A stretch of 33,270 bases of DNA from Pseudomonadota bacterium (GTDB lineage: Bacteria; Pseudomonadota; Gammaproteobacteria; Acidiferrobacterales; Acidiferrobacteraceae): assembly GCA_021794275.1 (NCBI GenBank), contig JAJYRD010000032.1:1-33270 (forward strand), read 5' to 3'. Below, piece by piece: positions 1 to 33,270 of the stretch. The notes below the pieces were generated by a model. The model did not search any database, was not told where the DNA came from, and saw only the letters and a list, made by a program, of their open reading frames with translations. Position 1 is the stretch's first letter, and the number at the start of each line of letters is the position of its first letter. Position numbers and translations under genes: made by a program.

Positions 1-182
1 GTCTTCGGGAGTCTTCCCGTGGCCACGAGCAGACCCTTGAAGGCCTTCTCCGCAGCCTGCTGGGCATGGAAGCACGCCGGTGCGAAGCGCCCGAGGCCCT
101 GAAGCGCTCGCGCCGTATCGAGGTCCGCTTGTGCGGCGTTAAACCAGCGCGCGGCTTGGGCGAGTTCCGCTTCAATGCTCAT
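1..182 (-). CDS. HEPN-domain protein, HepT-like toxin (partial, C-terminus off the window)
   Basis: This is the N-terminal 60 or so residues of a HEPN-domain protein, beginning MSIEAELAQAARWFNAAQAD and containing the family-typical helical segment FHAQQAAEKAFKGLL near residue 38. In MNT-HEPN modules the HEPN partner is a ribonuclease toxin that its nucleotidyltransferase partner modifies and neutralises. The catalytic RX4-6H motif of HEPN RNases lies in the C-terminal half and is not visible here. The start codon overlaps the end of the upstream nucleotidyltransferase gene by 11 bases, so the two are probably translationally coupled. Family assignment is good; the toxin role is inferred from the pairing. 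Confidence 0.8.
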   Translation of the reverse strand, partial: MSIEAELAQAARWFNAAQADLDTARALQGLGRFAPACFHAQQAAEKAFKGLLVATGRLPK

Positions 183-588
183 AGACGAGGTCCCGTTCCC
201 CCCATAGTGTCCGAAAAAAGGGCCCGCCCGCGCATTTTTTTGCGGCGAGTTCAGCTTGCGTCCACGGGATGATGTCGCAGCCAAAGGACAGCGACGCGCG
301 GGCTACGATATCGTAGGCCGCAGCCACCCGCTCCTTGAACGGCAAGGCGGCGAGCGCGTCCCCGACCTCGACCAGCACGTCCAGGTCTGAATCCCGCGAG
401 GGCACGCCCCGCGCCACAGATCCGAACAACCAGATCCGTCGGGCGTGCAGACCCTGCGCCAGCGCCGGCACGAGGTTGGCGAGGGCTGCCTCGCGCATGG
501 CCGCCGCGCGACGCTTGGCTTCACCGCGAATATCGAGTGCCGCGGCGCCGCCCCCTCCCGTCCCGGATGCCTTGTCGGCCGCGTCCAT
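172..588 (-). CDS. MNT-domain nucleotidyltransferase, MntA-like antitoxin
   Basis: A 138-residue minimal nucleotidyltransferase. It carries GSVARG at residues 56-61 followed by DSDLDV, giving GSX10DXD with metal-binding acidic residues D68 and D70. MntA-type proteins of this family AMPylate and inactivate the partner HEPN toxin. The start at 588 is chosen because GAGGAGAG lies just upstream; longer in-frame starts (618, 822) lack a good ribosome binding site and the extension has low-complexity composition. The N-terminus is Gly/Ala-rich. The gene is followed with an 11-base overlap by the HEPN gene. It could instead belong to a non-toxin NTase pair, but the gene order and overlap favour a toxin-antitoxin module. 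Confidence 0.82.
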   Translation of the reverse strand: MDAADKASGTGGGGAAALDIRGEAKRRAAAMREAALANLVPALAQGLHARRIWLFGSVARGVPSRDSDLDVLVEVGDALAALPFKERVAAAYDIVARASLSFGCDIIPWTQAELAAKKCAGGPFFRTLWGERDLVYEH

Positions 589-706
589 TGCTTCTCTCCT
601 CGCCTCTTGCGACAGCATACGTCCGCCACGCGGCCCGAGACAACCGCCAAGTCCGGCGAGTGTGCTTGGGTGACGCGCCGCTCTTTTCGCTTGGGGTGGC
701 GCGATC

Positions 707-1228
707 CTAGGGGGCCGGCAAGGGGCTCGCATCGTCACGGGCCACGGTCCAGCCGGCGAGCGTGATGGGCCCTGTGGTCCGCGAGAAGCTGAACCCCCGG
801 TAATAGCCGGCGGCGTTGGCAAAGCCGAGCGGGGTCGCCGTCACGAGCGCTGGGACCCCGTTTAGGAGCGTGAGCGGCACCCACCGGTTGCCGCGCCGCG
901 TAAAGTACATGCGCTCGTCCATGCGATAATAAGGCACCCATGCGCGACCTTGCTGGAAGTAGCGCACGTCCACGAGACAGAGGAGCTTGGGTTTCACGCG
1001 GCCCGCCACGTAAAATCGGACCACGCGGTCGGGTGGTTGCGCGCCCCCGAGCGGGGCCCCGGGGACCACGGTCCAGGAGGAGACGGTAAGGCCTGCCACT
1101 GGCGCCTGATATTGGCCCGAATGCGCAGCGACTGCCCAGTTCAGTTGCTGGCCTTCGTGTACATGCTGAAGCATGAGCAAGGGCGGCGTCGATGACCAGA
1201 GGTTCGGTAGAAAACCCAGAAGCCCCAC
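707..1228 (-). CDS. hypothetical protein, unrecognised
   Basis: I do not recognise this protein. The reading frame is open with plausible codon use. The product (about 155-175 residues) is rich in aromatic residues and short beta-like segments, for example YYRMDERMYFTRRGNRW and YYRGFSFSRTTGPITLAGW, suggesting a compact beta-rich, possibly exported protein. The start is uncertain. A GTG at 1228 gives a weakly hydrophobic N-terminus and leaves 43 bases to the divergent gene at 1272. An ATG at 1174 is the conservative choice, and ATGs at 1294 and 1306 would overlap the 5' end of the divergent gene. It ends 118 bases before the MNT gene on the same strand. Confidence 0.5.
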   Translation of the reverse strand: MGLLGFLPNLWSSTPPLLMLQHVHEGQQLNWAVAAHSGQYQAPVAGLTVSSWTVVPGAPLGGAQPPDRVVRFYVAGRVKPKLLCLVDVRYFQQGRAWVPYYRMDERMYFTRRGNRWVPLTLLNGVPALVTATPLGFANAAGYYRGFSFSRTTGPITLAGWTVARDDASPLPAP

Positions 1229-1271
1229 GGCCCCGCGCCACGAGGACGCCTGGCGAAGGAGGACGCATTTA

Positions 1272-1466
1272 ATGGATCTGATTCTCGGACTCATCTTCGG
1301 CACCATAGGTTCCGCCTATTTCGTATACGGGCGCAAGCAGCAGCACGCAATCGCCCTGCTCGCGGGTGTCGGCCTCATGGTCTACCCCATGCTCGTCTCA
1401 AAGGAAGTATGGCTCATCCTTGGCGGGCTTGCCTTCATGGCGCTGCCATTTCTGGTGTCGATCTAG
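1272..1466 (+). CDS. small two- or three-segment membrane protein, hypothetical
   Basis: A 64-residue, very hydrophobic protein. It has a first membrane segment at about residues 2-18 (LILGLIFGTIGSAYFVYG), a short KQQH linker, and one or two further segments covering residues 25-63. A consensus ribosome binding site AAGGAGG at 1255-1261 fixes the start at 1272, although the same frame is open further upstream. It matches a common class of short bacterial inner-membrane proteins without known function. Its last 32 bases overlap the 3' end of the convergent thioredoxin-fold gene, so the two transcripts are complementary at their ends. Confidence 0.7.
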   Translation: MDLILGLIFGTIGSAYFVYGRKQQHAIALLAGVGLMVYPMLVSKEVWLILGGLAFMALPFLVSI

Positions 1467-2007
1467 AGGAGTCCGTGATACTACCCACAATCTGCGCAAG
1501 CGCCGCGTAGGGCGGATCCCCTTCGATGGTATGTACACGGCCGTCCCGCGTCCGAAAGACCAGGAACGGGACACCCTCTGCGCCGGACGCCTCGAAGAGG
1601 CGGACGTTATAACGGAGCCCATGGGCCACGCGCGCGGTCGCGCGCGCCGGACGCACCGCACCACGCCCGTCATGGAAACCCCGTTCCATGCGCGCGAGGG
1701 CCGCCGCCGGGTCGGCCGCCTCCAGCAGGGCCGCGGCTTTTCCATAACTCGATAGGGCAAGTATCCCGACCGGTACCCAGCGCACGCCGAGGCCCTTGCG
1801 CCTGATCAGGGGTTGCAGCGCCTCGTAGAGGTCATGGCAATACGGGCAGTTGGCGTCAAAGAAGACATAGAGTCGTGTCCGGCCGACGCCTTGCCGGATG
1901 GCCGCGGTATGCCGCAGGTAGGTCCAGAGGGGTCCTTTGGGGAGGTCCGCATGCGCGGCCCGGACCCCCACGAAGACTACGAGGGCCGCGGCCACTGCTC
2001 TTATCAT
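1435..2007 (-). CDS. periplasmic thioredoxin-fold protein with CPYC motif (DsbG/DsbC-like catalytic domain)
   Basis: A 190-residue protein with a signal peptide (MIRAVAAALVVFVGVRAAHA) followed by a thioredoxin fold. FFDANCPYCHDLYEAL near residues 49-64 carries the CXXC active site, and GVPFLVF near residue 146 is the cis-proline loop. This resembles the catalytic domain of DsbC/DsbG disulfide isomerases, but the N-terminal dimerisation domain is missing. It may therefore act as a monomeric thiol oxidase or reductase rather than a classical isomerase. It lies 35 bases after hemF, probably as the last gene of the purD-tsaC-hemF operon. The electron partner could be DsbD, encoded at 12054-13913, but that is inference. 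Confidence 0.75.
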   Translation of the reverse strand: MIRAVAAALVVFVGVRAAHADLPKGPLWTYLRHTAAIRQGVGRTRLYVFFDANCPYCHDLYEALQPLIRRKGLGVRWVPVGILALSSYGKAAALLEAADPAAALARMERGFHDGRGAVRPARATARVAHGLRYNVRLFEASGAEGVPFLVFRTRDGRVHTIEGDPPYAALAQIVGSITDSSRSTPEMAAP

Positions 2008-2042
2008 TTTGCCAATGCTGCCCTCCCCGATCGATCCGTGCC

Positions 2043-2954
2043 CTAGGCCTCGGCCAGCCAGTCCTGGGGCTTCAGGTAGATGTCATAGAGTTCGGCCTCC
2101 GGTGTGCCCGGCGCCGGGTGCCAGTCGTAGCGAAAACGCACCTCCGGCGGCAAGGACATCAGGATCGATTCCGTGCGCCCGCCCGACTGCAGCCCGAACA
2201 AGGTTCCGCGATCATAAACCAGGTTGAACTCCACATAGCGTCCACGGCGATAGAGCTGGAAGTCCCGCTCGCGTTCGCCGTAGGGCTGATCCCGGCGTCG
2301 CTCGATTATGGGGACATAGGCGGGCAGGAAATGATCGCCCACGTTCTTGATGAATGCGAAATCGCGCGCGAAGTCGCCGCCTTGAATGTCATCGAAGAAG
2401 AGCCCCCCGATCCCACGCGGCTCATTGCGATGCTTCAGGAAAAAGTATTCGTCACACCATGCCTTGTAGCGCTCATAGGCGCCCGCCTCATAGCCCGCGC
2501 ATGCGGCCCGCGCCGTGGCGTGCCAATGACGCGCGTCCTCGCGGAAGCCGTAATAGGGCGTGAGGTCGAAGCCGCCGCCGAACCACCACGTCACGGGCTC
2601 GGTGCGGGCCTCGAAATAGCGCAGGTTGCAATGGGTGGTGGGTGCATAGGGGTTGCGTGGATGGATGACGAGCGACAGCCCCACGGCCTCGAAGGCCGAG
2701 CCGGCTAGAGCCGGACGCCCCTTGCTGGCCGAGGGAGGCAGGCCTTCCCCGAAGACATGCGAGAAATTGACCCCCGCCTGCTCGAAAACCGGGCCGCCAG
2801 TCAGGACGCGCGTGCGACCCCCGCCGCCCTGTGGGCGTTGCCAGAGGTCTTCCCGAAAGCCGCCGGGCGCGCCGTCAAGCATGGCCAGACTTCGGCAGAT
2901 GCGATCCTGCAGGTCCTTGAGGTAGTTCTCAACTTCGACGCACGGCGTATTCAT
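2043..2954 (-). CDS. hemF: oxygen-dependent coproporphyrinogen III oxidase
   Basis: A 303-residue protein of normal family length. HemF oxidatively decarboxylates coproporphyrinogen III to protoporphyrinogen IX with O2 in the cytoplasm, as part of haem synthesis. Recognisable segments are [52 protein letters not shown] and [12 protein letters not shown], which together cover the HemF signature, including the conserved His residues. The ATG overlaps the stop of the upstream tsaC-like gene (ATGA), indicating one transcript. Using the aerobic rather than the radical-SAM enzyme implies aerobic growth. hemH and hemL lie elsewhere in the window. Confidence 0.97.
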
Positions 2955-3514
2955 GCGCGCACCAGGCGCCCGGTGCGGGCGTCCCGTATGGGGGTCGGTC
3001 GGGCTAGGCGGCCGATGCGGCCGACGAGGACGGCATCCAGCCCCCGGCCCATGCGCCGGCAGAGTTCACGATGCGTGCGCGCCGGCCGTTCGCGCGCGCG
3101 GTTGGCGCTCGTCGAGATCAGCACCCCGCCGCAGAGCCGCGCGAGCCGCGCGGCCTGCCGGTGCGCGGTCACGCGAACCGCCACCTCGCGATGATGGCCC
3201 CGTACCGAAGCCGACAGTCTCGGGTTCGCGTCCACGAGCCAGGTGTGCGGACCAGGCCAGGTCGCACGCGCTTGCGCCGGAAGATCCTTCGTGTACGGTC
3301 GCAGGGCCTTGGCATCGTGGGCGAGCACGATCAGGCCCTTGGCCGCCGGTCTTCTCTTGATGCGCAACAGGCGCCGAACCGCGGTCGTATTGCGCGGGTC
3401 GCAACCTAACCCGAAACAGGCCTCGACTGCGTAGCCTACCACGCCGCCCGCGCGCACGATGCGGGCCACTGCCGCCAAGTCGTTCCGCAAAACGCCCCGT
3501 CGTCTCGCGCTCAT
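2951..3514 (-). CDS. tsaC: TsaC/YrdC/Sua5-family protein, probable threonylcarbamoyl-AMP synthase
   Basis: A 187-residue protein matching the short TsaC form. TsaC makes threonylcarbamoyl-adenylate from threonine, bicarbonate and ATP for t6A modification of tRNAs at position 37. Visible family features are the N-terminal FGLGCDPRN segment, the basic [17 protein letters not shown] strand-loop, WPGPHTW, and [11 protein letters not shown] near residue 130. One oddity is that the usual PTE before the FGLGCDP segment reads AVE here. The ATG start at 3514 overlaps the purD stop (ATGA); a much longer open frame upstream is only antisense extension into purD. Proteins of this family are sometimes called YrdC-domain proteins of other function, so the exact role is likely rather than certain. 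Confidence 0.85.
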
Positions 3515-4788
3515 GGGCGCAGCCCGTAGGGCCTGCGGCCTATGTCGCTGCGGTACAACGCCCCGTCGAGGGCGATGCCCTGCAGGCGCCGATAGACGCG
3601 CCCGCGCGCCTCCTCGAGTGTCGCCCCGAGGCTTGCGACGCCGAGCACCCGGCCGCCGCTCGAGACGATCTGTCCACCCCTCTCCTGCGTACCGGCATGG
3701 AATACCCGGCTCTCGGGATCGGTGGCATCGAGGCCCTCGATGGGATCGCCCGTGCGCGGCGCCGCCGGATAGCCGGCCGCAGCCAGCACCACGCAGAGCG
3801 CCGGACGTGGATCGATCTCGAGGCTTGCCTCGCCCAGTCGCCCCTGGGCTGCCGCGTGGGTCAGCGCCACGAGGTCGGATCTGAGTCGCATCATGATGGG
3901 CTGGGTCTCCGGGTCGCCGAAGCGGCAATTGAATTCGAGGACTTTGGGTCCGTCGGCCGTCAGCATAAGGCCTGCGTACAGGAAGCCGCGGTAATGGTGG
4001 CCGTCGTCCTTCAGTCCCCGCAATGTCGGCTCGATGATGCACTTGCGGATCACGGTCTCGAGGGACGCGTCGACCGCCGACGCCGGCGAGAAGGCACCCA
4101 TGCCGCCGGTATTGGGTCCGCGGTCGCCGTCGTCGCGCCGCTTATGGTCTTCCGATGTCGGGAAGGCTACATAGTCGAGCCCGTCCGCCAGTACGATGAA
4201 GCTTGCCTCTACACCGATCAGGCGTTCTTCAATGACGATGCGGCGACCCGCGTCCCCGAATTCCCCGTTCAGCATGGAGGTTGCCGCCTCCACGGCCGCC
4301 TTTTCCTCTTCCGCCACCACGACGCCCTTGCCGGAGGCCAGCCCGTCGGCCTTCACGACGTGGGCGCCCGGGTGATTCTTCAAGTAACGGGTGGCCGCGG
4401 CGACTTCAGTGAAGGTCTCGTAGCGCGCGGTCGGTATCCCGTGGCGCGCGAGGAACTCCTTGGCGAAGCTTTTCGAGCCCTCGAGCCTCGCAGCGGCGGC
4501 CGTAGGGCCGAGACAAGCCAAGCCTTGCTTTGCAAAGCGGTCGACGATCCCGGCCACGAGCGGGGCCTCGGGGCCGACGATGGTGAGATCGACGCGCTCG
4601 TCGCGGGCGATTGCGATCAGTCCATCGATGTCGGTCGCCTCGATCGGGACGTTGCGGACCCCGGGCTCGCGCGCGGTGCCGGCATTGCCAGGTGCGACCA
4701 ACACCTCGGAGGCAAGTGGGGATTGCGCGGCCTTCCACGCCAAGGCGTGCTCGCGCCCCCCCGATCCTACAATCAGTATCTTCATCAT
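3511..4788 (-). CDS. purD: phosphoribosylamine-glycine ligase (GAR synthetase)
   Basis: A 425-residue ATP-grasp enzyme of full family length that joins glycine to 5-phosphoribosylamine in purine synthesis. The N-terminal domain begins [19 protein letters not shown]. The ATP-grasp region contains [16 protein letters not shown], and the PurD signature RFGDPETQ is present near residue 287. Its ATG overlaps the purH stop (ATGA), and its own stop overlaps the tsaC-like start. It is therefore embedded in the purH-purD-tsaC-hemF run, where stoichiometry is probably set by translational coupling. Confidence 0.98.
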
Positions 4789-6335
4789 GCGTGCCGAAAG
4801 TGGCGCCGGCCGGTAAAGACCATGGCGATATCATGTTCTCGGGCTGAGGCGATGACTTCGGCATCGCGCACCGAGCCCCCCGGTTGGATAACGGCCGTCA
4901 CGCCGGCCGCCGCCGCGCTGTCCAGGCCGTCGCGGAACGGGAAGAAGGCGTCGGATGCGAGGACCGCACCCTGGACGCTGAGGCCTGCCTCCTCCGCCTT
5001 CCAGACCGCCACGCGCGCGCTGTCGACCCGGCTCATCTGACCGGCCCCTATGCCGATCGTGCGGCCATCACGCGCGAAGACGATGGCGTTCGATTTCACG
5101 AACTGGGCGATGCGCCACGCAAACACGAGATCGCGCGCCTCTTTTTCGGTCGGATGCCGCCGGCTCACGGGCTCGAGCGTGACATCGGTCTCGGGTACAT
5201 CGCGATCCTGGACCAGCAGACCACCGCTCACGCGCCGGTAATCGAGCCCTTTGTGCATGGGCTCGGTCATGTTGACGACCAATACCCGGATACCGGGCTT
5301 GGCGGCAAGCGCTGCTGCCGCCTCTGGCATCACCTCGGGCGCCACGATGACTTCGACGAATTGGCGCCCGACTATGAGTTCGGCGGTCGCCGCGTCCAGG
5401 GGGCGGTTGAAGGCAATGATGCCGCCGAAGGCCGAGGTGGGGTCGGTCGCATAGGCGTGCTCGTAGGCCTCGGACAGGGTCTCGCCGAGGGCGGCCCCGC
5501 AGGGATTGGCGTGCTTGACGATCACGCAGGCCGGTTCCGCGAAGGCGCGCACGCACTCCAAGGCGGCATCGGCATCGGCCACGTTGTTGAACGACAGGTC
5601 CTTCCCCTGGATCTTGCTTGCCAGGGCGATGGACGCAGGGCTTGCGCCGGGCGCCTCATAGAATGCCGCGCGTTGATGCGGGTTCTCCCCGTAACGCATC
5701 GCGAAGCGCTTGACGAAGGCGAGGTTCAGGATCTCTGGCAGGCCTTCGGCTGAGTCCGGCTCCCCTTCCAGGTAGCGTGCGATCAGGCCGTCGTAGCGCG
5801 ACGTGTGCGCGAACACCTTGGCGGCCAGCCGCCGACGGGTCTCCCGCGTGACCGTCGAAGGGTCTTTCAGGGCCTCGATAACGATCCCGTAATCGCCGCT
5901 GTCGACCACCACGAGCACATGCTCGTGGTTCTTGGCTGCCGAGCGCAACATTGCCGGGCCGCCGATGTCGATCTGTTCCACGACTTCGGTGAAACTCGCG
6001 CGCGGATCGCGGCTCGTGCGCTCGAAGGGGTAGAGATTCACGACCAGGAGGTCGATGCCGACGATACCGGCGTCGCGCATCGCCATGCGGTCATCGGGGC
6101 GATCGGGCCGGCCGAGCAGGCCGCCGTGCACGCGCGGATGCAGGGTCTTCAGGCGTCCGTCGAGCATTTCCGGGAATTCCGTATAGGCCGCGACCTCGGT
6201 GACCGGAATACCCGACTGCATCAAGAGCTTTGCCGTGCCCCCCGTCGAGAGGATCTCCACGCCCGCTTCGTTGAGCGCGCGCGTAAGATCCATGATGCCG
6301 GTTTTATCCGACACGCTTATGAGTGCCCTTTTCAT
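4785..6335 (-). CDS. purH: bifunctional AICAR formyltransferase / IMP cyclohydrolase
   Basis: A 516-residue enzyme for the last two steps of IMP synthesis. The N-terminal MGS-like IMP cyclohydrolase domain starts [17 protein letters not shown] and includes [11 protein letters not shown]. The AICAR transformylase domain contains [13 protein letters not shown] with the catalytic Lys-His pair and [16 protein letters not shown]. The start at 6335 is set by the family N-terminus and by an ATGA overlap with fis. The open frame continues about 200 bases upstream, but only antisense to real fis coding. PurH following dusB-fis is a common gammaproteobacterial arrangement. Confidence 0.98.
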
Positions 6336-6637
6336 ACTAAATCGCTGCCTTGAGTGGGAGATGAGGTGTCCGGCCGGTCGACCAGCCCGTAGTTCAGCAG
6401 TTTCTTGCGCAGCGTGTTGCGGTTGATGCCGAGGATCTTGGCCGCCTGGCATTGGTTGTGCCCGACTTGGCGCATGACCGTTTCTATGAGCGGGGCCTCG
6501 ACCTCGCCGATGACCGTCTCGTACAAGGATGTCCCCGGGCACTGGCCGTTCAGATCCGCGAAATAGCGCTCCACGGCAAGCCGCACACAGCCCGCGAGGG
6601 GTCCTCGTCCCGCCCTTACAGGTTTGTCGTCGCTCAT
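6332..6637 (-). CDS. fis: DNA-binding protein Fis
   Basis: A 101-residue nucleoid-associated protein that bends DNA and regulates rRNA, tRNA and many other genes. The C-terminal helix-turn-helix is clear: [19 protein letters not shown] near residues 62-80. The family segment [12 protein letters not shown] is seen here as [16 protein letters not shown]. It directly follows dusB with an ATGA overlap, the classical dusB-fis operon, and its stop overlaps purH. Length is the usual 95-105 residues. Confidence 0.96.
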
Positions 6638-7614
6638 GCGGCGATTCCCGCAGGGCCGTGCCCGAAGAACTCTTCCAGGAGGCGGCGCTGCTCTTCGACC
6701 GTGCCTGCCTGATTCACGGTGTGTCGAAATGCCGCGCCCCCGGTGAGCCCCTTGCTATACCAACCGATATGCTTGCGCGCCACGCGTACCCCCGTGTGTT
6801 CGCCGTAGAATGCGTAGAGCGTCTCCAGGTGTCCCATCAGCACGGTGTACAGCTCCGTGCGGCTTGGCGGCGCAAGTTTTTGCCCGGTCTTCAGGTAATG
6901 ATCGATCTCGCGGAAGATCCAGGGCCGTCCCTGGGCTGCGCGTCCGATCATGAGGCCGTCGGCGCCGGTCGCATCAAGCACCGCTCGCGCCTTCTCGGGG
7001 CTATCGATATCGCCGTTGGCGATCACTGGGATGCGCACTGCGGACTTGATCGCGGCGATGGTCTCGTATTCGGCCTCGCCCTCGAAGAAGCAAGATCGGG
7101 TGCGCCCGTGGACCGCGAGTAGCGCCACCCCGCAGGACTCGGCGAGCCGCGCGATCTCGACCCCGTTGCGATGACCGCGGTCCCAGCCGGTTCGGATCTT
7201 CAGGGTGACAGGCACGTCCACGGCTGAGACCACCGCTGTAAGGAGCTGCGCGACCAGCTTGGGGTCGCGCAAGAGCGCGGAGCCCGCCATGACATTACAG
7301 ACCTTTTTGGCCGGACAGCCCATGTTGATGTCGATGATCTGAGCGCCGTTTTCGACGTTGTAACGAGCGGCGTGGGCCAACATGGCGGGGTCGGCGCCGG
7401 CGATCTGGATGCACTTGGGTTCGGGTTCCCCCTCGTGATCGGCACGCCGACGCGTCTTTTCGGAGCCGTAGAGCAGCGACTGCGAGGTCACCATTTCGGA
7501 GACCGCCATTCCAGCGCCCAGGGTCCGGCAAAGGATACGGAAGGGGCGGTCTGTGACCCCAGCCATGGGCGCCACGAAGAGCGTGTTCTTGAGCGTATAG
7601 GATCCGATCTGCAT
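6634..7614 (-). CDS. dusB: tRNA-dihydrouridine synthase B
   Basis: A 326-residue FMN-dependent TIM-barrel enzyme that reduces uridine in the D-loop of tRNA. It has the N-terminal [15 protein letters not shown], the DUS signature [11 protein letters not shown] with the catalytic cysteine, TLKIRTGWD, and the FMN-phosphate site [13 protein letters not shown]. It precedes fis with an ATGA overlap, the diagnostic DusB context. A 60-base gap separates it from the upstream DUF3426 gene and contains the hairpin at 7622-7637. Confidence 0.97.
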
Positions 7615-7621
7615 GAGTCGC

Positions 7622-7637
7622 GTCCGGGAAGCCGGAC
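7622..7637. repeat. inverted repeat GTCCGG-GAAG-CCGGAC before dusB
   Basis: A perfect 6-bp inverted repeat with a 4-base loop lies in the 60-base gap between the DUF3426 stop and the dusB start. There is no T-run, so it is not a typical intrinsic terminator. It could be an RNA hairpin that tunes expression of dusB-fis within the operon, or be of no consequence. Confidence 0.35.
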
Positions 7638-7674
7638 ATGATACCGAGAAAACTGTCGCGCGGGGAGGCCTAGC

Positions 7675-8307
7675 CTATCGTTTTCCGGTCGAAAAGAGCG
7701 TGAGCCTATAGCCCGCCGCCTGCGCCGGGATCCGCAGCGTGAGGCGCACCGTCGCCTGCTCCGCGGGTCCCAGGGCGGACTTGGGGTGGCGCAGGAAGGT
7801 GCTCGCCGGGAAGTCGGCGCGGGCGAGCCTTGCGCCGTTTGCCGCAAGCAGGGTCACCGCCAGATGCGGTACAGTCTGGCGGAAGCCAGCCGCGTTCTCG
7901 AGCCTGGCGCGAATACGCAAGACATGGTTTGCGCCGATGAGACGCACTTTGGGGTCCAGAAGATGAAAGCGCCCGAGCGCCGTCGGGTGCGCCAAGCCGC
8001 ATGGCAGTGCCCGACAGACGGCGTGAATCACGGGCCGGGCGATGGTCAGGCGCGCAAGCGGTGTCCGCGCCGCATACAAGGCCTGCACGACGAGACTCAC
8101 CGCGAAAAGCCCTGAGGCCACGGCGAACGGCCAGCGGTTCGATATAGCGCCGTCTGCCGTCTCGGCTGCCGCCTCATCGATACGATAAACGTCCGCCTGA
8201 AAGACCGCCCCGCATTCCCCGCAGCGCACCGCCCCCCCGCAGGCCTCCAGGGCCTCGCCTTCGACGCGGAACAGCGTGCGGCACGATGGGCACTGGGTCA
8301 GGATCAT
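7675..8307 (-). CDS. zinc-ribbon, DUF3426 family single-pass membrane protein
   Basis: A 210-residue protein. The N-terminus has the MJ0042-type zinc finger (CPSCRTLFRVE ... CGECGAVFQ, two CXXC pairs at about residues 7-10 and 29-32). One transmembrane segment follows at about 58-78 (WPFAVASGLFAVSLVVQAL), and then a C-terminal domain of the DUF3426 type, probably periplasmic, with beta strands such as LRIRARLENAAGF and VRLTLRIPAQAAGY. The function of the family is unknown. It sits between prmA and dusB as in many gammaproteobacteria, and its start overlaps the prmA stop (ATGA). Confidence 0.85.
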   Translation of the reverse strand: MILTQCPSCRTLFRVEGEALEACGGAVRCGECGAVFQADVYRIDEAAAETADGAISNRWPFAVASGLFAVSLVVQALYAARTPLARLTIARPVIHAVCRALPCGLAHPTALGRFHLLDPKVRLIGANHVLRIRARLENAAGFRQTVPHLAVTLLAANGARLARADFPASTFLRHPKSALGPAEQATVRLTLRIPAQAAGYRLTLFSTGKR

Positions 8308-9176
8308 GGCGCGCGCCTGCCGTGCAGTAGGACCCAGCCCTCGTCTTCCTCCACGGCAAGGTGAAATTCCGGAAACGCGCGGGCCACCGCCGAGGTCTGA
8401 TCGGGCAGGATGCCCGACAGCGCGAGCCGACCGCCGATCGCCGTGGCGCGCGTGAGGGCCGCGGCCTGCGCCACCAAAGGGCCTGCCAGGACGTTGGCGA
8501 CTACCAGATCGTAGGGGCCGTCATCGGGCGCGAGCGCGGGCGCGATGCGCAGGCGGTCGCCCACCCCGTTTTGGCGGGCATTGTCCGCGGTGGCCGTGAG
8601 CGCGAGCGGATCGATATCCACGGCGAGCGCCGTGGTGGCGCCCAGACGGAGCGCCGCGATTGCAAGTATGCCCGATCCGCACCCGAAATCGAGGACAACG
8701 CTTCTTGTCTCCCCTCCCTCTCGCAGGGTCTCGGCAAGCCACCTGAGACAAAGTCGCGTGGTCGGGTGGGTGCCGGTCCCGAAGGCGAGCCCTGGGTCCA
8801 GATGGATGGCGAGGCGCCCGGCGGGCGCCTCTTCGGCATTTGGGTAAATCCAAAGTCCGTCGGCTACGGGAAATGCGTGCCAGTTGCGCGACGTGAGCGC
8901 CTCCCATCCCTCGTCCGCCACCGATTCCCGCGCGAGGTCGCTGACCTCCCCGGCCACGATCTCGCAGGCGAAGCGGGCCGCCGCCTCGCTCGCGAAGAAG
9001 GCGGCGATGCAGGTGGTCGGCCAGAAGCGCGGTTCGGCCGCCAAACCCTCGTCGTAAAAGGCGGGCCCCCCGGGCGCCTCCTCGAAGGCGACCGCATAGG
9101 CCCCGGCCGCGTCAAGGAGTTCTGACAAGACCTCCACGCGGGACCCGGGCGCGCTACACGAAAGCCTCACGCTCAA
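8304..9176 (-). CDS. prmA: ribosomal protein L11 methyltransferase
   Basis: A 290-residue SAM-dependent methyltransferase that trimethylates ribosomal protein L11. The central FGTGTHPTTRLCL motif near residue 131 is diagnostic of PrmA. It is followed by VVLDFGCGSGILAIAALRLG (SAM motif I) and DLVVANVLAGPL (motif IV). The start is a TTG at 9176, supported by AAGGA seven bases upstream, and lies just after the accC stop; a GTG at 9170 is the alternative. Confidence 0.96.
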   Translation of the reverse strand: MSVRLSCSAPGSRVEVLSELLDAAGAYAVAFEEAPGGPAFYDEGLAAEPRFWPTTCIAAFFASEAAARFACEIVAGEVSDLARESVADEGWEALTSRNWHAFPVADGLWIYPNAEEAPAGRLAIHLDPGLAFGTGTHPTTRLCLRWLAETLREGGETRSVVLDFGCGSGILAIAALRLGATTALAVDIDPLALTATADNARQNGVGDRLRIAPALAPDDGPYDLVVANVLAGPLVAQAAALTRATAIGGRLALSGILPDQTSAVARAFPEFHLAVEEDEGWVLLHGRRAP

Positions 9177-9186
9177 AGCGCGATCC

Positions 9187-10527
9187 TTACGCCTTCAGGC
9201 GTTCTTCAAGGTAATGGATGTCGACTGGACCGGCCTGGAAGAGCGCATCGTTCAAGAGGAGCTGATGGAGCGGGATGTTTGTTTTGATGCCATCCACCAC
9301 CATCTCGCTCAAGGCGATGCGCAGCCGCGCCATGGCCGCCTCGCGGGTGTCTCCGTAGGCCACGACCTTGCCAATCATGGAGTCGTAGAACGGCGGAACC
9401 ACATAGTTGTTGTAGACATGCGAGTCGACGCGGATGCCCGGGCCGCCGGGTTGATGGTATTGGGTGATGCGCCCGGGCGAGGGCATGAAATTAATCGGAT
9501 CCTCGGCGTTGATGCGGCATTCCATGGAATGGCCGCGCATGACGATGTCCTCCTGCCGGTAGCGCAGGGGCTCCCCCGAGGCGATCAGGATCTGTTGCTG
9601 CACGATGTCAACGCCGGTCACGAGCTCGGTGACCGGGTGCTCGACCTGGACGCGCGTATTCATCTCTATGAAATAGAACTGGCCATTCTCGTAGAGAAAC
9701 TCGAAGGTCCCCGCGCCGCGATAGCCGATGCGCCGGCAGGCCTCGACGCAGACTTTTCCGATGCGCTCGCGCGTCTCGCTCGAGATGCCGGGCGCCGGGC
9801 ACTCTTCGATCACTTTTTGGTTGCGGCGCTGCAGTGAACAGTCGCGCTCTCCGAGGTGGATGGCATGCCCGTGTTCGTCGGCCAGAACCTGAAACTCGAC
9901 GTGCCTGGGCTTTTCCAGGTACTTTTCCATGTAGACGACGTCATTATTGAACGCCGCCTTGGCCTCCGCGCGCGTGAGGGCAAGCGAACTCAAGAGGGCC
10001 CCCTCGGAATGGACCACGCGCATTCCCTTGCCACCCCCGCCGCCCGTCGCCTTGATCAAGATCGGGTAGCCGATATCCCGCGCGATCGCGAGCGTGCGCG
10101 CCTCGTCATTGTCAAGCGGCCCGTCGGAGCCCGGTACGCAGGGTACGCCCGCGTCCTTCATGGCGCGGATCGCCGAGATCTTGTCGCCCATGAGCCGGAT
10201 GGTCTCGGGGCGTGGACCGATGAAAATAAACCCGCTTTGTTCGACACGTTCGGCGAAGTCGGCGTTCTCCGAAAGAAAGCCGTAACCTGGGTGGATGGCG
10301 ACCGCGTCGGTCACCTCTGCGGCGCTTATGACCGCAGGTATGTTGAGGTAGCTCTTGGCTGCCGCGGCAGGCCCGATGCATACGGATTCGTCCGCCAAAC
10401 GCACATATTTGGCGTCGCGATCGGCCTCTGAATGAAGGGCTACTGTTTTGATGCCGAGGGCCCGGCAGGCCCTCTGTACGCGCAGGGCGATTTCCCCGCG
10501 GTTGGCGATGACCACCTTGTCGATCAT
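9187..10527 (-). CDS. accC: biotin carboxylase subunit of acetyl-CoA carboxylase
   Basis: A 446-residue ATP-grasp enzyme that carboxylates biotin on AccB with bicarbonate and ATP, the first step of fatty acid synthesis. It begins [17 protein letters not shown]. Other landmarks are [14 protein letters not shown], the Gly-rich ATP loop [33 protein letters not shown], and [16 protein letters not shown] with the catalytic Glu/Arg region. It follows accB by five bases. A longer open frame upstream of 10527 is antisense extension and is excluded by the family N-terminus. Confidence 0.98.
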
Positions 10528-10532
10528 GGCCG

Positions 10533-10979
10533 TTATTCGATGACGAAGAGCGTTTCGCCGTATTCGACGGGTTGGCCGTTTTCCTTGAGAATGGCCTTGA
10601 CCACGCCGGCGCGATCCGCCTCGATTTCGTTCAGCATTTTCATCGCCTCGATGATGCACAGCGGGTCGCCGACATTCACGGCGGTGCCGACCTCCACGAA
10701 GGGCTGGGCATCAGGTGAGGGCGCCCGATAAAAGGTGCCGACCATGGGGGACGTGACGGGATGGCCGCTTGGCACGGACCGCCCGGCCGCAGGCTCGAGA
10801 GTCGCGGGGACGGTCGGCATGGGGGCTGCAACGGGGGGCTGCGTGGTCATCACGGGCATCGGTGCGGCCGACGACCCGCGGCTGATGCGTATCGACTCCT
10901 CGCCTTCCTTTATCTCTATCTCTCCGAGATGGGACGCCTCGAGCATTTCGATCAGCTTTTTGACTTTGCGGATATCCAC
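10533..10979 (-). CDS. accB: biotin carboxyl carrier protein of acetyl-CoA carboxylase
   Basis: A 148-residue BCCP. The N-terminal region [20 protein letters not shown] is followed by a Pro/Ala-rich linker (about residues 40-75). The C-terminal biotinyl domain carries the canonical [12 protein letters not shown] site, whose MKM lysine is biotinylated. It is paired with accC immediately downstream and preceded by aroQ with a 10-base gap, a standard proteobacterial order. Confidence 0.97.
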
Positions 10980-10989
10980 GGATGTTTAC

Positions 10990-11430
10990 CTAAGATTGCA
11001 AGTGGGAGATGGCGGCCATCAGGGCCAGCTCGTAGCCCAGGGCGCCAAGCCCGCTGATCGTGCCGAGCGCGATGTCCGAGAAATAGGAACGATGACGAAA
11101 CGGCTCGCGGGCATGGATGTTCGAAAGGTGGACTTCGATGAACGGTAGGGCAACGGCTCCCAGGGCGTCACGCAGCGCCACGCTCGTGTGCGTGAACGCC
11201 GCGGGATTGAAGACAATCACGCGAGTGCCATCAGACGCAGCCCCATGGATGCGGGCGATCAGTTCGTGCTCGGCATTGCTCTGCATGAACGCAATGCCAT
11301 ATCCCATGTCGGCGGCCAGCGCCGCCAGACGTTCCTCGATCACGGCCAGGGTGTCGGCGCCGTAATGGCGCGGCTCGCGCGTACCGAGAAGATTGAGATT
11401 GGGGCCGTTAAGTACGAGCAGCTCAGCCAT
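10990..11430 (-). CDS. aroQ: type II 3-dehydroquinate dehydratase
   Basis: A 146-residue enzyme of the shikimate pathway that dehydrates 3-dehydroquinate. The N-terminus [20 protein letters not shown] carries the type II signature and the active-site loop; [11 protein letters not shown] and [16 protein letters not shown] are the other conserved elements (catalytic His in FVQSNHE is read here in the AEHELI context), and [15 protein letters not shown] closes the site. It is the first gene of the long minus-strand operon, 26 bases after the inferred transcription start. Confidence 0.96.
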
Positions 11431-11462
11431 GGGTTTCCCGCCGGGACGTCCCCGGTGCGCGC

Positions 11463-11491
11463 ATTGTGCCCGGGTCGCCCGTTTTTGTCCA
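11463..11491 (-). promoter_or_regulatory. candidate sigma-70 promoter of the aroQ-accB-accC operon
   Basis: Reading the minus strand, TGGACA (11491-11486) and CACAAT (11468-11463) are separated by exactly 17 bases. They lie 33 bases upstream of the aroQ ATG in the only sizeable gap between tlpA and aroQ. This is seen in sequence; activity is inferred. Confidence 0.5.
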
Positions 11492-11523
11492 GTTACTCGC
11501 TTTTCGACGCAGTTCCCGGCAAA

Positions 11524-12057
11524 TCACCGTTTCTTAAACGCGGTGTCGACCGCCGCCCTGAGCGTCCCACGCGTGAAGGCCCCCAATTGGCCGGTCAAGA
11601 TGTGGCCGTGCGGGGTGACGAGCAGGCTAAACGGGATCGCCCCCTGCATGTCCCCATACTCGGCCAGCATCTGCAGTCCCTGCTCTCCACCCAACAAGAT
11701 GGGGTAGGGGATGTGGTGGGCGCGCACGAAGCGCGCGACCTTCTGCTTGCCGTCGAGGGCGATGCCTACGATCACGAGACCCCGCGCGCGATCGGCCTTG
11801 GCCGTGCGCATGAGGAGCGGGATCTCGGCCCGGCACGGCGGACACCACGGGGCCCAGAAGTTCACCAAATACACTTTGGCCGGCCAGTGGTCGAGCGACC
11901 GGGTCTTCCCGGCAAGGTCGGGCAGCTTGAAGTGCACGCGTACCGAGTGCCGAGACCGCGGATGCGCCTTGGGCCCCGTGTACCGCCCCAAGCCGAAGCC
12001 GGCGGCCAGCGCCACGATCAGGGCCACCGCCCAGACGGCATGAGCGCGCCCCCTCAT
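11524..12057 (-). CDS. TlpA/ResA-like membrane-anchored thiol-disulfide oxidoreductase
   Basis: A 177-residue protein with an uncleaved or cleaved N-terminal membrane anchor (about residues 8-27, VWAVALIVALAAGFGLGRY). A thioredoxin fold facing the periplasm follows, with active site WAPWCPPC near residue 70 and the cis-proline region AIPFSLLV near 143. TlpA/ResA-type proteins reduce disulfides in apocytochrome c or other exported proteins and draw electrons from CcdA/DsbD. Here the gene follows dsbD with an ATGA overlap, which supports DsbD as its electron donor. A long upstream extension of the frame is antisense to dsbD and is not used. Confidence 0.88.
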   Translation of the reverse strand: MRGRAHAVWAVALIVALAAGFGLGRYTGPKAHPRSRHSVRVHFKLPDLAGKTRSLDHWPAKVYLVNFWAPWCPPCRAEIPLLMRTAKADRARGLVIVGIALDGKQKVARFVRAHHIPYPILLGGEQGLQMLAEYGDMQGAIPFSLLVTPHGHILTGQLGAFTRGTLRAAVDTAFKKR

Positions 12058-13913
12058 ATCGTCTTCACCGCGCGCGCGAGAGCGGCGACCGCGCGTGGGC
12101 CTTTGTAGCCATAAAAGTCTTTTTGCCGCAAAGGTCGTCCCTGTGCTGAGAAAAACAAAACCGCAGGCGGCCCGAGAACACCGAACTTGCGCTTCAAGGC
12201 GCGGGTCGCCTTCGTGTTGTGGGTGACGTCCGCCTCTATTAGCATAAATCCGCGCAGGGCGCTTTGGACCCGCCTGTCGGCGAAGGTCTCGCGCCGCAGC
12301 CGTGTGCAGTCTACGCACCAGCTGGCCGAAAAGTCGACCAGGGCGGGTTCGTTCAGGCTCGCGGCGCGCGACAGGTGGTGCTCGAGCGCGGCGAGTGACT
12401 CCACCTTGTGGAAGGTGAGTGCATGCCCCCCCGTCTTGGTTACGCCAGCACTTCGGAAGGTGAGCGGCTGCAGCGGGTCCCGGTTGCCTTGCAGACCACC
12501 GACAAGGGACAGGGCGCCCCACACGAGCAGCACTACGCCAAGACCCGCGCGCAGTTTCCGAAGGCCGCTCGCCCCCGCCGCCAGGCGTCCCCCGCCGAGA
12601 TAGACCCCGACCCCAATGAAGAGCGCACCCCACAAGAGCAGTACCGGCACATGCGGTAAAAGCCCCAGGAGATAGATGGCAACTCCGAGCAGCAGGACCC
12701 CGAAGGCGTATTTCACGGAGCTCATCCAGGGACCGGCCTTCGGCAGCAGGTAGCCTGCCCCGACGCCCAGCGCGATCAGCACGATGCCCATGCCGAGGGC
12801 CATACTGAACATGATCGCGGCGCCCAAGGGCGCGCTATGGCTCGATATGGCCACGGCGAGCGCCGACACGAGTAGGGGTGACACGCAGGCGCCGACCACC
12901 AAGGCGGACAGCAGGCCAAGGACGTAGGCCCCGGCCAGCGACCGGCCGTTAGCGCCCCCGGTGCGGGCCGCCACTCGACTTTGAATGAAGCTCGGCACCT
13001 GCAGGGTGTAAATGTCGAACAAGGACAGCGCCATAAGCACGAACAAGAGACTCAGGAAGCCGATGCCCCAGCCATTTTCAAAGTAGGCCTGGAGCTGCTC
13101 GCCCGTCGCCCCCGCCAAGGCGCCCGCGCCCGCATACGTCGTGGCGGTCCCGAGCACATAGGCCGCTGATAGCAACGCACCCTGCCCCTTCGTCAGGCGT
13201 TCCTGTCCGCGACCGACCAGCATGCCAGACAGGATCGGGATCATGGGCAGCACGCAAGGGGTGAAGGTGAGCAGCAGGCCGATCCCAAAGGCGCTCACGA
13301 TCGCAAACAGCCAGGTCTTGGCGCTCGGACCCTTGGGGTGCGCGGCCGGGGTGGAGGGCGCCCCCCCCGCCGCTGGACTTGCGCCCACCCGCGCGGCCGG
13401 CGGCCCACCGCCCAGGGCCGCGGATTTGGCCGGAAGTCGGACCTGTAAAATGTGCGTGACCGGCGGATAACAGATCCCAGCGACCGCGCAGCCTTGATAG
13501 TGTGCGCTCACTGTGAGCGACTGGCCGGGATGAGTCCCCGTGAGCGGCAAGGGGAGGGTAAAGGTTTTTTTGTAGATGATGATCGTGCCGAGGACGCGGT
13601 TTTTTTCCACCGAACCGGGCGGCATGGCCACGGGCCCCAGGGTCACGCCGTGGCGTGGCGACAGCAGCTTGAAATGGATCTTGTCGCGATAGAGGTAGTA
13701 GCCCCGGGCGATGCGAAAGCGGGCCTCAAGACCGTCCTTGGTGGGCGCCGTCAGGGTCAGACGGTAGGCTTGGCTGCGCTTCAGAAACGGCTTCTGTCTA
13801 TGGGCGAAGAACGCCTTGAAGGCGGCGAGCGGCCCCCCCTGGGCCATCGCCTCGCCCGGGGTCGCAGCCAGCAGGGCCACCACTGCGACGCTAAGCGCGC
13901 AGAGCGCCTTCAA
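12054..13913 (-). CDS. dsbD: thiol:disulfide interchange protein DsbD
   Basis: About 619 residues with all three DsbD domains. The signal peptide and alpha domain include HYQGCAVAGICYPPV (redox cysteines). The eight-helix beta domain includes FTPCVLPMIPILSGML and VVGACVSPLLVSAL (membrane redox cysteines). The C-terminal thioredoxin-like gamma domain has FSASWCVDCTRL. It moves electrons from cytoplasmic thioredoxin to periplasmic partners. The TTG at 13913 is preferred because it yields a normal signal peptide (LKALCALSVAVVALLAATPG) while overlapping cutA by only 23 bases; the frame stays open to 14015. No strong ribosome binding site is visible, so coupling to cutA translation is likely. Confidence 0.95.
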   Translation of the reverse strand: MKALCALSVAVVALLAATPGEAMAQGGPLAAFKAFFAHRQKPFLKRSQAYRLTLTAPTKDGLEARFRIARGYYLYRDKIHFKLLSPRHGVTLGPVAMPPGSVEKNRVLGTIIIYKKTFTLPLPLTGTHPGQSLTVSAHYQGCAVAGICYPPVTHILQVRLPAKSAALGGGPPAARVGASPAAGGAPSTPAAHPKGPSAKTWLFAIVSAFGIGLLLTFTPCVLPMIPILSGMLVGRGQERLTKGQGALLSAAYVLGTATTYAGAGALAGATGEQLQAYFENGWGIGFLSLLFVLMALSLFDIYTLQVPSFIQSRVAARTGGANGRSLAGAYVLGLLSALVVGACVSPLLVSALAVAISSHSAPLGAAIMFSMALGMGIVLIALGVGAGYLLPKAGPWMSSVKYAFGVLLLGVAIYLLGLLPHVPVLLLWGALFIGVGVYLGGGRLAAGASGLRKLRAGLGVVLLVWGALSLVGGLQGNRDPLQPLTFRSAGVTKTGGHALTFHKVESLAALEHHLSRAASLNEPALVDFSASWCVDCTRLRRETFADRRVQSALRGFMLIEADVTHNTKATRALKRKFGVLGPPAVLFFSAQGRPLRQKDFYGYKGPRAVAALARAVKTI

Positions 13914-14211
13914 GCCATTGGAGGTAGGGCGGATAGCCGCGAGCGACGGGAATCCCCAGGATCTCGGGGACTTCGTAGGGGTGCAGGGCGCGCAGGCGCA
14001 ATTCCAGTTCATCATAAAGGTTAGTCGTCGTTTTAATGATTAAAAGCGTTTCGGCGGCGGTCTCTACATGTTCCCGCCAACGGTATACGGACTGGACGGC
14101 CGCGAGCTGGTTGACGCAGGCCGCCAGTCTTTCGTTCACGAGGGCGTGCGCGATCGTGGTCGCGCAGGACTCGGGACAGGTACAAAAAACGATCAGGGCC
14201 TCTGAGGGCAT
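13891..14211 (-). CDS. cutA: divalent-cation tolerance protein CutA
   Basis: A 106-residue trimeric CutA1-family protein. It has the N-terminal strand ALIVFCTCPE, the core LAACVNQLAAVQSVYRWREH, LLIIKTT, and the C-terminal HPYEVPEILGIPVARGYPPYL, all typical of the family. CutA is linked to copper tolerance, but its biochemical role is unsettled. It is the first gene of cutA-dsbD-tlpA, a frequent gammaproteobacterial neighbourhood upstream of groES-groEL. The start MPSEAL at 14211 matches the family length; a longer form from 14274 is possible. Confidence 0.95.
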   Translation of the reverse strand: MPSEALIVFCTCPESCATTIAHALVNERLAACVNQLAAVQSVYRWREHVETAAETLLIIKTTTNLYDELELRLRALHPYEVPEILGIPVARGYPPYLQWLEGALRA

Positions 14212-14282
14212 GGTCTTGCCTCGTGGTGCGCCACGATCGGCGCCGGGCGCGGAACTCCTCGCCGATTTGCGCATCTGAACCT

Positions 14283-14301
14283 ATTCACGCGCGCCGTGAA
14301 T
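14283..14301. repeat. inverted repeat ATTCACG-N5-CGTGAAT in the cutA/hydrolase divergent region
   Basis: A perfect 7-bp inverted repeat with a 5-base centre (CGCGC) lies in the 217-base region between the divergent cutA and alpha/beta-hydrolase genes. The dyad symmetry and position suit a regulator-binding site, but no regulator is identifiable. A second repeat CGTGG-N4-CCACG lies at 14222-14235, close to the cutA start. Confidence 0.4.
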
Positions 14302-14428
14302 CAAGTCGCCCTCCAGGGTCTCGCGATACCGGCGCATGGGGGACCGAGGGTTCTCACAGCCTGGCTAGCTCGCGTGGGCGGCTCGGGTTCTTATACCATA
14401 GCTTCTTACCGTCATCCGGAATAGCCCA

Positions 14429-15208
14429 GTGCACGAGACCTCGTTTTCCCTTAATACCCGGCCCGGCATTATCATACGCGGCCGGGCCCTCGACTTAGGG
14501 TACGGCCCGGTTGGACTCTTCCTGCACGGCTTTCGTTCCCACTGTGATGGCGAAAAGGCCCAGGCCCTGGCCGCTCACGCGCGCGGCCGCGGTTATTCAT
14601 GGGCGCGTTTCGACTTGGCCGCGCATGGCGCCTCGAGCGGAACCCTGGAAGAACAGACCGTCTCGGGATGGCTGGAAGACGCCTTGTCGGTGGTGGAGCG
14701 CTACGCGCCACGCCCGCTCATTCTCGTGGGTTCGAGCCTGGGCGCATGGCTCGCGGTCGGCCTAGCCCGTTCGGGCCGCGTCCCGGTGGCGGGGCTTGTC
14801 TTGCTCGCCCCCGCCTTCAATTTCCTCCAGCGTTATTACGCGAGCTTATCGGAAGATCTACGCCGCCAATGGCGGGCCGACGGCTACCTGGCCTTGCCGG
14901 ATCTCTACGCGCCCGCCGGGACCGTGTACCGGCTCGGCCATCGTTTGATCGAGGACGCCGACCTGCACGATGTTCTATCGTCACCCGTCACCCTCCCCTG
15001 CCCGCTGACCATGATCCATGGCGAGCAGGATAGTGTCGTGCCGCTTGCCGTGAGCAAGGCCTTTCTGGGCCATGCGCAGGCACCGGCCAAACGCTTGGTC
15101 GTCATTCCGGGGGGCGACCACAGGCTGACCGCGGCGATCCCGAGGATTCTCGAGGAAGTGGATGCCCTATGGCCGCGACCAAACCCGGCGACGGCGGTGA
15201 TCGCGTGA
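14429..15208 (+). CDS. alpha/beta hydrolase (serine hydrolase)
   Basis: A 259-residue alpha/beta hydrolase of unknown substrate. Visible elements are the oxyanion-loop LFLHGFRSH near residue 31, the nucleophile elbow LVGSSLGAW near 98-106 (Ser in GSSLG), the acid in IHGEQDSVVP near 195, and the His in IPGGDHRL near 231, so the catalytic triad is complete. The start is a GTG at 14429, with in-frame residues matching a normal first strand. It is 40 bases overlapped by, or coupled with, fxsA downstream. Family membership is clear; esterase, thioesterase or peptidase activity cannot be told apart. Confidence 0.85.
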   Translation: MHETSFSLNTRPGIIIRGRALDLGYGPVGLFLHGFRSHCDGEKAQALAAHARGRGYSWARFDLAAHGASSGTLEEQTVSGWLEDALSVVERYAPRPLILVGSSLGAWLAVGLARSGRVPVAGLVLLAPAFNFLQRYYASLSEDLRRQWRADGYLALPDLYAPAGTVYRLGHRLIEDADLHDVLSSPVTLPCPLTMIHGEQDSVVPLAVSKAFLGHAQAPAKRLVVIPGGDHRLTAAIPRILEEVDALWPRPNPATAVIA

Positions 15209-15603
15209 TCGGCCGGCTGCTGCGGTTCGTAGCCTTCCTGCCGCTGATCGAGGTCGTGGTGATAGTGCTCGTATGGCACGCGATCGGGCCGTGGTGGACG
15301 CTAGGCCTGCTCATGGCAGGCCCGATCGCGGGGCTTGCGCTTGTGCGCCTCTCGCCCGTACGCACCTTTGGCCATGTCCGCGCGGCCCTCTCCGAGGGGC
15401 GCGTTCCGGGCGACGCCATGTGGGAGGGCGCGGCCCTGGGCCTTGCCGGCCTGCTGTTGCTGTTTCCGGGATTCTTTTCGGATTTTCTGGCGCTCGTGCT
15501 TTTGATCGGACCCGCGCGCAGGGCCCTGCGACGTCCACCCGGTCCGCCACCGCCCGCTGTCCGCGAGCCGCTCGAGGGGCGGTTTCGCTCGTACCGCGAT
15601 TAG
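15169..15603 (+). CDS. fxsA: FxsA family membrane protein
   Basis: A 132-144 residue inner-membrane protein. Its core VAFLPLIEVVVIVLVWHAIG, the middle GLALVRLSPVRTFG, and GLAGLLLLFPGFFSDFLALVLL match FxsA, known in E. coli for relieving F-plasmid-mediated exclusion of phage T7. The location directly upstream of groES-groEL is also FxsA-like. Two starts are possible. The ATG at 15169 has GAGGAAG ten bases upstream but overlaps the hydrolase by 40 bases. The GTG at 15205 forms a GTGA overlap with the hydrolase stop and gives the usual family N-terminus. The C-terminal tail is Pro/Arg-rich. Confidence 0.9.
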   Translation: MAATKPGDGGDRVIGRLLRFVAFLPLIEVVVIVLVWHAIGPWWTLGLLMAGPIAGLALVRLSPVRTFGHVRAALSEGRVPGDAMWEGAALGLAGLLLLFPGFFSDFLALVLLIGPARRALRRPPGPPPPAVREPLEGRFRSYRD

Positions 15604-15610
15604 GTCGGGC

Positions 15611-15638
15611 TTGACAAGGCATCAGCCTTGTTTATGAT
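15611..15638 (+). promoter_or_regulatory. sigma-70 promoter of groES-groEL
   Basis: TTGACA (15611-15616), a 16-base spacer, and TATGAT (15633-15638) form a near-consensus housekeeping promoter. The last base of the -10 box coincides with the first base of the CIRCE operator. Between the two boxes lies a 7-bp inverted repeat ACAAGGC-ATCA-GCCTTGT (15614-15631) followed by TTTAT. That repeat could double as a weak terminator for fxsA or act as a second operator. Confidence 0.85.
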
Positions 15639-15664
15639 TGGCACTCACTCGGACAGAGTGCTAG
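15638..15664 (+). promoter_or_regulatory. CIRCE operator (HrcA binding site) of groES-groEL
   Basis: TTGGCACTC-N9-GAGTGCTAG matches the CIRCE consensus TTAGCACTC-N9-GAGTGCTAA with one change in each outer arm and the exact 9-base spacer. It sits at the expected transcription start, so HrcA should repress the chaperonin operon until heat shock. Most enterobacteria use sigma-32 instead, so this suggests HrcA control in this lineage. The hrcA gene is not in the window. Confidence 0.93.
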
Positions 15665-15755
15665 CAAGCGCGACTGATCCCGGTTATTGCGATTTCTTAA
15701 GAGTAAGGAGATTCCTATGAAAGCGCAGCCTCACTCACAAACAGGAGAACTCAAC

Positions 15756-16049
15756 ATGAATATTCGCCCCCTGCACGACCGTGTGATCGTGCGCCGCCTG
15801 GAAGAAGAGCGGAAGTCTGCCGGCGGCATCGTGATTCCCGATACGGCCAAGGAGAAGCCGATCCAGGGCGAGATCGTGGCCGTCGGCAAGGGCAAGATCC
15901 TCGAGAATGGCGAGGTCCGTCCTCTCGATGTGAAGGTCGGTGACAAGGTTCTTTTCGGCAAGTACGCCGGGACCGAGGTCAAAGTCGGTGCCGAAGAGCT
16001 TCTGGTCATGCGCGAAGAAGACGTAGTCGCGATCATCGACGGCAAATAA
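15756..16049 (+). CDS. groES: co-chaperonin GroES
   Basis: A 97-residue GroES. It starts [14 protein letters not shown], contains the mobile loop [17 protein letters not shown] (about residues 19-35) that contacts GroEL, and ends [13 protein letters not shown] sits eight bases before the ATG at 15756. An in-frame ATG at 15717, preceded by a stronger AAGGAG (15705-15710), would add 13 residues ([13 protein letters not shown]). The family N-terminus favours 15756, but both sites look functional. groEL follows after 26 bases. Confidence 0.97.
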
Positions 16050-16060
16050 CGAACGCTTAA

Positions 16061-17740
<1,680 letters not shown>

Positions 17741-17762
17741 GCCGGCCGCTCTTTTAGCCAGC

Positions 17763-17796
17763 GGGGCAGGGGCCGGAAGGCTCCTGCCCCTTTTTT
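17763..17796 (+). terminator. intrinsic terminator of groES-groEL
   Basis: A 12-bp stem (17763-17774 with 17779-17790, one G-T pair) is closed by a GGAA tetraloop and followed directly by six T residues (17791-17796). It lies 22 bases after the groEL stop. Confidence 0.95.
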
Positions 17797-17928
17797 GTGT
17801 GCGCCTGCCAAGTGGCGGACGAAGCGGCGCGCTATCTTCTGTTATGCTTGCGCCTGTGCTCGTGACGGCGCGACGAGCGGGGCTGACTTTTCCGCCACGC
17901 CGAGGCCGGCATGGCCTGGGAGGCTCTC

Positions 17929-18633
17929 ATGGGGGTACGCAAGGCGGGGACGTGGTTACGCAGGGCCCGCGTGACGGCTGGCGTGGCTTTAATCGTTGCC
18001 TATTCCGTGGTTTCTTATCGCTCGAACGTGGCCGGGCACGCCGGCGCGCTCGGTGCGCTGTTCGCGTTCCTGCCCCTGCTCGGACTGTCCTTGGGCGCAG
18101 CCTGGGAAGGCCGCCCGCGCCCGCTTTGGCTCACCCTATGGGCCCTCGCCTGCGCGGGTCTCTGGCATTACCGTATCCTGATTGGGGCCCATTACTCATG
18201 GGCCTATCTCGTCGAGGACGTAGGCATGTTGACGCTCCTCTGCAGTCTCTTCGCGCGCACCCTGAAGTCCCCGCGCGTGCCGCTCATTTCGCGCCTGTCT
18301 GAGCTCGTGCACGGTCCCTTAAGTCCGCGGCTCGCGCACTACACGAGGCGTGTGACGCAGCTTTGGGCGGCACTCTTCGGTATCATGGCGATCGTTTCCA
18401 TTCTCCTTTTTCTCGTGGCTGGGGTCCGTGCGTGGGGTTTCTATGCCAACGTGCTCACCTGGCCCATTATGGCGCTCGTGTTCATTGGCGAATACTTGGT
18501 CCGCCGGCTCGTCATCCCCGCGCAGGAGCGTGCAGGCTTCCTGCAGGTGGTCCTCGCTGGCAGCCGGTACTGGCGCCATTTGGTCGAGGCCGACTCCTGT
18601 GAGCCGTCGTTGCGCGGACGGACCGTGCGATGA
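17929..18633 (+). CDS. COG4648-type polytopic membrane protein of aryl-polyene-like clusters
   Basis: About 234 residues with roughly six predicted membrane helices, for example GALFAFLPLLGLSLGAAW, LWLTLWALACAGLWHY, LWAALFGIMAIVSILLFLV and WPIMALVFIGEYLVRR. The closing RRLVIPAQERAGFLQVV and the position directly before an acyl ligase match the COG4648 membrane protein found in aryl polyene clusters; its function is unknown. The start at 17929 has GGGAGG five bases upstream; an in-frame ATG at 17911 is possible. The stop overlaps the ligase start (ATGA). Confidence 0.75.
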   Translation: MGVRKAGTWLRRARVTAGVALIVAYSVVSYRSNVAGHAGALGALFAFLPLLGLSLGAAWEGRPRPLWLTLWALACAGLWHYRILIGAHYSWAYLVEDVGMLTLLCSLFARTLKSPRVPLISRLSELVHGPLSPRLAHYTRRVTQLWAALFGIMAIVSILLFLVAGVRAWGFYANVLTWPIMALVFIGEYLVRRLVIPAQERAGFLQVVLAGSRYWRHLVEADSCEPSLRGRTVR

Positions 18634-19985
18634 GTACCGTCCCCCTCGTCCGGGGCGCCGACCCGACCGCTCCGTTCGCCTTCTATAATGGCGCGCCCCG
18701 TTCCGTGGCACAGTTTCTGCGCGATGTGTCACGTCTCGCGGCCTTGCTGCCTCCGAAGGGGCCGGTCTTGAATGCCTGCGCCGATCGCTATCATTTCGTC
18801 GTAGGCCTAGGCGCCGCCTTGGTCGCGGACCGGATGACCGTTCTGCCGGCAGCCTATGCAGCTGAGACGATCAAGGCCCTGAGCGCGCAAATGGCCGATC
18901 TGCATGCCCTGAGCGACGGGGATACCAAAATCGCTCTGCCCATGGTGCGTTTTCCCCGGCTCGAACCCGAGGCCCGCGCCGGGTCCCTCCCGCCTATGCC
19001 GCACATCCCCTCCGGGCGGCACGCGGTTATGGTTTTTACCTCGGGCACGACGGGCGCGCCCGTAGGCCATATCAAGACATGGGGCTCGTTGGTTACGGGG
19101 GCCCGCGCCGAGGCCGGCCGGCTGGGATTTGGCGATGGAGCGGCCTGGTCGCTGGTCGCGACCGTACCGCCTCAGCATATGTATGGGCTCGAGTCATCCG
19201 TCATGCTGGGCCTGCACGGCGGCGCGGTGCCACACTCGGGGCGCCCTTTTTATCCCAAGGACATCATCGAGGCGCTGGCGTCGGTCCCGCGCCCGCGCCT
19301 GTTGGTGACCTCGCCGGTCCATCTCCGGGCGCTTTTGACGAGTGGTGTGGCCACGGCGCCACTGGACGCGATCCTCTGCGCGACCGCGCCGCTCCCGCTG
19401 GCCTTGGCCGAGCAGGCCGAGGAGCGGCTGGGGGCGCCTTTGCACGAAATCTACGGGGCGACGGAGGCTGGTCAGATCGCGAGTCGCAGACCGACGCGCG
19501 AGGAGGGCTGGAGGCTTTTTCCGGGCCTTGTCCTGGAGCCGCGAGGGGAAGGGTTCGTGGTGCGGGGCGGTCATGTGCTGATACCGGCCCCTCTGAACGA
19601 CATCGTCGAGCCGATGGGCCCGACGTCCTTCCGTTTCCACGGCCGCGGCGCCGACATCGTGAACGTGGCCGGCAAGCGCAGTTCCATCGCCTTTCTCGAG
19701 CAGCAGCTCCTTGCCATTCCGGGGGTGCTCGATGGCGCCTTTTACATGCCGGACGAGGATCTGGCGGGCCCGGTCGCTCGTCTGACGGCGTTCGTGGTGG
19801 CCCCCGGCTTGACCGCTGCGGCGATCGAGGCGGCGCTGCGTGCCCGTATCGACCCCGTATTCTTGCCTCGTCCGCTCGTGCTCGTGGATGCGCTGCCACG
19901 ACTTGCGACCGGCAAACTGCCCCTAGAAAGACTCCGGGGGCTCCTCGCATCCAGCGCCCGCGATGTCGGTCACGGACATGGTTGA
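18630..19985 (+). CDS. AMP-dependent acyl-CoA/ACP ligase, aryl-polyene ApeH-like
   Basis: A 451-residue adenylate-forming enzyme. The phosphate loop VFTSGTTGAP lies at about residues 135-144 and is followed by HIKTWGSL, a pattern typical of polyene-cluster ligases. EIYGATEAGQIASR is near 272, and the C-terminal catalytic lysine lies in ATGKLPLERL near 429. It is shorter than fatty acyl-CoA ligases and probably activates an aryl or acyl acid for loading onto a carrier. It lies between the COG4648 gene and a dehydratase, both overlapping, so the five genes 17929-21507 form one operon. The substrate is not inferable from sequence. Confidence 0.85.
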   Translation: MSTVPLVRGADPTAPFAFYNGAPRSVAQFLRDVSRLAALLPPKGPVLNACADRYHFVVGLGAALVADRMTVLPAAYAAETIKALSAQMADLHALSDGDTKIALPMVRFPRLEPEARAGSLPPMPHIPSGRHAVMVFTSGTTGAPVGHIKTWGSLVTGARAEAGRLGFGDGAAWSLVATVPPQHMYGLESSVMLGLHGGAVPHSGRPFYPKDIIEALASVPRPRLLVTSPVHLRALLTSGVATAPLDAILCATAPLPLALAEQAEERLGAPLHEIYGATEAGQIASRRPTREEGWRLFPGLVLEPRGEGFVVRGGHVLIPAPLNDIVEPMGPTSFRFHGRGADIVNVAGKRSSIAFLEQQLLAIPGVLDGAFYMPDEDLAGPVARLTAFVVAPGLTAAAIEAALRARIDPVFLPRPLVLVDALPRLATGKLPLERLRGLLASSARDVGHGHG

Positions 19986-20283
19986 GACCGGCCGCTTGTT
20001 GTTCCCCGCTGAGCACGCAGCCTTCCCTGACCATTTCCCTGAAAATCCGCTGGTGCCAGGTGCCCTGCTTCTCGATGAGACCCTGGCGGTCCTCGCTGGG
20101 GCGCGCGGCCTTCCCTACGAGGCCCTCGAGGTGCGACAGGCAAAGTTCGTCCAGCCAGTACGCCCCGACCAGGTTATCGACATCTCTTGGGAGGACGCGG
20201 GGAAAGGGTTTATGGATGTCAGCCTACGGGTGGCGGATGTCACCGTAGCCGTCCTCACCGTGGGCCTCAGGGCCCGGCCATGA
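19963..20283 (+). CDS. FabZ/ApeI-like hotdog 3-hydroxyacyl-ACP dehydratase
   Basis: A 106-residue single hotdog domain. FPDHFPENPLVPGALLLDE at about residues 21-39 matches the FabZ active-site pattern HFPxxPxxPG, with H24 as catalytic His and D38 or E39 as the acid. It should dehydrate a 3-hydroxyacyl chain on a carrier protein. It overlaps the ligase by 23 bases if started at 19963 (an ATG at 19978 would shorten the overlap), and its stop overlaps the next gene (ATGA). It is shorter than FabZ (about 150 residues), as in ApeI-type proteins. Confidence 0.82.
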   Translation: MSVTDMVETGRLLFPAEHAAFPDHFPENPLVPGALLLDETLAVLAGARGLPYEALEVRQAKFVQPVRPDQVIDISWEDAGKGFMDVSLRVADVTVAVLTVGLRARP

Positions 20284-20774
20284 ATGGGCGCGCCGATCCC
20301 GACTTGGGGGTGGTGCGAGGCGCTGTGTCGCGCTCGGAGATTTGCGCCCTGCTCCCGCACGGTGACCGCATGTGTCTTCTCGCCTCGGTGCGCGCCTGGG
20401 ACGCCGAGGGCATAGCATGCCTAGCCCTAAGCCATCGCGACCTGGCCAATCCGCTTCGCGCCCGGGACCGTCTGGGCGCCGGGTGCGCCATTGAGTACGC
20501 GGCGCAAGCGATGGCAGTTCACGGCGCGCTTTGCGCAAGCGGCCCCGCGCGACCGGGCGGCGCCCTGCTCGCGGTTCGCGACATCCGCTTCTCCGTCGGG
20601 CGTCTGGATGATATCGAGGAGGATCTTGTGATCGACTGCCGTGCCTTGGCTCAAGATGCCCGCGGGGCGATGTATCGGTTTCAGGTGGGCGCCGCTGGCC
20701 GGCCGCTCGTATCCGGGCGCGCGACCGTACAATTCGTTGCCCTCGCGGGTCTCAACCGTGCCGACAAGGGTTAG
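20280..20774 (+). CDS. ApeP-like hotdog 3-hydroxyacyl-ACP dehydratase (COG4706)
   Basis: A 164-residue hotdog protein. LLPHGDRMCLLASVRAWDAE near residue 22 and CAIEYAAQAMAVHGAL near 72 match the COG4706 dehydratases of aryl polyene clusters, with the active-site His in LLPH and Glu in IEYAAQ. It probably works with the preceding ApeI-like protein, since in E. coli the two dehydratases of the pathway are reported to act together. Start overlap ATGA with the previous gene; the end overlaps the ketoreductase by 17 bases. Confidence 0.8.
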   Translation: MNGRADPDLGVVRGAVSRSEICALLPHGDRMCLLASVRAWDAEGIACLALSHRDLANPLRARDRLGAGCAIEYAAQAMAVHGALCASGPARPGGALLAVRDIRFSVGRLDDIEEDLVIDCRALAQDARGAMYRFQVGAAGRPLVSGRATVQFVALAGLNRADKG

Positions 20775-21507
20775 CGCGAGGGGCACGAGCCTGCGCCGCG
20801 CGCTCGTGACCGGTGCGAGCGGTGCCATAGGCGCGGCCATTTGCCGCCGTCTGGCGGCCGACGGCTACCATCTCATATGCCACGCCCACAGCCGCCCGGA
20901 CGACGCCCGGCAACTCGTCTCCGAGCTGAAGAACGGCGGCGCAAGCGCGACCTTGTGTGTGTTTGATGTTGCAGACGCGCATACGACGGCCGACGCGCTC
21001 GCCCCGCTCGTAGCCGAGGCGCCCATCCAGGTTCTCGTCCACAACGCCGGTGTCCACGCCGACGCGGTCCTCGCCGGGATGACGCTCGAGCAATGGCGTC
21101 GCCCGCTCGATGTTGCCTTGGATGGCTTTTTTCACGTCGCCCGGCCGTTGCTCTTGCCCATGATAAGGACCCGCTGGGGTCGCATCGTCAACGTCACCTC
21201 GGTGGCGGGGCTCCTTGGGAACCGTGGTCAGGCCAACTACGCTGCCGCCAAGGCCGGACTCCACGCTGCCGGCAAATCCCTCGCGCTCGAGGTCGCAAGC
21301 CGCGGCATCACAGTAAACGCGGTCGCGCCCGGCATCATCGCCACGCCCATGAGTCAGGTCTTCGGCCAAGACGACATCGCGCGGCTCGTGCCCATGGGGC
21401 GCGCCGGCGAATGCCGCGAGGTCGCGGATCTGGTGGCTTTTCTGGTCTCCGATCAGGCCGCCTATATCACAGGCCAGGTCATATCGATCAACGGCGGCAT
21501 GATCTAG
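20758..21507 (+). CDS. FabG/ApeQ-like 3-oxoacyl-ACP reductase (short-chain dehydrogenase)
   Basis: A 249-residue SDR with the NADPH motif TGASGAIGAAI near residue 18, NAG at 96-98, and the catalytic S148, Y161 and K165 (YAAAK). The C-terminal GQVISINGGMI is FabG-like. The fourth catalytic residue, normally Asn in a VNLDGFF context, reads VALDGFF here, so the Asn is replaced by Ala. The GTG start at 20758 is chosen because upstream sequence belongs to the overlapping dehydratase. It should reduce 3-ketoacyl chains in the polyene-like pathway. Its last 20 bases overlap the convergent glycosyltransferase gene. Confidence 0.88.
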   Translation: MPTRVSARGTSLRRALVTGASGAIGAAICRRLAADGYHLICHAHSRPDDARQLVSELKNGGASATLCVFDVADAHTTADALAPLVAEAPIQVLVHNAGVHADAVLAGMTLEQWRRPLDVALDGFFHVARPLLLPMIRTRWGRIVNVTSVAGLLGNRGQANYAAAKAGLHAAGKSLALEVASRGITVNAVAPGIIATPMSQVFGQDDIARLVPMGRAGECREVADLVAFLVSDQAAYITGQVISINGGMI

Positions 21508-22261
21508 ATCCGCGACGGCGGCACAGCAAGCGCGGGATACGATAGAGCAGCCCGAGGAGCAGGCGTATGTGCATGCTGGTGAGCAGAATATTGTCGCGCA
21601 CATAATGGAAATGTGAGACGCCGCCGTCGGCTTTACCCGGATACCGCACAGGGGCATCAATGTTGAGGGCAGGAACTCCTTCCCAGAAGAGGCGCACGGC
21701 AGCCTCCGGATCGAAGTCGAAGCGGCGCATGGAGCGGCGCGCGGTCATGATCCTGAAGAGGGGTTCGATCGGATAGATGCGAAATCCGAAAAGTGAGTCC
21801 CCGATGTGGCGGCCGCAGGTTTCGAGGTTCGCGCATGCGTTCGATAGGCGCCGCCCATAGACGCGCACCCGGGGCGCGTCGGAGGCGAAGACCGGCGCGC
21901 CCAGGATCATGGCATCGGGGTTCGATCTCGATGCCTCCATGAATGTCGGGATGAGATCCGCCGGGTGCTGGCCGTCGGAGTCCATGCATAGGACGTGGGT
22001 GTATCCCTCGGCTCGGGCGCGCTCGAGCCCCAAAAGCACCGCCGCCCCCTTGCCGCGGTTGCGGGTCCTCGTGATGACGAGCAGGCCGGCGTTATGGCGC
22101 GCCATATCCGCGAGTCCTTCGGCGGTTCCGTCCGTACTACCGTCCACGACCACCCAGACTGGCGCCCAATGCTGTAAGGCCACGGCCACGGTCCCATAGA
22201 CCTTGGATCCGGGGTTGTAGCTTGGGATCAGTACGAGGTGTGTTGCGGAAGGTGCTGGCAT
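21488..22261 (-). CDS. family 2 glycosyltransferase, polyene-cluster type
   Basis: A 257-residue GT-A glycosyltransferase. It begins HLVLIPSYNPGSKV, has the nucleotide-sugar strand VVVDGSTDGTAEGL near residue 38, NRGKGAAVLLGL, and the metal-binding DSDGQHPADL near 94. It resembles dolichyl-phosphate mannose synthase-like GT2 enzymes and ends with a basic tail rich in Arg. There is no clear transmembrane domain except a weak hydrophobic stretch near residue 225. It lies 54 bases downstream of the halogenase-like gene and converges on the ketoreductase, a combination seen in aryl-polyene and xanthomonadin loci. The sugar donor and acceptor are unknown. Confidence 0.82.
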   Translation of the reverse strand: MPAPSATHLVLIPSYNPGSKVYGTVAVALQHWAPVWVVVDGSTDGTAEGLADMARHNAGLLVITRTRNRGKGAAVLLGLERARAEGYTHVLCMDSDGQHPADLIPTFMEASRSNPDAMILGAPVFASDAPRVRVYGRRLSNACANLETCGRHIGDSLFGFRIYPIEPLFRIMTARRSMRRFDFDPEAAVRLFWEGVPALNIDAPVRYPGKADGGVSHFHYVRDNILLTSMHIRLLLGLLYRIPRLLCRRRGSRSCRR

Positions 22262-22315
22262 CTGGCTATGGAAATAGTCAACGGGTCGCGGTGCATTCGA
22301 TGGTCGGTTCTGCCC

Positions 22316-23635
22316 TCATTTGCTTCCGGCCGTCAGAGGCGCTTCTTCGGAAAGCCGGCGCTGCTCGCGGCGTTTGCGCAAGGCTCGCACGGACTGGCGA
22401 AAATGGTAGAGCGAATGCAGGTAGTACAAGCCCTTGAAGGCCGCCAGGGAGCGCCAGATGGGGGTGTCCCCGAAGATGTCGCCGGCCAGCACGGACAAGA
22501 GCGCCTCCTGGACTCGAAATATGTTGCGTGGACCCATGAAGAGGTCGCGCATCGTCGGGTGGTTGACGCGGTAGATGAACCACGAAAACTCGCGCGGCCC
22601 TTGGCGGATCTTCCGGTCGTAGGCGCGTAGCGCCCTTTGGGCCTCATCCGGTCGACTGAGACAGGTGTCAACCGCGTCGGCCGCCAGGAAGCCGCCGTGC
22701 ATGGCCAGCATCACGCCCGATGAGAACACGGGGTCTATGAACGAAAAGGCATCGCCGAGGAGCAGGTGGTTTACTCCATACGAGCGTTCGCAGCCGTACG
22801 AGAAATTGCCGGTTGCGGATACCTCCGAGACCAGCTTGGCCCCGGCGAGGCGCTCGGCAAGCGCTGGACAAAGGGCGATGGTGTCGCGGAAAAAGGCCTC
22901 CACGGGCTTATTGCGCCGTTTCAGGTAATAGGGCCAGACTACGGCGCCCACGCTCGTGGTGCCGTCGGCCAGCGGTATGAACCAAAACCAGCCATGTTCG
23001 AACCAGAAGATCGAGATATTGCCCTCGGCGCGGCCATCGTTGCGTGTGGCGCCCCGGAAATGTCCAAAAAGCGCCGCGCTGTTGTGTCGGGGATTGCGCC
23101 GCTTCATGTGGAAACGGGTGCCGAGAAAGGTGTCGCGCCCGGACGCGTCGATAACGAATCGCGCCTCGAAATCCTCGACGCCTCCATCCTCATGGCGGGC
23201 GCTCACGCGAGCCCCTGCTCCTTCTTCGAGAAAGGCGACATCCTGCACCCGGCAGCCTTCCCGGGTCACGGCCCCTTTGGTTTTTGCGTTGCGAAATAGG
23301 ATGGCGTCGAATTCGGCGCGGCGCACCTGGTAGGCATAGGGCATGTCCTTGTTCCAGGCTTCGGCGAATTGAAACTCCTGTCGAGGCTTTTCGTGCCAGG
23401 GGGATACAAACTCCGCCCCCCACTTCATCATGCCTATGTCACGCACCGCCTCCCCGACACCTAGGCGCTCGAGCAGCGGCAGGTTGGCCGGGAGCAGCGA
23501 TTCGCCGATGTGAAACCGCGGGTGATGGCTCTTTTCCGCGATGACGACATCGTAGCCCCGTTCGGCGAGCAGGGTCCCCGCGGTAGCGCCGCCCGGGCCC
23601 CCTCCGATCACGAGAACGTCACATTGTGTAGCCAT
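22316..23635 (-). CDS. flavin-dependent oxidoreductase of the tryptophan-halogenase-like family
   Basis: A 439-residue FAD enzyme. The N-terminal Rossmann motif VIGGGPGGATAG is followed by FHIGESLLPANLPLLE near residue 41. K71 in GMMKWGAEF occupies the place of the halogenase catalytic lysine. GWFWFIP at 215-221 matches the GWxWxIP motif that distinguishes flavin-dependent halogenases, and GDAFSFIDPVFSSG at 294-307 is the second FAD site. Halogenation of an aryl polyene, as in brominated xanthomonadins, is a reasonable hypothesis; related proteins can instead be desaturases or reductases. It is the first gene of a two-gene operon with the glycosyltransferase. Start at 23635 with AAAGGGA upstream. 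Confidence 0.82.
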   Translation of the reverse strand: MATQCDVLVIGGGPGGATAGTLLAERGYDVVIAEKSHHPRFHIGESLLPANLPLLERLGVGEAVRDIGMMKWGAEFVSPWHEKPRQEFQFAEAWNKDMPYAYQVRRAEFDAILFRNAKTKGAVTREGCRVQDVAFLEEGAGARVSARHEDGGVEDFEARFVIDASGRDTFLGTRFHMKRRNPRHNSAALFGHFRGATRNDGRAEGNISIFWFEHGWFWFIPLADGTTSVGAVVWPYYLKRRNKPVEAFFRDTIALCPALAERLAGAKLVSEVSATGNFSYGCERSYGVNHLLLGDAFSFIDPVFSSGVMLAMHGGFLAADAVDTCLSRPDEAQRALRAYDRKIRQGPREFSWFIYRVNHPTMRDLFMGPRNIFRVQEALLSVLAGDIFGDTPIWRSLAAFKGLYYLHSLYHFRQSVRALRKRREQRRLSEEAPLTAGSK

Positions 23636-23770
23636 CAGACCATCCCTTTAAGATTCCCAACCCCATCGTATCCGCCGGCGCCGGTCAGGCCTTCCGCCGA
23701 TTAAAGCTTACCGGCTGCCCATCTTCAGGGATAGGGCACTCCATCGATAAAGGGCGGCGATCGCGGACCT

Positions 23771-23795
23771 GGTCCTGCCGAGGGCGGCAGGGACC
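23771..23795. repeat. hairpin with one bulge upstream of the halogenase-like gene
   Basis: GGTCCTGCC and GGCAGGGACC can pair across a short loop with one bulged base. It lies in the 290-base gap between the hemolysin III-type gene and the halogenase-like gene. No T-run follows on either strand, so it is not a clear intrinsic terminator. The rest of this gap shows no recognisable gene. Confidence 0.35.
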
Positions 23796-23925
23796 GGGCA
23801 TGTTCATTTCCGAGTCCGCGCACGGCCCCGCGGGGCGGGTCGCAGGCCTTCTCCCGTCCCGCTGACCCTGGTGATTCTAGTCCGGGATTTCGAGCCAGAC
23901 GAGCCGCCTCGAGCGGCCCTTGCGG

Positions 23926-24669
23926 TCAGGTCACGAACTGGCTGATCGCCCAAAACTGCAGAGCCGCGCCGAGCAGCGTCAGAATGTGGAAGGCGGCGTG
24001 AAAGTATTTCACGCGGTCGCGTATCAGAAAGACCACGCCGACACCGTAGCAGGCGCCGCTCAGAGCCAGGGCCGTGAGCACGGCAGGCGGGGTATGTCGG
24101 AAAAAAGGCGCGGCGCCCAGTATCGTGATCCAGCCCATGACCTGGTAGAGGTGCTCCAAACGGCGCATGTAGCGTCCTGGCTCCCCCCAAAGGAGCAGGA
24201 TCGCGAGCCCGGCCAGGATCCATTCCGCCACCACTAGGGCCGCCCCTGTCGTGCCGCGAACCATGAGCGCCGCGACGGGGGTGTAGGTGCCGGCTATGAA
24301 CAGCGCGATGGCCATCCGATCCAGGCGCTGAAACCGGTCCTTCAAGGGGCCCGCGGGCAGGATGTGGTAGGCCGCCGACACCGTGTACAGGCCGATCATG
24401 GCCAGCGAAAAGACCGCGGCGCAGAGGAGTTTTGGAAGATCGCCGGTCTGTGCTGCAAGTCGCGTGAGCGTCGCGCCCGCGCCCAGGGCCGCGACGGCCC
24501 CCGCCGCATGTAGGGCGGCATTGACCCGCTCTTCTTCGCGCGACTGACAACGCTCGGCGGGCGCAGGTGGCAGGACGTCGTAGAACTCCAGCGCCGCCCC
24601 CGTAGGGGGGTCCACGTCGAGCCCGTTCATATGCAGCGCTTCTTGTGCCCCCGCGCGTCTTTTCATCAT
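23926..24669 (-). CDS. hemolysin III / TrhA (PAQR-like) family membrane protein
   Basis: A 247-residue protein with seven predicted membrane helices after a soluble N-terminal extension of about 65 residues. Family motifs are EERVNAALHAAGAVAAL (first helix with His), TVSAAYHIL in the third helix region, and a final HAAFHILTLLGAALQFWAI with paired His residues, as in metal-binding PAQR/HlyIII proteins. TrhA-type proteins affect membrane lipid homeostasis; the haemolysin name is historical. The ATG at 24669 overlaps the YgjP stop. The N-terminal extension is longer than usual, and ATG at 24630 is an alternative. Confidence 0.85.
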   Translation of the reverse strand: MMKRRAGAQEALHMNGLDVDPPTGAALEFYDVLPPAPAERCQSREEERVNAALHAAGAVAALGAGATLTRLAAQTGDLPKLLCAAVFSLAMIGLYTVSAAYHILPAGPLKDRFQRLDRMAIALFIAGTYTPVAALMVRGTTGAALVVAEWILAGLAILLLWGEPGRYMRRLEHLYQVMGWITILGAAPFFRHTPPAVLTALALSGACYGVGVVFLIRDRVKYFHAAFHILTLLGAALQFWAISQFVT

Positions 24670-25331
24670 AGCGACAAGCGCGTCCCGCTCTCGCGAAGTC
24701 GCAGGCGGCGCGTCTCGTAGTCTGGCATGACCCGCCCCATCTCGCGCCAAAACGGGGTTCTGTGGTGCGGGGCGATCAGGTGGCAGAGCTCATGGGCGAT
24801 CACATAATCGAACAAGTCTGCCGGGACGAGCATAAGCCTCCAGTTCAGGCTGATCGTCCCGTGCGGCGAGCAGCTGCCCCATCGCGTCTTCTGGCCGGCG
24901 ATGCGAATCCGTTTGGGCGCCCGTCCGACCAGTGGCGCGTAATGGATGATACGGGCCAGCGCGTGGTGTCGCGCCGCCTCGCGGTACCAGAACTCCAATG
25001 CCCCGCGCGCCTGCACCTCGTTGGCGGCCGCGACTCGCAGAAGCTCGCCGTCTCGCCGGACCTCCGGTGTCCCCGATCGGTAGCAGAGGCGTAGTTGCAG
25101 GGTCTCGTCCAGGTACCGCAGACTCAATCCATCGGCGAACACAGGGACCCGCGGCGCCTCGTTCAGCCGTTTCAAGGTCCGCTCGATCCATCGCGCCTTG
25201 GCCTTGAGAAAGGCCTCGATGTCGGCCTGTTGGGTGGCCGCCGGGACGAGTAGGCGCATGGCGCCCGAGGGGTTGATCTGCAAGCAGAGGGTGCGACGCT
25301 TGCGACTGCGGACAAGGGCATAGGGCGGCAC
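24666..25331 (-). CDS. YgjP-like (DUF45/SprT-type) zinc metallopeptidase
   Basis: A 221-residue protein. The core has KTRWGSCSPHGTISLNWRL near residue 145 and the zinc motif HELCHL at 180-185, with a third His at 190 (HEXXHX5H) followed by FW, the pattern of YgjP/DUF45 proteins. The substrate is unknown. A GTG at 25331, two bases after the rubredoxin stop, is the likely start; the frame remains open further upstream but only through rubredoxin coding sequence in another frame. Its stop overlaps the hemolysin III gene start. Confidence 0.88.
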   Translation of the reverse strand: MPPYALVRSRKRRTLCLQINPSGAMRLLVPAATQQADIEAFLKAKARWIERTLKRLNEAPRVPVFADGLSLRYLDETLQLRLCYRSGTPEVRRDGELLRVAAANEVQARGALEFWYREAARHHALARIIHYAPLVGRAPKRIRIAGQKTRWGSCSPHGTISLNWRLMLVPADLFDYVIAHELCHLIAPHHRTPFWREMGRVMPDYETRRLRLRESGTRLSL

Positions 25332-25333
25332 GC

Positions 25334-25513
25334 TCAGATCTCGATCATCTCGAATTCGTCCTTGGTAGCCCCGCAGTCCGGGCAGGTCCAGTTCTCCGGG
25401 ACGTCTTCCCAGTGCGTGCCCGGCGCAATACCGTGTTCCGGCAGGCCTTTCTCTTCTTCGTACAGGAAACCGCAGATGACGCACATATAGACTTTCGGGA
25501 CGTTCGCGTTCAT
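25334..25513 (-). CDS. rubredoxin
   Basis: A 59-residue iron protein read directly from the minus strand: it starts MNANVPKVYMCVICGFLYEE and includes WEDVPENWTCPDCGATKDEF. The four iron ligands are C11, C14, C44 and C47 (two CXXC pairs), and GIAPGTHWEDVPENWTCPDC is the rubredoxin signature. It is a small one-electron carrier; partners could be a rubredoxin reductase or an oxygen-detoxifying enzyme, none of which is visible here. It is the first gene of the rubredoxin-YgjP-hemolysin III run and diverges from hemH with a 63-base gap. Confidence 0.97.
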   Translation of the reverse strand: MNANVPKVYMCVICGFLYEEEKGLPEHGIAPGTHWEDVPENWTCPDCGATKDEFEMIEI

Positions 25514-25576
25514 GCGGCTATATTGCCACGATTCCCGCTTCTCGTGAAACGCGACCGCAGGCAGTACAATGCCGCG

Positions 25577-26554
25577 ATGACAAGCCCCCGTACCGCCATT
25601 GTCCTCTGCAATCTCGGTGGTCCCGACAGCCTCGAGGCCGTCGAGCCGTTTTTGCGCAACCTGTTTTCCGATCCCGATATCTTCAAGTTCCCCGGGGCTC
25701 CCATCACCCAGCGCCTCTTCGCGTGGCTCGTCGCGCGGCGGCGTTGCGAGGAGGCGAGCCGTGGCTACGCGGCCCTTGGCGGGGCCTCACCCATCGGTGC
25801 CAATACCCAGGATCAAGCCTGGGCGCTCGAACAGTCCCTCGCCGACCTTAAGGCCCGGGTCTTCGTCTGTATGCGCTATTGGCATCCCTTGACCGCGGAG
25901 GTCGTCGCGACCCTCAAGGCGGGCGGCTACGGGCGCATCGTCCTCTTGCCCCTCTATCCGCAATATTCTTTGACCACGACTGGCAGCGCGCGCAATGAAT
26001 TCGTGCGACAGTGCGCCCGTCTGCACTACAGTCCCGATGTTCGTTTCGTCGAGTCTTGGTACCAGGACCCTGACTACCTGGATGGGATCGTCACCAGCAT
26101 AAAAGCCATGGCGGCACGATTCAGCGCCCCAGACCCCGAGCGCATCAGCCTGCTTTTATCGGCGCACGGTGTCCCGCAGCGCCTGATCGCGCGGGGCGAC
26201 CCCTATCGCATGGGAATCGAGGAGACGGCGCGGCTCGTTTCCGAGCGGCTCGGCTGGCCGCGAGTGACCTTGTGTTATCAGAGCCGGGTAGGCCCGCTCG
26301 AGTGGCTGCGTCCCTATGTCGACGATGTCATCCGCGACCAGGGTCGCGCCGGCGCCGATCAGATTCTCGTCTATCCGATCGCCTTCGTATCCGACCACAT
26401 CGAGACGCTTTACGAACTCGGGATGACCTATGCCGGGCTCGCTCGGGAAGTGGGCGTCCGGGAGTATCATGTCGTGCCGGCCTTGAATGCCGATGCGGCG
26501 CTCATACGCGCGCTTGCACGCATTGTGCGTCACGCCCTTAGGGAAGAGAGGTGA
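25577..26554 (+). CDS. hemH: ferrochelatase
   Basis: A 325-residue enzyme inserting Fe2+ into porphyrin, the terminal haem step. It has VLCNLGGPDSLEAVEPFLRN at the start, LLLSAHGVPQRLI with the metal-site His near residue 194, CYQSRVGPLEWLRP, and PIAFVSDHIETLYEL with the catalytic Glu. The ATG at 25577 matches the family N-terminus; upstream in-frame codons belong to the intergenic and antisense rubredoxin region. A TACAAT at 25565-25570 sits only seven bases before the ATG, so transcription probably starts elsewhere. It overlaps thiD (GTGA). Confidence 0.97.
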   Translation: MTSPRTAIVLCNLGGPDSLEAVEPFLRNLFSDPDIFKFPGAPITQRLFAWLVARRRCEEASRGYAALGGASPIGANTQDQAWALEQSLADLKARVFVCMRYWHPLTAEVVATLKAGGYGRIVLLPLYPQYSLTTTGSARNEFVRQCARLHYSPDVRFVESWYQDPDYLDGIVTSIKAMAARFSAPDPERISLLLSAHGVPQRLIARGDPYRMGIEETARLVSERLGWPRVTLCYQSRVGPLEWLRPYVDDVIRDQGRAGADQILVYPIAFVSDHIETLYELGMTYAGLAREVGVREYHVVPALNADAALIRALARIVRHALREER

Positions 26555-27357
26555 GTGTGAATCCCCCCATTGTACTGGTCTTCGCGGGTAATGACCCGAC
26601 TGGTGGCGCAGGTCTCCAGGCCGATGCTGAAGCGCTCTTGAGCATGGGTTGCCATGCGGCCCCCGTAGTCACGGCCGTGACCGTCCAGGACACCTTCGGC
26701 TTGAAGGGCTTCGCGGCCCTGGAGCCGGCCCTGGTGGTCGAGCAGGCGCGCGCCATCCTCGAGGATATGCCGGTCGCAGCCTTCAAGGTCGGCATGGTCG
26801 GGAGTCTCGCCAACCTGAGTGCGATCGCTGAGGTCATAGCGGACTATCCCGGCATTCCGGCGGTCATCGATCCAGTGTTGACGAGCGGGCGCGGCGACGA
26901 ACTAAGCGATGAGCCGCTCGAGGCGGGATTCCGCTCCCTGCTCTGCCCGCTCGCGACGTTGCTCACGCCCAACAGCCGCGAGGCGCGAAGGCTCGTGCCG
27001 GAGGCCGATACGCTCGAGGCCTGCGCTCAGGGTTTGATGTCGCTCGGGTCGCGCTACGTCCTTGTAAGCGGGACCCACGAACCCACGGAGTCGGTCGTGA
27101 ATCTGCTTTACGGAAATCGCCAACTCCTGGAGCGCTTCAGCTATAAGCGCCTGCCGGGGGAATATCACGGCTCTGGCTGCACGTTGGCATCAAGCTGCGC
27201 GGCGGTCCTTGCCCAGGGCCTGGATCCCGTGAATGCGATCGTCCAGGCGCTGGAATACACATACAAGACCCTCGAGCGTGCGTGGTCCTTGGGGATGGGG
27301 CAGCAATTACCGGATCGCCTGTTCTGGGCCCGGGAAGATGAGGTCGGGACGGGTTGA
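26551..27357 (+). CDS. thiD: hydroxymethylpyrimidine/phosphomethylpyrimidine kinase
   Basis: A 268-residue ribokinase-fold enzyme that phosphorylates HMP and HMP-P for thiamine synthesis. N-terminal VFAGNDPTGGAGLQADAEAL, the central VTAVTVQDTFGLKGF and FKVGMVGS, VIDPVLTSGRGDEL, and the C-terminal GEYHGSGCTLASSCAA with the catalytic Gly-Cys anion hole are diagnostic. The usual phrase in the first motif, SGGAGIQAD, is TGGAGLQAD. The GTG start overlaps the hemH stop, and the stop overlaps the thiE start (TTGA). Confidence 0.95.
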   Translation: MSVNPPIVLVFAGNDPTGGAGLQADAEALLSMGCHAAPVVTAVTVQDTFGLKGFAALEPALVVEQARAILEDMPVAAFKVGMVGSLANLSAIAEVIADYPGIPAVIDPVLTSGRGDELSDEPLEAGFRSLLCPLATLLTPNSREARRLVPEADTLEACAQGLMSLGSRYVLVSGTHEPTESVVNLLYGNRQLLERFSYKRLPGEYHGSGCTLASSCAAVLAQGLDPVNAIVQALEYTYKTLERAWSLGMGQQLPDRLFWAREDEVGTG

Positions 27358-27968
27358 GGGTCACGGGCCTTTACGCGGTGACCGATGCGCGATGCTGCGC
27401 TCCCGAGGGCCGCGAGCGCATTCGCGCGGCGCTCGTGGGCGGCGCGCGGTTGCTGCAAGTGCGTTGCAAGGACCTTCGGCCGCCCGTTGATGCCGTCCGC
27501 GCCCTGGTCTCGCTTGGCCACGCCCACGGGGCGACTGTGATCGTGAACGACGATGTAGGGCTTGCCTGTGAGGCGGGTGCCGACGGCGTGCACCTGGGGC
27601 GCGAGGACATGACCCTGGAGTCCGCGCGCGCCGCGCTCGGGCCTTCCGCTATCATAGGGGTGTCCTGTTACGACGATCTGGATCGGGCACGGAACGCGGC
27701 CGCGCGGGGGGCTGACTATCTAGCTTTCGGGAGCTTCTATCCCTCGCGGACCAAACCCCATGCAGTGCGTGCCGATCCGTCTCTTCTGACGGCCGCGCGG
27801 GCGCTTGGCAAGCCCCTTGTGGCGATCGGTGGCATCCTGCCCGAGAATGGGGGCGCGCTCATTGCGGCCGGCGCCTCGGCGCTCGCCGTGATAGACGGCA
27901 TTTTTGGACAAAACGACATCGAGGGCGCCGCGCGCGCCTATCTACGGCTTTTCGAGGAGATTCTATGA
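27354..27968 (+). CDS. thiE: thiamine-phosphate synthase
   Basis: A 204-residue TIM-barrel enzyme joining HMP-pyrophosphate and thiazole phosphate. [23 protein letters not shown] (usually VQLRxK), [45 protein letters not shown] and [11 protein letters not shown] are the classical ThiE segments. It starts with TTG at 27354, overlapping the thiD stop by four bases, and its stop overlaps the hemL start. ThiC, ThiG and ThiH are not in the window. Confidence 0.95.
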
Positions 27969-29242
27969 CTGCAAGCCACCGCGCCTTCATGCGCGCCCGA
28001 TCGGTCATCGCAGGCGGTGTCAATTCACCGGTGCGGGCCTTTAAGGGCGTCGGGGGCGAACCGATCTTCATGCAGCGTGGCGAAGGTGCGTATTTGTTTG
28101 ATGTGGATGGCAAGCGCTATATCGACTATGTCTGCGCCTGGGGACCCCTCATCCTGGGGCACGCAGACCCCGATGTGACGCGTGCGGTCGCCGATGCCGC
28201 CTCGCGTGGCCTGTCGTTCGGCACCCCCACCGAGCTCGAGACGGATCTGGCCCTCGAGGTTCGGGCGTTGATGCCGGGCCTCGAGCGGCTGCGGTTCGTC
28301 AGTTCCGGGACCGAGGCCACGATGACCGCCTTGCGTCTGGCGCGCGCGGTTACGGGGCGCGACAAGGTGGTGAAGTTCGAGGGCGGCTACCATGGTCACC
28401 CCGATTCCTTATTGGTCAAAGCCGGGTCTGGCGCCCTGACGCTCGGTGTGCCCACCTCCCCCGGCGTACCGGCCGCGCTCGCTGCCCACACGCTCGTCGC
28501 CCGCTTTAATGACACGGAGTCCGTAGCCGAGCTCTTTGCTCGACATGGCGACGATATCGCGGCGGTCATCGTGGAGCCGGTGGCCGGCAACATGAATTGC
28601 GTTCCGCCAGCCCCAGGCTTCCATGAAGGCCTTAGGGCGCTGTGCGATAAGTACGGCGCGCTGCTCATTTTCGACGAGGTCATGACGGGCTTCCGGGTTG
28701 CCCCTGGCGGCGCTCAGGCCCTGTACGGCATCCGGCCGGACCTCACGACACTCGGCAAGATCATAGGCGGCGGCCTGCCCGTGGGAGCGATCGGAGGGTC
28801 GGCGGCGCTCATGGACCGACTGCTCCCCGACGGTCCGGTCTTCCAGGCGGGCACGAATTCCGGGAACCCGGTCGCCATGGCGGCGGGTCTGGCGACGCTC
28901 CGCAAGCTCCGGGCGCCGGGTTTCTATGAAGCTTTGGCCAGGCGGGTGGGGGGTTTGGTCGGCGGTTTTTCAGAGGCGGCGAGACGTCATGATGTCCCCT
29001 TCTCCACCAACGCCGTGGGCGGCATGTTCGGCCTTTTCTTCGCCAATGGGCCGGTACGAACCTATGATGATGTCATGCGCGCCGATGTCGAGCGCTTCCG
29101 GCGCTTTTTCCACGGACTCCTGGGGCTTGGTATCTATCTCGCGCCCTCCGCATTCGAGGCCGGTTTCGTCTCCGCGGCCCATACGCAGGCCGACATCGAA
29201 GCCACGGTCGCTGCCGCCGAACAGGTGTTCGCGCGACTCTAG
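27965..29242 (+). CDS. hemL: glutamate-1-semialdehyde 2,1-aminomutase
   Basis: A 425-residue PLP enzyme converting glutamate-1-semialdehyde to 5-aminolevulinate in the C5 haem pathway. It has [67 protein letters not shown], and the PLP lysine in [14 protein letters not shown] near residue 263. GAGGAGATTCT precedes the ATG, which overlaps the thiE stop. The hemH-thiD-thiE-hemL order suggests one transcript. The minus-strand terminator at 29262-29288 follows the stop. Confidence 0.98.
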
Positions 29243-29261
29243 TGGTATGCGATCATCAGGC

Positions 29262-29288
29262 AAAAAAAGGGGGGGCTTTCCAGCCCCC
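29262..29288 (-). terminator. intrinsic terminator for the minus-strand orphan gene
   Basis: Read on the minus strand, GGGGGCT-GGAA-AGCCCCC (29288-29271) forms a 7-bp stem with a GGAA tetraloop, followed by CC and seven T residues (29268-29262). It lies 24 bases after the stop of the orphan gene. On the plus strand the same hairpin follows hemL but lacks a T-run. Confidence 0.85.
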
Positions 29289-29312
29289 AAGTTACTCCCC
29301 CACACGGAATCT

Positions 29313-29549
29313 TTAGCTGACTAGGATGCGCTGCTCGCAAAATTGTGCGGTGGCGACATGCGGATAGGTCACGTTGTTGGATAGCGATATGTCGATGCCG
29401 AGCATGGCCACGACATCATCATGCGCCCGAATCCCCGGCATCTCCTCACGCAGATACTCATAGTGCGCATGGTTCATATACACGACGTTAGGGCGTACCC
29501 CGAACGCCTCTTTGTAATCGTTGACGAGCGTCAGTACGCAACTTAGCAT
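29313..29549 (-). CDS. small orphan protein under a sigma-54 promoter, unrecognised
   Basis: A 78-residue protein beginning MLSCVLTLVNDYKEAFGVRP; I do not recognise its family. It is soluble, with no signal peptide or membrane segment, and includes VVYMNHAHYEYLREEMPG near residue 22 and a hydrophobic AMLGIDISL segment. Two cysteines (C4 and one near the C-terminus, QFCEQRI) are present. The start at 29549 is supported by GGGAGG five bases upstream; a longer frame start at 29600 would lie inside the sigma-54 promoter and is excluded. It has its own promoter and terminator, so it is a single-gene transcript. Confidence 0.75.
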   Translation of the reverse strand: MLSCVLTLVNDYKEAFGVRPNVVYMNHAHYEYLREEMPGIRAHDDVVAMLGIDISLSNNVTYPHVATAQFCEQRILVS

Positions 29550-29590
29550 CGTGCCCTCCCGGGTCTTGCGCTGTGTCTTTGCTTTTATCG

Positions 29591-29608
29591 AAGCAAGCAA
29601 TGTGCCAA
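29591..29608 (-). promoter_or_regulatory. sigma-54 (RpoN) promoter of the orphan gene
   Basis: On the minus strand the sequence TTGGCACATTGCTTGCTT contains TGGCAC-N5-TTGCT, the -24/-12 consensus, with the GG and GC elements exactly 12 bases apart. The predicted transcription start is near 29581, about 30 bases before the ATG at 29549. An activator ATPase should bind upstream in 29610-29800, where no known enhancer motif is obvious. Confidence 0.85.
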
Positions 29609-30078
29609 CGACGGCCCCTTATAAAATAACTGCCTTTACAAATACTTACTTCATATCAACTCCCCTTTTCCGTAAGAGCGGACGCGCCGTGTCATCCTGC
29701 CTTGCGTCAGGCGTCATCTCCGGCACCCCGGTACGAGGTTTCGATCCCGTCCAGCCTCTGGAAAATCCGAGGCCGGCCGTCTGCGCCTAGCGCGGCTTAG
29801 GTCGGTTTCCAGGCCGCGCCCGCACGGTGACTGCGCCCCAGTCCGGCACGCACCGGGAAGGCGCGATGATTGTAAAGGGCGCGAAACATAAGGGGAGCGC
29901 CCCGTTGCTAGCGCTTTCGTTTGTCATTGCCTCGCGGTATCGTCGTAGCCAACATCGCGGATCCAAGAGGGCGTGGCGCGCGGCGGCCTGTGCATGCGCA
30001 GGAAGTGGTCATCGCCCCTTGGCGGCCTGTCGGATGGCCGTTGGCCGCTTGCGACTACGCCCAGGGGGGAGATGGACG
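29609..30078. other. intergenic region between the sigma-54 gene and the diguanylate cyclase
   Basis: About 470 bases without a convincing gene. The first part, to about 29675, is AT-rich compared with the rest of the window and could hold activator sites for the divergent sigma-54 promoter. The remainder is GC-rich. The cyclase frame stays open through much of it, but the resulting Arg/Ala-rich extension looks non-coding. The short hairpin GGGGAGCGCCCC lies near 29891-29902. No promoter for the cyclase could be assigned. Confidence 0.6.
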
Positions 30079-31368
30079 TTGAACACCACAGCAAAGAATG
30101 TCCTGGACGCGCTTGCACATTCGGACTTCCCGTATCGTCAACTGCTCGAAATGATGCCAGCCGCGTTGATGATCTTCGCTAACGACGAGGCCATTTTCGT
30201 CAATGCGGCGGCGTGCGATCTCCTGGAAGCGGAGGCGCCGGACGAAGTCCTTGGCTTGCCGGTAGCGGCCTTGGTACACCCCCTGGAGCGGGGGGTCGTC
30301 GAGGCGAGAATGCGCCACCTGCGGGCCGGCGCTTCCATGAATGCGCCGATCGATCTAAAAATAATTACGCGCCGCGGCCAGCTCCGGCGCATATTGAGCT
30401 CAAGCATGCGCGTCGTGTTGGGCGAGACCCCGCTCATTGTGATAATCGCGACGGATGACACCAAGCGCCACGAATCCGAAGACCGCCTGAAGGAGAGCGA
30501 GGAGAACTTCCAAAGACTCTTCGAGAGCACTCAGGACGTGTACTACCGTACAGATGCCCAGGGCGTGGTCCTCAAGGTCGCCCCCGCAGTGCGCCGCGTC
30601 CTGGGCTATGAGCCGGAGGAGATCGTGGGGCGTCCCGCGGAGGCCTATTACCCGCATCCAAGCGAGCGGGACGCGCTGAAGGAGGCCCTGAGAACCTATG
30701 GCCATGTCCAGGATTTCGAGGGACGCATGGTGCGCCGCGACGGTGTCATCATCGACATCTCGATCAGCAGCTACGCCCTCTACAGTCCTGAAGGGGAGTT
30801 CCTTGGGGTCGAGGGCATCTATCGGGATGTTAGCGATCGCAAGAATCTCGAGCGCGAGTTACGCAGGCTCGCCACCACCGACATGCTGACTGGCATCGCC
30901 AATCGCCGCGCCTTCCTCGAACGGGCCACGGAATCCTTACGCCGGGCGGGGCGCTACGATAAGGATCTAGTGTTATTTATCGTCGACTTGGACCACTTCA
31001 AGGCCATCAATGACCGCCACGGTCACTTGGCTGGCGATGCCGTCCTCAAGCGCTTTGTTGAGGCGGCAAGCCCCGAATTGCGCGAGACGGATCTTTTCGG
31101 GCGCCTGGGTGGCGAAGAGTTCGGGGTCTTGCTTCACGAGGTTCGCCGTCAAGAGGCGGAGCATGTGGCGGAACGTCTGGGGGAGCGAGCGCGGGCCTTG
31201 CGTTTCTCGGGCGAAGACGGTGATGAGTACGGTATCACGGTCAGTATAGGGGCGACGCAGAATCACCACGACGACCGCGGGATAGAGCGCCTTCTTGTGC
31301 GTGCCGACATGGCCCTCTACGCCGCCAAAGCGGCCGGTCGCGATCGCACCTGGTGGGCGCCCTTCTAG
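30079..31368 (+). CDS. diguanylate cyclase with two PAS domains (PAS-PAS-GGDEF)
   Basis: A 429-residue signalling protein with no membrane segment. PAS 1 covers about residues 15-130 (FPYRQLLEMMPAALMIFAND), PAS 2 about 143-260 (ENFQRLFESTQDVYYRTDAQ), and GGDEF about 265-425. The active-site motif is GGEEF at 344-348, with an inhibitory I-site RETD at 335-338, so it should make cyclic di-GMP with product feedback. The signal is unknown; PAS could sense redox, oxygen or small ligands. The TTG at 30079 is chosen because GGGGGAGA lies eight bases upstream; the open frame runs to 29827 but that extension looks non-coding. Confidence 0.93.
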   Translation: MNTTAKNVLDALAHSDFPYRQLLEMMPAALMIFANDEAIFVNAAACDLLEAEAPDEVLGLPVAALVHPLERGVVEARMRHLRAGASMNAPIDLKIITRRGQLRRILSSSMRVVLGETPLIVIIATDDTKRHESEDRLKESEENFQRLFESTQDVYYRTDAQGVVLKVAPAVRRVLGYEPEEIVGRPAEAYYPHPSERDALKEALRTYGHVQDFEGRMVRRDGVIIDISISSYALYSPEGEFLGVEGIYRDVSDRKNLERELRRLATTDMLTGIANRRAFLERATESLRRAGRYDKDLVLFIVDLDHFKAINDRHGHLAGDAVLKRFVEAASPELRETDLFGRLGGEEFGVLLHEVRRQEAEHVAERLGERARALRFSGEDGDEYGITVSIGATQNHHDDRGIERLLVRADMALYAAKAAGRDRTWWAPF

Positions 31369-31682
31369 ATGTGGGCAGCTCTTTAAAATAAACGGGTATC
31401 CCGATTTGATTGTGTATAGCGTTCGGAACATGATCTTGACGCTAGGTGGACGTTCATCTTCGATAAGCTCGGGTTGTATTGTGGAGAGTGAGCCCTAGGA
31501 CCATCCGCTGCCTCGGGGTCGAACCATGTGACGATCCGCCAGATAGTCGAGGCACACCGTGCTGTCAATCCGGGCGCGTCCGGGTCAGTGCTGCATGGGT
31601 ACGACAAAGTGGATCTGGAGAATCGTTTAGAAAACGATTCAAAACGAGCAATGTACATGATGTCAGTACTGGAGAAAGCGAA
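31369..31682. other. intergenic region upstream of the lipoprotein gene
   Basis: About 314 bases without a recognised gene. A short hairpin CGGG-TAT-CCCG (31391-31401) followed by ATTTGATT may be a weak terminator of the cyclase gene. A TTGACG at about 31436 could be a -35 element, but no good -10 follows at the right distance. The clear feature is the perfect inverted repeat at 31620-31640. Confidence 0.5.
31620..31640. repeat. perfect 9-bp inverted repeat GAATCGTTT-AGA-AAACGATTC
   Basis: Perfect dyad with a 3-base centre, 42 bases before the lipoprotein ATG. The AT-rich arms suggest a DNA-binding site for a dimeric repressor rather than a terminator, though as RNA it would also form a hairpin in the leader. 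No other copy was noticed in the window. Confidence 0.7.
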
Positions 31683-32333
31683 ATGATGGCGTTACTGGCC
31701 TGGTTTGACGAAATTTGTCGGCGTGCGGGCGGCGCACCGGTAATTATGTTTTCGTTGCTTGTCTTATCCGGCTGTGCCGGGGTCGGGGTGATGAGTAGTG
31801 ATAATCAAATGGAGAATTTGCATAATGCCCATGTATTGTTCGCCCGAGAGGATCGTCCGTTGATCGCGGAGCGTCTCATATTGCAGTCCATCGCTGTTTT
31901 CAAAAAACACGGCAACAATATCGGTCTTGGAGACGCGTACCGGGAGTATGCGGAGCTACTGGATTCCCCATCAACATCAGGGAAGTGGAAAACCTACTAC
32001 GAAAACAATGGGTTTCTCGACGGATTCACCACTTACGATAGACGCGCGGAGTCTGCCGCCTATTATTACAGGAAGGCGCTGGTAGCCTATAAGAGGGCTG
32101 TCCCGGATCTCGAAGCCAATAAGCGGTACGACTATCTTACGAATGATTTTTACAACGCCGGGCACATCGATGCCTTATTGGGCAACAAGCAGGGTGCGTG
32201 CGAAGCCTACAAACGCGCTCTTTTAGCATATCGTGAAAATGTGAGCGCAAATCCCGAAGCCAAACCATATTCTCCGACCGGGTCAATTCCAAGTTTGCTT
32301 GACTCAAATATGAGGTCGCTCGGGTGTTTTTAA
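31683..32333 (+). CDS. TPR-like lipoprotein, hypothetical
   Basis: A 216-residue predicted lipoprotein. The N-terminal region has positive residues (CRR, 12-14), a hydrophobic stretch, and lipobox LSGC with the lipidated cysteine C31 (VIMFSLLVLSGCAG). The mature part is helical and Tyr/Ala-rich with two or three TPR-like helical pairs, such as AESAAYYYRKALVAYKRAV and KQGACEAYKRALLAYRENV. I do not recognise a named family; a scaffold or secretion accessory in the periplasm is possible. GGAGAAAG precedes the ATG at 31683. Base composition is visibly more AT-rich than the housekeeping genes, and a decayed insertion sequence follows 29 bases later, so it may be acquired DNA. The C-terminus may be altered by that insertion. 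Confidence 0.72.
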   Translation: MMALLAWFDEICRRAGGAPVIMFSLLVLSGCAGVGVMSSDNQMENLHNAHVLFAREDRPLIAERLILQSIAVFKKHGNNIGLGDAYREYAELLDSPSTSGKWKTYYENNGFLDGFTTYDRRAESAAYYYRKALVAYKRAVPDLEANKRYDYLTNDFYNAGHIDALLGNKQGACEAYKRALLAYRENVSANPEAKPYSPTGSIPSLLDSNMRSLGCF

Positions 32334-32362
32334 GTCCATAGGTAAGATTTTTAGGGTCGATC

Positions 32363-33270
32363 ATGTCCACCACTATCTTGAATGTTCCCGCCTACAAGAT
32401 TCTGCAGGTCGAGGAAACAGGGCGGGGATACCACATTCGCACCGAACTCGCGCATTCGCCGACGACCTGTCCGGCCTGTGCCCAGGCACGACGGCTGCGC
32501 CATGGCCGCAACGAGTAACTTATCCGCGACCTGCCAATCCACGGCAGGCGTATTGGCCTTTACGTGGACACGCAGTGATGGCGCTGCCGCGTGCGGCAAA
32601 ACCTTCATGGAGCCACTGCCGGCGGTCTATGCCTGGCCTGAGTGACGGATCGCCTGGTGGCATGGGTCGACCACAGGGCCTGAGGAGCACCTTCACGGGC
32701 ATCGCGGAGGGCATCGGTCTCGACGAGAAGACGGTGCGCCACATCTTCCGGGACCACGTCGACGAACTGGAGAAGACCGTCAGGTTCGAGACACCGACGT
32801 GGGTGGGCATAGCGAGACCCAGCTGATCCGCCCGCGCTGCGTCATCCCCAACATCAGCCGCAACACCATCGCCAACTTGCTGCCGAATCGGGACAAGAAA
32901 ACGGTCATCGACCACCTGGGGAGCCTCGACGGCCGTCGCGCGGTCCAGACCGTAGCGATGGACATGCGGACACCCTACCGCAACGCGGTGCGGTCGGTCA
33001 TACCCAACGCGCGTATCGTCGTCGATAAGTTCCACGTTGTGCGCATGGCCAACGACGGCGTCGAGAAGGTTAGGAAGTCGCTGCACGAATCCCTGACGCC
33101 GAAGCCGCGTCGGGGGTTGATGCACGACCGCCTCGTGGCGCCCAAGCGCGACCGTGACCTGGGCGACAAGGAACGGTTGTCGCTCCCCGGCTGGACATCG
33201 AACGACCCCGAACTCGGTGAGGCGTATAGGCTCAAGGAAGTGTTCTACGGCATCTATGAAGGCATGGGTA
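32363..33270 (+). pseudogene. ISL3-family transposase remnant, frameshifted, continues past window
   Basis: Joined in segments, the translation follows an ISL3 transposase. MSTTILNVPAYKILQVEE begins an N-terminal zinc-binding domain with CPAC. Then come LIRDLPIHGRRIGLYVDT, CGKTFMEPLP, VTDRLVAWV, STFTGIAEGIGLDEKTVRH and FRDHVDELEKTVRFETP. From 32815 the frame stays open to the window end (LIRPRCVIPNISRNTIANLL, VVDKFHVVRMAND, PELGEAYRLKEVFYGIYE). In-frame stops are TAA at 32516-32518 and TGA at 32576-32578. Frame changes occur near 32591, 32640, 32680 and 32812, the last destroying the GIDE segment with the first catalytic Asp. It is therefore inactive unless these are sequencing errors. Terminal inverted repeats could not be located, so the element's left edge is not fixed. 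Confidence 0.9.

What the first reader, a model, noticed from the sequence alone, without database searches (positions are those of the whole stretch)
17929..23635. Compact aryl-polyene/xanthomonadin-like cassette lacking ketosynthase and carrier protein
Five overlapping plus-strand genes (COG4648 membrane protein, acyl ligase, two distinct hotdog dehydratases, FabG-type reductase) converge on a glycosyltransferase and a halogenase-like flavoprotein. From memory of the E. coli ape cluster, the membrane protein-ligase-dehydratase genes and the dehydratase-reductase genes occur in this order, but there they are separated by glycosyl/acyltransferase, thioesterase, LolA-like, exporter and ketosynthase genes. 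Here those genes are absent and the two blocks are fused into one operon. Chain extension must come from other loci, or the product differs from known aryl polyenes.
Basis: partly seen in the sequence, partly recalled or inferred. Interest (0 to 1): 0.72.

Follow-up and report, generated by a model that had tools for sequence, protein, structure and literature searches.

The report
Aryl-polyene pathway split between two loci
In a bacterium that is likely an uncultured Acidiferrobacter, the genes of a predicted yellow-pigment (aryl polyene) pathway sit at two separate genome sites, each holding core genes that the other lacks, and one half, which may have been acquired from a distant relative, is predicted to work together with the other.

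Summary
In detail: 17929-21507 (+) holds homologues of E. coli ApeG, H, I, P and Q, without ketosynthase or carrier protein, converging on a glycosyltransferase (the N-terminal half of ApeJ) and a flavin halogenase. The missing parts exist: contig C74 of the same genome carries chorismatase (XanB2 type), MipA, ACP, acyltransferase (the other half of ApeJ), LolA, MMPL exporter, ketosynthase and chain-length factor in one row. The layout is genus-wide: the cassette follows groEL in all 13 genomes where that place is assembled, and in a single-contig relative the loci are 1.43 Mb apart. The sister genus keeps one cluster, in which the two cassette blocks are separated by acyltransferase-LolA-MMPL-KS-CLF; 59 of 61 named loci with enough sequence also hold the KS near the ligase. 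Locus-B genes group with the sister genus at full support. The cassette genes look more betaproteobacterial by identity and gene order, but trees do not settle this (AU p = 0.109). Best reading: one xanthomonadin-like pathway encoded by two complementary half-clusters, perhaps a mosaic left by reciprocal loss after horizontal transfer. The product is untested.

The parts
16076..17740 (+). groEL; left flank of the cassette
   Evidence: Sequence; directly upstream of the cassette in 13 of 13 genus genomes in which the place is assembled, window included
17763..17790 (+). intrinsic-terminator-like hairpin with T-run after groEL
   Evidence: 12-pair stem then TTTTTT (the total of 8 such sites in the region is not above the 6.3 expected by chance); similar stem and invariant T-run in an alignment of 11 of the 13 genus cassettes, G001 and G011 not given
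17840..17848 (+). possible extended -10 promoter element (TGnTATnnT) of the cassette
   Evidence: T, G, T, A, T and the last T are invariant in the 11 aligned sequences; the consensus is recalled; the sigma-70 scan did not flag it
17929..18633 (+). MEM: ApeG-like (COG4648) membrane protein
   Evidence: Profile hits E. coli ApeG, 2.5e-22, and none of the other 21 proteins; GGGAGG at 17918-17923
18630..19985 (+). LIG: ApeH-like AMP-forming acyl-ACP ligase
   Evidence: PF00501 and PF13193; profile hits ApeH, 2.4e-50
19963..20283 (+). DH1: ApeI-like hotdog dehydratase
   Evidence: Profile hits ApeI, 8.5e-13; H-F...P..P-G residues shared with ApeI; PF07977 is below its cut-off
20280..20774 (+). DH2: ApeP-like hotdog dehydratase
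   Evidence: Profile hits ApeP, 7.3e-8 without E. coli and 9.9e-22 in an iterated search; shared L-P-H...M.LL and E72; no Pfam, NCBIfam or PDB hit of its own
20758..21507 (+). KR: ApeQ/FabG-like ketoreductase (start uncertain: GTG 20758 or CTG 20791)
   Evidence: PF13561; ApeQ 277 bits, own FabG 233
21488..22261 (-). GT2: family 2 glycosyltransferase, equivalent of the N-terminal half of ApeJ
   Evidence: PF00535; profile hits ApeJ, about residues 10-250 of its frame, while the acyltransferase profile hits about 255-555
22316..23635 (-). HAL: flavin-dependent halogenase-like protein
   Evidence: PF04820; 14 PDB sequences match at E<=1e-10, 11 of them named halogenase, the others CmlS ('alkylhalidase'), ChlB4 and a flavoprotein/dehydrogenase; WFWFIP motif; Lys71 aligns with a Lys in the three alignments shown
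23926..24750 (-). HlyIII-family protein; first gene of the right flank
   Evidence: PF03006
24666..26554 (.). YgjP-like gene (-) and ferrochelatase (+); right flank
   Evidence: PF01863, PF00762; found near groEL in the sister genera

Best explanation
The cassette is one half of an aryl-polyene (xanthomonadin-type) gene set whose ketosynthase, chain-length factor, carrier protein, chorismatase, acyltransferase and exporter genes lie at a second locus on another contig, and the two halves are predicted to act together to make a probably halogenated aryl-polyene lipid. Shown: both loci, their gene content, their complementarity and their conservation across the genus. Inferred from the families: the chorismatase would make 3-hydroxybenzoate (or 4-hydroxybenzoate) from chorismate; LIG would load it on the locus-B ACP; KS and CLF would extend it with malonyl units; KR and the DH1:DH2 pair would reduce and dehydrate each cycle to give the polyene; HAL would halogenate the aryl head; GT2 and the acyltransferase (the two halves of ApeJ) would attach it to a lipid; LolA and MMPL would carry it out. 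Origin, inferred and less sure: the native cluster stayed at locus B, while the cassette either derives from a betaproteobacterium-like cluster that landed after groEL, each copy then losing what the other kept, or is the native blocks relocated. The conserved hairpin after groEL suggests that the cassette is transcribed from its own promoter.
For: Second locus C74:8657-16683 with chorismatase PF21168, MipA, PP-binding, Lip_A_acyltrans, LolA_3, MMPL, ketoacyl-synt and Ketoacyl-synt_2. Each of 12 profiles has its own ape gene in E. coli CFT073 as best hit. Genus: ligase in 12 of 13 relatives, KS in 13 of 13, chorismatase in 13 of 13; the one without ligase, G008, has a contig that ends 180 bp after groEL. 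Gene order groEL-MEM-LIG-DH1-DH2-KR><GT2-HAL in 13 of 13 mapped genomes, window included; nine locus-B maps run from chorismatase to CLF, eight with all eight genes and L115 with seven; no cassette gene was found in a locus-B map or the reverse. G005, one contig of 3,398,398 bp: LIG ends at 116,600, chorismatase starts at 1,547,732. Sister genus: LIG, KS and chorismatase within 10 kb on one contig in G014 and G016, MEM-LIG-DH1 and DH2-KR separated by LPLAT-LolA-MMPL-KS-CLF. Of 77 named loci outside the genus, 0 show DH1 next to DH2 by tblastn. Locus B keeps 5' neighbours found in the sister genus, and the cassette is absent after groEL in G015 and G014.
Against: No chemistry, expression or mutant. 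Counterparts of ApeK, ApeN, ApeR, ApeF, ApeD, ApeA and ApeB were not seen at either locus; the DUF3261 (ApeN) search found nothing but rang in no control, so it says nothing. A third locus (C38:46.8-57.3 kb) holds another KS, KS-like, KSIII-like, ACP and halogenase and could serve the cassette instead. On origin: AU tests do not reject genus and sister genus as one clade for cassette genes (concatenation p = 0.109; LIG p = 0.721 and DH2 p = 0.678, the held tree being the better one; KR p = 0.0909), nor the whole order as one clade (p = 0.173). HAL says nothing for a betaproteobacterial source: sister-genus copies outside the cluster (G016:C9, G017:C18) are 66-67% identical to it, named rows 62% at the median. 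The window genome is a 92.7% complete draft, so the distance in it is unknown. Four genus relatives show one in-frame stop in the chorismatase match, not examined.
Confidence: 0.74

Rival explanations
1. Simple relocation: the native MEM-LIG-DH1 and DH2-KR blocks were cut out of the ancestral cluster and rejoined after groEL, with no foreign genes; GT2 and HAL were picked up separately. The two loci still form one pathway.
For: LIG and DH2 trees with genus and sister genus held together are better than the free ones (by 5.35 and 4.96 log units; AU p 0.721 and 0.678); concatenation p 0.109. The sister genus has long branches in these genes, which can mimic separate origin. HAL has 66-67% identical sister-genus copies.
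Against: All six testable cassette-side genes have most named rows closer than the best sister-genus row, against none of eight locus-B genes. KR><GT2 convergence is seen in 17 of 77 named loci and in none of five order or sister-genus loci with KR next to GT2. The concatenated tree puts the sister genus with three order members at 97/92, away from the genus. The GT2 clade is rejected, p 0.0172, though the sister genus holds another GT2 class.
Confidence: 0.42
2. The cassette serves the third locus (C38), whose KS, KS-like partner, ACP and second halogenase make a different aryl or alkyl product; locus C74 is then a pathway with its own unknown ligase and dehydratases.
For: C38:46.8-57.3 kb has KSIII-like, BtrH_N/DUF4872, ABC transporter, ACP, KS, KS-like and halogenase genes; in G038 a further KS and ACP of lower identity lie between the ligase and DH1 of the polyene cluster.
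Against: In the sister genus, and in 59 of 61 named loci with enough sequence, the ligase block lies with a KS at least 42% identical to the C74 one. ACP and KS profiles have ApeE and ApeO as best hits.
Confidence: 0.07
3. The cassette is a stand-alone tailoring set that works on fatty-acid-synthase ACP and KS, with no aryl polyene made.
For: KR is only modestly closer to ApeQ than to the genome's own FabG (277 and 233 bits).
Against: Complementary polyene genes (KS and chorismatase) are kept in 13 of 13 genus relatives; LIG, DH1, DH2 and MEM profiles hit ape genes only.
Confidence: 0.05

Closest known systems
E. coli CFT073 aryl-polyene cluster apeA-R (C_RS05565-C_RS05650)
   Same: ApeG, H, I, P, Q, J (as two genes), E, L, M, O and C each have a counterpart
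   Different: One contiguous cluster in E. coli; here two loci. ApeJ is GT2 plus acyltransferase in one protein there, split over both loci here. No counterparts of ApeK, N, R, F, D, A, B seen at the two loci. Chorismatase, MipA and halogenase profiles hit none of the ape proteins.
Xanthomonadin clusters of Xanthomonas and the Lysobacter enzymogenes yellow cluster (PMC3691225, passages read)
   Same: XanB2-type protein, KS with KS-like partner, two dehydratases, KR, ACP, lipoprotein-carrier (LolA-like) gene, dolichyl-phosphate-mannose-synthase-like GT; a halogenase in Xanthomonas
   Different: The Lysobacter genes form one cluster of 17 ORFs without halogenase; here there are two loci and a halogenase
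Named clusters fetched here, mostly betaproteobacterial, also Acidithiobacillus (for example L149, L160, L175, L198)
   Same: MEM-LIG-DH1 and DH2-KR><GT2 modules, GT2 56-67% identical in the 17 convergent cases, HAL in some
   Different: All 74 with more than 356 bp after LIG hold the acyltransferase on the same locus; none shows DH1 next to DH2
Sister genus cluster (G014, G016, G017)
   Same: All eight locus-B genes are closest to it; same 5' neighbours in G014 and G016
   Different: Contiguous (G017 is broken by contig ends); LIG and DH1 in one reading frame in G014; other GT2 class on the same strand as KR; no halogenase in the cluster

Membership tests
Aryl-polyene (APE) biosynthetic pathway | KS (ApeO) and chain-length factor (ApeC) pair | tested here: met
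   At the second locus: KS profile hits ApeO, CLF profile ApeC; best PDB sequence match of KS is 6qsp, recalled to be an ApeO:ApeC structure
Aryl-polyene (APE) biosynthetic pathway | ACP, acyl-ACP ligase, two dehydratases, ketoreductase | tested here: met
   ApeE, H, I, P, Q counterparts, shared over both loci
Aryl-polyene (APE) biosynthetic pathway | Export and lipid attachment: MMPL, LolA, ApeJ (GT2 + acyltransferase), ApeG | tested here: met
Aryl-polyene (APE) biosynthetic pathway | ApeK thioesterase, ApeN (DUF3261), ApeR, ApeF | tested here: inconclusive
   None seen at the two loci; genome-wide only DUF3261 was sought, and that search rang nowhere, controls included
Aryl-polyene (APE) gene cluster | Genes contiguous in one cluster | tested here: not met
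   Two loci on different contigs; 1.43 Mb apart in G005 and 1.25 Mb in G009
Xanthomonadin-type pathway | XanB2-like chorismatase | tested here: met
   PF21168 (FkbO/Hyg5-like chorismatase), 1.3e-30; that XanB2 belongs to this family is recalled
Xanthomonadin-type pathway | Halogenase beside the pathway | tested here: met
   PF04820; PDB halogenases as best hits
Aryl polyene / xanthomonadin | Yellow aryl-polyene ester or lipid, brominated in xanthomonadin | not testable with these tools
   Needs extraction, absorption spectrum and mass spectrometry
Flexirubin cluster | FlxB reductase at curated cut-off | tested here: not met
   263 bits against a cut-off of 340

The most novel reading that the evidence does not exclude
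A mosaic pathway made by reciprocal loss: a foreign, betaproteobacterium-like aryl-polyene cluster landed after groEL beside a resident one elsewhere; each then lost the core genes the other kept, so that a foreign loading, reduction, dehydration and glycosylation half now depends on a native starter, carrier, elongation and export half, fixed across a whole genus.
Probability: 0.45. Interest if true: 0.72.

Novelty: new variant of a known kind. Interest (0 to 1): 0.52.

Why it matters
A cluster finder keyed on ketosynthases would be expected to call locus C74 a polyene cluster without ligase, dehydratases and reductase, and to pass over the window's cassette. If the mosaic reading is right, it is a natural experiment in mixing parts of a type II polyketide synthase: foreign dehydratases and ligase working with a native carrier protein and ketosynthase. 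The cut keeps presumed partners together (DH1 with DH2, whose E. coli counterparts match the two chains of PDB entry 6qsr; KS with CLF), which makes protein-complex boundaries in this pathway directly testable.

Tried and rejected
Rejected: that ketosynthase and ACP are missing from the genome. Set aside: read-through from groEL as the only way of expression, because a strong hairpin with T-run follows groEL and is conserved; partial read-through stays possible. Rejected: an assembly artefact, because the layout recurs in 12 relatives, among them a one-contig and a four-contig genome. Left open: relocation against horizontal transfer.

Led nowhere: NCBIfam and Pfam for MEM and DH2; PDB search for DH2; DUF3261; Rfam; the first CFT073 stretch missed the ape cluster; the KR tree holds a misplaced row, L170, with a branch of 10, and such rows also sit in the KR count; a test of genus plus named rows for locus B did not finish. 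The first DH1 profile was polluted by ligase frames and was rebuilt with a position limit beside the ligase. Two named loci lack KS in spite of 10 kb of downstream sequence (L173, L202), not followed.

Rows dropped before counts: in the trees ECOLI, L156, L222, L176 and G057 were left out and, where there were more than 40 named rows, every second one; the concatenations used 53 (cassette) and 49 (locus B) genomes that hold the needed genes with DH2 next to KR on one strand. One search uses the 9 to 13 genus genomes whose loci were fetched, and leaves G057 out. The 80 named loci are the best of 566 by likeness to a ligase alignment whose first row is the window's, which favours named rows in the ligase comparison.

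Not in print, as far as searched (listings only): Acidiferrobacter with aryl polyene: 0 papers; no title or abstract start on a split aryl-polyene pathway.


Full report
What was claimed.

The genes are MEM 17929-18633, LIG 18630-19985, DH1 19963-20283, DH2 20280-20774 and KR about 20758-21507, all plus, then GT2 21488-22261 and HAL 22316-23635 on the minus strand. Pfam finds an AMP ligase, a short-chain reductase, a family 2 glycosyltransferase and a tryptophan-halogenase-type flavoprotein; DH1 is just below its cut-off, and MEM and DH2 match nothing. Profiles built from relatives, with E. coli left out, were run on 18 ape proteins of E. coli CFT073 and four of the genome's own fatty-acid proteins: MEM, LIG, DH1, DH2 and GT2 each hit one protein only, ApeG, ApeH, ApeI, ApeP and ApeJ; KR hits ApeQ (277 bits) before its own FabG (233). 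The ape gene letters follow PMC8253772 (passages) and the order.

The missing half. The window is contig C8 of a 2.68 Mb draft (92.7% complete). A ketosynthase search of that genome gave five places. One, on contig C74, belongs to a compact run on one strand: chorismatase, MipA, ACP, acyltransferase, LolA, MMPL, KS, CLF. Profiles of six of these hit ApeE (ACP), ApeJ (acyltransferase; its C-half), ApeL, ApeM, ApeO and ApeC; those of chorismatase, MipA and HAL hit none of the 22 proteins. The KS has PDB entry 6qsp as its best sequence match, recalled to be an aryl-polyene ApeO:ApeC structure. The chorismatase is of the FkbO/Hyg5 family; a XanB2 homologue is needed for most of the pigment in Lysobacter, and 3-hydroxybenzoate restores it (PMC3691225, passages). 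No cassette gene shows up in a locus-B map, nor the reverse. HAL alone has a second copy in the genome, at C38.

The layout is a genus trait. Over 60 genomes, window genome included, the ligase was found at high identity in 12 of 13 same-genus relatives, the KS and the chorismatase in 13 of 13. The relative without ligase (G008) has groEL 180 bp from a contig end. Mapped by tblastn, the order groEL-MEM-LIG-DH1-DH2-KR><GT2-HAL is the same in 13 of 13 genomes, window included; nine locus-B maps run from chorismatase to CLF, eight with all eight genes and L115 with seven, and two more (L110, L131) are cut by contig ends. In G005, one contig of 3,398,398 bp, the ligase ends at 116,600 and the chorismatase begins at 1,547,732; in G009 the two lie 1.25 Mb apart on one contig.

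What the ancestor looked like. In the sister genus the same genes form one cluster: chorismatase, MipA, ACP, MEM, LIG, DH1, acyltransferase, LolA, MMPL, KS, CLF, DH2, KR, and a GT2 of another class (G014 and G016). Among 80 named loci fetched by a ligase alignment, 77 lie outside the genus; none shows DH1 beside DH2, 74 have the acyltransferase (the other three have at most 356 bp after the ligase), and 59 of 61 with at least 9.5 kb downstream have the KS; the exceptions are L173 and L202. So the cassette is what is left if acyltransferase to CLF are taken out of the sister-genus order, and locus B is what is left if MEM-LIG-DH1 and DH2-KR are taken out. Locus B keeps three upstream neighbours seen in G014 and G016, so it is probably the old place. 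The groEL place lacks the cassette in G015, where YgjP and ferrochelatase genes follow groEL directly, and in G014, where about 4 kb of other sequence comes first (the YgjP- and HlyIII-like genes of G014 were recognised by eye).

Where the cassette came from. Median identities of genus members were compared with three sister-genus genomes and with named rows, 58 of whose 77 titles I read as betaproteobacterial (titles). Cassette side, named rows above the best sister-genus row: MEM 69 of 69, LIG 76 of 77, DH1 70 of 74, DH2 59 of 59, KR 39 of 56, GT2 39 of 39. Locus B: chorismatase 0 of 16, MipA 0 of 9, ACP 0 of 69, acyltransferase 0 of 74, LolA 0 of 71, MMPL 0 of 70, KS 0 of 61, CLF 0 of 60. 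The named set was picked by ligase likeness, which flatters the ligase row. HAL does not take part: the sister genus has none in the cluster, but copies elsewhere at 66-67%, against a median of 62% for named rows. KR and GT2 converge in 13 of 13 genus cassettes and in 17 of 77 named loci (35 hold both genes; 20 have them as neighbours), but in 0 of the 5 order or sister-genus loci where they are neighbours. Trees: locus-B genes group genus and sister genus at 100 (KS; CLF, chorismatase, acyltransferase; concatenation). The cassette concatenation puts the sister genus with three order members (97/92) and the genus next to the named rows (89/81). Against transfer: holding genus and sister genus together costs 13.25 log units, p-AU 0.109; holding the whole order together, p 0.173; for LIG and DH2 alone the held tree is better than the free one (p 0.721, 0.678), for KR p 0.0909. 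Only GT2 rejects the clade (p 0.0172), and there the sister genus carries another class. I therefore keep transfer with reciprocal loss and plain relocation as near equals, leaning slightly to the first.

How it would work. Families and literature give the steps. In the passages read of PMC8253772, ApeH adenylates 4-hydroxybenzoate and loads ACP; ApeO with ApeC extends; ApeQ and ApeI and/or ApeP reduce and dehydrate; ApeD and ApeJ are proposed to attach the product, ApeM, ApeL and others to export it. E. coli ApeI and ApeP match chains A and B of one PDB entry, 6qsr, so the pair probably forms one complex; here their genes touch, and in none of the 77 named loci are they neighbours. DH1 keeps the H-F...P..P-G residues and DH2 the L-P-H and E72 columns shared with E. 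coli. HAL has the WFWFIP motif and a lysine that aligns with one in the three halogenase-type alignments shown; the roles of these residues are recalled.

Control of expression. A 12-pair hairpin with six T follows groEL, and beyond it a TGnTATnnT pattern is invariant in 11 of 11 aligned genus sequences (11 of the 13 cassettes were given), in the window about 80 bp before the start of MEM. The cassette therefore probably has its own promoter in spite of always following groEL. The promoter scan did not score this site.

Verdict. A known kind of pathway in a genus-wide two-locus arrangement that I found described nowhere in the searches named; the product, and the joint working of the halves, are predicted and untested.

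Noticed in passing
G000:C38:46.8-57.3 kb (L007:8785-19333): A third polyketide-type locus: KSIII-like, BtrH_N/DUF4872, ABC transporter pair, ACP, KS, KS-like, then a second halogenase 64% identical to the window's. In G038 a KS and ACP of lower identity lie inside the polyene cluster.
   Followed up: partly
G003:C64, G006:C85, G007:C126, G012:C25: Copies of the second halogenase in four relatives (one a fragment at a contig end) carry one or two in-frame stops in the match, so it may be decaying.
   Followed up: no
L118:8560-10560 (G014): In the sister genus the ligase and the ApeI-like dehydratase share one open reading frame, a likely fusion.
   Followed up: partly
L173 and L202: Two named MAG loci with the ligase block but no KS or CLF found in 10 kb downstream; L202 goes from MMPL to DH2-KR><GT2. 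Possible further split or eroded clusters.
   Followed up: no
L115 (G009), acyltransferase near 6546-7561: The acyltransferase match of locus B falls into two pieces in different frames in one relative; frameshift or sequencing error.
   Followed up: no
G018-G059: Only 18 of the 42 order- or class-level relatives have a close KS (E below 1e-50); the rest have weaker, FabF-like matches or none, so the pathway is patchy outside the family.
   Followed up: no
15611-15638 (+): The one sigma-70-like promoter of the scan (11 of 12 matches) lies before the small gene upstream of groEL, probably groES.
   Followed up: no
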